A stretch of 64,000 bases of DNA from Pseudaquabacterium terrae. GTDB lineage: Bacteria > Pseudomonadota > Gammaproteobacteria > Burkholderiales > Burkholderiaceae_C. Location: the NCBI RefSeq assembly GCF_013266755.1, contig NZ_JABRWJ010000002.1, forward strand, positions 496,001-560,000, written 5' to 3'. Every line of letters begins with the position of its first letter. Position 1 is the stretch's first letter. The position numbers were made by a program, and so were the translations under genes. A model generated the notes under the pieces. That model had not been told where the DNA came from. It was given only the letters and a program-made list of their open reading frames with translations, and did no database searches. Shown piece after piece: positions 1-64,000 of the stretch.

Positions 1-1
1 C

Positions 2-235
2 GGCACGCTGCGGCTGGACGATCGCGAGGGCTACAGCACGTTGCTCGAGAACAACGCCGTGCGGCACCAAGCCCAGTCCTTCGTTTCGATGGAAGTCAGT
101 CGTGCATTGCACACGTCATGGCTGCCGGGTGCCGAGTGGGTGGTGCAGCTCGGCCGCCATCGCCAGAGCAGCAACCTGGCGCTGTTCCGGCATGAAGGCA
201 CCACCGCCTACACGGGTTTGCGCTGGCCGTGGTGA
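2..235 (+). CDS. C-terminal fragment of an outer-membrane beta-barrel protein
   Basis: Only the last 77 codons are inside the window; the reading frame is open from base 2 to the TGA at 233-235. The tail alternates polar and hydrophobic residues in beta-strand fashion, carries the segment SSNLALFRHEGTTAY and ends in an aromatic residue (RWPW), as expected for the last strand of a barrel inserted by BAM. The SN-x-LF/Y-x-x-x-x-T pattern near the end resembles the C-terminus of surface-lipoprotein-assembly-modifier (Slam, DUF560)-type TPR/barrel proteins. That family call is only a resemblance, because the N-terminal part is missing. It lies on the same strand as the S-layer/T1SS locus, so a role in surface-protein delivery is conceivable but unproven. 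Confidence 0.5.
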   Translation, partial: GTLRLDDREGYSTLLENNAVRHQAQSFVSMEVSRALHTSWLPGAEWVVQLGRHRQSSNLALFRHEGTTAYTGLRWPW

Positions 236-417
236 TCCGTTACCAGCCGGTTGTTGCTGCGGCACAACTCCGGACCCCTCAGAACCGACCCTCTGGGGGC
301 TTCCGCCACCTTGAATGCGGGGAGGCCGGTGCAATAATCGCGCCGCTCGTCGAGCGGACACGGTCGTGCGCCTTGGAATGGGAGGTGGCGCCGATCGGTC
401 GAAAAGAACCCGGTAGG

Positions 418-437
418 CATGTGATGGCGATCACATG
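418..437. promoter_or_regulatory. CRP/Vfr-type operator
   Basis: Bases 420-435 read TGTGA-N6-TCACA, the exact CRP consensus core. The symmetry extends to a 20-base palindrome (CATGTGAT on the left, ATCACATG on the right) interrupted only by the central four bases. It sits 180 bp upstream of the S-layer-like gene with no other gene between, so this is the likely target. A Crp/Fnr-superfamily regulator with this specificity is expected to bind. Confidence 0.72.
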
Positions 438-470
438 GCCGAGCCGGACCTCCCAGCAAACTGCAGCCCC

Positions 471-558
471 ATGATCAACAAGCTCGTCGTCCCTCGTTCG
501 ACTCAGCGCCGGCTTATGGCGCCGACGCTGATTCGAGTGTGGGCCGGTCGTTGATCAT
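471..558. repeat. Nested inverted repeat, probable structured mRNA leader
   Basis: An outer 9-bp perfect inverted repeat (ATGATCAAC at 471-479, GTTGATCAT at 550-558) encloses a second hairpin. In that hairpin 499-513 pairs with 521-535 in 13 bp, with one C-T mismatch and one C/A bulge, around a 7-nt loop. If transcription starts near 470 this folds into a two-tier structure at the very 5' end of the mRNA. Such ends can protect highly expressed transcripts from RNase E; that role is inferred. Confidence 0.5.
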
Positions 559-568
559 CCACCCTCGG

Positions 569-584
569 TTTCTTTGCAAAGAAA
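569..584. repeat. 16-bp perfect palindrome before the S-layer-like gene
   Basis: TTTCTTTGCAAAGAAA is perfectly self-complementary and lies 19 bp before the ribosome-binding site. It could be an operator or a second leader element. It is A/T-rich in a very G/C-rich setting, which makes chance occurrence less likely. Confidence 0.45.
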
Positions 585-615
585 TCAATCTCTGAACTCA
601 TCAGGAGCGTACTGA

Positions 616-3600
616 ATGGCTATCCCCAGCTTCTCATCTACCGTGGTCGCACGTGCCGCTGCGGCGCTTTACGGCATCCAACTCGGCAACGCCACCATGA
701 CGTCGGTGCTGGCTGAAGCCAACCTGGGCGGCGGCGGCATCGGCGCGCTGATCAACGGCGTGTACGCCCGCGACTTCGGCACGAAGTCCGCCCACGATGT
801 GGCCGTGCTGGTCACCGCCAACCTGGGCATCACCGGCGCCGGCGTGACCGACGCTGTGGCCTACCTCGAGAACCTGCTGAACACCACGCCCGCCGCCGAG
901 CGCGGCATGGCGATTGCCGACGCTGCTGCGCTGTTCTCCGGCCTGACCAGCGATGGCGTCTACGGCGCCGCTGCCTCCGCGTTCAACGGCCGCATCGCCT
1001 CGGCGGTGGCCTACGCGCAGACCGCTGGCACGATCGACCGTCCGTTCAATGCCGGCGCGAGCCTCGGCATGACCATGGGTCAGGACTTCCTGAGCGGCAC
1101 CCCGGGCAACGATGTCATCCAAGCCCGTATCTTCAACAACAGCAACAGCTGGCAGTCTGGTGACTGGACCGACGGTGGCGCCGGCAACGACCGCATCGAA
1201 GCCGACATGGGCTCGTCGGCAGTCTTCTCGGTCACGCCGGAAACCACCGGCGTCGAGCAGATCGCTGTCCGCGCTCAATCGCATCAGACCGATTCCGGTG
1301 ACAACAACGTTTCGAACTTCTCGCGCGTTCAGATCGATGCCGAGCGCATCGTCGGCGCCACGCGGTTCGAGTCGAACAACAGCCGCGCTGATCTCATCTT
1401 CGAAGACGTCCGGATCCTGCCGTCGCAGATCACCAAGGACATCACGATCGCCATGGTCGAAACCGACCCCGGCCATGTCGACTACGCGGTGTACTTCGAC
1501 CAGTATTCGCTGAAGAACCAAGTCAGCAACACCTCGTCGATCAACCTGCAGATCATGGACACGGTTGCCGCCGCGGCCGGTCTGGCACCGCTGCTGAACA
1601 GCAACTACGGTGCGTTCACCTTCACGGTCACGATCGGTGGCGTTGCCCGCACCGTCACGCTGGGCTCGCAGGCGATCCAGGACGCGCAGACGTACGCTCA
1701 ACTGGCTGCTGCCTTCCAGACTGCCCTGAACGCCGAATTCGGCGCCGGCGTCGCGACGGCCACCGTCGGTGACAACTTCACCGTGGTCGACCCCGCCTCG
1801 CGCATCGCGGTCACCGGTCAGAACATCGTGCTGACCACCAACACGCTGGCCACGTTCTCGACCCCCGCGGGCTCGGGCTGGCTGGCGGACGGCGTGGCTC
1901 CCCCGGCGTCGAACTTCTACACCAACTTCTTCACCGGCACGACCGCATCGGCCAGCCTGGTCACGTCGACGGTCATCCTCGACGACGTGGGTCGCGGCTC
2001 CACCGGCGGTGAGCTCGTCATCGGCGGCCTGTCGGTCGGCACGACGTCCTCGTCGCTGGGCGTTCAGCGCTTCGAAATCGAAGTGCGCGACAACAGCAAG
2101 CTGGAGTCGATCAACTCGACCAACAACACGCTGCGTGAAGTCACCATCGTCAACGGCGTGACGACCAGCAGCTCGCACGCCTACGTCCCGACCGTCCAGG
2201 ACGCCGGCAACCTTACGGTGAACGGCAACGCCGGTGCCAACGGCGCCAACGTCAGCGGTTCCAGCGGTCGCGTCCCCGTCAGCACCATCACTGACGCGGC
2301 CACGGCTCCTGGCAATAACGCCATCAATGGCGTTCAAAGCACGACGAATGTCCTGGCTCCGATCACGACGTTCGGCTTCAGCGATGTTCGCCTGATTGAC
2401 GCATCGACGATGCGCGGCAAGTTCGAGTTCACCGCCCAGGTGACCGCGTCCTCGCTCGCCAAGTACCTGAACCTGAAGGACATCCAGAGCAACCCGGCCG
2501 GCGACAACATCGCGTTCACCTACAACGGTGGCACGAACGACGACACGATGTGGGTGCGTCTCGATACAGGCTTTGCTGCCAGCCGCAACACCATCATGGT
2601 GGGTCGCGAGGACTTCACCTTCACGGCCAACGGCGGTACCGGCAATGACTGGATCAACGTCGCGCTGACGCCAACCCCCGGTGGCGACCAGGCCTGGTAC
2701 ACCAACCAGAAGCTGAACAAGAACCTCACGATCAACGGCGATGCGGGTGACGACGTCATCCGCAAGCCGGGTGCGGGTGATTTCATCATCAATGGCGGCA
2801 CTGGCCTCGACACGGTCTACGCCGACAACTCCGGCACGCAGGCCATCGCGGCCGGCAACGCCAGCCTGGCCGGCGCGGTCTACACCGCGGCGGAAGCAGC
2901 AGAACTGGCTGCAGCGCTCGCGCTGGCCAACCTCGCCAACTCGACGAACGATGGTGCCGCTGTGGCGCCGCAGCCCGCCAACACCGGCAACCCGAATCCG
3001 CTGGGCCAGGCGGACACCACGGTCGCCGCGTTGAATACGCTGGACCTGTTCCTGCCGGTGACCTTCGTCGACCCGGCGGATGCCACGCTCCCGCTGGTGG
3101 TGTCGCATGCCAACCTGAAGACTCAGATCGACAACGCCTACGCGGCCGGCGCGCTGACCGTGGCGCAGCAGCAAGCGCTGTATGTTGCCTACAACGTGGC
3201 GAGCGCTGGCACGATCATTACGCCGGCAACGCTGGTGGCCCGACCCGACATCACCGACGAAGTGGCGGTGGCAGGCAACCTGACGGCTGCCGAGTTCGCG
3301 GCCGGCAATGCGGTGCTCGATGGGTACCTCGTGGCAGCAAGGGCCGCCGCGGCGACGGCCGATGCCGCCGACGCTCGGGTAGCCACTGAAGCAGGCCTGT
3401 TGAACGCCACGCAGCTCGCGGTGGTCAATGCGCAGCTTGCGGTCAATGGTGTCTTCAGCTGGGAAGCCGACGAGACCATCGCTGGCATCAACCTGAACGG
3501 CAACGGCACGGCGGTGGTCCTGAACGGGCTGACGGCGCTCCGGACCGCCCTGGTCCTTGGCGCCACCGACGCGGCTGTGCTCGCGGCGCTGGTGAACGCT

Positions 3601-5379
3601 CGTGACAACCAGATCATCACCGACGCGGAGGCAACGGCGCTGCTGAACGCCTCCATCTCTGGTGGCGCTGGCACGGTCGACGCGGCCGAGCTGTTCGCGA
3701 TCCAGGTCATCCTGGAGCCGATGATCGCTACTGCAACGGCGCTCAACACGGCGGCCAACGACGCGTTGACCGCTGCGATCGCTGCCAATAACACGGCAGT
3801 GCGCACGGCAGCCGGTATCGTTGGTGCAGACCCGTTCACTGCGGCGGCGTCGGCTGTCGCCAATGACTTCGTTGGTTCGACCGAGGCTGCTGCGGCTGCC
3901 ACGGCCGCGCAAACGGCTCTGACGGCGTTCAACAACGCCACGCTGAACCCGGCACTGGCGCTCCAGGCCGCCCTGGCCGCGCTGAAGAGCGCGATCGCAG
4001 TGGGCGTTTCGGACCTGAACGTGACCCTGCTCACCGCAGCCGCGGTGGCCGCAGGCACGATCACGGCTGGTGACAAGGTCGCCATCGACAACGCGTCGGG
4101 CGCGACCCCGACCGCGGCTGCCGACACGGTGAACCTGACCGAGAAGAACGCCACCGACGTCCTGATCACCGCGCTGCAGGTTGCGAACAACGCCGTGGTT
4201 GCCCAGGCTCAGCAGGAAGCCGCGACGCTGACCGCCATCCGCGACGCCACCGCATTCGCGTCAGCTCAGGCGCTGGCTGCTGCAAACGCAAGCCCGGGCG
4301 CCGGAACCGGCCCGTTCGACGCGACCAGCAGCCGGGCAGTGTGGGTGCTGAACACGGCCAGCCAGGCGGCGGTCTCGACCGCCCCGGGTACGCCGTACGT
4401 GCTCGCCGTCAACGACGAGCGCAATGTCTTTGACCTGAAGTCCGACGCGAACAACACCTACAACTTCTTCGCGGCACGGGTGACGGTGACGTTCAAGGAC
4501 ATCACCGCGAGCGTCGAGATCCCGAACACGGGCTTCCGCACCAGCGATCTGCAGATCAACCAGGCCATCAAGGACGCCATCAACAACAACGTGGTGCTGA
4601 ACAAGCTGATCAGCGCCACGGATGGCCCCGCGAACACCCTGGTGATCACCTCGCTGATCGATGGCGTGATGTCGAACGCCAACTTCGGTGTGGCGCTGAC
4701 GCTGCCGGCTCTGGCTGGCATCGTTGACGTCGCCGGTGCGGCTGCCGTCTACGGCACCGCCTCGACCGCTGAAGCTGTCCTGGCCGCCATGACGACGGCC
4801 CTGGCTGCGTTCAACACGAAGGGTGACTACGTCGACCAACTGGCTGAAACCGGTGCCTTCGGCGGCAACGCCCAGGTCACGGGCGCTGCCAGCGTCACGA
4901 CCAGCGACAACACCATCACCCCGGGAGATGGCAACGACGTGACCGTGCTGGGTACGACGGTGGGTACGGATGCGCTGCTGTCGAGCAACGACCGCGTCGT
5001 GTTCGGTGCCAACTTCGGCAACGACACGGTCGTGCACTTCCAGGCGGGTGCGCAGACCACGGGTGGTGACGTGCTGGTGCTGGCGGCTCTGGGTGGCAGC
5101 ATCCTGGGCACGGCGTTCAACGTCAACAACTCGATCAACGTCGCGAACGAGACGACGGCGAACGACACGGCTGCCGAGATTGCCGCGCTGTTTGCCGATT
5201 CGGCGACCGCTCAGACGCACGTCTACATCGCTGTCGACATCCTGACCAACATCGGCAAGGTGTACACCGTGTCCGATGCGGCAGGTACCGCCGCGGGCAA
5301 CGTGACGGCCACCCTGGCCGGCACGATCGACCTGGCCGACACGCTGTGGAGCACGCTGACCGCCGACAACTTCGCCTGA
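616..5379 (+). CDS. S-layer/RTX-like secreted surface protein (type I secretion substrate)
   Basis: The protein has 1587 residues and no Sec signal peptide. It is very rich in Ala, Thr, Asn, Gly and Val and almost devoid of Cys. Degenerate RTX-type calcium-binding nonapeptides are visible near residues 160-190 (SGTPGNDVI, DGGAGNDRIEADM) and 676-737 (GGTGNDWI, GDAGDDVIRKPG, NGGTGLDTVYAD). A long Ala-rich, probably helical stretch covers about 740-1240. The C-terminus (about 1437-1587: DGNDVTVLG, GNDTVVHF, IGKVYTVSDAAG, final DTLWSTLTADNFA) looks like the uncleaved type I secretion tail of 'bluetail'-type beta surface proteins. Start ATG 616 has an AGGAG site. Two hairpins follow the stop codon, and the T1SS genes lie immediately downstream. 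Function as an S-layer or giant adhesin is inferred from composition, size and context. Confidence 0.78.
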   Translation: MAIPSFSSTVVARAAAALYGIQLGNATMTSVLAEANLGGGGIGALINGVYARDFGTKSAHDVAVLVTANLGITGAGVTDAVAYLENLLNTTPAAERGMAIADAAALFSGLTSDGVYGAAASAFNGRIASAVAYAQTAGTIDRPFNAGASLGMTMGQDFLSGTPGNDVIQARIFNNSNSWQSGDWTDGGAGNDRIEADMGSSAVFSVTPETTGVEQIAVRAQSHQTDSGDNNVSNFSRVQIDAERIVGATRFESNNSRADLIFEDVRILPSQITKDITIAMVETDPGHVDYAVYFDQYSLKNQVSNTSSINLQIMDTVAAAAGLAPLLNSNYGAFTFTVTIGGVARTVTLGSQAIQDAQTYAQLAAAFQTALNAEFGAGVATATVGDNFTVVDPASRIAVTGQNIVLTTNTLATFSTPAGSGWLADGVAPPASNFYTNFFTGTTASASLVTSTVILDDVGRGSTGGELVIGGLSVGTTSSSLGVQRFEIEVRDNSKLESINSTNNTLREVTIVNGVTTSSSHAYVPTVQDAGNLTVNGNAGANGANVSGSSGRVPVSTITDAATAPGNNAINGVQSTTNVLAPITTFGFSDVRLIDASTMRGKFEFTAQVTASSLAKYLNLKDIQSNPAGDNIAFTYNGGTNDDTMWVRLDTGFAASRNTIMVGREDFTFTANGGTGNDWINVALTPTPGGDQAWYTNQKLNKNLTINGDAGDDVIRKPGAGDFIINGGTGLDTVYADNSGTQAIAAGNASLAGAVYTAAEAAELAAALALANLANSTNDGAAVAPQPANTGNPNPLGQADTTVAALNTLDLFLPVTFVDPADATLPLVVSHANLKTQIDNAYAAGALTVAQQQALYVAYNVASAGTIITPATLVARPDITDEVAVAGNLTAAEFAAGNAVLDGYLVAARAAAATADAADARVATEAGLLNATQLAVVNAQLAVNGVFSWEADETIAGINLNGNGTAVVLNGLTALRTALVLGATDAAVLAALVNARDNQIITDAEATALLNASISGGAGTVDAAELFAIQVILEPMIATATALNTAANDALTAAIAANNTAVRTAAGIVGADPFTAAASAVANDFVGSTEAAAAATAAQTALTAFNNATLNPALALQAALAALKSAIAVGVSDLNVTLLTAAAVAAGTITAGDKVAIDNASGATPTAAADTVNLTEKNATDVLITALQVANNAVVAQAQQEAATLTAIRDATAFASAQALAAANASPGAGTGPFDATSSRAVWVLNTASQAAVSTAPGTPYVLAVNDERNVFDLKSDANNTYNFFAARVTVTFKDITASVEIPNTGFRTSDLQINQAIKDAINNNVVLNKLISATDGPANTLVITSLIDGVMSNANFGVALTLPALAGIVDVAGAAAVYGTASTAEAVLAAMTTALAAFNTKGDYVDQLAETGAFGGNAQVTGAASVTTSDNTITPGDGNDVTVLGTTVGTDALLSSNDRVVFGANFGNDTVVHFQAGAQTTGGDVLVLAALGGSILGTAFNVNNSINVANETTANDTAAEIAALFADSATAQTHVYIAVDILTNIGKVYTVSDAAGTAAGNVTATLAGTIDLADTLWSTLTADNFA

Positions 5380-5390
5380 TCGAAGTAGCA

Positions 5391-5412
5391 ACCCCCGCCG
5401 CAGGGCGGGGGT
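5391..5412 (+). terminator. G/C-rich hairpin after the S-layer-like gene
   Basis: ACCCCCGCC pairs with GGCGGGGGT around a 4-nt loop (9-bp stem), starting 12 nt after the TGA. There is no T-run, so it probably protects the 3' end or assists the stronger terminator 32 nt further on. Confidence 0.5.
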
Positions 5413-5444
5413 GCGCCGAGTGGCAACACCCGGCGCTGCAATGC

Positions 5445-5476
5445 AAAGCCGCGCTGCGAACCAGCGCGGCTTTTTT
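5445..5476 (+). terminator. Strong Rho-independent terminator
   Basis: A perfect 12-bp stem (AAAGCCGCGCTG at 5445-5456 with CAGCGCGGCTTT at 5462-5473) and a 5-nt loop run into six consecutive T residues at 5471-5476. It separates the abundant S-layer-type transcript from the secretion operon. Confidence 0.88.
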
Positions 5477-5485
5477 CATTCCATT

Positions 5486-5556
5486 CCCGCCCACGCTATC
5501 GCGGGCTAATTGGTGGCGTGAGCGGCCACCACGTCGCAATGGCCCCACGATCGTGG
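5486..5556. repeat. Cluster of three inverted repeats between terminator and operon promoter
   Basis: In 71 bp there are three symmetrical elements: CCCGC 5486-5490 with GCGGG 5501-5505; TGGTGGC 5511-5517 with GCCACCA 5525-5531; and a perfect 12-bp palindrome CCACGATCGTGG at 5545-5556. The last lies just upstream of the expected -35 position of the next promoter, as an operator would. Alternatively the cluster could be part of a small structured RNA. Confidence 0.45.
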
Positions 5557-5582
5557 TCAAGTAAGAATGTTCATATAAGGAC

Positions 5583-5592
5583 CTGCTACACT
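5583..5592 (+). promoter_or_regulatory. Extended -10 promoter of the secretion operon
   Basis: CTGCTACACT includes TG-n (5584-5586) followed by TACACT (5587-5592; four of six matches to TATAAT). No clear -35 is visible, which is usual for extended -10 promoters. The GTG start codon at 5601 is only 8 nt after the hexamer, so the transcript would be leaderless or nearly so. Confidence 0.5.
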
Positions 5593-5600
5593 CGCGCCCC

Positions 5601-6254
5601 GTGAAGCCCCAGGTCGCACTGAACATTGCCCTCCATCCGGGCCAAACCGAACGGCTGATCCATTTGCAGCAGATGTTCGCCCAAGCCTGTAATCACCTTG
5701 CTCCCATCGTCCAGCAGACACGCTGCTGGAACCGCGTGGCCTTGCATCACATGGCCTATCGCGGGCTGAGAGAGCAGTTCCCGATGCTGGGCTCGCAGAT
5801 GGCCTGCAATGCAATCTATTCCGTCTCGCGTACCTGCCGTGCGCTCTATCAGAACCCCAGCAGCCCGTATGCGCTGCACAAGCTCGGCAACGGCCCGCTG
5901 CCCCAGGTGCTGTTCCTGCCGCAGTCACCGGTGTACTTCGATCGCCACACGCTCAGCCTCAAGAACGGCCGTGCATCGATGTACACGCTCGACGGGCGCA
6001 TCAAGTTCAACCTCGACCTCACCGAGGCCCAGGAGGCGCGCTTTCGCAGCTCGCGCCTGCGCGAGATCGTCATGAGCACGCAGGCTGCCGGCCTGGTGCT
6101 CACTTTCACCTTCGACGATCCGCAGGCCGACGACGCCGAGTTCGACCTTCGCAATGCCGACCTGCCCGAATACGTGCTCGTCACCGACAACACCCCGCCA
6201 CCACCCGTCATGCCGCCGCTCTCGCTGACCCCCAACAAGGAGTCTCTCCAATGA
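5601..6254 (+). CDS. RuvC-less TnpB-like N-terminal-domain protein in a T1SS operon
   Basis: The protein has 217 residues and starts at GTG. Residues about 1-85 follow the IS200/IS605 (IS1341-type) TnpB N-terminal pattern: a beta strand plus HPGQTERL, then ACNHLAPIV, then the helix MAYRGLREQFPMLGSQMACN. Residues about 115-165 match the TnpB wedge/OB-like region (VYFDRHTLSLKNGRAS, TLDGRIKFNL). The chain then ends in an acidic/proline tail near DNTPPPPVMPP. The RuvC and zinc-finger half that would carry the DED catalytic residues is absent. Its stop overlaps the ATG of the first exporter gene (ATGA), so it is co-translated with the secretion apparatus and is not a free transposon remnant. This suggests a domesticated nucleic-acid-binding regulator. 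Homology is judged by eye; an RNA partner is speculation. Confidence 0.68.
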   Translation: MKPQVALNIALHPGQTERLIHLQQMFAQACNHLAPIVQQTRCWNRVALHHMAYRGLREQFPMLGSQMACNAIYSVSRTCRALYQNPSSPYALHKLGNGPLPQVLFLPQSPVYFDRHTLSLKNGRASMYTLDGRIKFNLDLTEAQEARFRSSRLREIVMSTQAAGLVLTFTFDDPQADDAEFDLRNADLPEYVLVTDNTPPPPVMPPLSLTPNKESLQ

Positions 6255-8056
6255 CTCAAGCGGCTCCTGGCCAGCCCGCCCCCGGGATCGTCCTCACCGT
6301 CATCCTGAAGCAGCGTGCCCACCTGCAACGCGCCATCTGGTACAGCCTGGTCATCGGCACGCTGCTGCTGCTGGTGCCGTCCTGGTACATGTTCGAGGTC
6401 TACGGCCGCGTGCTGAACAGCCGCAACACGACCACGCTGCTGTGGCTGCTGGTGATGGTGATGGGCGTGTACGTCGTCGTCGAAGTGCTCGACCTGGTGC
6501 GCTCGCGGGCGCTGCACGCGGTGGCCGAGGCCTTCAACAAGGTGCTGAAGGAACCCGTCTTCGACGCCGTGTTCCAGGCCAACCTGAAGAAGCAGCCCGG
6601 CGGCACGACCCAGCCCTTCAATGACCTGAAGGCGTTGCGCGACTTCATCGCATCCCCGTTCGTCACTGCCGTCCTGGACACCCCCGCTGCCGTGATCTGC
6701 CTGGTGCTGCTGTTCGCGCTCGGCTTCTGGCTGGGCGTGCTGGCGCTGATCGGTGCCGCCGTGCAGGTGTGGCTGATCTGGCTGACCCAGCGCCGCACGA
6801 TGCCGTTGCTGACGAATGCCAGCGTGGCCTCGATCGCAGCGCAGAACTACGCCTCGAATGCGCTGCGCAACGCGCAGGTCATCGAGTCGATGGGCATGCT
6901 CGGCCGCGTGCACGCCCAGTGGGTCAAGCGCCAGAACAAGTTCCTGGCCCGGCAGGCCGAAGCGTCCGATTACGCCGGCATCACGTCCGCCGTGGCCAAG
7001 ATGCTGCAGGTGATGCAGGGATCGGTGCTGCTGGGCGGCGCCACCTGGGCGATGCTGCACAACAACCTGTGGGGCGGCGGCGGCATGGTGATCGTCGCCT
7101 CGATCCTGGGGGGACGCGCGTTGCAGCCGCTGGCGCAGCTGGTGGCTCAATGGCGCACCTTCGTGCAGGCCCGCGATGCCCAGCAGCGCATGAACAACCT
7201 GCTGGCCAACTTCGCGCCGCCGGAGCCGTCGATGCCCTTGCCCGCACCCGAGGGCAAGCTGGTGGTCGAAGACGTGCAGGCCGGCGCGCCGGGCAGCCCG
7301 CTGCGCATCCTGCACGGCGTGAAGTTCACGGCGATGCCCGGCGAGCTGACGCTCATCATCGGCCCGACGGCGTCCGGCAAGAGCACGCTCGCCCGCCTGC
7401 TGGTCGGCGTGTGGCCTTGCGCAGCCGGCAAGGTGCGCCTCGACGGCGCGGACGTGTACGCCTGGGACAAGCAGCAGCTGGGGCCGCACATGGGCTACCT
7501 GCCGCAGAACGTCGAGCTCTTCGACGGCACCGTGGCCGAGAACGTGGCGCGCTTCGGTGATGTCGACATGGACGCCGTGAAGGCCGCCATCGAAATCACC
7601 GGCATGCGTTCCACCATCGAAGCGCTGCCGGACGGCTACGAGACCCGCATCGGCGACGACGGCGCCGTGCTGTCGGGCGGCCAGCGCCAGCGGCTGGGCC
7701 TGGCGCGCGCGCTCTACGGAACCCCCAAGGTGCTGGTGCTCGACGAGCCCAACTCCAGCCTCGATGCCGCGGGCGACAAGAACCTGCTCGAACTGATCAC
7801 CCGACTCAAGACCGCGGGAATGACCATCGTTGCCATCACGCACCGCAATACCCTGATGCCCGCCGTCGACAAGATCGTGCTGCTGCACGACGGCAAGGTG
7901 CTCGCCTTCGGCCCGCGCGACGAAGTGCTCGGAGCGCTGGCCAAGGCGAACGAGATGCGCGCTGCAGCGGCCGCCAAGCCGGCGGCGCCCGTGGCGGCGC
8001 CGGCCGGACCGTCCTTGACCGTCATGCCCATGGCGCAGCCGGGAGCGAAGGCATGA
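6251..8056 (+). CDS. Type I secretion ABC transporter, PrtD family (first of a tandem pair)
   Basis: The protein has 601 residues and combines an inner-membrane exporter domain (about 25-300, several hydrophobic helices) with a cytoplasmic ATPase. Visible motifs are Walker A GPTASGKST at about 371, signature LSGGQRQR at about 474, Walker B VLVLDEP at about 494 and the switch histidine in AITHR. Length and order are those of the PrtD/type_I_sec_PrtD family, which exports RTX proteins and lacks the N-terminal C39-like domain of HlyB. The last 30 residues form an Ala/Pro tail. Start ATG 6251 overlaps the preceding stop and the end overlaps the next start, so translation is coupled throughout. 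It most likely exports the S-layer-like protein. Confidence 0.92.
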   Translation: MTQAAPGQPAPGIVLTVILKQRAHLQRAIWYSLVIGTLLLLVPSWYMFEVYGRVLNSRNTTTLLWLLVMVMGVYVVVEVLDLVRSRALHAVAEAFNKVLKEPVFDAVFQANLKKQPGGTTQPFNDLKALRDFIASPFVTAVLDTPAAVICLVLLFALGFWLGVLALIGAAVQVWLIWLTQRRTMPLLTNASVASIAAQNYASNALRNAQVIESMGMLGRVHAQWVKRQNKFLARQAEASDYAGITSAVAKMLQVMQGSVLLGGATWAMLHNNLWGGGGMVIVASILGGRALQPLAQLVAQWRTFVQARDAQQRMNNLLANFAPPEPSMPLPAPEGKLVVEDVQAGAPGSPLRILHGVKFTAMPGELTLIIGPTASGKSTLARLLVGVWPCAAGKVRLDGADVYAWDKQQLGPHMGYLPQNVELFDGTVAENVARFGDVDMDAVKAAIEITGMRSTIEALPDGYETRIGDDGAVLSGGQRQRLGLARALYGTPKVLVLDEPNSSLDAAGDKNLLELITRLKTAGMTIVAITHRNTLMPAVDKIVLLHDGKVLAFGPRDEVLGALAKANEMRAAAAAKPAAPVAAPAGPSLTVMPMAQPGAKA

Positions 8057-9834
8057 GCAACTCCAAGCAAACCGATGGCGTGAACGCGCCCGAGCTGAAG
8101 GCCATCCTGCTCGGCTTCCGCCGCGAAGTGGCGTGGGTGGCCGTCTTCGGCATCTTCTCCAACCTGATGATGCTGACGCCGACGCTGTACATGATGCAGG
8201 TCTTCGACCGCGTCATGCTCAGCAACAGCGAGTACACGCTGGCCGCGCTGTCGATGCTGGCGGTGGTGCTGTACCTGGTGATGGGTTTCGCCGACTGGGC
8301 GCGTTCGCGGCTGCTGGTGCGGGTCGGCACGCGTTTCGACACGCTGGCGCAGCGCCAGATCTTCCGCGCCAGCTTCGACGCCAAGCTGCGCAGCACCACG
8401 AGCGCGAACCCGCAGGCCCTGAACGACCTGACGCAGCTGCGCCAGTTCCTCACCGGCAACGGCATCTACGCGGCGGTGGACACGCCCTGGGTGCTGGTCT
8501 TCACCGCGGCGCTGTACCTCATCCACCCGTGGCTGGGCTACGCCGCCGCCGCCTTCGTGGTGCTGATGCTGGGCGTCGCAGTGATCGGCAGCCGAGTGAT
8601 GGGGCCGCTGCAGGAGAAGGTGCAGGCCGCGCAAGTCGACAGCAACACCTACCTCGCCGGCAAGCTGCGCAATGCCGAGACGGTCGAGGCCTTCGGCATG
8701 CTGAAGCACTTTCGCCGCCGCTGGCTGTCGATCCACGATCGGCAGACCGAGGTGCAGTCGCGCGCCCAGGAAGCCACGCACCGCCTGCAGACCGTGACCA
8801 AGTTCGTGCAGTACGCGCAGCAGTCGCTCGTGCTCGCGCTCGGCGCGGTGCTCGCGATCAACGGCCAGATCAGCGCCGGCGCCATGCTGGCCTGCAATGC
8901 CTTGATGGGCAACGCGCTGCGGCCGATCGGCCTGGCCGCCGGCAGCTGGGGCCAGTTCATCGACGCGCGCGCCGCCTATCGCCGCATCAGCAAGCTGCTG
9001 CAAGAGCATCCGCCCCGCAATGACGGCGCCGACGAGGTGCCCGACCTGAAGGGTCAGGTCAGCCTGCGCGGCCTGGTGGCGAAGGCCGCCGGCCGCACGC
9101 AGCCGATCCTCAAGGGCATCGACCTGGAGTTCCGCGCCGGTGAGGTGGTGGCCATCGTCGGCCCCTCGGGCGCCGGCAAGTCCACGCTGGCGCGCTGCCT
9201 GATGGGCATCTGGCCCGACACCGAGGGCGAGGTTCTCATCGACGGCACGCCGCTGCAGCGCTGGCCGCGCGACGCGATCGGCGCCCGCATGGGCTACCTG
9301 CCGCAGGACATCGAGCTGTTCGAGGGCACGATCGAGGAGAACATCGCGCGCTTCGAGGACGGCCGGGACGAGGACGTCATCCAGGCCGCCAGACGCACCG
9401 GCATCCACGACATGGTGCTGCGCATGCCGCGCGGCTACGACACGCCGATGGGCGAGGCCGGCAACACTTTGTCGGGCGGCCAGCGGCAGCGCATCGGCCT
9501 GGCGCGCGCGATCTTCGGCGACCCCGCGGTGGTGGTGCTGGACGAACCCAACGCCAGCCTCGACGACGCCGGCGAAGCCGCGCTGGTGAGCGCCGTGCGC
9601 GACCTCAAGACCCGCGGCACCACCGTCTTCATGATCGTCCACCAGCAGAACCTGCTGGCCGTGGCCGACCGCGTGCTGTTCCTCGAGAACGGCCAGGTCA
9701 CCCGTTTCGTGCCGCTGGTCGCGCAGAACCAGGCCAACGCCAACGCCGGCGGCGCCCAGTCGCCTTCCGCATCCTCGGCCGCTCCCGCTGGCCAGAACGA
9801 GATCGTGGCCCGCGCGGGCCCGAGCACACCATGA
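8053..9834 (+). CDS. Type I secretion ABC transporter, PrtD family (second of a tandem pair)
   Basis: The protein has 593 residues and the same architecture as its upstream neighbour: transmembrane region about 25-300, Walker A GPSGAGKST at about 369, LSGGQRQR at about 473, VVVLDEP at about 494. The switch-loop histidine is in MIVHQQN. Both ATPase sites look intact. The two genes are clearly paralogous but well diverged, and they share an ATGA overlap, which favours equal synthesis and a heterodimeric exporter. Typical PrtDEF operons carry only one such gene. The alternative is that each copy forms a homodimer for a different substrate. Its stop overlaps the start of the HlyD-type gene. Confidence 0.92.
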   Translation: MSNSKQTDGVNAPELKAILLGFRREVAWVAVFGIFSNLMMLTPTLYMMQVFDRVMLSNSEYTLAALSMLAVVLYLVMGFADWARSRLLVRVGTRFDTLAQRQIFRASFDAKLRSTTSANPQALNDLTQLRQFLTGNGIYAAVDTPWVLVFTAALYLIHPWLGYAAAAFVVLMLGVAVIGSRVMGPLQEKVQAAQVDSNTYLAGKLRNAETVEAFGMLKHFRRRWLSIHDRQTEVQSRAQEATHRLQTVTKFVQYAQQSLVLALGAVLAINGQISAGAMLACNALMGNALRPIGLAAGSWGQFIDARAAYRRISKLLQEHPPRNDGADEVPDLKGQVSLRGLVAKAAGRTQPILKGIDLEFRAGEVVAIVGPSGAGKSTLARCLMGIWPDTEGEVLIDGTPLQRWPRDAIGARMGYLPQDIELFEGTIEENIARFEDGRDEDVIQAARRTGIHDMVLRMPRGYDTPMGEAGNTLSGGQRQRIGLARAIFGDPAVVVLDEPNASLDDAGEAALVSAVRDLKTRGTTVFMIVHQQNLLAVADRVLFLENGQVTRFVPLVAQNQANANAGGAQSPSASSAAPAGQNEIVARAGPSTP

Positions 9835-11195
9835 GCAACACCACTCCTTTGCGGCGGGTCCCTCCCGCATCCCCGGCCGACGTCACCGATGTCGACGATT
9901 CGGCGTTGAAGAGCGACACCCGGCCGGTCATCCGCCTCGGCTTCTGGGTGCTGATCGTCGGTTTCGGCCTGTTCCTGCTGTGGGCGGCGTTCGCGCCGCT
10001 CGACGAGGGAGTCTCCGCACCGGCCACGGTGTCCATCGAGACGCGGCGCAAGACGATCCAGCACATGATCGGCGGCGTCGTGCAGACGGTCACCGTCAAG
10101 GAAGGCCAGCAGGTCAAGGAGGGCGACGTGCTGATCACGCTCGACGATGCGACCGTCCGCGCCAACCACGAGGCCATTCGCCAGAACTACCTGTCGCAGC
10201 GGGCCCTCGAGAGCCGGCTGCTGTCGGAGATCGCGGGCGCCGGCACGATCAACTTCCACCCCGATCTGCGCGCGAGCAAGGATGCCATCGCGGCCCAGCA
10301 CATGCTGGTGCAGCAGCAGCTGTTCAACTCCAGGCGCGCCGCCCAGCAGGCGGAGCTCGCCGCGGCCCGGCAGTCGATCGCCGGCACCGAGGGCCAGATC
10401 TCCGGCCTGCGGCTGATGCTCGACAGCCGCAAGGCCCAGGCCGGCATCCAGGACGAGCAGGTGAAGAACGTGCGCTCGCTGGCCAACGACGGCTTCGCGC
10501 CGCGCAACCAGGCGCTGCAGCTCGAACAGGCGCAGGCCGAGCTGCGCACCTCGATGGCCGACCTGCAGACCAACATCCAGCGGGCCCAGAGTTCGATCGC
10601 GGAACTGCGGCTGAAGATCGCGCAGCGCGAGCAGGAGTACCTGAAGGAAGTGTCGACGCAGCTGGCCGAAGTGCGGCGCGAGGTCCAGGCGAACCAGGAG
10701 AAGCTGGTCGCCATCGGCACCGACCTCGGCCGCATGCAGATCAAGTCGCCGGTGGCCGGCCAGGTGATCGGACTGCAGGTCGCCGGCCAGGGTGGCGTGG
10801 TGCAGCCCGGCCAGCACCTGATGGACATCGTGCCCCAGGGCGCGTCGCTGCTGCTCGACGCCAAGGTGCCGCCCCACATGATCGACCGCGTCAAGGTCGG
10901 CGAGATCGCCGAAGTGCGCTTCTCGACCTTCGCCGACGCGCCGCAGCTGGTGGTGCACGGCAAGATCGTCTCGCTGGCCGGCGACTCCATCAACGAGCAG
11001 GTCGGTGGCAACGTGCTCACCTACTACCTGGCCCGGGTCGCGATCACGCCGGAAGGCCAGAAGGCGCTCGGCAACCGCGTGCTGCAGCCGGGCATGGTGG
11101 CCGAAGTGCTGATCAAGACCGGCGAGCGCTCGCTGCTGACCTACATGCTGCATCCGCTGATGAAGCGCATCGCCACGGCGATGACCGAGGAGTGA
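9831..11195 (+). CDS. HlyD/PrtE-family periplasmic adaptor (membrane fusion protein)
   Basis: The protein has 454 residues. A cytoplasmic N-terminal tail of about 35 residues precedes one transmembrane helix (about 37-58, FWVLIVGFGLFLLWAAFAPL). A lipoyl-like half domain, a long helical hairpin rich in Gln, Glu and Ala (about 105-300), a second lipoyl half (SPVAGQVIGLQVAGQGGVV) and a beta-barrel/C-terminal domain follow. This is the standard type I secretion adaptor linking the inner-membrane exporter to TolC. Start ATG 9831 overlaps the exporter stop; the end is 5 nt before the TolC-type ATG. Confidence 0.93.
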   Translation: MSNTTPLRRVPPASPADVTDVDDSALKSDTRPVIRLGFWVLIVGFGLFLLWAAFAPLDEGVSAPATVSIETRRKTIQHMIGGVVQTVTVKEGQQVKEGDVLITLDDATVRANHEAIRQNYLSQRALESRLLSEIAGAGTINFHPDLRASKDAIAAQHMLVQQQLFNSRRAAQQAELAAARQSIAGTEGQISGLRLMLDSRKAQAGIQDEQVKNVRSLANDGFAPRNQALQLEQAQAELRTSMADLQTNIQRAQSSIAELRLKIAQREQEYLKEVSTQLAEVRREVQANQEKLVAIGTDLGRMQIKSPVAGQVIGLQVAGQGGVVQPGQHLMDIVPQGASLLLDAKVPPHMIDRVKVGEIAEVRFSTFADAPQLVVHGKIVSLAGDSINEQVGGNVLTYYLARVAITPEGQKALGNRVLQPGMVAEVLIKTGERSLLTYMLHPLMKRIATAMTEE

Positions 11196-11200
11196 GCACG

Positions 11201-12568
11201 ATGCGACGAGCGATCCGCCGACTGCGCTTCACCGCGATCGCCGCGGCCCTGCTCGCCGCCGGCAGCGCGCAGGCGATGAACTTCGCCGAGGCCGTTGCCG
11301 CGGCACGCAGCAACGATCCCGCCTACCGCGGCGCCGGGCACGAGCTCGAGAGCACGCGCCAGGGCGTGCCGATCGCGCGCGCGGCGCTGCTGCCGCAGGT
11401 TGGCCTGGCGGGGTCGTACGCCGACGTGCACGGCACGCGCAGCTTCTTCAACGCGCAGGACCAGGAAGCGAAGGTCGGGGTCGCGTACAACGCCCCGCAT
11501 GCCTCGCTGCAGATGCGCCTGCCGCTGTTCAATGCCGAAGCCAGGGCCCGCCTGGACCAGGCCGAGGTGCAGGTCGACCAGGCCGAAGCGAACTACCGCG
11601 GGCGCGGCCTGGACCTGATCGATCGGGTCGGCACGGCCTACCTGCGAACGCTGCTGGCCGCCGAGACGCTGGGCCTCGCGGAGCAGGAGCGGGTGTCTGC
11701 CGAGGGGCAGCTGAAGCGGTCTGCCGAGCGCTTCCGGCGCGGTGAGGGCACCCGCAGCGAAGAAGCGCTGGCGCAGTCCAACCTGGACGTCAACCGGGTG
11801 AAGGTCTTCGAAGCGAAGGACCAGCTCGAGAACGCCCGGCGCGCGCTGCAGCGCCTGACCGGCCGCGCGACCACCGACCTCAACCAGATGAACCCCGAAT
11901 TCGTGCCCGACGAGCCGGCGCAGGGCGGCTTGTTCGAATGGCTCGAGACCGCGGTGCGCAACAGTCCGACCATCCGCGCCCGGCAGCAGGCCTTGCTCGC
12001 CGCGCAGTTCAACGTCAAGCGCCAGTCGGCCGGCCACCTGCCGCGCGTGGACCTGGTGGCCAGCATCGCCCGCAGCGAGAACGAATCCCTCACCAACCTG
12101 GGCCAGACCTCGGTGCTGAAGACACTCAGCCTGCAGGTCAATGTGCCGATCTACAGCGGCGGCGGCGTCAGCGCCGGCGTCAAGCAGGCGGTGGCGGAGC
12201 AGGCGAAGGCGGAGGAGGCGATCCGCGAAGAGCGCGAGAACGTCGAGACCGAGGTGCAGCGCAACTACCTGCTGGTGGCCAATGGGGCCGCTCGCGTCCA
12301 GGCCTACCGCCGGGCTGCCGAATCGAGCCAGGTGGCGTACACCGGCGCCGTGCGGTCGCAGGAAGCCGGCCTCGGCACCACGGCCGACGTGCTCGACGCC
12401 CAGGTGCGGCTCTTCGCCGCGCGACGTGACCTGGCCGCGGCGCGCTACGACTACCTGTCGGCCCGCCTGCGCCTGAAGGCCCACGCCGGCCTGCCGCTGG
12501 ACGAGGTGACGAACGACATCGACCGGCTGCTGCCGCTGCCCCTGACCACCGCGTTGAAACAGCCTTGA
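11201..12568 (+). CDS. TolC-family type I secretion outer-membrane channel
   Basis: The protein has 455 residues. A Sec signal peptide (MRRAIRRLRFTAIAAALLAA, cleavage after SAQA at about residue 25) is followed by the two-fold repeated TolC architecture, beginning NFAEAVAAARSNDPAYRGA. The LLPQVGLAGSY and VPIYSGGGVSAGVKQA segments are typical outer-membrane efflux protein signatures at the strand-helix turns. The start chosen is ATG 11201; an in-frame GTG at 11192 overlaps the upstream stop and could also serve. The open frame extends upstream antiparallel to other code, but only this part looks like protein. It completes a full T1SS with the two ABC exporters and the adaptor. Confidence 0.92.
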   Translation: MRRAIRRLRFTAIAAALLAAGSAQAMNFAEAVAAARSNDPAYRGAGHELESTRQGVPIARAALLPQVGLAGSYADVHGTRSFFNAQDQEAKVGVAYNAPHASLQMRLPLFNAEARARLDQAEVQVDQAEANYRGRGLDLIDRVGTAYLRTLLAAETLGLAEQERVSAEGQLKRSAERFRRGEGTRSEEALAQSNLDVNRVKVFEAKDQLENARRALQRLTGRATTDLNQMNPEFVPDEPAQGGLFEWLETAVRNSPTIRARQQALLAAQFNVKRQSAGHLPRVDLVASIARSENESLTNLGQTSVLKTLSLQVNVPIYSGGGVSAGVKQAVAEQAKAEEAIREERENVETEVQRNYLLVANGAARVQAYRRAAESSQVAYTGAVRSQEAGLGTTADVLDAQVRLFAARRDLAAARYDYLSARLRLKAHAGLPLDEVTNDIDRLLPLPLTTALKQP

Positions 12569-12579
12569 GTCCGCTTGCC

Positions 12580-13434
12580 ATGAACCTTTCGCTCTTCGCC
12601 CGCCCCGCCGCGCTCGCGGCCCTCGTCGGCCTGTCCGCCTGTGGCGGCGGCAGCTCCGAGGGCCCGGCCGTCGCCACCCTGCAGGCCTCGCCGGCGATGT
12701 TCGGCCGCACGACGACGGTGACGGTGCAAGGCAGCAACCTCGACAGCAGCGTCACCGCGTCGATCGAGCCCGGCTGTACCCAGATGACGCGTCTTGCCGG
12801 CGGCAACGCGAACAGCCAGAGCTTCAGCTGCAGGATCTCGTGGCTGGGCGACCTGCGCGTTCGCATACGCAAGGAAGGCGGCGCCGAGCTGGCATCGCTG
12901 CGCCTGGACATTCCCCTGCCGCAAGTGGCCTTCAACGTGGCCAGCGGATCAGCGACCGGCCGCTTCGTCGTCGAGCTCGATCCGGAGAAGGTGCCGGGGA
13001 CCGTCGACAACTTCCTGGGCTACGTCAACCAGTCGACCTGCTTCTACCGCAACACGCTCTTCCATCGCGTTATTCCGAACTTCGTCGTGCAAGCGGGCGG
13101 GTACACCGCGAACCTGACCACCAAGAACGAAGGCAAGGGGCCGCCGGTCGCGCTCGAGACGAACCGCGGGCTGTCGAACCTGCGCGGCACCATCGCCATG
13201 GCGCGCACGGATGATCCGAACTCGGCGACCTCGGAGTTCTACGTCAACGTCAAGGACAACCCCGAGCTCGACTACGCCAGCGCAGCCAAGCCCGGCTATG
13301 CCGTCTTCGGCAAGGTGGTCAGCGGCCTGGAGGACATCGATCGCATCGCGAACGCGCCGACGACGTCCAAGGGCCTGTTCCCCAACGCGCCGGTCACCGA
13401 GATCACCATCACGGGCTGCGGCCAGACGAAGTGA
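12580..13434 (+). CDS. Lipoprotein with cyclophilin-type peptidyl-prolyl isomerase domain
   Basis: The protein has 284 residues. A lipoprotein signal (MNLSLFARPAALAALVGLSA, lipobox LSAC, then GGGSS) is followed by a short Ig-like beta region (about 35-110) and a cyclophilin domain (about 117-284). Cyclophilin landmarks are TVDNFLGYV, FHRVIPNFVVQAGG, GTIAMART and the late YAVFGKVVSGLEDID. Proline isomerases of this class speed folding of periplasmic or surface proteins. The start ATG 12580 lies 12 nt after the TolC-type stop, so it is probably the last gene of the secretion operon. A chaperone role for the exported protein or the channel is an inference from position only. Confidence 0.85.
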   Translation: MNLSLFARPAALAALVGLSACGGGSSEGPAVATLQASPAMFGRTTTVTVQGSNLDSSVTASIEPGCTQMTRLAGGNANSQSFSCRISWLGDLRVRIRKEGGAELASLRLDIPLPQVAFNVASGSATGRFVVELDPEKVPGTVDNFLGYVNQSTCFYRNTLFHRVIPNFVVQAGGYTANLTTKNEGKGPPVALETNRGLSNLRGTIAMARTDDPNSATSEFYVNVKDNPELDYASAAKPGYAVFGKVVSGLEDIDRIANAPTTSKGLFPNAPVTEITITGCGQTK

Positions 13435-13479
13435 TGCCGCGGCGACCGATCCCCCCTGCACGCCAGCGGTGCTGAGCCG

Positions 13480-14268
13480 ATGCGCTGGCGCATCGAACAC
13501 CTGCCGCTCGCCTGGCCGCTGGCCCGGCGCGACATTGCCGCGCGCTATCGCGGCAGCCTGGTCGGCGTCGGCTGGGCGCTGCTCGCGCCACTGGCGATGG
13601 TGGCCGTCTACGCGCTCGTCTTCCAGGGGGTCTTCAAGGCGCGCTGGGCCGGCAGCAGCGAGGCGGCCGGCGGGGTCGACTTCGCGGCGCGGCTCTTCGC
13701 CGGCCTGATCGTCTTCTCCGCGGTGGCCGAGGTGGCCACCCGCGCGACGCGGCTGATGCAGGACAACGCCAACCTGGTCAAGCGGGTGGTGTTTCCGCTC
13801 GAGCTGCTGAGCGTCGCGCTGGTGATGCAGGTGGCGGTCCACACGGCGCTGCAGATGCTGGTGCTGGCCGCGCTGCTGATCGCCATCGGCGTCGGCCCGC
13901 AGTGGTCGTGGCTGTGGCTGCCGGCGGCCTGGGCCTGGTCGGTGGCGCTGCAACTGGCGCTGGCCCTCGGCCTGGCGGCACTCGGCTGCTACCTGCGCGA
14001 CCTGCAGCAGGCCGTGCCGCTGGTGATGTCGGGGCTGCTGTTCCTGTCGCCCGTGTTCTATCCCGGCGCGGCGGCGCCGCAGGCGCTGCAGTCGCTGCTG
14101 CAGTTCAATCCGCTGACGGCGCCGATCGAGCTGTCGCGGGCCGCGTGGTTCGGCGATCCGATCGCCTGGTCGCCGATGCTGCTGTCACTGCTCGGCCTGC
14201 TGATCGCGCTGCCGTTGGCGCACGCGCTGTTCCAGCGGCTGCGGCCGGGCTTTGCCGATCTCGTGTGA
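13480..14268 (+). CDS. ABC-2 type polysaccharide exporter permease (Wzm-like)
   Basis: The protein has 262 residues and about six hydrophobic segments. The N-terminal amphipathic/cytoplasmic piece PLARRDIAARYRGSLVGVGW is typical of the Wzm/KpsM/TagG family, which moves lipid-linked O-polysaccharide, capsule or teichoic acid across the inner membrane. The conserved LSPVFYP segment before the last helices is present. The partner ATPase gene starts 6 nt after the stop. Together they form a complete ABC-type glycan exporter. The nature of the glycan cannot be read from the sequence. Confidence 0.88.
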   Translation: MRWRIEHLPLAWPLARRDIAARYRGSLVGVGWALLAPLAMVAVYALVFQGVFKARWAGSSEAAGGVDFAARLFAGLIVFSAVAEVATRATRLMQDNANLVKRVVFPLELLSVALVMQVAVHTALQMLVLAALLIAIGVGPQWSWLWLPAAWAWSVALQLALALGLAALGCYLRDLQQAVPLVMSGLLFLSPVFYPGAAAPQALQSLLQFNPLTAPIELSRAAWFGDPIAWSPMLLSLLGLLIALPLAHALFQRLRPGFADLV

Positions 14269-14273
14269 CGGAC

Positions 14274-15473
14274 ATGAACGACAACCCGGTGATCGAACTG
14301 GCCCGCGTGAGCAAGAGCTACTCGCTCGAACACCGGCCGCTGCACCGCCTGTGGCAACAGCTGCGCGGCCACCTGCCGGCCGGACAGGTGCATCACGCGC
14401 TGCACGACGTCGACCTGGTGGTGCGCCGCGGCGAGGCGGTGGGCATCATCGGCCGCAACGGCGCGGGCAAGTCGACGCTGCTGCAGGTGATCTGCGGCGT
14501 GCTGCAGCCGAGCGCGGGCACGCGCAAGACCAACGGCCGCATCGCAGCGCTGCTGGAGCTGGGCGCCGGCTTCAATCCGGAGCTCACCGGGCGCGAGAAC
14601 GTGCGCCTCAACGGCCCGCTGCTGGGCCTGAGCGCGGCGCAGGTCGAACGCCGGCTGGACGAGATCATCGAGTTCGCCGGCATCGGCGAGTACGTCGACC
14701 AGCCGGTGCGCAGCTATTCGAGCGGCATGTTCGTGCGCCTGGCGTTTGCGATGGCAACGTCGGTGGAGCCCGACATCCTGGTCATCGACGAGGCGCTGTC
14801 GGTCGGCGACGGTGAGTTCGCGCGCAAGTCCTTCGAGCGCATCATGTCGCTGAAGGAGCGTGGCGCGACGGTGCTGTTCTGCACGCATTCGATGTTCCAG
14901 ATCGAGTCCTTCTGCAGCCGCGCACTGTGGGTGCACGACGGTCGCGTGATGTTCGACGGGCTGGCCAGCCAGGCGGTGGTGGAGTACGAGGCCTGGCAGG
15001 CGCGCCACGGTGCGTCGATGGCGTCGGACGGTCCGGTCGCGCACCGGTTCGAGTCCGCGGCGGCCTCGATCGGCGCGGTGCGTCTGCACCCGCCCCCGGT
15101 GGGCGAAACGTGGCGCTCCGGGCTCGACGACCTGGTGATCGACATCGAGATGCGCACCGACCCGACGCTTCCCAATCCCACGCTCGGCGTCACGCTGCTC
15201 GGCAGCGACGGCCGTGCGGTCTCCAGCGCCGGCAACTGGCTCGACGGCCAGCCGCTGCAGCGCCATGCCGACGGCAGCGCACGCACCCAGCTGCGCTTTC
15301 CCGCGCTGCCGCTGCTCAAGGGGCGCTACACCGTCTCGGTCTTCATCCTGTGCGATCGGGCGATCAACCCGTATGCGGCGGCCGAGCACGTCGCGTCGTT
15401 CGAGGTGGTCCAGCAGGACCTGCGCCAGGGCATCGTGGACCTGCCGCACCGCTGGTGCCACGCGCAGCCATGA
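14274..15473 (+). CDS. Polysaccharide exporter ATPase with C-terminal Wzt domain
   Basis: The protein has 399 residues. The ATPase domain (1-240) has Walker A GRNGAGKST at about 60, the Wzt/TagH-type signature SYSSGMFVRLAFA at about 148, Walker B DILVIDEALSVGD at about 167 and the switch His in FCTHS. Residues about 250-399 form a beta-rich Wzt_C-type domain (VTLLGSDGRAV, LLKGRYTVSVFI). In known systems that domain recognises the modified non-reducing end of the glycan, which suggests the exported chain is capped. The next gene, with a methyltransferase domain and an ATGA overlap, is an attractive capping enzyme. Start ATG 14274 is 5 nt beyond the Wzm stop. Confidence 0.9.
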   Translation: MNDNPVIELARVSKSYSLEHRPLHRLWQQLRGHLPAGQVHHALHDVDLVVRRGEAVGIIGRNGAGKSTLLQVICGVLQPSAGTRKTNGRIAALLELGAGFNPELTGRENVRLNGPLLGLSAAQVERRLDEIIEFAGIGEYVDQPVRSYSSGMFVRLAFAMATSVEPDILVIDEALSVGDGEFARKSFERIMSLKERGATVLFCTHSMFQIESFCSRALWVHDGRVMFDGLASQAVVEYEAWQARHGASMASDGPVAHRFESAAASIGAVRLHPPPVGETWRSGLDDLVIDIEMRTDPTLPNPTLGVTLLGSDGRAVSSAGNWLDGQPLQRHADGSARTQLRFPALPLLKGRYTVSVFILCDRAINPYAAAEHVASFEVVQQDLRQGIVDLPHRWCHAQP

Positions 15474-17230
15474 GCGCTTCGGATCGCCACATGAGCGAGA
15501 TCAGCGGTTTCAGCTTTCCGCTGAACGTCTACGCCCGCGTGCTCGAGCTGCGCGAGGGACAGGCGGACTACCTGCACTACGGCATCTTCGACCGCCCCGA
15601 TGAGCCCGTCGCCGCCGCCCAGCAACGCGCCAGCGATCTGTTGTGGCAGGCGCTGCCGCCGCCGTGCCGGCTGCTGGAAGTGGGCATCGGCCTCGGCACG
15701 ACGCTCGCCCGCTTGCGGGCCGCGGGCTACGAGGCCTGCGGCATCACGCCGGACGCAAGCCAGGTGGCAGCGGCCCGCACGCGACACGGTGGCATCGATG
15801 CCGAGGTGGCGCGCCTGGAGGACTTCAACCGCGCTGCGGGCACCTGGCAAACGCTGCTGTTCCAGGAAAGCGCGCAGTACATCGATCCGGTGGCGCTGTT
15901 CGATGCCGCGGACCGGCTGCTGGTGGACGGCCCGGCGACGCTGCTGGTGATGGACGAGTTCGCGCTGCGGCGCCGCTGCGCCGACGACACCGGGCTGCAC
16001 GACCTGGACGCCTTCATCGCGCTCGCTGCTCGCCGGGGCTGGCGAGTGGTGCAGCGGATGGACCTGTCGCAACGCGCGGCGCCGACGCTGGACTACCTGC
16101 TGGATGGCGTGTGCACGAACGAGTCGCGCCTGCGCGGCGAGCTCGCGCTCGGCGCGGCCGAGCTCGACGCACTGAACGCCTCCAACCGCCGCTACCGGCG
16201 CCTGTACGACGCCGGCGTCTACGGCTATGCGCTGCTGAAGTTCGAACGCGAACGCCGGCCAGGCTGCCGGCTGCAGTGGGTCGGCAGCGAAGACAGCGGT
16301 GCGATGAGGGCGCTGTTCCGCGGCGTCTTCGGCAACGACATGAGTGCCGAGCACTGGCACTGGAAGTACGGCGACGGCCGCGGCCGCGCCATCGGCCTGA
16401 TGCGCGACGGCGCGATGATCGCGCACTACGGCGGCATGAGTCGGCCCATCGCCTGGTTCGGCGAACCGGCGCTGGCCTGCCAGATCGGCGACGTGATGGT
16501 CGACCCGCAGGCCACCGAAGGGCTGCTGCGTCACGGGCCGATGGTGCAGGTGGCCGAGAGCTTCCTCGACAGCCAGCTCGGCTGGGGCCGGCCGCATCGG
16601 GTGGGCTTCGGATTCCCGAACGAGCGCGCCTTCCGCGTCGCCGAGCGCAGCGGCCTGTATGCCGGCGTCGACAGCATCGTGCGGCTGCAGTGGCCGGCGC
16701 GCCGCGGCGAGCCCAGCCGTTCGGTGATCGAGCTCGCGGCGGCCGACTTGCAGCCCGGCGGGCGCTATCGCGAGCGGGCACAGCGGCTGTGGCAGCAGAT
16801 GGCCGCCGCGTGGCGGCATGCCGTGCTCTGCGTGCGCGATGCCTCCTGGCTGCTGCACCGCTATTTCGAGCGGCCGGGCGTGCGCTACCACGTCTCGCTG
16901 CTGCGCAGCCGCTGGACCCGGCGCCCGCTCGGCATCGTCGTGCTGCGGCGCCATGAAGGGCACGTCGACGTGCTGGACCTGATCGGCCCGCCGCAGGCGT
17001 TCGAGCCGCTGATCGCGCTGGCGCGGCAGCGTGCCGCCGAATGGGGGCTCGAGCGCGTCGAGTGCTGGATCACGGCGTCGCAGGCGTCGGTGCTGCGGGC
17101 CATCGATCCCGCGGCGCAGACTGAGCAGCCGATGGGCATCACCGTGCCGGCCAACGTGCGCACGCCCGGGCCGGTCGACGAGCTGCGCAACCGCTGGTTC
17201 CTGCTCGCCGGCGACGCCGACTTCACCTGA
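15470..17230 (+). CDS. Fusion of a SAM-dependent methyltransferase and a GNAT-like acyltransferase
   Basis: The protein has 586 residues. The N-terminal half (about 25-265) is a class I methyltransferase with the SAM-binding glycine motif LLEVGIGLG at about 67. The segment GYEACGITPDASQV and an acidic stretch in LLFQES-QYID follow. The C-terminal half (about 275-586) begins with MRALFRGVFGNDMSAEHW and contains GNAT-like elements such as CQIGDVMVDPQATEG and FGFPNERAFRVAERSGLY. The two activities plausibly methylate and acylate sugars of the exported glycan; substrates are unknown. Start ATG 15470 overlaps the exporter stop; ATG 15491 is a possible alternative. Confidence 0.75.
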   Translation: MSASDRHMSEISGFSFPLNVYARVLELREGQADYLHYGIFDRPDEPVAAAQQRASDLLWQALPPPCRLLEVGIGLGTTLARLRAAGYEACGITPDASQVAAARTRHGGIDAEVARLEDFNRAAGTWQTLLFQESAQYIDPVALFDAADRLLVDGPATLLVMDEFALRRRCADDTGLHDLDAFIALAARRGWRVVQRMDLSQRAAPTLDYLLDGVCTNESRLRGELALGAAELDALNASNRRYRRLYDAGVYGYALLKFERERRPGCRLQWVGSEDSGAMRALFRGVFGNDMSAEHWHWKYGDGRGRAIGLMRDGAMIAHYGGMSRPIAWFGEPALACQIGDVMVDPQATEGLLRHGPMVQVAESFLDSQLGWGRPHRVGFGFPNERAFRVAERSGLYAGVDSIVRLQWPARRGEPSRSVIELAAADLQPGGRYRERAQRLWQQMAAAWRHAVLCVRDASWLLHRYFERPGVRYHVSLLRSRWTRRPLGIVVLRRHEGHVDVLDLIGPPQAFEPLIALARQRAAEWGLERVECWITASQASVLRAIDPAAQTEQPMGITVPANVRTPGPVDELRNRWFLLAGDADFT

Positions 17231-17240
17231 TGCGCGCGCG

Positions 17241-18011
17241 ATGAACGACGCCTTGAGTCCGGACTGGCGGCCGCATGCCGAGCCCGCGCTGGTGCCCTAC
17301 CAGCCGCTGCGCCGGCTGCCGGTGCAGTCGCTGCTCGTGCTCGCGCCGCATCCCGACGACGAGGTGTTCGGCTGCGGCGGCCTGCTGGCGCTCGCCGCTG
17401 CACAAGGCGTGCAGGCGCGGGTGGTGGTGATTTCGGACGGCGCCGCCGGGGGTGATCGCGCCGTGCGCGAGAACGAATGCCGCGCCGCCGCCCGCATCCT
17501 CGGCCATCACGCCGCGCTGCAGTTCTGGCAGCTGCCCGATCGCGCCGTGCGGCCCGATGCGGCATTGGTCGAACGCCTGCGGCAGGCGCAGGCCGAATCG
17601 GCCGCCGAGTGGGTGCTGGCGCCGTCGCCGTTCGAGGTGCATCCCGATCACCGCGCGGTGTGCCGCGCGGCGGTGGAGGCCTGCCGTGGCGTGGCAGGCT
17701 CGCAGCTCGGCTTCTACGAGGTCGGCCAGCCGCTGCTGCCGAATGCCCTGGTCGACATCACGCCGGTGATGCCGCTGAAGCTGCGCGCGATGCGCTGCTT
17801 CGAGTCGCAGCTCGCCGTACAGGACTACGCCTCGCAGATCGCCGCGCTGAACCACTACCGCGCCTACACACTCGGCGCCGCCGTGCGCCAGGCCGAGGCG
17901 CTGTGTTTCGTGGATGCAGCGGACCTCGCCGGCGGCCTCGAGGGCGTGCTGCTCGCGATGCAGCGCGAGCTGCGTCGCCGCTTCGATGCCGTGGACAATC
18001 CGACGCCATGA
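17241..18011 (+). CDS. PIG-L/LmbE family de-N-acetylase
   Basis: The protein has 256 residues. The zinc-site motif APHPDDEVFGCGG begins at about residue 35, and the second metal-binding motif VHPDHRAV lies at about 134, both intact. PIG-L enzymes remove N-acetyl groups from GlcNAc-containing lipids or glycans, which suits a surface-glycan operon. The start ATG 17241 is 10 nt after the preceding stop. The stop codon overlaps a 25-codon ORF (ATGA at 18008-18011). The next large gene opens with a degenerate copy of this same domain, so the two are probably products of tandem duplication. Confidence 0.88.
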   Translation: MNDALSPDWRPHAEPALVPYQPLRRLPVQSLLVLAPHPDDEVFGCGGLLALAAAQGVQARVVVISDGAAGGDRAVRENECRAAARILGHHAALQFWQLPDRAVRPDAALVERLRQAQAESAAEWVLAPSPFEVHPDHRAVCRAAVEACRGVAGSQLGFYEVGQPLLPNALVDITPVMPLKLRAMRCFESQLAVQDYASQIAALNHYRAYTLGAAVRQAEALCFVDAADLAGGLEGVLLAMQRELRRRFDAVDNPTP

Positions 18012-18085
18012 CTGCCCCCCAGCTCACTCCGTTCGCAGCCCCCAAGGGGCGCTCAGCGCCCTTCGGGCGGCCGGGCGGGCGCTGA
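18008..18085 (+). CDS. 25-codon ORF encoded by a repeated element (copy A)
   Basis: It would encode a Pro/Gly/Arg-rich peptide beginning MTAPQLTPFAAPKG and ending FGRPGGR. Its ATG overlaps the deacetylase stop (ATGA), and its TGA overlaps the ATG of the giant glycosyltransferase gene (TGATG at 18083-18087), so ribosomes could pass through all three frames. A nearly identical element in the same arrangement lies at 38866-38943. It may be a translated linker, or a palindromic DNA repeat that happens to be open. There is no independent evidence of a peptide. Confidence 0.4.
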   Translation: MTAPQLTPFAAPKGRSAPFGRPGGR

Positions 18086-21000
18086 TGACTGCCTTGACTT
18101 CCCCACCGCTGGACGCGCGGCGGGTGCTGGCGCTGGCCACGCACGTGGGCGACGCCGTGCTCGGCGCTGGGGCGCTGCTGCAGCGGCTGACCGACGCCGG
18201 CGCCACGGTGGACACGCTGGCCTTCGATGGCGTTGCGCCGCTGGCCTACGGCGAAACGCTGGTCGAGCGGCTGCGAGAAGCGCTGGTCGACGCCGCGGCG
18301 CAGCTGGTGCTCGCGCCGTCACCGCTGGAATCGGACCCCGACCGGCGCGCCCTGGGCATGGCCGCGGTCGAGGCGCTGCGGCGCGCCGGCGGCGCGCGTC
18401 TGGCGCTGTACGAGATCGGCACGCCGGGGCGGCCGACCTGCGTGCTCGACATCACCGCGCAACTGGCGTGGAAGCAGCAGCAGGCGGCGACCCGCGCCGA
18501 CGGCCCGACCGCGCTGGCGCTGAACCGCTTCCGCGGCCGCGCGAGCGTGCCGGTGACCGAGGCGGCCGAAGCTTTCGAGCTGCTCGACGCCGCGGCGCTG
18601 GCCGACGAGCACTGGTCGCTGTTCGCAACCGAGCACGCACGGCACGCGGTGCAGGGCGAGGCGGTCGACGGCCGGCGCGATCAGCCGCTGGTCAGCGTGC
18701 TGGTCCGCAGCATGGACCGGCCGAGCCTGGCCGAGGCGCTCGACTCGATCGCGCTGCAGACCTATCCCAACATCGAGGTGCTGGTGGTCGAGGCCTGTGG
18801 CCCGGACCATCGAAAGCTCGGCGAGCGCTGCGGGCGCTTTCCGCTGCGCCAGGTCGGCACCGGCCAGCCGCTCGATCGGGCCGCGGCGGCGAATGTCGCG
18901 CTCGACCATGCGGCCGGCGACTGGCTGCTGTTCCTCGACGACGACGACCGGCTGGAGGCCGCTCACATCGCGCGTTTGCGCGCAGCGCTCGCCGCTGCAC
19001 CGCGATGCACGGTGGCCTATGCCGGCGTGCGGCTCGTCGATGCCGGCGGCCAGTGCACCGCGGTGCTCGACGAGCCCTTCGATGCGATGCGGCTGTGGTG
19101 CGCCAACTACCTGCCGATCCACGCGGTGATGTTCGCGCGCGCGCTCGTCTCGCCGACACGGCGCTTCGACGAACAGCTCAAGGTCTACGAAGACTGGGAT
19201 TTCTGGCAGCAGCTGGCCTGCAGCGAGCGCTTCCTGCACGTGCCGGGCGTGTCGGCGAGCTATCGGCTGGTCGGTGACTCGGGGCTCAGCGCCGAGCAGG
19301 ACGTCGAGCTCGCGCGCACCTGGCGCCTCGCCTTCTATCGCAAGTGGCTGCCGCAGCTGGATGCGGCGGCGCTGGAACGGCTGGCGGCGCATGCGGAGCA
19401 TGCGCGCAGCGCCGCGCAGCAGCTGCGTTTGGCGACCGCGACGGCGCAAACGACCCTCGCCGAAGCGCAGGCCGCGTTGGCCCAGTCGCGTGCCGATGCG
19501 ATCGGCCTGCAGCAGCGCCTCGACGGCCTGGCGTCTGGCCAAGCAGCCCTGGCGCATGAGCTTGCCGAACGCAGTGCGGCGGCGGCGCGCGAGATGGCCG
19601 AGCAACAGGCGGCACAGGCCGGCTTGCGCGGCCAGGTGCAGGCGCTGAGTGAGCAGCTGGCGGCGAGCGCGAAGGCTTACGCCGAGCTGGAGCGGGGTTA
19701 TCGCCAGGTCACCGGCTCGCTGTCGTGGCGCGTGACCGGCCCGCTGCGAACGCTGCGCGGCGGTCTGTCTTCGGCCAGCCTGCAGCAAGCGGCCGTTCAC
19801 GGATTGCGCCGCGTTGCGCGTGCAATCCCTGTGGCGCCGTCTACACGACAGCGTATCAAGGTTCAGCTCGCGGCCAGCCGTGTCGGTGCGCCACTGCTGC
19901 GTTGGCTCGCGGCACCCCCGGCGACGATGGCCGCGCCTGCCGCCGCGCAAACATTCGACAAGGAAGCTGTTCGCGCGGAAGCCGAGGAACGGTTGACCAC
20001 GTTCCTGGCGCGCGGCGAACGGCTGAGCTTCGGGTGCGTCGATGGGATGAGGGGAGTGACCGCACCGTGCTCGCCGAAGGTGTCGGTGCTGGTCGTGCTC
20101 TACAACCAGGCTGGCCTGAGCCTCGAGTGCCTGCAGGCGCTGGCGGCATTGCGCGCGCCGGACTTCGAGCTGCTGATCGTCGACAACGCGTCGAGCGATC
20201 GCGTGCCGCAGCTGCTCGATCGCATCGATGGCGCGACGATCCTGCGCCAGGCCGACAACCTCGGCTTTCTGCGCGCGGTCAATCTGGCCGCGTCGCAGGC
20301 ACGCGGCGAATACCTGCTGCTGTTGAACAACGACGCCGTCGTTTTCGACGACACGCTGGCCAACGCTTGCGCGCGACTCGATGCCCATCCCGACATAGGC
20401 GCGCTCGGCGGCCCGATCCTGCTGTGGGACGGGCGCTTGCAGGAAGCCGGCAGCATCGTCTGGCGCGACGGCAGCTGCCTCGGCTATGGCCGCGGCGAGT
20501 CGCCGGACGCAGGGCCGTACCGTTACCTTCGCGACGTCGACTACTGCTCCGGCGCCTTCCTGATGCTGCGCCGGGCGCTGTTCGACGCGCTTGGCGGATT
20601 CGACGATCGCTATGCACCGGCCTACTACGAAGAGAGTGATCTCTGCGCTCGGCTGTGGGAAGCCGGCCACCGCGTCGTCTGTGACCCGCGAGTGCGTGTC
20701 AAGCATTTCGAGTTCGCCAGCGACGTGGGCAGCGGCCGGGCGTTGGCCCTGCAGACCCGCAACCGCGAACGCTTCGTGGCCAAGCATGCGGCTTTTCTGG
20801 CACACCAGCAGCCGCCGTCGCTCGAGCGCTTGCTGCGGGCGCGCGAGCGCCTGCCCGAAGGCGTCCAGCGCGTGCTCTTCATCGACGACCGCGTGCCGCT
20901 GCCATGGCTGGGCCAAGGCTATCCGCGCGCGGCGAGCCTGGTCGCTGCGGTCGCCGCTGGCGGCAGTTTCGTGACCCACTATCCGCTGCAGTTTCCGCAC

Positions 21001-22020
21001 GAGGACTGGGCCGACGTCTACCGCGCGCTGCCCGAGCGCTGTGAGGTGATGCTCGGCCTCGGCCTGGCGGGCATTGCCACCTTCCTCGAGCAGCGCGTCG
21101 GCTTCTACGACACGATCGTGATCAGCCGGCCGCACAACATGGAGGTTGTCCGGGCGATTCGCGAGCGCAATCCGGCGTGGTTTGCCAACTGCCGCTTGCT
21201 CTATGACGCCGAGGCGCTGTTCTCGTTGCGGGATATCGCGAAGGCGGGAGTCTTCGGCAACGCTCCCAGTGCCGGTGCGCAACGCAGATTGGTCGAGGCA
21301 GAGGTGGAGCTGGCGCGCGGCGCTGACGGCATCGTTACCGTATCTGAAGCGGAAGCGCGTCACTTTCGCGACGCCGGGTTCGCCGCGGTGGACGTGCTCG
21401 GACACGCGATCACATCGGCACCAACTGCCGCTGAATTCAGCGCGCGCCGCGGGTTCCTCTTCGTCGGCGCGCTCGGGCCCGACGACTCGCCCAACACCGA
21501 TAGCGTGCTGTGGTTCGTGCGCGAATGCTGGCCGACCATCGTCGAGTCCCTCGGCGGCGAAGCTCGACTCGATATCGTCGGCCCTTGCGACTCGGAGAGC
21601 GTGCGTGCGCTGGCTGCGCCCTCCATTGAGGTGCACGGCAGAGTGGATGATCTGACATCCTACTTTGAACGAGCGCGCGTCTTCGTCGTGCCGACACGTT
21701 TCGCCGCTGGCATCCCGCACAAGGCTCACGAGGCGGCAGCACGCGGTCTGCCGATGGTGGTTACTCCGCTGATCGCCGACCAACTGGGATGGCAGGCTTG
21801 GGAAGTGCCGGCACGCGATGCGCCTGGACCGTTCGCGTCCGCCTGCATAGCGCTGCATGACGATGAGGCGCAATGGCGGGCGGCACGTGACTATCTGCTG
21901 AAAGCGATCGATGTCGATTGCGCACCAGGCGTCTTCGCCGCTACCGCTCTGCGTGTTGTGCTTGGCGACGAATCTGTGGGTGCGAAAGGTTTGCTCGAGT
22001 CGCACGGAGTCGCCAATTGA
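18085..22020 (+). CDS. Giant multidomain glycosyltransferase with a degenerate PIG-L-like domain
   Basis: The protein has 1311 residues. Residues 1-195 resemble the neighbouring deacetylase, but the catalytic HPDDE is replaced by HVGDA (about 20) and HPDH by DPDR (about 85), so catalysis is unlikely. A GT-A (GT2) domain covers about 200-420 with acidic motif LFLDDDDRLEA at about 283. A coiled coil rich in Ala and Gln lies at about 430-540. A second, rhamnosyltransferase-like GT2 domain covers about 665-900 (VSVLVVLYNQAG, LLLNNDAV, YEESDLCARL). A GT-B/GT4-like domain fills about 930-1311 (GFLFVGALGPDDSPNTDSV, GIPHKAHEAAARGLPMVV). Such multi-GT proteins assemble repeating or capping glycans on one scaffold. 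Start ATG 18085 is coupled to the short upstream ORF. Confidence 0.85.
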   Translation: MTALTSPPLDARRVLALATHVGDAVLGAGALLQRLTDAGATVDTLAFDGVAPLAYGETLVERLREALVDAAAQLVLAPSPLESDPDRRALGMAAVEALRRAGGARLALYEIGTPGRPTCVLDITAQLAWKQQQAATRADGPTALALNRFRGRASVPVTEAAEAFELLDAAALADEHWSLFATEHARHAVQGEAVDGRRDQPLVSVLVRSMDRPSLAEALDSIALQTYPNIEVLVVEACGPDHRKLGERCGRFPLRQVGTGQPLDRAAAANVALDHAAGDWLLFLDDDDRLEAAHIARLRAALAAAPRCTVAYAGVRLVDAGGQCTAVLDEPFDAMRLWCANYLPIHAVMFARALVSPTRRFDEQLKVYEDWDFWQQLACSERFLHVPGVSASYRLVGDSGLSAEQDVELARTWRLAFYRKWLPQLDAAALERLAAHAEHARSAAQQLRLATATAQTTLAEAQAALAQSRADAIGLQQRLDGLASGQAALAHELAERSAAAAREMAEQQAAQAGLRGQVQALSEQLAASAKAYAELERGYRQVTGSLSWRVTGPLRTLRGGLSSASLQQAAVHGLRRVARAIPVAPSTRQRIKVQLAASRVGAPLLRWLAAPPATMAAPAAAQTFDKEAVRAEAEERLTTFLARGERLSFGCVDGMRGVTAPCSPKVSVLVVLYNQAGLSLECLQALAALRAPDFELLIVDNASSDRVPQLLDRIDGATILRQADNLGFLRAVNLAASQARGEYLLLLNNDAVVFDDTLANACARLDAHPDIGALGGPILLWDGRLQEAGSIVWRDGSCLGYGRGESPDAGPYRYLRDVDYCSGAFLMLRRALFDALGGFDDRYAPAYYEESDLCARLWEAGHRVVCDPRVRVKHFEFASDVGSGRALALQTRNRERFVAKHAAFLAHQQPPSLERLLRARERLPEGVQRVLFIDDRVPLPWLGQGYPRAASLVAAVAAGGSFVTHYPLQFPHEDWADVYRALPERCEVMLGLGLAGIATFLEQRVGFYDTIVISRPHNMEVVRAIRERNPAWFANCRLLYDAEALFSLRDIAKAGVFGNAPSAGAQRRLVEAEVELARGADGIVTVSEAEARHFRDAGFAAVDVLGHAITSAPTAAEFSARRGFLFVGALGPDDSPNTDSVLWFVRECWPTIVESLGGEARLDIVGPCDSESVRALAAPSIEVHGRVDDLTSYFERARVFVVPTRFAAGIPHKAHEAAARGLPMVVTPLIADQLGWQAWEVPARDAPGPFASACIALHDDEAQWRAARDYLLKAIDVDCAPGVFAATALRVVLGDESVGAKGLLESHGVAN

Positions 22021-22031
22021 TGTCGTTTGCG

Positions 22032-22076
22032 GCCTTCAGTGCGCAGTCTTCGTTGCGCACCTGAGCCCCTGAAGGC
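22032..22076 (+). terminator. Two-tier hairpin after the glycosyltransferase operon
   Basis: GCCTTCAG (22032-22039) pairs with CTGAAGGC (22069-22076), and inside it TGCGCA (22040-22045) pairs with TGCGCA (22054-22059). It begins 12 nt after the operon's last stop codon. There is no T-run, so it may end transcription with Rho or simply protect the 3' end. Confidence 0.45.
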
Positions 22077-22213
22077 TAGCACTAGGTTTTGTAACGCCAT
22101 AGTACGATCAGCAACACAAGGCGGCCCACTCCTCCCCTCCAAAGTGATCGGCCACATGCCTCTTCGACATACGATCCGCAAAGGCCAATGTTGGCCGGAA
22201 ACCAGCTGACGAC

Positions 22214-23464
22214 ATGCGGTTACACCACACATTGCTTGCCGCTACAGTGCTGACTGCCTCGGCAGGAGCGATGGGACAAACCTGCTTCGGCAATGCCAGT
22301 TCAACCGGTGCGCAGTTGCAGGCGGCCATCAATGGCGCTACCGGTGTGCTATATCTCTGCCAAGGAGCGGTCTTCACGGCAGATGCCTCTATCCTACTCA
22401 AGAACAATCTCAAAATGGAGACACTCGGACGCCCGAGTGACGACAACCAAAAAGCGAAGATTGTTCTTGCCTATACTTCCGCCCAAGCCATTTCGACTGG
22501 CTTTCCATTTCCGGTAGGCCAATCCTTCCTCTCCGGGTACGGAATGAGCGGGGTAGAGCTTCGGAATATCGTTATTGACGGGGGTCGCACATCGGTCACG
22601 ATCGCAAGTCACAAGACAGATAGCGGGGCAACGCCGGACCATCACCGTGCAACGCTGGCGATTGGTGGTGTCAACTCGCTGCTCGATCGGGTGACGATCC
22701 GTAACGGCATCGGCGGCGCGCTGGTCGATGCTGCTTCCGACGCAAACTGCTCTGGCCTTCGCATCACAAATTCCTACTTCGGTCCCGCCGGTTACCATCA
22801 GACCCTCTCGTTCAACGGGTCGTCTATCGGCCAATGGTCGGATGGTCTGAATCTCTATTGCGGAAACGCCTATGTTGCGGGAAATCAGTTCCGCGACATC
22901 ACCGACGGATCAATCAGCTTCTACGGTGGGACGAGCACCACGATCGAGAGCAATTGGATTGCGCTGAGTGGACGATCCGGCGTGAGTGGATTCGTTGCCG
23001 CAGCTGCGCTTGCTCGCACCAGGGCTGTGTCTTTCCTCAACTCGGCGTTCCGCTACAACTTGATCGAGACGGCATCGAACCAACATCTCAACGTTGCCAT
23101 AGGATTGGGCAGCCGGGCTTGGTGCAACCCAGCGCAAAATAATCCAGACTGCGACACAGTTTCCGGAATGTCCGCGACGAACAACAGCGGATCGGGCAAC
23201 TACGGTTTCGGGTTGCTGGTTGCAGGAATGACGCCGGCAACGTTACTTGACAACAACCTCGTCATGCAACGCTGGATCAATCCGGACTGGGTAAGCATTC
23301 GGCCTCACTGTCAAGGGCCTGATGCAAATGCCCCGGGCAACCCGCCTCCGTGGCCGGCCGCGAACTACTATGTTGTGCGATCCGGCACCGCTGGCTCGTT
23401 GCAACCTGGCTACGCGCTGCGCACAAATGTCGACGGCTGCGCGTGGGTGCCCTCGACATACTGA
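22214..23464 (+). CDS. Secreted right-handed parallel beta-helix protein
   Basis: The protein has 416 residues. A signal peptide (MRLHHTLLAATVLTASAGAM, cleavage near GAMGQ at about 22) precedes a chain with the regular hydrophobic/Asn/Gly pattern of a pectin-lyase-like beta-helix. Examples are VELRNIVIDGGRTSVTI, SLLDRVTIRNGIGGALV, GLRITNSYFG and TTIESNWIALSG. Several Cys residues may form disulphides. This fold is shared by polysaccharide lyases, epimerases and phage-type depolymerases, and no catalytic triad can be assigned by eye. It opens the low-GC segment, is preceded by about 190 bp without a gene, and has no convincing ribosome-binding site. Action on the surface glycan made by neighbouring genes is plausible. 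Confidence 0.7.
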   Translation: MRLHHTLLAATVLTASAGAMGQTCFGNASSTGAQLQAAINGATGVLYLCQGAVFTADASILLKNNLKMETLGRPSDDNQKAKIVLAYTSAQAISTGFPFPVGQSFLSGYGMSGVELRNIVIDGGRTSVTIASHKTDSGATPDHHRATLAIGGVNSLLDRVTIRNGIGGALVDAASDANCSGLRITNSYFGPAGYHQTLSFNGSSIGQWSDGLNLYCGNAYVAGNQFRDITDGSISFYGGTSTTIESNWIALSGRSGVSGFVAAAALARTRAVSFLNSAFRYNLIETASNQHLNVAIGLGSRAWCNPAQNNPDCDTVSGMSATNNSGSGNYGFGLLVAGMTPATLLDNNLVMQRWINPDWVSIRPHCQGPDANAPGNPPPWPAANYYVVRSGTAGSLQPGYALRTNVDGCAWVPSTY

Positions 23465-23682
23465 TCTGAGGCATCGAAACAACTTCCTTGGTTTCGGATC
23501 GGTTAGGCTTGCATGCAAGCCGAGACTCCACCAAGGGAGGCCGCACATCGCCGCATAGGAACAAGCTCGACTCATTCAGGGCCGATGCTTGTCAGTCGAT
23601 TCATGGAACGCGCGGGCGGCGCAACGGGCGGCCGCTTACCATGGTAACCTATGCCCCCCGCTACTACTATGAGGCGGCTGTC

Positions 23683-24591
23683 ATGGTCGATCTTGTTCGT
23701 CGAATCTTTAACTTCATGAGCAGCGAGCCGGCAGAAGTTGCCAAGAATTCGCCGAGCAGCACATCTGACGCGTCACTCACCTCCGACAATTACGAGGAGT
23801 CGGCGCGGACTTTCTACGCGTACCTGCCGGACGAAGTTCGGGACATCTTTGTAAACGATGCGCTGTACCACAAGAGCAGATATCTAGAGCTCTTGAACCG
23901 CTCCTACGGTGCGCGAATCCTAGAACTTGGTTCAGATAAGCCATTCATAAGCCACTATCTTCGCACGACCCACACCCATGCAGCGGTCGAAACGGTGTCA
24001 ATAGACATCCCCTACTCGAAGTATCCGATTACGCGTGTTGACATAGAGGGCGAGCAACTTCCGTTCGAAGCGGGTTCGTTTACGGACGTGATCTTCACCG
24101 AAGTATTGGAGCACCTGTTTAGGGATCCAGCCTGGACAATCTATCAGATCAATGCTGCACTGGCGATGGGCGGGACACTCTTCCTCACGACGCCGAACGC
24201 GTGTGGATATGACAGCCTGATCAATTTCGTCAATCAGGTTAATCCCAACGCTCGATCGCAGTTCTATGCTGCTATTGAGTCGGGTCATCCTCATTTGTGG
24301 ACTGCAAATGAGTGCCGAGACATTTTGGTGGCACACGGCTTTTCGGTCGAGGCAGTCGACACGGTTGACTACGTCCCCATACCAAGACCGCCGGAACTCA
24401 TGGCATTCCTCGACGCCCATTCGCGCGACAAGGGCATGAACGGTCAGTCGCTGCGCATCGTTGCGAAGAAGGTTCAGAGCGTGACGGGTCCAACGTACCC
24501 CCGCGGCTTGTTTCCCGAAGGAATGCCGGTCCAGATGCGGGGAGCTTTGAGGGAGTGGGCCGTCAAGACGCTTGCGAACGAGCGACCGTAA
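23683..24591 (+). CDS. Class I SAM-dependent methyltransferase
   Basis: The protein has 302 residues. Motif I-like sequence ARILELGSDKPFISHYL is followed by an acidic strand end (VSIDIPYSKYP) and a motif IV-like DVIFTEVLEHLF. After that comes GGTLFLTTPN, as in the Methyltransf_11/UbiE-like group. Start ATG 23683 is preferred because GAGG (23671-23674) lies 8 nt before it. In-frame ATG 23641 and an upstream extension to 23488 have no such site, and their residues look like noise. GC content is lower than in flanking operons. The substrate is unknown; a sugar or lipid of the surface glycan would fit the context. Confidence 0.78.
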   Translation: MVDLVRRIFNFMSSEPAEVAKNSPSSTSDASLTSDNYEESARTFYAYLPDEVRDIFVNDALYHKSRYLELLNRSYGARILELGSDKPFISHYLRTTHTHAAVETVSIDIPYSKYPITRVDIEGEQLPFEAGSFTDVIFTEVLEHLFRDPAWTIYQINAALAMGGTLFLTTPNACGYDSLINFVNQVNPNARSQFYAAIESGHPHLWTANECRDILVAHGFSVEAVDTVDYVPIPRPPELMAFLDAHSRDKGMNGQSLRIVAKKVQSVTGPTYPRGLFPEGMPVQMRGALREWAVKTLANERP

Positions 24592-24996
24592 GTCGGTGCT
24601 CAGGACGGCGGATCGTCGACAACCAGACGTGTCTGCCTCGTCGGGTAGCTGCCGCAGCCTGCGCCGTCCGTGCAACGCTTCGAAATGGGTGCGCTCTCAT
24701 CTGCAAGCGTATACAGCACAACCGCGCGAGGTCGGCCAGCGGCGCCGCGCCGATCCGGCTGCGCAAGCCGCTGATCGAAGACCTCCCCGCCAGCGCCGGT
24801 TACGCCGCGCCGCTGGGGGTAACCAGTGCGGCGCCGGAAAGGGTTGGGATGTTCAATCCCTAACCAATGGCCGGCTCGATCACCCGCCGGCACCGAGCCA
24901 GCGTCGCGGCACCTGCGCGGCCCAGCCGGCCGTGTCCCGCCGACTGCCCGCTCAAAACGAGCGCATGGCAGCGAGATGGGGCAAGCCGAGCGTTGT
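24592..24996. other. 405-nt gap without a recognisable gene
   Basis: This stretch lies between the convergent methyltransferase and secreted-protein genes. Short open frames exist on both strands but show no domain, ribosome-binding site or sensible composition. A stem-like repeat CCAGCGCCGG...CCGGCGCTGG is not maintained. I see no clear terminator. It may hold decayed coding sequence from the acquired segment. Confidence 0.5.
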
Positions 24997-25938
24997 TTAG
25001 TACAGTTGTCCGATCACGCTTTGAGTCATGATCCTCTGTACTTCAGCGCGCGTACCCACAACGAAGTACGACACAGCATTCAACGTTTGTCCTGCGGCAA
25101 ACGGACCAAGGAACTTGTTGGCAGTGATCGTAGTGGTCGGATCTGAAGTGATGCCGGACAGGTAACGCGCCCCCACCATCGACGACCCTGGCGACCAGAC
25201 GCCAACTGCGCGCGTACCGGCGGCGTTCGAAACCATGATGGTGTTGGCGACAAACTCGGTTGCATACGAGGTCGTGGGATCCGCCGCCCCCTGAGCCATG
25301 TCCGTCCACGATGTTCCCGTGTACTTCTCGAAATGCGTGAACTCAGGAATGAGATAGAGCGCCGGAACCTGCCAAGTGGCCATCGTTCTAGCATTTGCCG
25401 ATGTGAGCGACGACTGATACATGACGACCTTCTGGAGGTCGTTTGCACCGATGCCCACCGTGATTACCTTGTACATCACATCCGACGAAACGGCGGTCGA
25501 ATTAACCGCAATTCCGCCGGGCGCGGGCGTACAACCGGGCGACTGCGTCCCAACAGCCTGCCCAGGACTCAGCCAATAAGCTGGGTGTACGGATGAGTAC
25601 AGCTTGTTGGGCGCCAGCAGGCTCATGCTCCCGATGGCTGAGGTGGTGGACGGACTGGATCCGTCGTTGGCTCTTCCAGCTTCCGTCGGGTTGAGCGCTT
25701 CGCAGTAACCATCAAGAGTCACAGCCATTTGGATGTCTCTGCCGTGGTCACTGTTGTTGACGAAGTTGAATACGTTGCCCTGAGCATCCTTAAAGAACAG
25801 TCCAACTACCGCGCCGGCATGCGTCGCCCATGTCTGGACAGAGACAGTATTGGATGAGTTTGCGATCACCTGGTCCCCCACGGCAGCGTGAGCGAACAAT
25901 GGAGTCAAAGCGGCGACAGCCAAAAGCAGTTTTTTCAC
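24997..25938 (-). CDS. Secreted protein of unknown function
   Basis: The protein has 313 residues. Starting at GTG 25938 gives a clean Sec signal peptide, MKKLLLAVAALTPLFAHA, cleaved before AVGDQV; an AGGGGA site lies 6 nt upstream. The longer open frame to 25977 adds residues of poor quality. The mature part is Ser/Thr/Ala-rich and beta-like, with recognisable segments NNSDHGRDIQMAVTLDGY, ALNPTEAGRAND, LYLIPEFTHFEKY and AGQTLNAVSYFVVGTRAEV. I recall an NPTQAG-type motif in bacterial surface proteins but cannot name a family. A frameshifted relative lies on the other strand at 26221-26570. No function is assigned. Confidence 0.7.
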   Translation of the reverse strand: MKKLLLAVAALTPLFAHAAVGDQVIANSSNTVSVQTWATHAGAVVGLFFKDAQGNVFNFVNNSDHGRDIQMAVTLDGYCEALNPTEAGRANDGSSPSTTSAIGSMSLLAPNKLYSSVHPAYWLSPGQAVGTQSPGCTPAPGGIAVNSTAVSSDVMYKVITVGIGANDLQKVVMYQSSLTSANARTMATWQVPALYLIPEFTHFEKYTGTSWTDMAQGAADPTTSYATEFVANTIMVSNAAGTRAVGVWSPGSSMVGARYLSGITSDPTTTITANKFLGPFAAGQTLNAVSYFVVGTRAEVQRIMTQSVIGQLY

Positions 25939-26220
25939 AAGATTCCCCTGAATATAGAAATAGAAATATACAAACAAACCGTGGTTCTCAGAACCATTGC
26001 TCGCATCAGTTGCGGCAGAGGTTCACATACGAGTGTACCGGCTCTTCGTCGTTTCGTGTGGAAGCCCCGGGATGCACTTCGGCGAGTTCAAGCGCCTGAA
26101 GTACGCGGCACAGCTCGAGTGAATGGCGACTTCGGAAGGTGTGTGAGCTTGCTCAACCGAAGGTACGCGATGGCAATGAAGTTGGCCGCCGTGCGGAATC
26201 CGCGAGCCGCGCGCTTGGCC

Positions 26221-26570
26221 TGCTGCGATGTGGAGATTGTGACGGCGTACCTCAACTCCGAGTTCAATCGGTTCTATACATACAATGCAGCGACTGACAG
26301 CCTGGTAGAACGTACATCGCAAGTCCCGGCGGGAGGATGCATCGAAGAACAGGGTATTCCGGCGGGCGGGGTGATCTTTGCGACCGCGGATGGCGCGTAT
26401 GCGCTTGGTGGGTATCGAGGGCAAGCAACAACGGGTTTGGTCTGTGCAGTTTCCCGAACGGCGATTCCGGCAAGTATGGGTCGGCGACGACAAAGTGGAA
26501 TATCCTCGAGCGGCCGCTGGGCGGCGTCGCGGCAGGCAGCACAAAGTCAAACACGGTCTTTCTGACGATT
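26221..26570 (+). pseudogene. Frameshifted fragment related to the secreted protein at 24997-25938
   Basis: Frame 1 reads TAYLNSEFNRFYTYNAATD, then GGVIFATADGAYALGGYR. At about 26410-26430 the sense moves to another frame, which reads ASNNGFGLCSFPNGDSGKYG, TTKWNILERPLGG and AAGSTKSNTVFLTI. The pieces line up in order with YLIPEFTHFEKYTGTSW, NTIMVSNAAGTRAVGVW and NKFLGPFAAGQTLNAVSYFVV of the intact neighbour on the opposite strand. No start codon with a ribosome-binding site and no N-terminal half are present. This looks like the C-terminal remnant of a homologous gene, broken by one or more frameshifts. Confidence 0.55.
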
Positions 26571-26681
26571 GCAATCTCTCCAAGGCGAAGGAGGAGATGC
26601 GGCGGCTATATCTCAGCGGCAGCTGAATCGGGGGCTTGTATTCCCGCGCTGCGGGCCGAATGGGCCAGACCTTGTTCGTGA

Positions 26682-27866
26682 CTACAGGGGCTTCTGCCGG
26701 GCGAGAACGTTGGGGCGAGCCACCGCCCCCGCCATCCCGGCGATCAGCAGCAGCGGCAGCGCGAACTTCGCGTCCCGCAGCACGACGTTGAACAGTGCGC
26801 TCCAGGTGATCGCGATCCACGCGAGCAGCGCAGCCAGGCCGTGCGGTCCGGCGCGCCAGGCGCGCACGGCGTTGCCGATCAGCAGCCACAGCAGCGCGGC
26901 GATGCCCGCCAGCCCCAGCTGCGATGCAACCAGCAGGTACTCGTTGTGCGGTGTCAGGTGCACCGAGATCAGCAGCCCCGGCTGCACGCGCGCGCGCCAC
27001 TGGTCGAGCCAGCTGCCGACGCCGTGGCCGAACAGCGGCTTCTCGCGCACCATGTCCAGCGAGTGTTCGGCCAGCCGCAAGCGCATGCCCCAGCTCGTCG
27101 CCGCGGTGTCGCTCGACTGGTACTGCCGCATCTCGTTCAAGCCTTCGTCGATGCGGCCGCGCACGGCCGGCGAGAACTGCCAGGCCGCCAGCGACAGTCC
27201 GGCGACGACGGCGACCGCCGCCAGCCGCCGCCACCAGCCGCGCTGGCGCGCGAGTCCGAGCGCCGCCAGCAGCACCGGCAGCGCGACCATGCCGGTGCGC
27301 CGGTCCTGCAACGCCAGGCCGAGCAGCGCCAGCGCGGCAGCGCCGAACCACGCGGCGCGCTGCCAATGCGCGCGCTGCGGCGTCATCGCCTGCAGCAGGC
27401 AGATCGATGCGCCGAGCGCCAGCATCAGCGAATTGATGATGCGCTGGTTGCCTTCGGGCTCGACGATGGTCCGGTGCAGCAGGCCATCGGGCAGCGCGCC
27501 CGCCCGCGCCAACCCCACGGCGACGCCGAGCAGCGCGGCCGCGATGCCGAACTGGACGAGCACGCGTCGCGCCAGCGCTGCAGGGCACGCCAGGGCGATC
27601 GGCGGTACCAGCAGCAGCAGGCCGTAGAGCCACAGCTGCGGCAGGCTGTCGCGCCAGTGGGCGGGGGACCACAGCAGCGACAGGGCGGTCAGGCCCCAGA
27701 ACAGCGCCGCCGCGCGGAACCCGGCATCGCGCAGCAGCTCACCGAGGCGCCGTTCGCGGATCAGCACGCGCAGGGCCGCCGCACCGCAGCCGAGGAAGGC
27801 GAGGTACTTGACGCCGATCGGCAGGAAGACGGCCCAGGCGCACAGCACGGCCAGCGCCGAGTACAT
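26682..27866 (-). CDS. O-antigen ligase/polymerase family membrane protein (Wzy_C)
   Basis: The protein has 394 residues with about ten hydrophobic helices (for example ALAVLCAWAVFLPIGVKYLA at the start). A large periplasmic loop at about 230-320 contains LFGHGVGSWLDQW and HLTPHNEYLLVASQLG. The G-x-G-x-G/S and HNxYL motifs are hallmarks of the WaaL/Wzy_C superfamily, which transfers or polymerises undecaprenyl-linked glycans. Start ATG 27866 is chosen because the upstream open frame runs through a palindromic repeat (27905-27965) of non-protein character. It is the most distal gene of the minus-strand glycan group. Ligase and polymerase cannot be told apart from sequence alone. Confidence 0.82.
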   Translation of the reverse strand: MYSALAVLCAWAVFLPIGVKYLAFLGCGAAALRVLIRERRLGELLRDAGFRAAALFWGLTALSLLWSPAHWRDSLPQLWLYGLLLLVPPIALACPAALARRVLVQFGIAAALLGVAVGLARAGALPDGLLHRTIVEPEGNQRIINSLMLALGASICLLQAMTPQRAHWQRAAWFGAAALALLGLALQDRRTGMVALPVLLAALGLARQRGWWRRLAAVAVVAGLSLAAWQFSPAVRGRIDEGLNEMRQYQSSDTAATSWGMRLRLAEHSLDMVREKPLFGHGVGSWLDQWRARVQPGLLISVHLTPHNEYLLVASQLGLAGIAALLWLLIGNAVRAWRAGPHGLAALLAWIAITWSALFNVVLRDAKFALPLLLIAGMAGAVARPNVLARQKPL

Positions 27867-27904
27867 GAGTGCACCCTTGGCGCTGCGCGCCGTCCCGCCA
27901 AGCG

Positions 27905-27966
27905 GGAGCCGAGCCCATGGGACCCGAAGGGGCCCCTTCGTGGCCCGAGGCGGCCGGGCGGGGCTC
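27905..27966. repeat. Palindromic G/C-rich intergenic element
   Basis: It contains the perfect 16-bp palindrome CGAAGGGGCCCCTTCG at 27925-27940 and the GGCGGCCGGGCGGGGC segment shared with the elements at 18008-18085 and 38866-38943. It fills the gap between the glycosyltransferase and ligase genes and may act as a 3'-end stabiliser or Rho-dependent stop. Confidence 0.5.
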
Positions 27967-28873
27967 ACCCGAGGCGCCTCGACAGCAATCCGACCAGCAT
28001 GCCGCGCAACAACGCGCCCAGCTTGGCCACGCGCTGCGGCTCCGCCATCACGATGCCGACCGCCTCGTACGCCAGACGGGTCAGGCACAGGAAGGCGAAT
28101 GCCGGTTCGCGCCACAGGTAGCGGCGGCCGAGCCAGGCCGTGTTGCGGCCGATGAGATAACGCCGCTGCGGCGCGTGGCCGCCGGCCTGCAGCTCGCGGC
28201 CGAACAGCCGGTAGCGCCGCCGTTCGCCGATCGCGTGGCGAAACTCGTGGCTGCCGTGCAGCCAGACCTGCAGGCCGGCGCGGCGCGCGCGCAGGCAGTA
28301 GTCGGTGTCGACATGGTCGACGCGCAGGCCTTCGTCGAAGGGGCCGATCGCCTGCAGCGCAGCGAGGCGCCAGACCGACATCGAGTTGATGACGAAGGCC
28401 ACCGGCTGCAGGCCGTCGAATCGGCGCGGCAGGTAGCGCAGCCGCCAGCGGCCGAGCTGGATGTGTTTGCCGCGCAAGCCGGTGGCGCGGTCGCAATAGG
28501 CGGGGGCGACGGCGGCGGTGTGCGGATCGGCGAGCAGCGCTTGCACCTTGGCGTCGGCGAGCAGCGCCTGCAGCACCGTCGCGTCCGAGTCCTCGTCGAC
28601 CAGCACCACCTGTTGCAGCCCCGGCGGGCGGCCGAGCAGGTGTTCGAGCGCGCGGTTGTAGGCGCCGGCCAGTGCGCCGGCATTGGCGTTGTGCAGCACC
28701 CGCACGCCGGCGGGCAGCGTTGCGGCTTCGAGCCGCGGATGACCGGTCGCGGTGTTGTCGACGACGACCACGCTGCCGAGCGATGCGGCCAGCTGGGCGA
28801 TCACCGGCTCGGGGTCGGATGCCGCGTGATAGACGACGAGGATCGCAGCCGTTGCTTCGGCCACCGGATTCAT
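27965..28873 (-). CDS. GT2-family (rhamnosyltransferase-like) glycosyltransferase
   Basis: The protein has 302 residues. The N-terminal Rossmann-like part AAILVVYHAASDPEPVI and VVVVDNTAT is followed by LHNANAGALAGAYNRALEHL and the acidic metal-binding segment VVLVDEDSDATVL. Further on VDHVDTDYCLRARRAGLQVW corresponds to the second acidic motif of WbbL/RfbF-type rhamnosyltransferases. The dTDP-rhamnose genes rfbC and rfbD in the same minus-strand group make a rhamnosyl donor plausible. Start ATG 28873 (MNPVAEAT) is preferred over the upstream in-frame 28945, whose extra residues are Ala/Arg-rich noise. Confidence 0.82.
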   Translation of the reverse strand: MNPVAEATAAILVVYHAASDPEPVIAQLAASLGSVVVVDNTATGHPRLEAATLPAGVRVLHNANAGALAGAYNRALEHLLGRPPGLQQVVLVDEDSDATVLQALLADAKVQALLADPHTAAVAPAYCDRATGLRGKHIQLGRWRLRYLPRRFDGLQPVAFVINSMSVWRLAALQAIGPFDEGLRVDHVDTDYCLRARRAGLQVWLHGSHEFRHAIGERRRYRLFGRELQAGGHAPQRRYLIGRNTAWLGRRYLWREPAFAFLCLTRLAYEAVGIVMAEPQRVAKLGALLRGMLVGLLSRRLG

Positions 28874-28970
28874 CGGTCGAACACCACGGGCTGCGGCGCG
28901 CGGCGCCAAGCGGGAAACCGCGTCCTGCGCGGCCGGCAGCGCCATGTCGGGCGTCTGGACAGTCGGGGGG

Positions 28971-30050
28971 CTAGAGCCGGTTGATCAGCGCGGCCAGCGT
29001 GATGCCGAGGTTGCCGAGCGTGGTCTGCCGGTGGATGCCCGAGCGGCGCAGACCGACCAGGCGCGCGCCGACCCAGCGCTTGCGCGCGCGCATGAATTCG
29101 TCGAGCACGCGCTGGCTTTCGGGTGTCATCAGGTGGCGCACCCGCTCCAGCGCCGACAGGTTGGCGTCGACCCAGCCGCGGAAGCGCCCCTGCAGCAGCA
29201 GCCGTGCGCGCTTGATCTGGGCCCGCGGATTGATGTTGGAGCCGAACTGGTTGGCGCTGTGCTGGCGGTAGCGCACCGTCGGGTACACGTCGTAGTGCAC
29301 CTTGCCGCCGCAGCTGCTGACCAGCATGTAGGCCCACCAGTCGTGCGTCACCGCCTCGACGGTGTCCCCGGCAGCACGCAGCAGTTCGCGCGCAGCACGG
29401 TTGAACACCATCGTGTTGCCGCCGGCGATGCTTTGCACCAGCGCGTTGCGGAAGCTGGGGGGACGCTCGAACAGCGGCGAGTAGCCGATGTGCTGATTGC
29501 GCGCATCGACCAGCAGCGTGCGCGACCCGTACAGCGCCGGCACGTCGGCAGGAATCGTCTCCAGCCAGGCCACTGCGCGTTCGAGCTTGTCGGCCTCCCA
29601 GATGTCGTCCTGGTCGGCGTAGGCGAAGTAGTCGGCTTCGATGTCGGCGCGGCAGGTCAGCGACAGGAAATTGGCCGTCGAGCCTTCGGCCGGGCCGGCG
29701 TGGATCGAGATGCGGTCGTCGCCCCAGTGTGACTGGTAGTACTCGAGGATGGCGTGGGTGTAGTCGTCCGAGCCGTCGTCCGATGCCCAGATCGCCCACG
29801 CGGGGTGGCTCTGGGTGGCGATCGAGTTGAGCTGCTCGGCGAGGAAGTGCTGCGCCTGCATGGTGCACAGCAGCACCGCGACCTTCGGTACCGAGGGGTG
29901 CGGGCGGTGCAACAAGGACTTCAACGACACCAGCGGAATGACACGCCGAAATTCCTCCCAGGGGGAAAGGAGTTCTGCGACGGATGCACGTCGCTCGGCG
30001 TCTTGGCTAATGCGCGCGGCTCCCCGCCGTTTTTCTAGTGTCCAGGCCAT
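28971..30050 (-). CDS. GT2-family glycosyltransferase
   Basis: The protein has 359 residues. After about 50 N-terminal residues of basic character comes the GT-A fold: VAVLLCTMQAQHFLAEQLNS, AIWASDDGSDDYTHAI and FAYADQDDIWEADKLERAV (the DxD-type metal motif). HDWWAYMLVSSCGG contains the probable catalytic-base region. This pattern is that of SpsA/WfaP-like enzymes that add rhamnose or other deoxyhexoses to O-antigens. The C-terminal 80 residues are basic and may touch the membrane. Start ATG 30050 gives the longest sensible protein; a shorter form from about V56 would still keep the whole catalytic domain. Confidence 0.82.
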   Translation of the reverse strand: MAWTLEKRRGAARISQDAERRASVAELLSPWEEFRRVIPLVSLKSLLHRPHPSVPKVAVLLCTMQAQHFLAEQLNSIATQSHPAWAIWASDDGSDDYTHAILEYYQSHWGDDRISIHAGPAEGSTANFLSLTCRADIEADYFAYADQDDIWEADKLERAVAWLETIPADVPALYGSRTLLVDARNQHIGYSPLFERPPSFRNALVQSIAGGNTMVFNRAARELLRAAGDTVEAVTHDWWAYMLVSSCGGKVHYDVYPTVRYRQHSANQFGSNINPRAQIKRARLLLQGRFRGWVDANLSALERVRHLMTPESQRVLDEFMRARKRWVGARLVGLRRSGIHRQTTLGNLGITLAALINRL

Positions 30051-30067
30051 TCAAACAAGTTTAACCG

Positions 30068-30091
30068 AGTCCGTGAGGTCGCTCACGGACT
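30068..30091. terminator. Perfect 10-bp hairpin between the OmpA-like and glycosyltransferase genes
   Basis: AGTCCGTGAG (30068-30077) pairs with CTCACGGACT (30082-30091) around a GTCG loop. It lies about 85 nt downstream of the stop codon of the minus-strand OmpA-like gene. There is no T-run on that strand, so termination is likely weak or factor-assisted. Confidence 0.45.
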
Positions 30092-30177
30092 GTGTCGGCA
30101 AGTAGTTGATTGTGCTGATGATTTGACGATTGGACACGACAGTTGCAGGTGTGTCCGCAGCGGGCCGATGCTTCTGT

Positions 30178-31505
30178 TCAACAGCCGATGATCTTGAACT
30201 CGACGCGCCGGTCGAGCGCGTCGCTGGCGTCGTCGCGCCCGTTGCCCACCATCGTCTCGCGCGAGCCCACGCCGTTGGCGATCAGCCGTTTCTGCAGCGC
30301 GGGCGAGGTCTGCTCGAGCTGCCCGCGCACGTATTCGGCGCGCAGCTGCGACAGGCGCTCGTTGATCGGCTCCGGGCCCGTCGGGCTCGAGTGGCCGATC
30401 ACCTCCATGCAGCTCTGGCGCTTGGTCGCCTGTGACGACAGCTCGAACAGCCACAGCTTGTACGGCGTCGCCGCCGGGCCGGTCTCGGCCGACAGGATCG
30501 CCGCACCGGGCCGGAAGACGAACTTGACGCCCAGGCGCTTGGTGTCGAGGCCTTGTTCGACGAGGTGGCCGAAGGACTTGATCGCCTCTTGCTTGCGGCC
30601 CAGGCGCCAGTTCGTCAGGTACAGGCCGCTGTAGACACGCGCCTGGCGGCCTTCGGGAACCCGCAGCGCGGTTTCGTACAGGTTCAGCGCATCGCGGTAT
30701 TTGCCGGCGCCGTAGGCGTCGATGGCCTCGCTGATGATCGACGCGGCGACGATGCGATCGAGGTACAGCGGGTGGATCGGATCACCGGCCCGCGTGCCCT
30801 GGCAGGTGCGGATGTAGCCGGTCGTGGCGCCGTCTTCGGTCCACACCGGCGTGTCGCGGAAGTGTGGCAGCGGGGTCGGGTCGACGCCGTCGGGCTTCGC
30901 GAACGCCAGCCCCTTGCTGACGAGCTTGCCGGTTTTCAGGTCGGCCAGCGCGAGGCAGATCCGGTAGGCCTCGCGCTGGCCCTCGGTCTTGCGGTCCTTG
31001 TTGACGCCGGTGAAGGTGCCGACCAGCACCAGCGGTGACTTCTGCACGTTGGCGCTGCTGAAGGGCTGCACCTCGTACTGCGGATAGCGTTCGCGGATCA
31101 GCGCGACGATGCGCGCGCCCATCGCCTGCGTCGCTTTCGATTGCTGGCCGGTCACGCCGTCGATCAGCGGATCGATCACCAGCCGGAACTTCGCGCCACC
31201 GGCATCGGCCGGCGGCAGCTGCGCCTTGCCGAGCAGGTTGTTCGCCGCGCTCAGCACAGCGTCGTCGAACGGCATCACGGGGGGCGGGGCGGCCGGCGGG
31301 GGGGCGGGCGCCGGCGCCGGGGCTGGCGTCGGGGCCGGCGCGGGGGTCGGCGCTTCGCCCGCTGGGGCCGGCGACGCCCTGCTCGCGGCCGGTGCTTCGG
31401 ACGGCGAGGGCGACGGCGGCGGCGGCGCGGCGCAGGCGGCCATCAGCAGGACCAGCAGGCCACCCAGCGTGGGGCGGAGGGATGCGGCAGCTCGACAGGC
31501 ACGGG

Positions 31506-31509
<4 letters not shown>
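30178..31509 (-). CDS. OmpA-like (peptidoglycan-binding) lipoprotein
   Basis: The protein has 443 residues. A lipoprotein signal ends in LLMAACAAP (lipobox MAAC). A proline/alanine linker of about 60 residues (repeated APAP) follows, as if to span the periplasm. The middle domain at about 80-310 includes a TPR-like segment (YGAGKYRDALNLYETALRV). An OmpA/MotB-type domain ends the protein (EVIGHSSPTGPEPINERLSQ, RAEYVRGQLEQ, DALDRRVEFKIIGC). Start ATG 31509 has GGAG 8 nt upstream and overlaps the stop of the kinase gene (ATGA), so the two proteins are made together. It may be a scaffold or target of the kinase; that link is inferred. Confidence 0.82.
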
Positions 31510-33293
<1,784 letters not shown>

Positions 33294-33349
33294 GCGCGGC
33301 CGGCGCGGGCGGCTTCGGCAGCCGTCCTTTATGCGTGAGGGTGCGTGCG

Positions 33350-33355
33350 AGTATA
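33350..33355 (-). promoter_or_regulatory. Candidate -10 element for the kinase operon
   Basis: The minus strand reads TATACT here (five of six consensus matches), in the 115-nt gap between the epimerase stop and the kinase start. No good -35 is visible. The resulting leader would be about 50 nt. Confidence 0.35.
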
Positions 33356-33408
33356 GGGACCGCCGCCGGCCGCGCCGGTCCCCCATCTGATGGAAGTGCA
33401 GCGCCGCC

Positions 33409-34455
33409 CTAAGCCGAGCGGGGCCGGCGCGCGCTGTACCAGGCCGCGACGACGCCCATGCCGGCGCGGATGTCGTGCGTCGGCGCGTAGCCCAGGCGTT
33501 CGCGCGCCTTGCCGATGTCGGCGCGGGAGTGGCGCACGTCGCCGGCGCGGAAGTCGCGGTACTCGGGCGCCGCGATCTGCAGCGCCGGCTGCTCGGCGGC
33601 GAGCTGTTCACCGAGCAGGGCGTGCAGCTCGTTCAACGTGGTCTGGTCGCCGACCGCGACGTTGTAGACCTGGTCCAGTGCCTGCGGATTGCTGGTCGTC
33701 GCGGCCAGCAGGTTGGCCTGCACTGCGTTGGCGACGAAGCAGAAGTCGCGGCTGGTCTGGCCATCGCCGTTGATCTGCACGGCGTCGCCGCGCAGCATCG
33801 CTGCCGCCCAGCGCGGCACCACCGCCGCGTAGGCGCCCTCGGGGTCCTGGCGCGGGCCGAAGACATTGAAGTAGCGCAGGCCGATCGACTGCAACCCGTA
33901 GCTGCGGGCGAACACCGCCGCATACAGCTCGTTCACGTACTTGGTGACCGCATACGGCGACAGCGGGTTGCCGATCGCGTGCTCGACTTTCGGCAGGCCG
34001 GGGTGGTCGCCATAGGTCGAGCTGCTTGCCGCGTAGACGAAGCGCTGCACCTGGGCATCGCGCGCGGCGACGAGCAGGTTCAGGAAACCGCTGATGTTGA
34101 CCTCGTTGGTCGTGATCGGGTCGGCCAGCGAGCGGGGCACCGAACCGAGCGCGGCCTGGTGCAGCACCAGGTCGACGCCGGCGCAGGCGGCGCGGCAGTC
34201 GTCGAAGCGGCGGATGTCGCCTTCGATCATCGTGAAGCGCGACCAGGCCTCGGCACCCACGGCAGCCTGCACGTCGTCGAGGTTGTGGCGGTGGCCGGTC
34301 GCGTAGTTGTCGAGTCCGACGACGCGTTGGCCCAGGCCGAGCAGGGTTTCGAGCAGATGGCTGCCGATGAAGCCGGCGACACCGGTCACGAGCCAGGTGC
34401 GCGGCACATCGCGCAGGGCCTGGCAGCAAAGGTCGTAGGGGCTGGAAGAGCTCAA
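33409..34455 (-). CDS. UDP-N-acetylglucosamine/UDP-sugar 4-epimerase (WbpP/TviC-like)
   Basis: The protein has 348 residues of the extended short-chain dehydrogenase fold. Features are the NAD-binding motif [12 protein letters not shown] at about 25, the family-typical [16 protein letters not shown], the catalytic pair Y-x3-K in [13 protein letters not shown], and the substrate-site [19 protein letters not shown]. The GLDN-x-ATGH-x-HNLD stretch and overall length are characteristic of WbpP/TviC, which interconvert UDP-GlcNAc and UDP-GalNAc (or the uronic acids). It would supply a HexNAc donor to the glycan pathway. The start 34455 is 22 nt beyond the rfbC stop, on the same strand. Confidence 0.85.
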
Positions 34456-34477
34456 GTCGGAACCTCGTGGCGGGGTG

Positions 34478-35041
34478 TCAGGCGAACACTTCGGCGTCGG
34501 CCAGGACCGGCGCGGCGGCGTCCTTTGCGGCCAGCAGCGGCGCGAGGCCGGGCGGCCAGCCGATCGCCAGCGCCGGGTCGTTCCAGGCGATCGCGCGCTC
34601 GCAATCCTTGGCGTAGACGTCGGTGGTCTTGTAGAGGAATCGCGTCCCGTCGGCGAGCGCGACGAAGCCGTGCGCGAAGCCCTCGGGGATCCACAGCTGG
34701 CGCTTGTTCTCGGCGCTGAGCTCGACGCCGAACCACTGTCCGAAGGCGGCGGAGCCGCGGCGCAGGTCGACCGCGACGTCGAACACCGCGCCTTCGGTGA
34801 CGCGCACCAGCTTGCCTTGCGGATGCGGCGGCAGCTGGTAGTGCAGGCCGCGCAGCACGGCGCGGCGCGAGAGCGACTCGTTGTCCTGCACGAATGGCCG
34901 CGGCGCCGGCAGCCCGAGTGAGGCGAGCCCCTGCTCGAAGCGGCGCTGGTTGAAGCTTTCCATGAACCAGCCGCGGTCGTCGCCGAACACCTGCGGTTCG
35001 ATGACCACGACGCCGGGCAGGGGGGTGGCGGTGAATTTCAT
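34478..35041 (-). CDS. rfbC: dTDP-4-dehydrorhamnose 3,5-epimerase
   Basis: The protein has 187 residues, the usual RmlC size. The cupin-fold signatures are clear: [48 protein letters not shown], and [11 protein letters not shown] with the conserved histidine, then [12 protein letters not shown]. It catalyses the double epimerisation at C3 and C5 of dTDP-4-keto-6-deoxyglucose in dTDP-L-rhamnose synthesis. Its ATG overlaps the stop of rfbD, so it is translationally coupled as the second gene of this small operon. Confidence 0.95.
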
Positions 35042-35940
35042 GGCAGTGCCAGCGGCAGGTTCAGGGCTTCAGCGAGCATGCGCTCGACGCCGGGCTGCCA
35101 GGGCGGCAAGGTCACGCCGAAAGCGGAGCGCAGCTTGGTGGTGGCCAGGCGTGAATTGAGCGGCCGGCGCGCCGGCAGCGGGTAGGCGCTGCTCGGGATC
35201 GCCTGCACCGCGTCGGGCGCCGTCCGCAGCGCGACGCCGCGAGACCGCGCCCAGGCGATCACGTGGCGCGCATAGCCGCACCAGCTCGTCTCGCCGGCGG
35301 CGCATGCGTGGTAGGTACCGGCGAGCTCGGGCCGACGGGTCGCGTCGCGCAGCATCAGCGCGGTCAGGTCGGCCAGCAGCTCGGCGCCGGTCGGCGCGCC
35401 GATCTGGTCGTCGATCACCTTCAGCTCGTCGCGCTCGCCGGCCAGCTTCAGCATCGTGCGGGCGAAGTTGCCGCCGCGCGCCGCATAGACCCAGCTGGTG
35501 CGCAGGATCAGGTGGTGGCAGCCGCTGCTGCGGATCGCCGCTTCGCCGGCGAGCTTGCTGCGGCCGTAGGCGCTCAAGGGTCCGGTCGGGTCGTCCTCGC
35601 CGCGGGCGTTCTGTCCGCTGCCGTCGAACACGTAGTCGCTGCTGTAGTGCACCAGCCAGGCGCCGCTGGCGGCGGCGACGCGGGCGAGCGCGCCGGGCGC
35701 GTCGGCATTGATCGTCTGCGCCAGCGCGGGCTCGCTCTCGGCGCGATCGACCGCGGTGTAGGCGGCTGCATTGACGATCACCTCGGGCGCCAGCCGGCGC
35801 ACGGTGTCGGCAAGCCGCTCGGGGTCGGCGAAGTCGGCACCATCGGCGCGGCCGGCGATCGTCAGGGGCCCGAGCGTCGCGAGCGAGCGCCGCAGTTCCC
35901 ATCCCACCTGTCCATCGGCGCCTAACAGCAGCAGTTTCAT
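35038..35940 (-). CDS. rfbD: dTDP-4-dehydrorhamnose reductase
   Basis: The protein has 300 residues, the normal RmlD length. The N-terminal NAD(P)H motif is LLLGADGQVGWEL; further signatures are VNAAAYTAVDRAESE, SSDYVFDGSG, the catalytic YGRSK, and RTSWVYAARGGNF. It performs the last step of dTDP-L-rhamnose synthesis. ATG 35940 is chosen: upstream frame residues do not resemble RmlD, and a minus-strand -10-like TACAAT at 35950-35955 lies only 9 nt before it. The earlier pathway genes rfbA and rfbB are not in this window. Confidence 0.95.
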   Translation of the reverse strand: MKLLLLGADGQVGWELRRSLATLGPLTIAGRADGADFADPERLADTVRRLAPEVIVNAAAYTAVDRAESEPALAQTINADAPGALARVAAASGAWLVHYSSDYVFDGSGQNARGEDDPTGPLSAYGRSKLAGEAAIRSSGCHHLILRTSWVYAARGGNFARTMLKLAGERDELKVIDDQIGAPTGAELLADLTALMLRDATRRPELAGTYHACAAGETSWCGYARHVIAWARSRGVALRTAPDAVQAIPSSAYPLPARRPLNSRLATTKLRSAFGVTLPPWQPGVERMLAEALNLPLALP

Positions 35941-35949
35941 CGGGCGGGG

Positions 35950-36007
35950 ATTGTATGTAGGCCTTTCGGCCGCCTCCCCGCCGCTGTCACGGACCCTAGG
36001 GGATAAT
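35950..36007. promoter_or_regulatory. Divergent rfbD/rhlE promoter pair
   Basis: On the minus strand TACAAT (35950-35955) precedes the rfbD ATG by 9 nt. On the plus strand GATAAT (36002-36007) precedes the rhlE ATG by 9 nt. Both hexamers are five-of-six -10 matches. Both predicted transcripts would start within a few bases of the start codon. Confidence 0.45.
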
Positions 36008-36016
36008 CCGTGATTC

Positions 36017-37477
<1,461 letters not shown>

Positions 37478-37486
37478 CGCCGCTGT

Positions 37487-38242
37487 TCACGCCAGCCAGC
37501 TGAACACGGCCGGCACGCGTTCCGGCAGCGTCGGCAGCGCGTCGCGCCAGGCACGCACGGTCTGCGTACGACACCAGCCACCGGGCAGCGTCACGCCGCA
37601 GGCGATCGCCAACCGGGTCTGTGGCTGCAGCTGCTGGACCAGCGCGCTCAACAAGGCCGCATTGCGGTAGGGCGTCTCGATCGCGATCTGCGTCTGGCCG
37701 AGGCGGCGCGACAGCGCATCGAGCTCTTTGATGCGCGCCGTACGTTGCGCCGAGTCGACCGGCAGGTAGCCGACGAAGGCAAAACTCTGGCCGTTCAAGC
37801 CGCTCGCGGCCAAGGCCAGCAGCAGCGAGCTCGGACCCGACAGCGGCAACACCACGACACCCAGTACATGGGCCGCCGCCACCAGTGCCGCGCCCGGATC
37901 GGCGATCGCCGGCAGGCCGGCCTCGGACAGCAGGCCGATGTCGGCGCCGGCCAGCGCCGGCGCCAGCAGCGGTGACAGGTCCTGCGGCGAGGCGTCGGCC
38001 TGGCCCTTGCGCGGCCGCGGCAACTCCTGGATGTCGATCGCCTGCATGGGCTTGGCCAGCGGCACCAGCCGGTCGATGCGCTTGAGGAAGGCGCGCGTCG
38101 TCTTCGCGTTCTCGGCGACCCAGTGCCCGAGCGCCGCGGCCTGGTCGATGATGCCTTGCGGCAGCACGTCGGACAGCGCGACTTCGGTGTCGGTGCCGAG
38201 GTCGAGCGTGTTCGGCACCAGCAGCAGGCGGCCGGGCGTCAT
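37487..38242 (-). CDS. Tetrapyrrole-methylase-fold SAM methyltransferase (RsmI-related)
   Basis: The protein has 251 residues. Features typical of the RsmI/CbiF superfamily are LLLVPNTLDLG at the start, GLLSEAGLPAIADPGAALV, VLPLSGPSSLLLALAASGL and the FAFVGYLP segment. Most RsmI proteins open with GTLYVVATPIGN; here the N-terminus is PGRLLLVPNTLD, as in the shorter RsmI-like paralogs (YabC-like group), so 2'-O-methylation of 16S C1402 is not certain. ATG 38242 overlaps the Maf stop (ATGA), giving a two-gene operon. The substrate is left open. Confidence 0.78.
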   Translation of the reverse strand: MTPGRLLLVPNTLDLGTDTEVALSDVLPQGIIDQAAALGHWVAENAKTTRAFLKRIDRLVPLAKPMQAIDIQELPRPRKGQADASPQDLSPLLAPALAGADIGLLSEAGLPAIADPGAALVAAAHVLGVVVLPLSGPSSLLLALAASGLNGQSFAFVGYLPVDSAQRTARIKELDALSRRLGQTQIAIETPYRNAALLSALVQQLQPQTRLAIACGVTLPGGWCRTQTVRAWRDALPTLPERVPAVFSWLA

Positions 38243-38826
38243 CGCTGCAGCGGATCGAGCCCTGCGGCGCGCAGCATCGCGCAGGTGCGGATCAGCGGCA
38301 ATCCGACCAGCGCCGTCGGGTCGTCCGAGTGAATCGCATTGAGCAGCGCGATGCCCAACGTCTCGCACTTGGCGCTGCCGGCACAGTCATACGGCTGCTC
38401 GGTGCGCAGATAACACTCGATGTCAGCGTCCGACAGATCGCGAAAGTGGACCGTGACGGGCGCGAGCAACAGCTGCTCGAAGCCGGTCGACGGTCGCAGC
38501 ACGGCGACCGCGGTGTGGAAGATCACCGCGCGGCCGCGCATCGAACGCAGCTGTTCGACCGCGCGCTCGTGCGTGCCCGGCTTGCCGATCGGCCGACCAT
38601 CGAGCTCGGCGACCTGGTCCGAGCCGATGACCACCGCCGCGGGATAACGCCGTGCGACCTCGCCCGCCTTGGCCAGCGCCAGGCGCCGCGCCAGATCGGC
38701 CGGCGTCTCGCCGGTCCGCGGCGTTTCGTCGACCTGCGGCGCGACGGCCTCGAACGGCAGGCGCAGGCGCTCGAGCAGCTCGCGGCGATAGCGTGACGTC
38801 GACGCGAGGATCAGCGGGATGGACAT
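38239..38826 (-). CDS. maf: Maf/YceF-family nucleotide pyrophosphatase
   Basis: The protein has 195 residues, the usual length. Family motifs are ILASTSRYRRELLERL at the start, VDETPRTGETP, VIGSDQVAELDG and KPGTHERAVEQL. Position beside yceD-rpmF-plsX mirrors Escherichia coli yceF, which hydrolyses 7-methyl-GTP and related modified nucleotides, so the YceF subtype is likely. It is divergent from yceD. A minus-strand GACAAT hexamer at 38833-38838 is only 6 nt before the ATG, which suggests a leaderless transcript. Confidence 0.9.
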   Translation of the reverse strand: MSIPLILASTSRYRRELLERLRLPFEAVAPQVDETPRTGETPADLARRLALAKAGEVARRYPAAVVIGSDQVAELDGRPIGKPGTHERAVEQLRSMRGRAVIFHTAVAVLRPSTGFEQLLLAPVTVHFRDLSDADIECYLRTEQPYDCAGSAKCETLGIALLNAIHSDDPTALVGLPLIRTCAMLRAAGLDPLQR

Positions 38827-38832
38827 GCCGCG

Positions 38833-38858
38833 ATTGTCCCATCGGACGCCCGTACACT
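38833..38858. promoter_or_regulatory. Divergent maf / yceD-operon promoter region
   Basis: The minus strand reads GACAAT at 38833-38838, 6 nt before the maf ATG. The plus strand reads TACACT at 38853-38858, 7 nt before the ATG of the short ORF at 38866. The two -10-like elements are 14 bp apart, so the polymerases would compete. Neither side has a good -35. Confidence 0.45.
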
Positions 38859-38865
38859 GGCCGAG

Positions 38866-38943
38866 ATGATCAGCCCCCAGCTCACTTCGTTCGCGGCCCC
38901 CGAGGGGCGCTCAGCGCCCTTCGGGCGGCCGGGCGGGCGCTGA
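38866..38943 (+). CDS. 25-codon ORF encoded by a repeated element (copy B)
   Basis: It is the second copy of the element at 18008-18085, with the same 26-codon frame. The peptide would start MISPQLTSFAAPEG and end FGRPGGR, with five amino-acid differences from copy A. Its TGA overlaps the yceD ATG (TGATG at 38941-38945). A TACACT hexamer 7 nt upstream makes it the first codons of a possible leaderless mRNA. It could be a translated leader coupling into yceD, or a palindromic repeat that happens to stay open. Confidence 0.4.
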   Translation: MISPQLTSFAAPEGRSAPFGRPGGR

Positions 38944-39509
38944 TGAAGCGTTCGCACGACCCGCTGCGCCTGGACCTGGCGTCCTTCGCCGCCGAGGACG
39001 GTCGGCTCGCCGGGCAATGGCCGGGCGACGCGCTGTCGCGCCTGGCCGAGTCGCAGGCGCCGCCGCAGGACACGCCGCTCGCCGATCTCGCATGGCAGGC
39101 CGACGCCGAGCGACGTCCCGTCACCGGCGGCGAGCCCGAGCTCTGGCTGCACCTCGCTGCGCAAGGGCCGGTGTGGTTGACCTGCCAGCGTTGCCTGCAG
39201 CCGATGCAGCAGGCGCTGGCGATCGATCGCCGGCTGCGCTTCGTCCGCGGCGAGGCCGAAGCCGAAGCGCTGGATGCCGAGCTGGAGGACGATGTGCTCG
39301 CGCTGCCGCGCTGGCTCGACCTGCGCGAGCTGATCGAGGACGAGTTGCTGCTCGCGCTGCCGCTGGTGCCGCGCCACGAACCAGACTGCCCGGCGCCGCT
39401 GGCATTCGACGAGGGCCCGAACGCCGCAGAGGAGCAAATTGAGGAACGCCCGCATCCGTTCGCTGCGCTGCAGGCCTTGAAGAAGGGCCGGTCCGGTCCC
39501 GCGGGCTGA
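38943..39509 (+). CDS. yceD: DUF177 (YceD) protein, 23S rRNA accumulation factor
   Basis: The protein has 188 residues. The DUF177 hallmark is a Cys-x2-Cys pair (LTCQRCLQPMQQAL at about 75-90) followed by an acidic stretch (AEALDAELEDDVLAL) and DLRELIEDELLLALPLVPRH. YceD is found next to rpmF in nearly all proteobacteria and its family has been linked to 23S rRNA processing. Start ATG 38943 is coupled to the upstream 25-codon repeat ORF and has no Shine-Dalgarno site of its own. Confidence 0.9.
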   Translation: MKRSHDPLRLDLASFAAEDGRLAGQWPGDALSRLAESQAPPQDTPLADLAWQADAERRPVTGGEPELWLHLAAQGPVWLTCQRCLQPMQQALAIDRRLRFVRGEAEAEALDAELEDDVLALPRWLDLRELIEDELLLALPLVPRHEPDCPAPLAFDEGPNAAEEQIEERPHPFAALQALKKGRSGPAG

Positions 39510-39522
39510 CTGGGTGCCGTGG

Positions 39523-39528
39523 TATAGT
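39523..39528 (+). promoter_or_regulatory. -10 element upstream of rpmF
   Basis: GGTATAGT contains TATAGT (five of six consensus matches) 13 nt after the yceD stop. It could drive the rpmF-plsX-fab operon with a leader of about 100 nt, allowing ribosomal-protein feedback. No strong -35 is visible. Confidence 0.45.
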
Positions 39529-39635
39529 CGCGGGCTTTTCCCAGCGGTGCTTGCGTCGATTCGATTGCGCCCGCAGCTTTTCAACCCGCACGCCGCTGAA
39601 GGCGGCCGTGCCCGGTTTCGATCAGGAGTCTTTCC

Positions 39636-39818
39636 ATGGCCGTCCAGCAGAACAAGAAGTCGCCGTCCAAGCGTGGCATGCACCGCTCGCACAATGCCCT
39701 GGTCACCCCGGGTACGGCGATCGAGCCGACTACCGGCGAAGTGCATCTGCGCCACCACATCAGCCCGACCGGCTTCTACCGCGGCCGCAAGGTGCTGAAG
39801 AGCAAGCAGGACGCTTGA
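39636..39818 (+). CDS. rpmF: 50S ribosomal protein L32
   Basis: The protein has 60 residues, matching bL32. The start [20 protein letters not shown] is the conserved N-terminal signature, followed by [20 protein letters not shown]. The zinc-binding Cys residues found in some L32 proteins are absent, so this is the zinc-free form. AGGAG lies about 9 nt upstream of ATG 39636. It is followed by plsX and the fatty-acid genes as in most proteobacteria. Confidence 0.97.
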
Positions 39819-39984
39819 GCGTGCTGCGCCGCGGCCGGCTGACGCCGCGGCACGATTCGAATCCCGACGATGCCCGGCCCCGCGCGATGCGAGGCCGGGC
39901 ATCGTCGTTGTCCGGTGCGCGAACCCGGCCGGTGCCGGGCCCTCGCCGCCCGTGCCTTCGAAGCGCCGCCCCACAATAAGCACC

Positions 39985-41079
39985 GTGTCCCCGACGTCGT
40001 CCCTTCAACCGCTGGAGCGCGTGCGCGTGGCCGTCGACTGCATGGGCGGCGACCATGGCCCGTCGGTCACGCTGCCGGCGTGCCGAGCGTTCCTCGCCAG
40101 CCATCCGAATGCCGAGGTGCTGCTGGTCGGCACCGAAGAGTCGCTGCGGCCGGCCGCCGGCTGGTCGCGCTGCACGCTGGTGCCCGCCAGCGAAGTGATC
40201 GAGATGGACGATGCGGTCGAGGTCGCGTTGCGGCGCAAGCGCGATTCGTCGATGCGCGTGGCGATCGCGCAGCTGAAAGCCGATGACGAGGGTCACGCGG
40301 CGGCCGACGTCAGCGTCTCCGCCGGCAATACCGGGGCGCTGATGGCCGTCGCGCGCTACGTGCTGAAGACCTTTGCCGGCATCGACCGGCCGGCGATCGC
40401 CGCGCTGCTGCCCAACGCGCGCGGCGGCTTCACGAAGGTGCTCGATCTCGGCGCCAACGTCGATTGCACCGCCGAGCACCTGCTGCAGTTCGCGGTGATG
40501 GGCAGCGCGCTGGTCAGTGCCCTCGACGGCAAGGACGAGCCCAGCGTCGGCCTGCTGAACATCGGCGAGGAGGCCATCAAGGGCAGCGAGACGATCAAGC
40601 GCGCCGGTGAGCTGTTGCGCGCCGCTGCGGCCGCCGGCCAGCTGAATTTCCACGGCAATGTCGAAGGCAACGACATCTTCAAGGGCACCACCGACTTGGT
40701 CGTCTGCGACGGCTTCGTCGGCAATGTCGCGCTGAAGACCTCCGAGGGCCTGGCCGGCATGCTGACGCAGATGATCAAGCAGGAGTTCTCGCGCACGCCG
40801 ATGTCCAAGCTCGCGGCGCTCGTGGCGCTGCCGGTGCTGAACCGCTTCAAGGCGCGGGTCGACCATCGCCGCTACAGCGGCGGCGCGTTGCTGGGCTTGC
40901 GCGGGCTGGTCTTCAAGGCGCACGGATCGTCGGATGCCTTTGCCTTCGAGCGGGCACTCGAGCGAGCGTATGATGCCGCCCGCAATCGCCTGCTCGACCG
41001 CGTGCACGATCGCATCCGCGACACGCCGGCAGTGCTGCCGACCGCGCCGGATGAACCAGCCGCGGCCCACGCTGCATGA
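39985..41079 (+). CDS. plsX: Phosphate acyltransferase PlsX
   Basis: The protein has 364 residues from GTG 39985; another in-frame GTG at 39952 would add 11 residues. The family start [19 protein letters not shown] is seen at about 12-30. Later come [49 protein letters not shown] and [27 protein letters not shown]. It converts acyl-ACP to acyl-phosphate at the first step of phospholipid synthesis. I prefer 39985 because CACAAT at 39971-39976 ends 8 nt before it and the sequence between the two GTGs does not look like PlsX. The stop overlaps fabH (ATGA). Confidence 0.93.
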
Positions 41080-42077
41080 CCGACATTCCAGCCCCTTCTT
41101 TCGCGCGCTACTCCCGCATCACCGGCACCGGCAGCTTGCTGCCGGCGCGCCGCGTCACCAACGACGAGCTGGCTGCCGAGCTCGGCGCCCGTGGCATCGA
41201 AACCTCCGACGAATGGATCGTCGCCCGCACCGGCATCCGCGCCCGCCACTTCGCGGCCAGCGACGTTGCGGCGAGTGACCTGGCGGTGCAGGCGGCGCGC
41301 CACGCGCTCGAGGCCGCCGGCCGGCGGGCGTCGGACATCGACCTGATCATCGTTGCCACGTCGACGCCGGACATGGTGTTCCCGTCGACCGCCTGCATCG
41401 TGCAGCAGAAGCTCGGCGTGCATGGCTGCCCGGCCTTCGACGTGCAGGCGGTGTGCTCGGGCTTCGTCTATGCGCTGACCGTCGCCGATTCGATGATCAA
41501 GAGCGGCGCCGCGAGCAAGGCGCTGGTGATCGGCGCGGAAGTCTTCTCGCGCATCCTCGACTTCAACGACCGCGGCACCTGCGTGCTGTTCGGCGATGGT
41601 GCGGGCGCGGTGGTGCTCGAGGCCAGCGACCGTCCCGGCATCCTGGCGAGCGACCTGCATGCCGATGGCCGGCATGTCGGCATCCTCTGCGTGCCGGGCC
41701 ACGTCAGCGGCGGCCAGGTGCTCGGCGATCCGCTGCTGAAGATGGACGGCCAGGCGGTGTTCAAGCTGGCCGTCGGCGTGCTCGAATCGGCGGCTCGCGC
41801 CGTGCTGGAGAAAGCCGGTCGCAGCGAGAGCGACATCGACTGGCTGATCCCGCACCAGGCCAACATCCGCATCATGCAGGGCACTGCGAAGAAGCTGAAG
41901 CTGCCGCTGGACAAGCTGGTCGTCACCGTCGACGAGCACGGCAACACCTCGGCCGCATCGATCCCGCTGGCGCTCGATGTCGCGGTGCGTGCGGGTCGCG
42001 TCAAGCCCGGTGACACGCTGATGCTCGAGGGCGTCGGCGGCGGTTTCACCTGGGGCGCGGTGCTGCTCGACTTCTGA
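41076..42077 (+). CDS. fabH: 3-oxoacyl-ACP synthase III
   Basis: The protein has 333 residues of the thiolase fold. The Cys-His-Asn catalytic triad is visible: Cys in [14 protein letters not shown] at about 126, His in [11 protein letters not shown], Asn in [14 protein letters not shown]. It condenses acetyl-CoA with malonyl-ACP to begin fatty-acid synthesis. ATG 41076 overlaps the plsX stop. The length is slightly over the 317 of Escherichia coli, with a short N-terminal extension before [18 protein letters not shown]. Confidence 0.96.
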
Positions 42078-42106
42078 GTCCTTTCGTTCATCGGGACCCT
42101 TCAACG

Positions 42107-43045
42107 ATGAGTTCGTTTGCTTTTGTCTTTCCGGGCCAGGGCTCGCAAGCGGTCGGCATGCTCGATGCCTGGGCCCATCATCCGGCCGTGCGCGCGACGC
42201 TCGACGAGGCGTCGGCCGCGCTCGGCCAGGACATCGCCGCGCTGATCGCCGGCGGACCGAAGGAACAGCTGGACCTGACGACCAATACGCAGCCGGTGAT
42301 GCTGACCGCGGGCATCGCCTGCTACCGCGCCTGGCGCGCCGAGGGCGGCGCAGAGCCGGCGGCGGTGGCCGGGCACTCGCTCGGCGAATACGCGGCACTG
42401 GTCGCCGCCGGCGCGCTCGGCTTGTCCGATGCGTTGGCGCTGGTGCGCTTCCGTGCGCAGGCCATGCAGGAAGCAGTGCCGGTCGGCGCCGGTGCGATGG
42501 CCGCGATCCTCGGGCTCGAGGCGTCGGCGGTCATCGAAGGCTGCCAGCGTGCGGCGGCCGAATCGAGCGAGGTCGTCTCCGCCGCGAATTTCAACGATCC
42601 CAAGCAGACCGTGATTGCCGGCAGCAAGGCCGGCGTCGACAAGGCCTGCGAGCTGCTGAAGGCCGCGGGTGCCAAGCGCGCGCTGCTGCTGCCGGTGTCG
42701 GCACCGTTCCACTGCAGCCTGATGAGGCCGGCCGCCGAGCGCCTGCGCGAGCGGCTGGCGGCGGTCAGTTTCGCCGCGCCGGCGCTGCCGGTGATCAACA
42801 ACATCGACGTTGCGGCGCCGACCGATGCGGCGGCGATCCGCGATGCCCTCTACCGCCAGGCCTTCGGCCCGGTGCGCTGGGTCGAGGTGATGCAGGCGCT
42901 GCGCGCGCGCGGCATCACGCAGGTCATCGAATGCGGGCCCGGAAAGGTGCTGGCCGGCATGGTCAAGCGCATCGATGCCGAGCTGGTGTCGGCTGCGCTG
43001 TTCGACCCCGCCTCGTTGCAGGCGACGAAGGAACTGTTGGCATGA
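42107..43045 (+). CDS. fabD: Malonyl-CoA:ACP transacylase
   Basis: The protein has 312 residues. It opens with FAFVFPGQGSQAVGML and contains the nucleophile motif GHSLGEYAALVA at about 88-99. The catalytic His lies in PVSAPFHCSLMRPA. It loads malonyl groups onto acyl carrier protein. The gene starts 29 nt after fabH, and its stop overlaps fabG (CATGA at 43041-43045). Confidence 0.96.
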   Translation: MSSFAFVFPGQGSQAVGMLDAWAHHPAVRATLDEASAALGQDIAALIAGGPKEQLDLTTNTQPVMLTAGIACYRAWRAEGGAEPAAVAGHSLGEYAALVAAGALGLSDALALVRFRAQAMQEAVPVGAGAMAAILGLEASAVIEGCQRAAAESSEVVSAANFNDPKQTVIAGSKAGVDKACELLKAAGAKRALLLPVSAPFHCSLMRPAAERLRERLAAVSFAAPALPVINNIDVAAPTDAAAIRDALYRQAFGPVRWVEVMQALRARGITQVIECGPGKVLAGMVKRIDAELVSAALFDPASLQATKELLA

Positions 43046-43779
43046 GCGAAACGAAGCAGGTCGCGTTGGTCACCGGCGCGTCGCGCGGCATCGGCCGGGC
43101 GATCGCGACGACGCTCGCGGCGCAGGGCTACACGGTGATCGGCACGGCCACCACCGAGGCCGGCGCGGCGGCGATCAATGAGGCGCTGGCGCCGCACGGC
43201 GGCCGCGGGCTGTCGCTGAACGTCAACGATGCTCCGGCGGTCGAGGCGGCGATCGACGCGATCGTCAAGGCCGAGGGCGGCCTGCAGGTGCTGGTCAACA
43301 ACGCCGGTATCACCCGCGACACGCTGGCGATGCGCATGAAGGACGACGACTGGGATGCGGTGCTCGACACCAACCTGAAGGCGGTGTTCCGGCTCTCGCG
43401 CGCGGTGATGCGCACGATGATGAAGCAGCGCTACGGCCGCATCGTCAGCATCACCTCGGTGGTCGGCGCATCGGGCAACCCGGGCCAGGCCAACTATGCC
43501 GCGGCCAAGGCCGGCGTCGCGGGCATGACACGCGCGCTGGCGCGCGAGCTCGGCAGCCGCAACATCACTGTCAACTGCGTCGCGCCCGGCTTCATCGCCA
43601 CCGACATGACCGACGGACTGCCCGAAGCGCAGAAGGCGGCGTTGCTGCAGCAGATTCCGCTCGGCCGGCTCGGCGCGCCGGAGGAGATCGCCCACGCGGT
43701 GGCCTTCCTCGCCAGCCGCGAGGCCGGCTACATCACAGGTGCCGAGTTGCATGTCAACGGCGGCATGTTCATGAACTGA
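43042..43779 (+). CDS. fabG: 3-oxoacyl-ACP reductase
   Basis: The protein has 245 residues of the classical short-chain dehydrogenase fold. Seen are the cofactor motif GASRGIGRAIA at about 13, NNAGITRD at about 88, the catalytic Ser in VSITSVVG, Tyr-x3-Lys in YAAAKAG, and the FabG-typical C-terminus GAELHVNGGMFMN. It uses NADPH to reduce beta-ketoacyl-ACP. Start ATG 43042 is inside a longer open frame that begins in the fabD-shadow and is not protein-like. Confidence 0.96.
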   Translation: MSETKQVALVTGASRGIGRAIATTLAAQGYTVIGTATTEAGAAAINEALAPHGGRGLSLNVNDAPAVEAAIDAIVKAEGGLQVLVNNAGITRDTLAMRMKDDDWDAVLDTNLKAVFRLSRAVMRTMMKQRYGRIVSITSVVGASGNPGQANYAAAKAGVAGMTRALARELGSRNITVNCVAPGFIATDMTDGLPEAQKAALLQQIPLGRLGAPEEIAHAVAFLASREAGYITGAELHVNGGMFMN

Positions 43780-43782
43780 TCT

Positions 43783-43851
43783 GGTTCACCCACGCCGGTC
43801 CCGCCCGGCCGGCGCGGCGCTGCCCCTTTTGGGCGTCCTGAAGCGGACACC
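43783..43851. repeat. Degenerate copy of the palindromic repeat before acpP
   Basis: CCGCCCGGCCGGCGC and CTGCCCCTTTTGGGC resemble, in inverse orientation, the CGCCCGGCCGCCC and CGCCCCTTGGGGG parts of the element at 18008-18085. It follows the fabG stop and may separate fabG from acpP expression. Confidence 0.35.
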
Positions 43852-43861
43852 CCAGCGCCAG

Positions 43862-43867
43862 TAGAAT
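43862..43867 (+). promoter_or_regulatory. -10 element of acpP
   Basis: TAGAAT (five of six consensus matches) lies 37 nt before the acpP ATG. CTGAAG at 43838-43843, with 18-bp spacing, is a weak -35. A private promoter fits the high expression of acyl carrier protein, and a very strong GGAGGAG ribosome-binding site follows at 43896-43902. Confidence 0.5.
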
Positions 43868-43904
43868 CCCGGGCTGGTTTTTTGCATTCACTCCTGGAGG
43901 AGTC

Positions 43905-44144
43905 ATGAGCGATATCGAATCCCGTGTCAAGAAGATCATCGCCGAGCAACTCGGCGTGCCTGAGACGGATGTCACCAACGAGAAGGCCTTCGTGGCCGAT
44001 CTGGGCGCCGACTCGCTCGACACGGTGGAACTGGTGATGGCGCTGGAGGACGAATTCGGCATCGAGATCCCCGACGAAGAAGCCGAGAAGATCACCACCG
44101 TGCAGCTGGCGATCGACTACGCCGTCAAGCACCAGAAGTCCTGA
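43905..44144 (+). CDS. acpP: Acyl carrier protein
   Basis: The protein has 79 residues and is very acidic. The phosphopantetheine attachment serine is in [15 protein letters not shown] (Ser37 by family numbering). Start [18 protein letters not shown] and end [11 protein letters not shown] are typical. The holo form is made by AcpS, whose gene lies in the downstream operon at 56576. A strong ribosome-binding site and a private promoter candidate precede it. Confidence 0.98.
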
Positions 44145-44160
44145 TTCGAGGGCATTGCGC

Positions 44161-45405
44161 ATGAGCCGTCGTCGTGTCGTCATCACCGGTCTCGGGCTGA
44201 TCAGCCCGGTGGGCAACAGCGTGGCCGAAGGATGGGCCAACCTGGTGGCCGGCCGTTCGGGCATCGACACGATCACGCGCTTCGACGCGTCGCCGTTTGC
44301 CTGCCGTTTTGCAGGCGAGGTCAAGGGATTCCGGATCGAGGATTACATCCCCGCGAAGGAAGCCCGCCACATGGATACGTTCATCCACTTCGGGATGGCC
44401 GCGGCGATCCAGGCGGTCACCGACTCGGGGCTGCCGACCGGCGATGCGCTCGACGAGCAGCAGGCCGAACGCATCGGCTGCCTGATCGGCTCGGGGATCG
44501 GCGGACTGCCGATGATCGAGCAGACGCACGAGGAGTACCGCGAGCGGGGCCCGCGCCGGATCTCGCCGTTCTTCGTGCCGGCGTCGATCATCAACATGAT
44601 CTCCGGCCACATTTCGATCAAGTACGGCTTCACCGGCCCGAACCTGGCGATCGTCACTGCTTGCACCACCGGCCTGCACTGCATCGGCGATGCCGGGCGC
44701 TTGATCGAGTACGGCGATGCCGACGTGATGGTCGCCGGCGGCGCCGAGTCGACCGTCTCGCCGCTGGGCATCGGCGGCTTTGCCGCGGCGCGTGCGCTGT
44801 CGACGCGCAACGATGATCCGAAGACCGCATCGCGGCCCTGGGACAAGGACCGCGACGGCTTCGTGCTCGGCGAGGGTGCCGGCGTGATGGTGCTCGAGGA
44901 GTACGAGCACGCCAAGGCGCGTGGCGCCAAGATCTACGCCGAGCTCGCCGGCTACGGCATGGGCGCGGATGCGTTCCACATGACCGCGCCGAACGTCGAC
45001 GGGCCCAAGCGCTCGATGCTCGCCGCGCTGCGCAACGCCCGCGTCAACGCCCAGGACGTGCAATACCTGAATGCGCACGGCACCTCGACGCCGCTGGGCG
45101 ACGTGAACGAGACCAATGCGATCAAGCTCGCCTTCGGCGAGCACGCGAAGAAGATGGTCGTCAATTCGACGAAGTCGATGACCGGGCACCTGCTCGGTGG
45201 CGCCGGCGGCATCGAGTCCGTGTTCACGACGCTGGCCTTGCACCACCAGGTCTCGCCGCCGACCATCAACATCTTCAACCAGGATCCCGAGTGCGATCTC
45301 GATTACTGCGCCAACACGGCGCGCGAGATGCGCATCGACATCGCGGTGAAGAACAACTTCGGTTTCGGCGGCACCAACGGCACGCTGGTCCTGCGTCGGG
45401 CCTGA
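44161..45405 (+). CDS. fabF: 3-oxoacyl-ACP synthase II
   Basis: The protein has 414 residues. It begins SRRRVVITGLGLISPVGN. The catalytic Cys lies in AIVTACTTGLHCIG at about 164, and the two His in NAHGTSTPLGD and MTGHLLGGAGGIE. This is the elongating condensing enzyme FabF/KASII, controlling chain length and unsaturation. ATG 44161 is used rather than the TTG 6 nt upstream. It is the last gene of the fatty-acid cluster and is followed after 16 nt by a small membrane-protein gene. Confidence 0.96.
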   Translation: MSRRRVVITGLGLISPVGNSVAEGWANLVAGRSGIDTITRFDASPFACRFAGEVKGFRIEDYIPAKEARHMDTFIHFGMAAAIQAVTDSGLPTGDALDEQQAERIGCLIGSGIGGLPMIEQTHEEYRERGPRRISPFFVPASIINMISGHISIKYGFTGPNLAIVTACTTGLHCIGDAGRLIEYGDADVMVAGGAESTVSPLGIGGFAAARALSTRNDDPKTASRPWDKDRDGFVLGEGAGVMVLEEYEHAKARGAKIYAELAGYGMGADAFHMTAPNVDGPKRSMLAALRNARVNAQDVQYLNAHGTSTPLGDVNETNAIKLAFGEHAKKMVVNSTKSMTGHLLGGAGGIESVFTTLALHHQVSPPTINIFNQDPECDLDYCANTAREMRIDIAVKNNFGFGGTNGTLVLRRA

Positions 45406-45421
45406 GGGTCGACGGCGACGC

Positions 45422-45919
45422 ATGCGGGCTGCACCGCCGGCGGTCGATGTCGATCTGGGCTCGGGCTTTCGCGAGCGTGTCGCGATTGCGGTGTTGTACG
45501 GCTTGGCCGCCGCCGCCGCCGCGGCATGGTTTGCCGCGCTGCGGGAATGGCCGCCGGGTCTCGCGGCATCCATGAGCGGCCTGTTCGGTGCGGTGGCCGG
45601 CCCCTGGCTGTTGCGACCGATGCGCGGCCGTCTGCGCTGGGATGGTGCGGGCTGGAGTCACCTGCGCGAGCAGGGGGATGCAATCTCCCTCCAGGCCGTC
45701 AGCCTGCAGATCGACCTCGGCAACTGGCTGCTGTTGCGCGTCACGCCGGCACTGTCGGCCTCCGGCGAGCGTCCGTGGCTCGTGCGGCGCCGAGCTGCGG
45801 CGTGGTGCGGCGTCTCGTGTCGCGACGCGGGCGCCGCCTGGCATGGCTTGCGCCTTGCCCTGTACCAGGGGCCGATGAACGACCCCGACCTGCCGGCCAG
45901 CGCCGGAGCGCCCCGATGA
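45422..45919 (+). CDS. Small two-helix membrane protein, YgfX-like
   Basis: The protein has 165 residues. Two hydrophobic segments lie near the N-terminus (IAVLYGLAAAAAAAWFAAL and a second at about 50-70). A soluble part rich in Trp and Leu follows, including LRWDGAGWSHL and GNWLLLRV. The layout of two short helices, an RWDG-type strand and a single domain recalls the YgfX/CptA family, but the resemblance is weak. The stop overlaps the rpoE start (ATGA), so it is co-translated with the stress sigma factor. Function is not assigned. Confidence 0.6.
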   Translation: MRAAPPAVDVDLGSGFRERVAIAVLYGLAAAAAAAWFAALREWPPGLAASMSGLFGAVAGPWLLRPMRGRLRWDGAGWSHLREQGDAISLQAVSLQIDLGNWLLLRVTPALSASGERPWLVRRRAAAWCGVSCRDAGAAWHGLRLALYQGPMNDPDLPASAGAPR

Positions 45920-46527
45920 CCGCCGACCAGGCCGATGTGCTGCTGGTTCAGCGCGCCAAGAGCGGGGACACGCGTGCCTTCGAGATGCTGGTCGTCAAGT
46001 ACCAGCGTCGCATCGAGCGCCTGATCGCGCGCATGGTGCGCGACGTCGACCTGGTACAGGACATCGCGCAGGAAACCTTCATCCGCGCCTACCGGGCCCT
46101 GCCGCAGTTCCGCGGTGACAGCGCCTTCTACACCTGGCTCTACCGCATCGCCGTCAACACCGCGAAGAAGGCGTTGGTCGACTTGAAGCGTGACCCATTG
46201 GTGGTTGAATCCGCACTGGCTTCAGTCTCGGACGATGACGACGAAACTTCCCGTGTCGAGCGCGAACTAACCGACGGCGCAACGCCCGAGGCGGTGTTGG
46301 CCAGCAAGGAAATCGCCGAAACCGTCAACGCCGCGATCGCGGCCTTGTCAGAGGACTTGCGGCAGGCGATCACCCTGCGCGAGATCGAAGGCCTCAGCTA
46401 CGAAGAAATTGCCGAGATGATGAACTGCCCGATCGGCACGGTGCGTTCGCGCATCTTCCGGGCGCGTGAAGCCATCGCGCTGCGGCTGCGGCCGCTGCTC
46501 GATACACGCGAGGGCGAACGATGGTGA
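45916..46527 (+). CDS. rpoE: RNA polymerase sigma factor RpoE (sigma-E/AlgU type)
   Basis: The protein has 203 residues. Sigma region 2 (VVKYQRRIERLIARMVRD, DIAQETFIRAYRALPQFRGDSAFYTWLYRIAVN) and region 4 (LREIEGLSYEEIAEMMNCPIGTVRSRIFRAREAI) are complete. It is an ECF sigma factor for envelope stress. The three genes that follow encode its anti-sigma factor, the RseB-type sensor and an HtrA protease, the standard regulatory set. The start at 45916 agrees with the family N-terminus DVLLVQRAKSGD. Confidence 0.96.
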   Translation: MTADQADVLLVQRAKSGDTRAFEMLVVKYQRRIERLIARMVRDVDLVQDIAQETFIRAYRALPQFRGDSAFYTWLYRIAVNTAKKALVDLKRDPLVVESALASVSDDDDETSRVERELTDGATPEAVLASKEIAETVNAAIAALSEDLRQAITLREIEGLSYEEIAEMMNCPIGTVRSRIFRAREAIALRLRPLLDTREGERW

Positions 46528-46582
46528 TGGGTAACGACGCTGGTGCACGGGCCGGCGCCTTCGACGGAGTTGTACGAAGATC

Positions 46583-47143
46583 ATGTTGAACAGCTCGGGT
46601 TCTTCCTCGGAGGCGCTGCGCCAGTCCTTGTCCGCGCTGATGGACGGTCGCGTCGAGTCTCCCGGCGTCGAGGATGCCTGCACGGTCTGGCGCAAGCACA
46701 GCCAGGCACGCGAGTGCTGGCACACCTACCACCTGATCGGTGACGTGCTGCGCTCGGACGAGCTGGCCGCGGCGCCGGCGCGCGACGAGGCGTTCCTGGT
46801 GGCGCTGCGCGATCAACTGGCCAAGGAACCGGTGCCGCTCGCGCCGTCACGCGCGCCGGGCGGATGGCGACAGCGCCTGATGGCGCCGATCGCGGTGGCG
46901 GCGGGTTTCGTCGCCGTGGCCGGCGTGCTGGTGGTGTTGCGCGTCATGGCGCCCGACGACAGCGCCGGCGTGCCACTGGCCGCGGCCGGCGCGCCGGATG
47001 CCGTCACCAACGGCCAGTTGATCCGTGACGCGCGCCTGGACCGTTACCTGGCGGCCCATCGCCGGGTCAGCAACGGCGCGGCCGTGCAGGTGCCCGGCTC
47101 GGTCGTTCGCAGCGTCGAGACGGTCGTGCTCGAGACCAAGTGA
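46583..47143 (+). CDS. rseA: Anti-sigma-E factor RseA/MucA
   Basis: The protein has 186 residues. The cytoplasmic sigma-binding domain (about 1-85: EALRQSLSALMDGR, WHTYHLIGDVLRSDEL) is followed by one transmembrane helix (LMAPIAVAAGFVAVAGVLVVL, about 100-120) and a periplasmic tail. The HxLIGDxLR motif is the RseA_N signature. In the inactive state it holds RpoE at the membrane; regulated proteolysis releases it. Start ATG 46583 is 55 nt after rpoE. The stop overlaps an in-frame GTG just before the rseB-type gene. Confidence 0.9.
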   Translation: MLNSSGSSSEALRQSLSALMDGRVESPGVEDACTVWRKHSQARECWHTYHLIGDVLRSDELAAAPARDEAFLVALRDQLAKEPVPLAPSRAPGGWRQRLMAPIAVAAGFVAVAGVLVVLRVMAPDDSAGVPLAAAGAPDAVTNGQLIRDARLDRYLAAHRRVSNGAAVQVPGSVVRSVETVVLETK

Positions 47144-47145
47144 GC

Positions 47146-48144
47146 ATGCCGCGGGTCAGCGAACGCCGCCTCTTCGGACGGTTGGGCGTCGGTGTGATGT
47201 TGTTGTCGTGCGCAACCCTGGCCGGTGCGCAGGCGGCGGCCGATCCTGCGCAGTGGTTGTCGCGCATGCGCCAGGCAGCCACCAACCGCACCTACCAGGG
47301 CACGATGGCCTTCGCCGCCGGCAGCCAGGTGTCCAGCTCGCGTGTCACCCACATCAGCGAGGGCCGCGAGCGCTACGAGCGCATCGAGGCGCTCGACGGC
47401 CAGATGCGACAGCAGTTCCGGCACAACGGGGCGCTGCTGACACTGTGGCCGCAGACCCGGGTCGCGATCGTCGAACAGGTCGAGCCGATCGCCGACTTTC
47501 CGGCGCTGCCCGCGTCGAGCCAGCGCGCGCTGGAGAGTTACGAGATCCGTTCGATCGGCAGCGACCGTGTCGCGGGACACGAGGCCGAAGTGCTGCTGCT
47601 GAAGCCGCGCGATGCGCTGCGCTTCGGCCAGCGCCTGTGGGCGGAGCGCGAAACCGGCCTGCTGCTGCGCACCGAGGTGCTGAGCCCGCGCGGCGACGTG
47701 CTCGAGTCCGCTTCGTTCACTGACCTGAGCATCGGCGGCAAGCTGGCCCCCGAGAGCGTGCTCAAGCCGATGAAGAAGAAGCTCGACGGCTACCGCGTCG
47801 TGCGTCCCCAGGCCCAGCCAACCCAGCTCGACGCCGAAGGCTGGAGCCTCAAGGGCAGCGTGCCCGGCTTCCAGCTGCTCAACTGCGTCAAGCGACCGCT
47901 CGATGCCGCGGATGAAGCCGGTGCGGAGCTGCAGGTGTTGCAGTCGGTGTTCTCCGATGGCCTGACGCATGTGTCGGTGTTCATCGAGCGCTTCGATGCG
48001 CAGCGCCACAAGCCGATGCGGACGATGCTCGGCGCGACCCATTCGCTGATGAACCGGCATGGCGACTGGTGGGTCACGATCGTCGGCGACGTGCCGATGG
48101 CCACGATCCAGCAGTTCGAGGCCTTGCTGCAGCGACGACCTTGA
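47146..48144 (+). CDS. mucB: Sigma-E regulatory protein RseB/MucB
   Basis: The protein has 332 residues. After a signal peptide (LFGRLGVGVMLLSCATLAGA, cleaved near AQA) comes the MucB_RseB N-terminal domain: DPAQWLSRMRQAATNRTYQG, SRVTHISEGRERYERI, LWPQTRVAIVEQ. A C-terminal domain ends DWWVTIVGDVPMATIQQFE. It protects RseA from cleavage and senses mislocalised lipoprotein or LPS. ATG 47146 is used; the GTG at 47140, which overlaps the rseA stop, is an alternative. Confidence 0.92.
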   Translation: MPRVSERRLFGRLGVGVMLLSCATLAGAQAAADPAQWLSRMRQAATNRTYQGTMAFAAGSQVSSSRVTHISEGRERYERIEALDGQMRQQFRHNGALLTLWPQTRVAIVEQVEPIADFPALPASSQRALESYEIRSIGSDRVAGHEAEVLLLKPRDALRFGQRLWAERETGLLLRTEVLSPRGDVLESASFTDLSIGGKLAPESVLKPMKKKLDGYRVVRPQAQPTQLDAEGWSLKGSVPGFQLLNCVKRPLDAADEAGAELQVLQSVFSDGLTHVSVFIERFDAQRHKPMRTMLGATHSLMNRHGDWWVTIVGDVPMATIQQFEALLQRRP

Positions 48145-48185
48145 GCATCGCTCGGGCGTCGGCCCGGTACCAGGAGAAGGAAGCC

Positions 48186-49628
48186 ATGTCGTTTGTTTCG
48201 AAGGGCCGTCGGGCCATGTCGCGGGCCGTGCTCGCATTTGTGTTGCTTGCGCCCCTGGTGCCGCAGGTCGGCGCTGCGCAGGGACGTGTCGAGCTGCCTG
48301 ACTTCACCGAACTGGTCGAGCGCGTCGGCCCGTCGGTCGTCAACATCCGCACCCTCGAGCGCAGCCGCGCGGCGGGGCAGGAGCGCGGGGTCGATCCGAA
48401 CCTGGAGGAGTTCTTCCGCCGCTTCGGCATTCCGCTGCCCGGCGGCCGCGGGGGTCCACGTGCCGGTCCTGACGACGAGCCGCAGCAGCGCGGTGTCGGC
48501 TCGGGCTTCATCCTCAGTGCCGATGGCTACGTGATGACCAATGCGCATGTCGTCGATGGTGCCGACGAAGTGCTGGTGACGCTGCCGGACAAGCGTGAGT
48601 TCAAGGCCAAGGTCGTGGGCACGCCCGACAAGCGCACCGACGTGGCGGTGATCAAGATCGAAGCCACGGGCCTGGCGGCGGTCAAGATCGGCGATGTCAA
48701 CCGGCTGAAGGTCGGCGAGTGGGTGATGGCGATCGGCTCGCCGTTCGGCCTGGCGAACAGCGTCACCGCCGGCATCGTCAGCGCCAAGGGGCGCGAGACC
48801 GGCGACTACCTGCCGTTCATCCAGACCGACGTGGCGATCAACCCCGGCAACTCGGGCGGGCCGCTGATCAATCTTCGCGGCGAAGTGGTCGGCATCAACT
48901 CGCAGATCTACAGCCGCTCCGGTGGCTACATGGGGATCGCGTTCGCCATCCCGATCGACGAGGCCATGCGCGTCGCCGACCAGTTGCGCAGCACCGGCCG
49001 CGTGGTCCGCGGCCGCATCGGCGTGACGATCGCGCCGGTGACGAAGGAGGTCGCCGAATCGATCGGGCTCGGCAAGCCGGTCGGGGCGATGGTGCGTGGC
49101 GCCGAAACCGGCGGACCGGCCGACAAGGCCGGCATCGAGGCCGGCGACATCATCACCAAGATCGATGGCAAGACCATCGAAAGCTCGGTCGACCTGCCGC
49201 GTATCGTCGGTGGTATCAAGCCCGGCGCCAAGACCACGCTGCAGGTCTTCCGCCGCGGCGGCTACCGCGACCTGAGCGTGACGGTCGCCGAGTTCGAAGT
49301 CGAGCCGGCGACGCGGGTCGCGCAGTCCGACAACGGTGGCAGCAGCTCGGCGAAGACCGCGCTCGGATTGGCCGTCAGCGAGCTGAGCGACGCGCAGCGC
49401 CGGGAATTGAAGATCCGCGGCGGGGTTCGCGTCGATGCGGTCGAAGGCGCTGCCGCGCGCGCCGGCCTGCGCGAAGGCGACGTCGTGCTGACTCTGGACA
49501 ACACAGAGATCACCGACGTCAAGCAGTTCCAGGCCGTCGCGGTGAAGGCCGAGAAAGCGCGTGCGGTGAGCGTGATGGTGCGTCGCGGGGAGTGGGTCAA
49601 CTACCTCGTGATCCGGCCGGTCCGCTGA
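48186..49628 (+). CDS. mucD: Periplasmic serine protease MucD/DegP (HtrA family)
   Basis: The protein has 480 residues. It has a signal peptide ending near VGAAQG and the HtrA triad: His in MTNAHVVDGADE, Asp in KRTDVAVIKI, Ser in INPGNSGGPLINLRGEVVG. Two PDZ domains follow (about 270-370 and 385-478). It degrades or refolds damaged envelope proteins and damps sigma-E activity in species with MucABCD. AAGGA lies 5-9 nt upstream of ATG 48186. The very long upstream open frame is a shadow of the mucB end. Confidence 0.94.
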   Translation: MSFVSKGRRAMSRAVLAFVLLAPLVPQVGAAQGRVELPDFTELVERVGPSVVNIRTLERSRAAGQERGVDPNLEEFFRRFGIPLPGGRGGPRAGPDDEPQQRGVGSGFILSADGYVMTNAHVVDGADEVLVTLPDKREFKAKVVGTPDKRTDVAVIKIEATGLAAVKIGDVNRLKVGEWVMAIGSPFGLANSVTAGIVSAKGRETGDYLPFIQTDVAINPGNSGGPLINLRGEVVGINSQIYSRSGGYMGIAFAIPIDEAMRVADQLRSTGRVVRGRIGVTIAPVTKEVAESIGLGKPVGAMVRGAETGGPADKAGIEAGDIITKIDGKTIESSVDLPRIVGGIKPGAKTTLQVFRRGGYRDLSVTVAEFEVEPATRVAQSDNGGSSSAKTALGLAVSELSDAQRRELKIRGGVRVDAVEGAAARAGLREGDVVLTLDNTEITDVKQFQAVAVKAEKARAVSVMVRRGEWVNYLVIRPVR

Positions 49629-49992
49629 TGGCGTCGACGACGCATCGGCATCCGAGTGCAGCGGCGGGTCTTTCCGCATTGCGGTAGCAAACGGGCCCGC
49701 CGTCACAGACGCCGCGTCGCGGCCGCTTGCGTGCTTTGCAGTTCTTGCCGGAGTCATTGTTGGTGGGTACTGACAAACTTTTGACCGATCTCCGATTCCG
49801 TTGCGACTTGGTTAGAATCAGCCCCGATTCGCAGCTTTTTAGCTCAGTGGACCTTCTGGACTCCGGGTTCACCCGCTTGCGTAGTCAAGCGCCCGAGGCC
49901 TGTGGATAAGCTGTTGATGGATTGTGTCTGTTGGCACTCCGCAACGGCCCCAAAACAAGCAATGGCGCGGCTTCCAGCGGGATGGTTTTGGC

Positions 49993-49998
49993 TACAAT
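49993..49998 (+). promoter_or_regulatory. -10 element of the candidate small RNA
   Basis: TACAAT (five of six consensus matches) would start transcription near 50004-50006, immediately before the first stem of the candidate RNA. No convincing -35 is visible at the expected distance. Confidence 0.4.
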
Positions 49999-50003
49999 GA
50001 AGG

Positions 50004-50068
50004 CCCAACAAGCAGTTGCCATACGTTTTGTTGGAAGGCGCGTCTCCATTTGGACGTGCCTTTTTTTT
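50004..50068 (+). ncRNA. Candidate 65-nt small RNA or attenuator upstream of lepA
   Basis: The first stem is CCAACAA (50005-50011) with TTGTTGG (50028-50034) around a 16-nt loop. Directly after it, GGCGCGTC (50037-50044) pairs with GACGTGCC (50053-50060), extended by two A-T pairs and followed by eight T residues. The second part is a standard Rho-independent terminator. The unit could be a free-standing small RNA or a terminator controlling read-through into lepA. Confidence 0.5.
50035..50068 (+). terminator. Rho-independent terminator before lepA
   Basis: An 8-bp stem with one G-T pair, extended by two A-T pairs, an 8-nt loop and a run of eight T residues at 50061-50068. It lies 108 nt before the lepA ATG and would stop transcripts arriving from upstream. 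Confidence 0.8.
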
Positions 50069-50176
50069 AGCTTGAACTCGGGCCTCACGGCCCATCGCAC
50101 CGCGCCCGCGGTGTGAGCCTGGCGCCGCGGCCCGAAGCCCGCGGCAAACGATGCCAGGCGACGATCTGCAGACTGC

Positions 50177-51985
<1,809 letters not shown>

Positions 51986-52001
51986 GAAGGGTCCCCCCGG
52001 G

Positions 52002-52973
52002 ATGATGAGTGCACTCACCGTCGCGCTGTTCGGCGCGCTCGCGATTTACCTCGGCGGCTGGTACGCCGGCTACTGGATCGGCAACTTCTCGTTGCTGTTG
52101 TTCGTGATGACGGTGGTCACGCTCGCTTACTGGCTCGCCGAACGCTTTCGCTTCGCGCCGGCGCGGGCCGCGGCGGCGCAGACGCTGACGTCGCAGGATG
52201 CGCAGCGGCGTGCCGACCTCGCGCGCATGGGGATCGACAAGGTCGACGGCGACGTGGAGGCCGCGCGCCAGCAGCTGCTGACGCAACCCTGGTGGCTGGA
52301 CTGGACGGCCGGGCTGTTCCCGGTGATCCTGATCGTCTTCCTGCTGCGCTCGTTCCTGTTCGAGCCGTTCAAGATCCCGTCCGGCTCGATGATCCCGACG
52401 CTGCTGGTCGGCGACCTGATCCTCGTCAACAAGTTTCACTACGGCATCCGGCTGCCGGTGATCAACACCAAGCTGATCGCCAACAACGACCCGAAGCACG
52501 GCGACGTGATCGTCTTCCGCTATCCGGTCGACCCCCGCATCGACTACATCAAGCGGGTGGTCGCCCTGCCCGGCGACGAGGTCGCCTACCTGAACCAGCG
52601 CCTGTCGATCAACGGCAAGCCGGTCGAGCTCAAGGCCCTCGGCGACTTCTACGACGAGGACAGCATGCGCTACGCGCCGCGCTTTCGAGAGGGGCTCGGC
52701 ACGATCGAGCACGACCTGCTGGTGCAACCGAACCTGCCCTCGCTGTTCCGGCCGCTGGAGAGTTTCCAGCGCTTCCGTGACCAGTGCCGCTACAGCGCCG
52801 AGGGCGTCACTTGCAAAGTGCCCGCAGGCCACTACTTTGTGATGGGCGACAACCGCGACAACTCGCAGGACTCACGCTTCTGGGGCTTCGTGCCCGACGA
52901 GAACATCGTGGGCCGGGCATTCTTTGTGTGGATGAATTTCGGTAACCTCGGGCGTATCGGCAGCTTCCAGTGA
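52002..52973 (+). CDS. lepB: Signal peptidase I
   Basis: The protein has 323 residues. Two N-terminal transmembrane helices (about 3-45, and near 100 LFPVILIVFLLRSFL) precede the catalytic serine motif PSGSMIPTLLVGD at about 125. The catalytic lysine lies in DYIKRVVALPGDEV, and the box E motif GDNRDNSQDSRFWG is near the end. It cleaves Sec and Tat signal peptides in the periplasm. The start follows lepA by 16 nt, with GGGG-rich sequence before the ATG. Confidence 0.96.
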   Translation: MMSALTVALFGALAIYLGGWYAGYWIGNFSLLLFVMTVVTLAYWLAERFRFAPARAAAAQTLTSQDAQRRADLARMGIDKVDGDVEAARQQLLTQPWWLDWTAGLFPVILIVFLLRSFLFEPFKIPSGSMIPTLLVGDLILVNKFHYGIRLPVINTKLIANNDPKHGDVIVFRYPVDPRIDYIKRVVALPGDEVAYLNQRLSINGKPVELKALGDFYDEDSMRYAPRFREGLGTIEHDLLVQPNLPSLFRPLESFQRFRDQCRYSAEGVTCKVPAGHYFVMGDNRDNSQDSRFWGFVPDENIVGRAFFVWMNFGNLGRIGSFQ

Positions 52974-52996
52974 GCCTCGGGCTCCAACGCCACACC

Positions 52997-53362
52997 ATGA
53001 ACCGTCCCTTCGCCCATCGCTCCCAACGCGGCGTCACGCTGATCGGTCTGATGAGCTGGGCCGTCGTGGTCGGCTTCATCGGCTACGTGCTGGTGCGAAC
53101 GGTGCCGACGCTGCTGGAGTACCAGGCGATCCAGAAGGCGATCAACAACATCGCCGCGAGCCCGCCACCGACGGTCGTCGGTATTCGCAACGCCTTCGAG
53201 CGGCAGAAGGAGATCGAATACTCGATCGAGTCGATCGGCGGCGGCGACCTCGAGATCACGAAGGAGGAAGGCAAGGTGGTGATCCGCTTCGCCTACCAGA
53301 AGGAGGTCGAGCTGATCAAGCCGGTCTACCTGCTGATCAAGTACGAAGGCCGTTCGCAGTGA
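52997..53362 (+). CDS. DUF4845 single-pass membrane protein
   Basis: The protein has 121 residues. A basic N-terminus (FAHRSQRG) and a pilin-like hydrophobic helix (VTLIGLMSWAVVVGFIGYVL, about 13-32) lead into a small periplasmic domain with VPTLLEYQAIQKAIN and ERQKEIEYSIESI. This is the DUF4845 family that sits between lepB and rnc in many beta- and gammaproteobacteria. Start ATG 52997 is preferred; the in-frame GTG at 52970 overlaps the lepB stop and adds nine residues. Function unknown. Confidence 0.82.
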   Translation: MNRPFAHRSQRGVTLIGLMSWAVVVGFIGYVLVRTVPTLLEYQAIQKAINNIAASPPPTVVGIRNAFERQKEIEYSIESIGGGDLEITKEEGKVVIRFAYQKEVELIKPVYLLIKYEGRSQ

Positions 53363-53386
53363 CCCCTGGACTTTTTGGGCACTGAC

Positions 53387-54091
53387 ATGGACCCACGCCA
53401 CGACGCACTGCAAACCCGGCTCGGCCACCGCTTCGACGAGCCGAAGCTGCTGCAGCGCGCGCTGACCCACCGCAGCTTTGGTGCCGACCACAACGAGCGT
53501 CTCGAATTTCTCGGCGATGCCGTGCTGAACCTGGCCGTCTCGAGCCTGCTGTTCGAGCGCTTCGCCGGCTCCGACGAAGGCGACCTGACGCGCGTGCGTG
53601 CGCACCTGGTGCGCGAGGACAGCCTGCATCGTGCCGCGCTCGCGCTCGGCCTGCCGGAGGTGCTGCGCCTGTCGGAAGGCGAAGCGCGCGGCGGCGGCGC
53701 GCAGCGGCCGTCGATCCTGGCTGACGCGGTCGAGGCCCTGGTCGGTGCGATCTACCTCGACGGCGGCTTCGACCCCGCGTTGCAGCTGGTGCGGCAGCTG
53801 TTCGGCGAGCTGATCGCCAGCAGCGAGGCCGACAGCTGGAGCAAGGACCCGAAGACCGAGCTGCAGGAATGGCTGCAGGCACGCCGGCTTCCGGTGCCCA
53901 GCTACCGCATCGTCGCAACGCGCGGCCAGGCCCATGCGCAGACCTTCGAGGTCGAATGCGCGGCGCCGACGCTGGGCGTTGCCGAGCAGGGCGAAGGCCG
54001 TTCGCGCCGCGCCGCCGAGCAGGAAGCGGCACGCCGCCTGCTCGTCAAGTTGAAAGCCAGCGACCGGCCGGGCGGCCCGCTGCGTTCCTGA
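53387..54091 (+). CDS. rnc: Ribonuclease III
   Basis: The protein has 234 residues. The RNase III signature [14 protein letters not shown] is at about 36-49; the second acidic metal site is in [19 protein letters not shown] double-stranded RNA-binding domain covers about 155-230 ([33 protein letters not shown]). It processes rRNA and structured mRNAs. Start ATG 53387 follows the DUF4845 stop by 24 nt. Era, its usual partner, is next. Confidence 0.96.
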
Positions 54092-54113
54092 CGTACCTCC
54101 ACGAAAGCCACCG

Positions 54114-55022
54114 ATGAGCGAACCCACCGCCGGCGCAGCAGCCACGCAGCGCTGCGGCCTGATCGCCGTCGTCGGACGGCCCAACGTCGGCAAGTCGACG
54201 CTGGTCAATGCGCTGGTCGGACAGAAGATCAGCATCACTTCGCGCAAGGCGCAGACCACGCGCCACCGCATCACCGGCGTGCGCACTGTCGATGACGCGC
54301 AGTTCGTGTTCGTCGACACGCCCGGCTTCCAGACCCGCCACAGCACCGCGCTGAACCGCAGCCTGAACCGCACGGTGCAGGGCGCGCTCGCCGACGTCGA
54401 CGTCGTGCTGTTCGTCGTCGAGGCGGGCCGCTTCGGGCTCGACGATGCCAAGGTGCTGGCGTTGCTGCCCCCGGACCGGCCCGCGATCCTCGTCGCCAAC
54501 AAGCTCGATGCCGTGCAGCGCCGCGCCGACCTGCTGCCGTGGCTCAAGACCATGCAGGAGCGCCATCCGTTTGCCGAATTCGTGCCGCTGTCGGCGCGTC
54601 ACAACGCCGACATCGAGCGGCTGCTGAAGATCGTCGCGCCCTACCTGCCCGAACAGCCCTGGCTCTACGAAGCCGATGCGTTGACCGACCGCAGTGATCG
54701 GTTCCTCGCCGCCGAGCTGATCCGCGAGAAGCTCTTCCGCCTGACCGGCGACGAGCTGCCGTACAGCGCGACGGTGGTGATCGACAAGTACGAGGAAGAG
54801 GGCGCCCTGCGCCGCATCGCCGCGACCATCATCGTCGAGCGCGACGCGCACAAGGGCATGGTCATCGGCGATGGTGGCGAGCGCCTGAAGCGCATCGGCA
54901 GCGAAGCGCGCCAGGACCTCGAGCGGCTGATGGACGCCAAGGTCTTCCTCGAGCTGTGGGTCAAGGTGCGTTCGGGCTGGGCCGACGACGAGGAGCACCT
55001 GCGCTCCTACGGCTACGAATGA
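54114..55022 (+). CDS. era: GTPase Era
   Basis: The protein has 302 residues. G1 is [16 protein letters not shown], the switch region has [13 protein letters not shown]3 is FVDTPGFQT and G4 is VANKLD. The C-terminal KH domain contains the GxxG loop in [20 protein letters not shown]. Era binds 16S rRNA near its 3' end during small-subunit assembly. The stop overlaps the recO start (AATGA). Confidence 0.97.
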
Positions 55023-55765
55023 GGTCAGCCGCGCAGCCGGCCTTCGTGCTGCACCAGTGGGATTGGAGCGAGACCAGCCTGATCCTCGATCTCTTCACCC
55101 GTGAGCAAGGCCGCCTCGCCGCGGTGGCCAAGGGTGCCAAGCGGCCGTATTCGCAATTGCGCGCGGTGCTGCTGCCGTTCCAGCGCATCGCCGTCACGCT
55201 GGGCCGGCCGAAGGCCGATGAATCGAGCGACATCCTGACGCTGCGCGCCGCCGAGTACGCCGCCGGCGGAGCCGTGCTGCCGCCGCCGCGGCTCTTCGCC
55301 GGCTTCTATCTCAACGAGCTGCTGATGAAGCTGCTGGCGCGCCAGGATCCGCATGCGCTGCTGTTCGATGCCTATGCGGACACCTTGCATGCGCTGGCCG
55401 GCGGCGACGAGGAAGCACCGCTGCGGGCCTTCGAGCTGCTGCTGTTGCGCGAGACCGGCGTGCTGCCCGAGCTCGGCCGCGACACGGTGACGCAGCAGGC
55501 GCTCGAGCCCGGGCGCAGCTATGCCTTGCGCCCCGAGAGCGGCCTGGTGGCGTCCGCCGATGCCGCGCTGTCGGGGCGCGACTGGCAGGCGCTGCAGGTT
55601 GCGCTCGACGTCGACGATCCAGCCGCGTTGCGGGCCACCGATCCCGCCACCTTGAGCGCGCTGAAGCCGCAGCTGCGCACGCTGCTTCACTATCATCTGG
55701 GCTCGCCGCAACTGCGCACGCGCGCCGCGATGCTCGACGTGCGGCGCCTGCTCGACAAGGACTGA
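55019..55765 (+). CDS. recO: DNA repair protein RecO
   Basis: The protein has 248 residues. The N-terminal OB-fold ([47 protein letters not shown]) and the helical C-terminal part ([32 protein letters not shown]) match RecO. The zinc-finger cysteines of many RecO proteins are absent, as in other proteobacteria. It loads RecA with RecR at gaps. The start at 55019 overlaps the era stop. Confidence 0.92.
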
Positions 55766-55775
55766 ACCCCTCCCG

Positions 55776-56579
55776 ATGAACCCGCTCGTCGCTCCCGAGG
55801 CCGGTGCCCGGCCGCACCGCACCGCGCTGTCGGTCAACGTCAACAAGATCGCGCTGCTGCGCAATACCCGGCACCTCGGCATCCCGGATGTCGTCGCGCT
55901 GTCGCGCCAGGCGCTCGAAGCCGGCGCGCAAGGCATCACCGTGCATCCGCGGCCCGACGAGCGCCACATCCGCGCGCACGACGTGGGCGAGCTCGCCGCA
56001 CTGCTGAAGCAGTGGCCCGAGGTCGAATACAACATCGAGGGCAACCCGTTCCACAACCTGATGGGCTTCGTGCGCGAGTTCAAGCCGCACCAGGTGACCT
56101 TCGTGCCGGACGATGCCGGCCAGTTCACGTCGGACCACGGCTGGAGCTTCCCGGCCGACCTCGCGCGCCTGCAGCCGCTGGTGGCCGAAGCGCAGGCGCT
56201 GGGCGTGCGCGTCAGCCTGTTCATGGATCCGCTGCCCGAGGCGATGGCCGCGGCGCGCGCCACCGGCGCCGAGCGCATCGAGCTCTACACCGAGTCGTAT
56301 GCCAGCGCGCACGGCACGCCGCAGCAGGCGGCTGTGCTCGCGCGCTTCGCGGCCGCGGCCGATGCGGCGCTCGCGGCCGGCCTGCAGATCAATGCCGGCC
56401 ACGACCTGAACCGCGCCAACCTCGCCGACTTCCTGCGCGCCGTGCCCGGTGTGCTCGAAGTGTCGATCGGCCATGCGCTGGTCGCCGATGCGCTCGAGCT
56501 CGGGCTGGCGGAGACGGTGCGCGAGTACCAGCGCTGCATCCAGCGCGCCTTCGCTCCGGTGGCACCTGCCGCGCGATGA
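55776..56579 (+). CDS. pdxJ: Pyridoxine 5'-phosphate synthase
   Basis: The protein has 267 residues. PdxJ landmarks are [16 protein letters not shown] at the start, [64 protein letters not shown], and [10 protein letters not shown] near the end. It makes vitamin B6 by joining deoxyxylulose phosphate and aminoacetone phosphate in a TIM barrel. Its stop overlaps the acpS start (GATGA). Confidence 0.96.
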
Positions 56580-56986
56580 TCTACGGCATCGGCACCGACA
56601 TCTGCGACCTGCGCCGCATCCGCGCGACATTGGCGCGCCGCGGCGACCGCTTCGCCGAGAAGGTGCTCGGACCGCGCGAGCTGGCGGTCTTCCATGCCCG
56701 GCGCGCGCGCGTCGAGGCGCGCGGCGTCGCGTACCTGGCCACGCGCTTCTCGGCCAAGGAGGCGTTCTCGAAGGCCATCGGCCTCGGGCTGCGCATGCCG
56801 ATGACCTGGCGCGCCTGCGAGATCCTGAACCTGCCGAGCGGCCAGCCGGTGCTGCGCCTCGACGGCGCGCTGGCCGAATGGTTCGCCGAGCGCCGCCTGC
56901 GCGGCCATGTCACGGTGACCGACGAATCCGAGTACGCCGCCTCCTTCGTGGTGGTGGAGACCATCGAAGCGACTCCGAACGCATGA
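56576..56986 (+). CDS. acpS: Holo-ACP synthase
   Basis: The protein has 136 residues. Start [13 protein letters not shown] and the second metal-site motif [12 protein letters not shown] are the two AcpS signatures. It transfers phosphopantetheine from CoA to acyl carrier protein, whose gene is at 43905 in this window. It overlaps pdxJ upstream and nagZ downstream, both by ATGA. The pdxJ-acpS pair is the usual order in proteobacteria. Confidence 0.95.
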
Positions 56987-58056
56987 CTTCCAAAGACAGC
57001 GGCCATTCGATTGCCCATTCCCCGGTGGTGATCGACATCGCCGGCCACGAGCTCGATGCCAACGACCGCCGGCGCCTGCTGCACCCGCTGACCGGCGGCC
57101 TGATCTTCTTCAGCCGCAACTTCCGCGATCGCGCGCAGCTGACCGCGGTCACCGCCGAGGTGAAGGCGCTGCGCGCGGACCTGCTGATCACGGTCGACCA
57201 CGAGGGCGGGCGCGTGCAGCGCTTCCGCCGCGACGGCTTCACGCACCTGCCGCCGATGCGCGTGCTCGGCGAGCTGTGGATGAAGGATGCGATGCGCGCG
57301 ACCGCGGCCGCCACCGCGGCGGGTTACGTGCTCGGCGCCGAGCTGCGTTCCTGCGGCGTCGACCTGAGCTACACGCCGGTGGTCGACCTCGACCACGGCA
57401 ACAGCGAAGTGATCGGCGACCGCGCGATGCACCGCGACCCGCGCGTGGTGGCGCTGCTCGCCAAGAGCCTGATGCACGGCCTCTTGCAGGCCGGCATGGC
57501 CAACTGCGGCAAGCACTTCCCGGCGCATGGCTACGCGGCCGCCGACAGCCATTTCGAGTTGCCGATCGACAAGCGCTCGCTGAAGGCGATCCTGGCCGAG
57601 GACGTGCGGCCCTACGACTGGCTGTCGACCAGCCTGAGCAGCGTGATGCCGGCGCACATCGTCTATCCGAAGATCGATTCGTGGCCCGCCGGGTTCTCCG
57701 CGCGCTGGCTGCGCGACATCCTGCGCGGCCAGCTCGGCTACCAGGGCGCGATCATCAGCGACGACTTGAGCATGGCCGGAGCGCGGGCTGCCGGCAGCGC
57801 GCTCGACGGCGGCATCGCCGCGCTGAACGCCGGCTGCGACATGGTGCTGCTGTGCAACCAGTCGATCCACGACGGCGGCGCGCCCGTCGACGTGCTGCTC
57901 GACGGCCTGCTGGCCGCGGCCGAGCGCGGCGCCTGGCAGCCCGATGCGACGAGCGAAGCGCGCCGTCTCGAGCTGCTGCCGCTGACGCCGCCGCTGCCGT
58001 GGGACGAGCTGATGCACCAGCCGGCCTACCAGCACGCGCTCGAGCGGCTGCCCTGA
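56983..58056 (+). CDS. nagZ: Beta-N-acetylhexosaminidase NagZ
   Basis: The protein has 357 residues of glycoside hydrolase family 3. Motifs are [22 protein letters not shown], and the catalytic loop [14 protein letters not shown] with the GH3 NagZ His and Asp. The nucleophile Asp lies in [11 protein letters not shown]. The cytoplasmic enzyme removes GlcNAc from anhydro-muropeptides during cell-wall recycling. It is the last gene of the lepA series and meets the lipoprotein gene head-on across a short terminator. Confidence 0.95.
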
Positions 58057-58060
58057 CGGC

Positions 58061-58081
58061 ACGCCCGCTCCGGTCGGGCGT
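58061..58081. terminator. Bidirectional hairpin between nagZ and the lipoprotein gene
   Basis: ACGCCCG (58061-58067) pairs with CGGGCGT (58075-58081) around a 7-nt loop. It occupies the 24-nt gap between the convergent genes. The T-run on the plus side is short (TTATT), so efficiency is uncertain. Confidence 0.5.
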
Positions 58082-58665
58082 TATTGCCCGAAGTGCATCT
58101 GGTACTTCGCGCCGTCGGAAAACAGGCAGGCGCCGGTGCCGATCGACGGGCCGGTGACGACGTACTCGCACTGCGCATTGATGCCGCCGGCGCCGTAGGC
58201 GTTGGCGATGCCGCGGCGGCCCGTTCCGGGCGCGGACCAGGCGCCCAGCACCTCGCGATGGATGCGGCCGTAGACGGCGTGGCTGCCGTCGACGCGTGTC
58301 GATTCGCCCTGCAGCAGGCTGCCGCGGTAGGCCAGCGAGATGCTGCCGCGGCCGGTGTGGTTGTCGACCACCTGCGCGACCAGCAGCCCGCCGGTGTTGG
58401 CTTGTTCGTTCAGCGGGTACAGCCGTGCCTGCAGCACGCTGGCCACCGGCGGGGCCGCGGGCAGCACCTGCGGCGGCGGCACGACCACGACCTGGGGTTG
58501 TGGGTGCGGGTGTGGCTGTGGGTGCGCGTGCGGCCCATCGTGCGGCGGCAGCGGGCGGCCCGTGCGCGGATCGATCGGGACGACGTAACACGCCGACAAG
58601 AGCGTACCGAGCAGCGCCGCAGCGCCGGTGAGGGCCAGCGCGCGACGCGCTGTGAATGAGTCCAT
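58081..58665 (-). CDS. His/Pro-rich lipoprotein of unknown function
   Basis: The protein has 194 residues. A lipoprotein signal ends in LLSACYVV (lipobox LSAC). A short His/Pro-rich segment follows (PHDGPHAHPQPHPHPQPQ), then a Val/Pro linker and a beta-rich domain of about 115 residues with LVAQVVDNHTGRGSISLAY and NAQCEYVVTGPSIGTGACLF; the last two Cys may pair. The His run could bind zinc, copper or nickel; that is inferred from composition alone. It lies downstream of rne on the same strand after a 145-nt gap. Confidence 0.68.
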   Translation of the reverse strand: MDSFTARRALALTGAAALLGTLLSACYVVPIDPRTGRPLPPHDGPHAHPQPHPHPQPQVVVVPPPQVLPAAPPVASVLQARLYPLNEQANTGGLLVAQVVDNHTGRGSISLAYRGSLLQGESTRVDGSHAVYGRIHREVLGAWSAPGTGRRGIANAYGAGGINAQCEYVVTGPSIGTGACLFSDGAKYQMHFGQ

Positions 58666-58810
58666 GAAGTTTCCCGGGGCGCGGCAAGATTGCCGCGGCC
58701 GGGAGCTTCGGTGCGCCGCAGGGGGCGCTCAAGCGCGCAGCAGCGCAGTCGCGTGCACTGCGCCGGCGCGGCGCGCGCGACGATACCGCCGCGGCGCCGC
58801 GCAGCGTGCA

Positions 58811-61768
58811 TCACACAGTGCTGGTGCTGCTGACCTCGAACGGCAGCTTCAGCTGCGACAGGTCCTTGCGCGTCTCGACCAGCACCAGCGGGCCCTCGTC
58901 GACCAGCGCAACGGCCTTGCGCTCGCGCGGCACGTGCACCGGGGCCGGCGTCGCAGCGATCGCTTCCTGCACCGCGCGGATCTTGTCGGGATCGGAGTTG
59001 ACCCACTGCAGGCCCGAGGTCTCGGCGATCTGCTGCAGATCGTCGATCGGCAACACGAACGGCTCGGCGCGCGCGAGCGCTGCCGGCTGGCGTGCCGGTT
59101 CGGCGTCGGTGACCAGCGGCAGCACGTCGGCAGCAGCGGTGGGCGCCAGCTCGGCGGCCGGCGTCTCGGCGGCTTGTTCGGCCGCGGCTTCGCCGGTCGA
59201 CTCGGGGCTGGCCTCGTCCTCGCGCCGCTCGCGGCGATAACGATCGCGGCTGCGGCCGCGGCGGCGACCCTCGCCGCCGGCCTCTTCGGTGGTCACCGCG
59301 GCCGCGGGTTCGGCGCTCGCCACGTCGGCACGCTCGGCGTCCTCGCGCACGGTCTCGTCACGGACGATCTCGTCGCCGCCTTCGACACCGGCAGGGCTCG
59401 CCGCCTCGTCGCGACCGCCACGGCCACCGCGGCGCCGACGGCGCCGGCGCTGCTCGTCGCGATCGCCGTCGGTCGGCTCGCTGGTCGCCAGCGCGTCGGT
59501 CGGTTGCAGATCGGCGGCCAGCGCGGCCTGTTCATCGGCCTCGACCGGGCGGCTGTCGCGCTCGGGGCGCGGGCCACGGCGCGGCGCGTCCGGCGCCGCG
59601 GCGTCGGCCGGGCGTTCACTGCGGCGCGGCTCGCGGTTGTCGCGACCGTCGCGCTGACCACGACCTTCGCCGCGGGCCTCGCCCCGGCCCTCGGGGCGGC
59701 GCTCGCCGCGGGCTTCACCGCCGCGGCCCTCGCCACGGCCTTCGCCGCGACCCTCACCGCGGCCTTCACCTGCACGCCCTTCGCGCGGTTCGCGCCCTTC
59801 GCGGGCCTCGCCCTGGCGCCCACCGTCACGGCCGCGGCCGCCGCGCTCTCCGCGGCCACCGCGTTCGCCGCGTTCCCCGCGCCGGCCTTCACGGCCTTCG
59901 CGCTTGTCGGCCGCAGCCGGCGCGGCGGCGCTGGCTTGCGCTGCCACGGCCGTCTCGACCACCGGCTCAGCGGCCGGCACCGGCGGCGGCGCGCCGAAGA
60001 GTTTCTTGATCCAGCCGAAGAAGCCCCCACCGCTGGCCGGTACCGGCGTGCTGGCCCAGCTCGGCGTCGGCGGCGGCACGGCGATCGGCGCGGGCACCGG
60101 CGCAGCGGCGGCCACCGGTTCCGGCTTGGCTTCCTTCGGCGCCGCGATCGGGGCCGGCTGGTCGGGCAGCACGCCCTTGATCACCGGCTCCTGCTTCGGC
60201 TTGGCGCGTTCGTTGGCGTCACGCCGGCGCGAGATCGACACCTCGTCGTCCGGCTCCTCGATCATCGTGTAGCTGGCCTGCAGGTTCTCCAGCCGCGGGT
60301 CGTCGTGGCGCAGCCGCTCGAGCTTGTAGTTCGGCGTCTCGAGGTGCTTGTTCGGCACCAGCAGCACGGTGACGCGCTGCTTCAGCTCGATCTTGGTGAT
60401 CTCGGTGCGCTTCTCGTTGAGCAGGAACGAGGTCACCTCCACCGGCACCTGCACGTGCACGGCGGCGGTGTTGTCCTTCATCGACTCCTCCTGAATGATG
60501 CGCAGGATCTGCAGCGCGGAGGACTCGGTGTCGCGGATGTGGCCGGTGCCGTTGCAGCGCGGGCAGGTGATGTGGTTGCCTTCGCTGAGCGCCGGGCGCA
60601 GGCGCTGGCGGCTCAGCTCGAGCAGGCCGAACTTCGAGATCGACGAGAACTGCACGCGGGCGCGGTCCTGGCGCATCGCGTCGCGCAGGCGCTGCTCGAC
60701 CTCGCGGCGGTTCTTCGACTCCTCCATGTCGATGAAGTCGACGACGATCAGGCCGCCCAGGTCGCGCAGCCGCATCTGGCGCGCGATCTCGTCGGCGGCT
60801 TCGAGGTTGGTGCGGGTGGCGGTTTCCTCGATGTCGCCGCCGCGCGTCGCGCGCGCCGAGTTGACGTCGATCGACACCAGCGCCTCGGTGTGGTCGATGA
60901 CGATCGCGCCGCCCGCGGGCAGGTTCACCGTGCGCGAGAACGCGGTCTCGATCTGATGCTCGATCTGGAAGCGGCTGAACAACGCCGCGTCATCGCGGTA
61001 GCGCTTCACGCGCGATGCCGACTCGGGCATCACGTGGTTCATGAACTGGTGCGCCTGGTCGAAGATATCGTCGGTGTCGATCAGGATCTCGCCGATGTCC
61101 GACGTGAAGTAGTCGCGGATCGCGCGGATCACCAGCGACGACTCCTGGTAGATCAGGAACGCGCCGCGGCCGGCCTTGCTGGCGCTGTCGATCGCGGTCC
61201 ACAGCTTGAGCATGTAGTTCAGGTCCCACTGCAGCTCGGCGGCGGAACGGCCGATGCCGGCGGTGCGGGCGATCAGGCTCATGCCCTTCGGGTAGTCGAG
61301 CTGCTCGAGGTTCTCCTTCAGCTCCTCGCGGTCCTCGCCCTCGATGCGCCGGCTGACGCCGCCGCCGCGCGGGTTGTTCGGCATCAGCACGAGGTAGCGG
61401 CCGGCCAGCGAGACGAAGGTCGTCAGCGCCGCGCCCTTGTTGCCGCGCTCTTCCTTCTCGACCTGGACCAGCAGCTCCTGGCCCTCGCGGATCGCGTCCT
61501 TGATGGTGGCGTTCTTCGCCTCGACGCCGTCGCGGAAGAACTGCTTGGAAATTTCCTTGAACGGCAGGAAGCCGTGGCGATCCTCGCCGTAGTCGACGAA
61601 ACAGGCTTCGAGCGAGGGCTCGACGCGGGTCACCACCGCCTTGTAGATGTTGCCCTTGCGTTGTTCGCGGCCCTCGATCTCGGTCTCGAAATCGAGCAGC
61701 TTCTGCCCGTCGACGATCGCCAGGCGCCGTTCTTCCGGCTGCGTGGAATTGATCAGCATGCGCTTCAT
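58811..61768 (-). CDS. rne: Ribonuclease E
   Basis: The protein has 985 residues. The N-terminal catalytic half includes the S1 domain ([21 protein letters not shown]), the 5'-sensor and RNase H-like regions, the DNase I-like magnesium site ([29 protein letters not shown]) and the zinc-link CPRC at about 401-404. The C-terminal half from about 560 is disordered, with dense Arg/Glu/Gly repeats (EGRGEGRG) that would bind RNA and degradosome partners. ATG 61768 is chosen because GGAG lies 6 nt upstream. It governs mRNA decay and rRNA/tRNA processing and normally controls its own mRNA through a long leader. Confidence 0.95.
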
Positions 61769-61774
61769 GTGCAC

Positions 61775-62336
61775 TCCTCATCGCACGCGACTGCTTCGAG
61801 CAGGCGCGCGTCGGTCCGGTCACCGACCCGCGAACGGGCTGGCGACTCCTTTTCGATGCACGAGCGACGCTACAAAGCCGAGTGAGGAATCGCCCTGGAC
61901 TGCGGTGTGATCGTCAGACGATCAAGGTGCAGCGGGGCCGCGTGCGTCGTTGCGGCGGTCGGCAGGTGTCCGTTGCCCGGGCCTGCCGGACGCGCGAGAG
62001 CGCGCCGCGCCGTTGTCGGCGCTGGATCGGGCAAGGGGGAGGGCTGGCATGCGAACCGCGGGCTTCGACGCGGACGACAGAGTGGACGACGATGATGAAT
62101 CATCGGCCCGCTCTGCCGCCCATGAGCTGGTTTCTTCCCAATGACGGGACGGCTGTTGCGACGTGTCTCTTTCACCTGGCCCGCGCTGCCGCGCCGTCGC
62201 TACGGCGAGGGCGCCTGCCGCTCGGTTCACAGGTGTTGCATCAACGCTTGTCGGCTGGCCTGGTACGGCCGGCCACCACGAGAACACCGCGGATGCCCGG
62301 GTAAACTCTGAAAAATCAAGCACTTACGGCGAAATC
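61775..62336. other. Divergent rne/rluC regulatory region
   Basis: This stretch of about 560 nt has no plausible gene. It should hold the long rne leader on the minus strand and the rluC promoter on the plus strand. TAAACT at 62302-62307 is a fair plus-strand -10 for rluC with a leader of about 23 nt. Plus-strand TATAAG at 62351-62356 is another candidate and would force a later rluC start. I could not fix the rne start site. Confidence 0.4.
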
Positions 62337-63428
62337 GTGGTCCGGGGCATTATAAGCAGCAAACTGTCACCCGAGGTTCACACTGCTGGCGCCGCGGTGG
62401 CGGTGCGCCGCGTGATCGTCGATGAAGCGGGTGAAGGCCAGCGGCTCGACAACTTCCTGCTGCGCATCCTGAAGGGCGTGCCGAAGACGCATGTCTACCG
62501 CGTGATCCGCTCGGGCGAGGTGCGCGTCAACAAGGGCCGCGCGGCGGCCGATACGCGGTTGGCGATCGGCGACGAGGTGCGCGTGCCGCCGGTGCGCGTG
62601 GCTGCGCCGGCCGCTGGCGCAAAGGCGGCGCCGCCGCGCGAATTCCCGGTGCTGTTCGAGGACGAGCACCTGCTGGCGATTCACAAGCCCGCCGGCGTCG
62701 CGGTGCACGGCGGCTCGGGCGTCAGCTTCGGCGTCATCGAGCAGCTGCGTCGGGCGCGGCCCGAGGCCAAGTTCCTCGAGCTCGTGCACCGGCTCGACAA
62801 GGAAACCTCGGGCATCCTGCTGCTGGCCAAGAAGCGCAGCGCACTGACCGCGCTGCAAGAGCAGTTCCGCACGCGCGAGACCGACAAGACCTACGCGGCG
62901 CTGGTGATCGGCCGCTGGCCGGCGAAGCTGAAGGTGATCGACGTCGCGCTGCACAAGACGCTCGATGCCGCCGGCGAGCGCCACGTGCGCGCGGTGGATG
63001 CCGATCACGAGGACGGCCGGCGCTCGATCACGCTGGTGCGCATCGCGCAGAGCTTCGAGCAGTACACGCTGCTCGACGTGACGATCAAGACCGGCCGCAC
63101 GCACCAGATCCGCGTGCACCTGGCGCATGCCGGCCATGCGATCGTCGGCGACGACAAGTACGGCGACTTCGAGCTGAACAAGCAGTTTGCGCGCGGCGAA
63201 GCGCTGGCCGGCGCGCGTTTCGGCCGCATGTTCCTGCATGCGAAGCAGCTGGCCTTCGACCATCCGGCCAGCGGCGAGCGGATCGTGCTGGAGGCGAAGC
63301 TGCCGCCCGAATGCGTCACACTGACCACCCGGCTGTCAGAAGGCCCCCAGGCGACCGCTTCGCGGCCGCCGCCCCCCAAGGGGGTCGGGTCGTCCGGCAA
63401 AGCCGGCCCGACCCGAGAGCCGCACTGA
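62337..63428 (+). CDS. rluC: 23S rRNA pseudouridine synthase RluC
   Basis: The protein has 363 residues if started at GTG 62337; the true start is uncertain, and GTG codons near 62397-62412 are alternatives. An S4 domain (GQRLDNFLLRILKGVPKTHVYRVIRSGEVRVN) precedes the pseudouridine synthase domain with catalytic Asp in LVHRLDKETSGILLLAK. Later come GRTHQIRVHLAHAGHAIVGD and FLHAKQLAFDHP. It modifies 955/2504/2580 in 23S rRNA by family analogy. The last 30 residues (GPQATASRPPPPKGVGSSG onward) are encoded by a palindromic repeat and are not family-like. Pairing with rne is conserved. Confidence 0.92.
   Translation: MVRGIISSKLSPEVHTAGAAVAVRRVIVDEAGEGQRLDNFLLRILKGVPKTHVYRVIRSGEVRVNKGRAAADTRLAIGDEVRVPPVRVAAPAAGAKAAPPREFPVLFEDEHLLAIHKPAGVAVHGGSGVSFGVIEQLRRARPEAKFLELVHRLDKETSGILLLAKKRSALTALQEQFRTRETDKTYAALVIGRWPAKLKVIDVALHKTLDAAGERHVRAVDADHEDGRRSITLVRIAQSFEQYTLLDVTIKTGRTHQIRVHLAHAGHAIVGDDKYGDFELNKQFARGEALAGARFGRMFLHAKQLAFDHPASGERIVLEAKLPPECVTLTTRLSEGPQATASRPPPPKGVGSSGKAGPTREPH
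63377..63416. repeat. Palindromic element forming the end of rluC
   Basis: CCCCCAAGGGGG is followed by a long imperfect stem in which GGTCGGG pairs with CCCGACC and CCGGC with GCCGG around an AAA loop. It lies within the last codons of rluC and would fold strongly in the mRNA just before the downstream phosphatase gene. Confidence 0.5.
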
Positions 63429-63435
63429 ATCCCCG

Positions 63436-64000
63436 ATGAGTCTTCGTCCCCGCCGCTTCGACCTGATCGCCTTCGATTGGGACGGCACGCTGTTCGATTC
63501 CACCGCGCTGATCGTGCGCTGCATCCAGGGCGCCTGCCGCGACATCGGTGCCGCGGTGCCGAGCGACCAGGACGCCGCCTATGTCATCGGCCTGGGCCTG
63601 CAGGACGCGCTGCAGCATGCCGTGCCGGGGCTGTCGCCGGAGCGCTATCCCGAGCTCGGCCGGCGCTACCGCCACCACTACGTCGCCCGACAGCATGAGC
63701 TGTTGCTGTTCCCCGGCACGCTGCCGATGCTGCAGGCGCTGAAGGCGCGCAACCACTGGCTGGCGGTGGCCACGGGAAAAAGCCGGCGCGGCCTCGACGA
63801 GGCGCTGCAGACGGCGCAGCTCGAGGGCGTGTTCGACGGCAGCCGCACCGCCGACGAGACCGCCAGCAAGCCGAATCCGCTGATGCTGCAGCAGCTGATG
63901 CGCGAGTTCGGCGTCGATGCCGAGCGCACGCTGATGATCGGCGACACGACCCACGATCTGCAGATGGCGCGCAATGCCGGCACGGCGGCGGTCGGCGTCG
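63436..64000 (+). CDS. HAD-family phosphatase, phosphoglycolate phosphatase-like (partial)
   Basis: The gene runs off the right edge after 188 codons. HAD motif I is LIAFDWDGTLFDST, motif II VATGKSRRG, motif III region SKPNPLML, and motif IV MIGDTTHDLQMARNAG. This is the Gph/PGP subgroup with a small helical cap (about 20-90). It would hydrolyse 2-phosphoglycolate or another small phosphate ester. ATG 63436 follows the rluC stop by 7 nt, so the two are probably co-transcribed. Confidence 0.88.
   Translation, partial: MSLRPRRFDLIAFDWDGTLFDSTALIVRCIQGACRDIGAAVPSDQDAAYVIGLGLQDALQHAVPGLSPERYPELGRRYRHHYVARQHELLLFPGTLPMLQALKARNHWLAVATGKSRRGLDEALQTAQLEGVFDGSRTADETASKPNPLMLQQLMREFGVDAERTLMIGDTTHDLQMARNAGTAAVGV

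What the first reader, a model, noticed from the sequence alone, without database searches (positions are those of the whole stretch)
5601..6254. RuvC-less TnpB N-terminal half built into a type I secretion operon
The 217-residue protein keeps the order of TnpB N-terminal landmarks (HPGQTERL, QACNHLAPIV, YRGLREQFPMLGSQMACN, VYFDRHTLSL, TLDGRIKF) and stops before the RuvC nuclease. It is not flanked by transposon ends, and its stop codon overlaps the exporter start, so selection appears to have kept it with the secretion genes. Nuclease-dead TnpB relatives acting as RNA-guided repressors (TldR) are known, but those retain a RuvC fold. A protein reduced to the REC/wedge half, translated together with a T1SS, would be a different kind of exaptation, perhaps a DNA- or RNA-binding regulator of S-layer output.
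Basis: partly seen in the sequence, partly recalled or inferred. Interest (0 to 1): 0.88.

Follow-up and report, generated by a model that had tools for sequence, protein, structure and literature searches.

The report
Half a TnpB turned promoter regulator
A bacterial gene-cutting enzyme of transposons (TnpB, the ancestor of CRISPR-Cas12) appears to have lost its whole cutting half and been kept as a small protein that probably controls a protein-export operon by reading the same short DNA tag its ancestors read.

Summary
The finding holds and goes further. The 217-aa protein (5601-6254) belongs to a conserved, mostly betaproteobacterial family (46 distinct members aligned or compared). It is homologous to the REC/wedge half of TnpB: the family profile hits full-length TnpBs at up to E 2.5e-42, and the seven best PDB fold matches of its model are all Cas12f. 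No RuvC half lies nearby. In 45 of 45 testable loci the type I secretion ABC gene follows directly.

New here: an operator. Two facing copies of TTCATATAGGA flank the -10 box, and the right one contains the start codon (33 of 46 loci have the full pair). The exact 11-mer is in 23 of 25 other family-bearing genomes; 40 of its 43 copies there lie at this promoter. Transposons of the nearest TnpBs have TTCAT at 13 of 13 recognisable left ends, so TTCAT, the inferred TAM, opens each operator arm. By alignment the TAM-reading helices are nearly unchanged.

Best explanation: an RNA-free, TAM-reading autoregulator (probably a repressor) of the secretion operon. Binding and repression are inferred, not shown. 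The window's own operator is degenerate. A six-base RNA seed is not fully excluded.

The parts
5601..6254 (+). RuvC-less TnpB-like protein (WED1-REC-WED2 plus an acidic tail), 217 aa, GTG start; directly upstream of the secretion ABC gene
   Evidence: tail: median pI 7.05 whole, 9.6 first 175 residues
5570..5581 (+). Left operator arm TTCATATAAGGA (family consensus TTCATATAGGA with one extra A); begins with TTCAT, the left flank (inferred TAM) of the nearest TnpB transposons
   Evidence: sequence; position and consensus from orthologs. On its own in this window not significant: 1.19 matches with <=2 mismatches expected, 2 found
5587..5592 (+). -10-like TACACT, with TG at 5584-5585 (extended -10); would predict a leaderless or near-leaderless mRNA
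   Evidence: 43 of 44 loci have a -10-like hexamer between -30 and -7 (38% of shuffles do); consensus reading, no transcript data
5595..5605 (-). Place of the right operator arm, which in orthologs is TCCTATATGAA and contains the start codon; in this window degenerate (CGCCCCGTGAA, 5 of 11 matches)
5447..5476 (+). Hairpin plus T-run (AGCCGCGCTG-CGAAC-CAGCGCGGCT-TTTTT), probable terminator of the upstream gene, so the TnpB-like gene would have its own promoter
   Evidence: read directly from the sequence
6251..8056 (+). ABC transporter of the type I secretion system (ABC_membrane + ABC_tran), overlaps the TnpB-like stop by ATGA
8053..9834 (+). Second ABC transporter of the pair
9831..11195 (+). 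HlyD-family membrane-fusion protein
616..5379 (+). Large low-complexity protein (1587 aa), candidate cargo; no Pfam match
   Evidence: role as cargo or S-layer not tested

Best explanation
The gene descends from the tnpB of an IS200/IS605-type element of a Cas12f-like TnpB group. Its nuclease lobe (RuvC and zinc finger), which in TnpB also holds much of the guide RNA, is gone. What remains is the REC/wedge half, the part that clamps and reads the TAM duplex (shown by sequence and model). I propose that this half now binds double-stranded DNA without RNA. Its site is TTCATATAGGA, which begins with the TTCAT that flanks the transposons of its nearest TnpB relatives (site and flank shown; binding inferred). 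Each 11-bp site is asymmetric and the distance between two sites varies, so one protein per site is likely (inferred). Two sites face each other around the -10 box of the protein's own promoter, one upstream of the -10 and one over the start codon (shown in orthologs; transcription start predicted only). Bound there it should block RNA polymerase, making it a negative autoregulator that sets the level of the type I secretion ABC-ABC-HlyD operon behind it (inferred). In the window's own species the right site has decayed and the left has an insertion, so control there is probably weaker or altered.
For: Homology: profile A1 hits full-length TnpBs L118 (2.5e-42) and L138 (3.4e-39), both with PF01385 and PF07282; 45 family members and six of these TnpBs split at one branch, support 100/95. 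A named relative is annotated 'transposase' right beside tnpA on a plasmid. Fold: AF2 pLDDT 87.8, pTM 0.81; all 7 PDB hits with E<=1e-3 are Cas12f, ISFba1 TnpB ranks 11th at 5e-3. In ISDra2 TnpB the WED is residues 1-12 and 117-176, REC 13-116, all named TAM contacts are in REC/WED, and the RNA scaffold is held mainly by WED and RuvC (PMC10097598, passages). Operator: of 46 loci, 38 have a left-orientation arm and 41 a right-orientation arm with <=1 mismatch within 120 nt of the start; 38 have the right arm at -6 to +5 (counted from the listing) and 33 the facing pair; both arms independently give the same 11-mer. The exact 11-mer is in 23 of 25 other genomes with a strong family match and in 2 of 24 without; by their coordinates 40 of 43 copies in the former lie at this promoter; the backwards control pattern hits twice in the 49 genomes. 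In 5 of the 13 loci without the full pair (L004, L008, L016, L045, L052) an extra copy lies further upstream. TAM: TTCAT at 13 of 13 recognisable left ends, of 23 copies looked at. TAM-reading helices: the blocks WNRVALHH and LGSQMxCNAI are near-identical in the family and these TnpBs.
Against: No binding, footprint or expression data exist. The window's own operator is degenerate, and its left arm alone is within chance for the window. 13 of 46 loci lack the full pair; L021 has no arm with <=1 mismatch and L018 no left arm (L026 was scored as lacking both because I misplaced its start, its left arm is visible; L035 has only 23 nt upstream). My choice of start codons preferred ATGs in an ATATGA context, which could favour the right arm, though nearly all lie 24 codons before the same motif. 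A reshuffle of the operator letters contains TTCAT or its complement in 3.6% of cases, so the TAM match alone is modest evidence. Wedge residues near T123/N124 are less alike (38% identity of five TnpBs at invariant sites of 109-122), and the residue mapping rests on sequence alignment, not on a structure. Related TnpB L122 may have TTCAC at the matching place. Variable arm spacing does not fit a rigid dimer. Exporter relatives without the gene (L141, L142, L143) have no arm with <=1 mismatch upstream, but they are single-ABC systems at 36-46% identity, so this is a weak control. Foldseek identities of the top hits are 8-14%.
Confidence: 0.7

Rival explanations
1. RNA-guided regulator like TldR: the half-protein still holds a guide RNA, and the conserved 11 bp are a 5-bp TAM plus a 6-nt seed (ATAGGA).
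For: Operator length is TAM plus six; in TldR, mutations in seed nucleotides 1-6 de-repress (PMC13418256, figure-legend passage). WED takes part in RNA binding in TnpB.
Against: In 20 loci no TAM-proximal stretch of the operator recurs elsewhere in the locus at a length above the best of 20 shuffles; longest 9 nt. In 9 of 20 loci the 6-mer does not recur at all outside the operator region. In one complete genome (G262) the 12-nt TAM-proximal sequence of each arm occurs exactly once; with one mismatch there are 2 and 5 further places, controls 1 and 5. RuvC is absent, and the window's genome has no PF01385 or PF07282 match. No Rfam family reaches its cut-off at 5200-6400.
Confidence: 0.12
2. 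The arms are the site of another transcription factor; the TnpB half does something else in the operon (for example acts on the exporter or its cargo mRNA).
For: Binding by this protein is not shown; autoregulation is inferred from position and co-occurrence.
Against: The exact site occurs mostly at this promoter and mostly in genomes with the gene; the site begins with the left flank of the protein's own TnpB relatives.
Confidence: 0.13
3. The inverted repeat acts in RNA, as a hairpin over the start codon.
For: The right arm contains the start codon; the arms are complementary.
Against: A -10-like hexamer lies between the arms and ends 6-14 nt before the start codon in 42 of 44 loci, so the left arm should not be transcribed from this promoter (prediction only); L004 has direct copies instead of facing ones.
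Confidence: 0.03
4. Remnant of a decaying transposon without function.
For: The nuclease half is missing.
Against: Intact at 45-59% identity to the window protein in A1; dN/dS 0.07-0.26 in 9 pairs; fixed operon position; conserved operator.
Confidence: 0.01

Closest known systems
TldR (TnpB-like nuclease-dead repressors)
   Same: Domesticated TnpB acting at a promoter; TAM-like TTCAT next to the conserved sequence
   Different: TldR are described as nuclease-dead but gRNA- and DNA-binding (PMC13418256, passages) and, from recall, keep the RuvC fold; here the nuclease lobe is gone, no guide was found, and the candidate target is its own promoter
TnpB of IS200/IS605 elements (L118, L138, L148; Cas12f-like group)
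   Same: Homologous WED1-REC-WED2, near-identical REC helices; TTCAT flank for L138 and L148
   Different: Those are full-length with RuvC and zinc finger; here no nuclease lobe and no IS left end found
Cas12f
   Same: Best fold matches of the model
   Different: RNA-guided nuclease of CRISPR systems with nuclease lobe
Classical autoregulatory repressors with operators around the -10
   Same: Operator layout and position at the head of the operon
   Different: None known to me uses a REC/wedge fold for DNA binding (recalled; not searched exhaustively)

Membership tests
TnpB (IS200/IS605 RNA-guided nuclease) | WED with inserted helical REC domain | tested here: met
   profile and fold
TnpB (IS200/IS605 RNA-guided nuclease) | RuvC catalytic domain and TNB zinc finger | tested here: not met
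   protein ends before RuvC; no RuvC half in L001-L053 at E<=0.1; no PF01385 or PF07282 in own genome
TnpB (IS200/IS605 RNA-guided nuclease) | Transposon ends | tested here: not met
   no left-end-like sequence in up to 2 kb upstream in 46 loci; right ends not searched
TnpB (IS200/IS605 RNA-guided nuclease) | omega RNA from the right end | tested here: inconclusive
   the 3' end abuts the ABC gene; no Rfam match at cut-off; no transcript data
TldR | RuvC fold retained with lost catalysis | tested here: not met
   that TldR keeps the fold is from recall and the finding's text, the discovery paper was not held
TldR | Guide RNA matching the target next to a TAM | tested here: inconclusive
   TAM-like TTCAT present, but no guide match in 20 loci or for 12 nt in one whole genome; a seed-only guide is not excluded
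TldR | Represses transcription | not testable with these tools
   needs expression data
DNA-binding autoregulator | Conserved operator-like site at its own promoter, co-occurring with the gene | tested here: met
   degenerate in the window itself
DNA-binding autoregulator | Direct DNA binding and effect on transcription | not testable with these tools
   bench work

The most novel reading that the evidence does not exclude
The TAM-reading half of TnpB can work alone: evolution cut an RNA-guided nuclease in two and kept the TAM clamp as an RNA-free, sequence-specific transcription factor whose operator is an extended ancestral TAM. That would be a new class of DNA-binding domain, the reverse of the usual division of labour in which the protein reads a few bases and RNA reads the rest.
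Probability: 0.62. Interest if true: 0.93.

Novelty: new variant of a known kind. Interest (0 to 1): 0.86.

Why it matters
TnpB exaptation is known to me only as RNA-guided (TldR, Cas12). A family that dropped the nuclease lobe yet kept the TAM-reading helices, and has TAM-led sites in its own promoter, makes a clear question testable: can the REC/wedge half find DNA without RNA, and how did an 11-bp specificity grow from a 5-bp TAM? It would give a natural minimal TAM/PAM reader of about 175 residues and a regulator for a large secretion system in betaproteobacteria. I filed it as a new variant because the mechanism is inferred; if RNA-free binding is shown it would be categorically new.

Tried and rejected
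Routine annotation (Pfam, NCBIfam, PDB sequence; single protein and, for Pfam and PDB, the family) gave nothing useful. Search for a wider regulon: the motif with <=1 mismatch has 4 places in the own genome against 3 for the backwards control, none on the window's contig; three extra exact copies in family-bearing genomes (G205 twice, G214) and two in others show no exporter gene near where a locus was held (4 of 5). First tree with distant TnpBs had very long branches and nested the TnpBs among the family; rebuilt without six distant TnpBs and L026. S-layer link: PMC10765051 (passages) concerns NpdA beside a type II system, not this operon. Is TTCAT target or element? An empty-site search for one IS in 10 genomes of its genus found no contiguous site. 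A reading-frame test on the same insertion gave a 238-codon frame across the junction with TTCAT kept and 126 without, but a frame of 212/210 codons on the other strand is open either way, so it is only a hint. For L148 the left end lies about 1.5 kb from tnpA with an IS4 transposase gene between, so its assignment is inferred. A paper naming a RuvC-less TnpB regulator was not seen in the listings (58 showed 25 of 122 papers, 75 showed 20 of 96; open-licence papers only). The TldR discovery paper was not held, so TldR facts come from passages of PMC13418256 and recall. PMC9956272 was looked at in passages and gave nothing on this. The second allowed structure job was not used.

Full report
WHAT IS THERE. 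The ORF at 5601-6254 is real. Its GTG aligns with the ATG of orthologs, and its TGA overlaps the start of the ABC gene at 6251. Among 299 genomes of the taxonomic family, 30 match at E<=0.001. Twenty-six are strong (own genome included). Of the four weak ones, L029 is a member cut by a contig end; L027, L028 and L030 are short proteins of another kind. A pattern scan of genome contigs gave 23 more loci. Of these 49, three are duplicates, leaving 46 proteins; 42 of the 46 make alignment A1 (L012, L019, L026 and L053 left out). Identity to the window protein in A1 is 45-59%. Seven further strong matches in other families of the order (L110, L111, L113-L117) were not added to the counts.

IT IS THE REC/WEDGE HALF OF A TnpB. 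Single-sequence searches were empty, and so were Pfam for the 42 members at any convincing E-value and the PDB sequence search with the profile. PF01385 matches were collected from 60 related genomes; of 19 distinct proteins read from them, A1 hits six: five L065-type near copies (1.1e-28 to 1.7e-28) and L061 (2.2e-7); the best shuffle has 1.2; the others, ordinary ISDra2-type TnpBs among them, are not hit. A1 on 399 genomes of the order (18 with a match) and 398 of the phylum (4 with a match, two of them known already; at most 7 first-look candidates per genome were scored) found closer full-length TnpBs: L118 (2.5e-42) and L138 (3.4e-39), with PF01385 and PF07282. The match ends before the RuvC motif MG(V/I)D(I/V)GEN. 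A named case, Methylomarinovum tepidoasis plasmid IN45P, has tnpA directly upstream of such a gene. The AlphaFold model is good (pLDDT 87.8, pTM 0.81) and shows one strand, three long helices, then a strand-rich part. The seven PDB chains with Foldseek E<=1e-3 are all Cas12f; ISFba1 TnpB is 11th at 5e-3. Among viral models three have E<=1e-3, the first named ISCaje1 transposase, the other two unnamed. A tree without the long branches puts 45 family members on one side of a branch with 100/95 support, six TnpBs on the other; the first tree, with more distant TnpBs, was unusable.

NOTHING OF THE NUCLEASE HALF IS LEFT NEARBY. The RuvC half of L118 finds nothing at E<=0.1 in L001-L053. The own genome has no PF01385 and no PF07282 match. 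No left-end-like sequence lies in up to 2 kb upstream in 46 loci. dN/dS is 0.07-0.26 in nine pairs that I chose; dS is above 1 in three of them.

SURROUNDINGS. The projected start of the type I secretion ABC gene lies -38 to +190 nt from the stop in 45 of 46 loci; in the other (L050) the contig ends. In the 22 long loci (L031-L053 without L050) the second ABC and HlyD genes follow.

THE OPERATOR. Upstream alignments showed an inverted repeat TTCATATAGGA ... TCCTATATGAA. The right arm sits at -6 to +5 of the start codon in 38 of 46 loci with <=1 mismatch (counted), so the ATG is part of it. Within 120 nt, 38 loci have a left-orientation and 41 a right-orientation arm with <=1 mismatch, 36 both; 33 have the facing pair. 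The 13 others: L001 (window), L004, L008, L015, L016, L018, L021, L023, L024, L026, L035, L045, L052; of these L035 has only 23 nt upstream, L026 had its start misplaced, and five (L004, L008, L016, L045, L052) have an extra copy further upstream. Start choice preferred ATATGA contexts, a possible bias. Between the arms 43 of 44 loci have a -10-like hexamer (38% of shuffles do), ending 6-14 nt before the start codon in 42, which predicts leaderless or nearly leaderless mRNA. Arm start-to-start distance is 22-36, mostly 26-28 (24 of 33). In 49 whole genomes the exact 11-mer is in 23 of 25 with a strong family match (missing in G024 and G025) and in 2 of 24 without (these 24 include the cut member G124, three genomes with short relatives and G333); 40 of the 43 copies in the former are at this promoter, judged by coordinates; the backwards pattern hits twice in all 49. 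The ABC protein searched in those 24 genomes gave G006, G007, G296 and G124; the first three lack the gene and show no arm with <=1 mismatch upstream, but they are single-ABC systems at 36-46% identity, so not strict orthologs.

THE OPERATOR BEGINS WITH THE INFERRED ANCESTRAL TAM. Copies of the IS elements carrying the nearest TnpBs share a sharp left boundary: TTCAT followed by AGAA and a conserved left end. Of 23 copies of this TnpB group looked at, 13 have this left end and all 13 have TTCAT: six in G333, three in G406, one in G710, two in G460, one in M. tepidoasis (with an IS4 gene between left end and tnpA). The other ten (L060, L065, L072, L074, L118, L122, L124, L129, L130, L149) are masked, truncated or lack this left end; L122 may have TTCAC at the matching place. 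That the left flank is target DNA and equals the TAM is established knowledge of IS200/IS605, not shown here: an empty-site search found none and a frame test is only a hint. A shuffled operator contains TTCAT or its complement in 3.6% of cases.

THE READING HEAD IS KEPT. In ISDra2 TnpB the TAM contacts are Y52, S56, K76, F77 and Q80 in REC and T123, N124 in WED, and the RNA scaffold is held mainly by WED and RuvC (PMC10097598, passages). By sequence alignment K76/F77/Q80 fall at S65/Q66/C69 here. The blocks WNRVALHH and LGSQMxCNAI are nearly the same in the family and in L118, L138, L119, L121 and L065; Q66, C69 and N70 are identical in 5 of 5, S65 in 4 of 5 (four of the five have a readable TTCAT, L118 has not). 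The wedge block FDRHT is less alike, and L122 and L124 differ in the helix.

MECHANISM. Shown: origin, loss of the nuclease lobe, operon position, operator-like site, match to the relatives' flank. Inferred: the protein binds the arms as double-stranded DNA, without RNA, probably one molecule per arm, and represses its own promoter and so the secretion operon. An RNA-guided mode with a 6-nt seed remains possible, because TldR needs seed positions 1-6 (PMC13418256, figure-legend passage), but no guide was found: not in 20 loci, with the 6-mer absent outside the operator in 9 of 20, and no second exact copy of either 12-nt sequence in complete genome G262 (one-mismatch places 2 and 5, controls 1 and 5).

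RESULTS AGAINST. The window's own promoter is a poor example: left arm with an insertion, right arm 5 of 11; by itself the left arm is within chance for the window, and the exact 11-mer is nowhere in the own genome. L021 and L018 lack arms. Activation instead of repression cannot be excluded.

LITERATURE. No paper on a RuvC-less TnpB regulator appeared in the listings, of which 58 and 75 showed only part; the library holds open-licence papers only.

The reading-frame and exporter-without-gene arguments were weakened, pair counts restated (33 full pairs), and the control set described more fully.

Noticed in passing
L027, L028, L030, L123, L125, L126 (other genomes): Short proteins (roughly 80-120 aa) match only the REC-helix part (pattern W..xTxxHLAYRxLxxxxPxL); three of them that were scanned have no Pfam match at cut-off. 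Possibly an even smaller REC-only derivative, possibly chance similarity of helices.
   Followed up: partly
window 5545-5556: Perfect 12-bp palindrome CCACGATCGTGG 13 bp upstream of the left operator arm; possible site of another regulator.
   Followed up: no
G333 (L060, L065, L067-L074): About ten TnpB insertion-sequence copies in one genome, 1746 bp between TTCAT and the right end in the six copies with intact left end; good material to test the TTCAT TAM.
   Followed up: partly
L053 (contig CAMDGF010000028.1): Family member in a metagenome bin labelled Klebsiella pneumoniae; in the first tree it sits among betaproteobacterial members, so the label is probably a binning error.
   Followed up: no
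L019, L050, L053: Members with extra N-terminal residues between the operator-embedded ATG and the conserved start of the fold, as if the start codon is held in place by the operator.
   Followed up: no
family C-terminus, window residues about 176-217: A variable linker ends in a short PEYVxVE-like motif in place of RuvC; role unknown.
   Followed up: no
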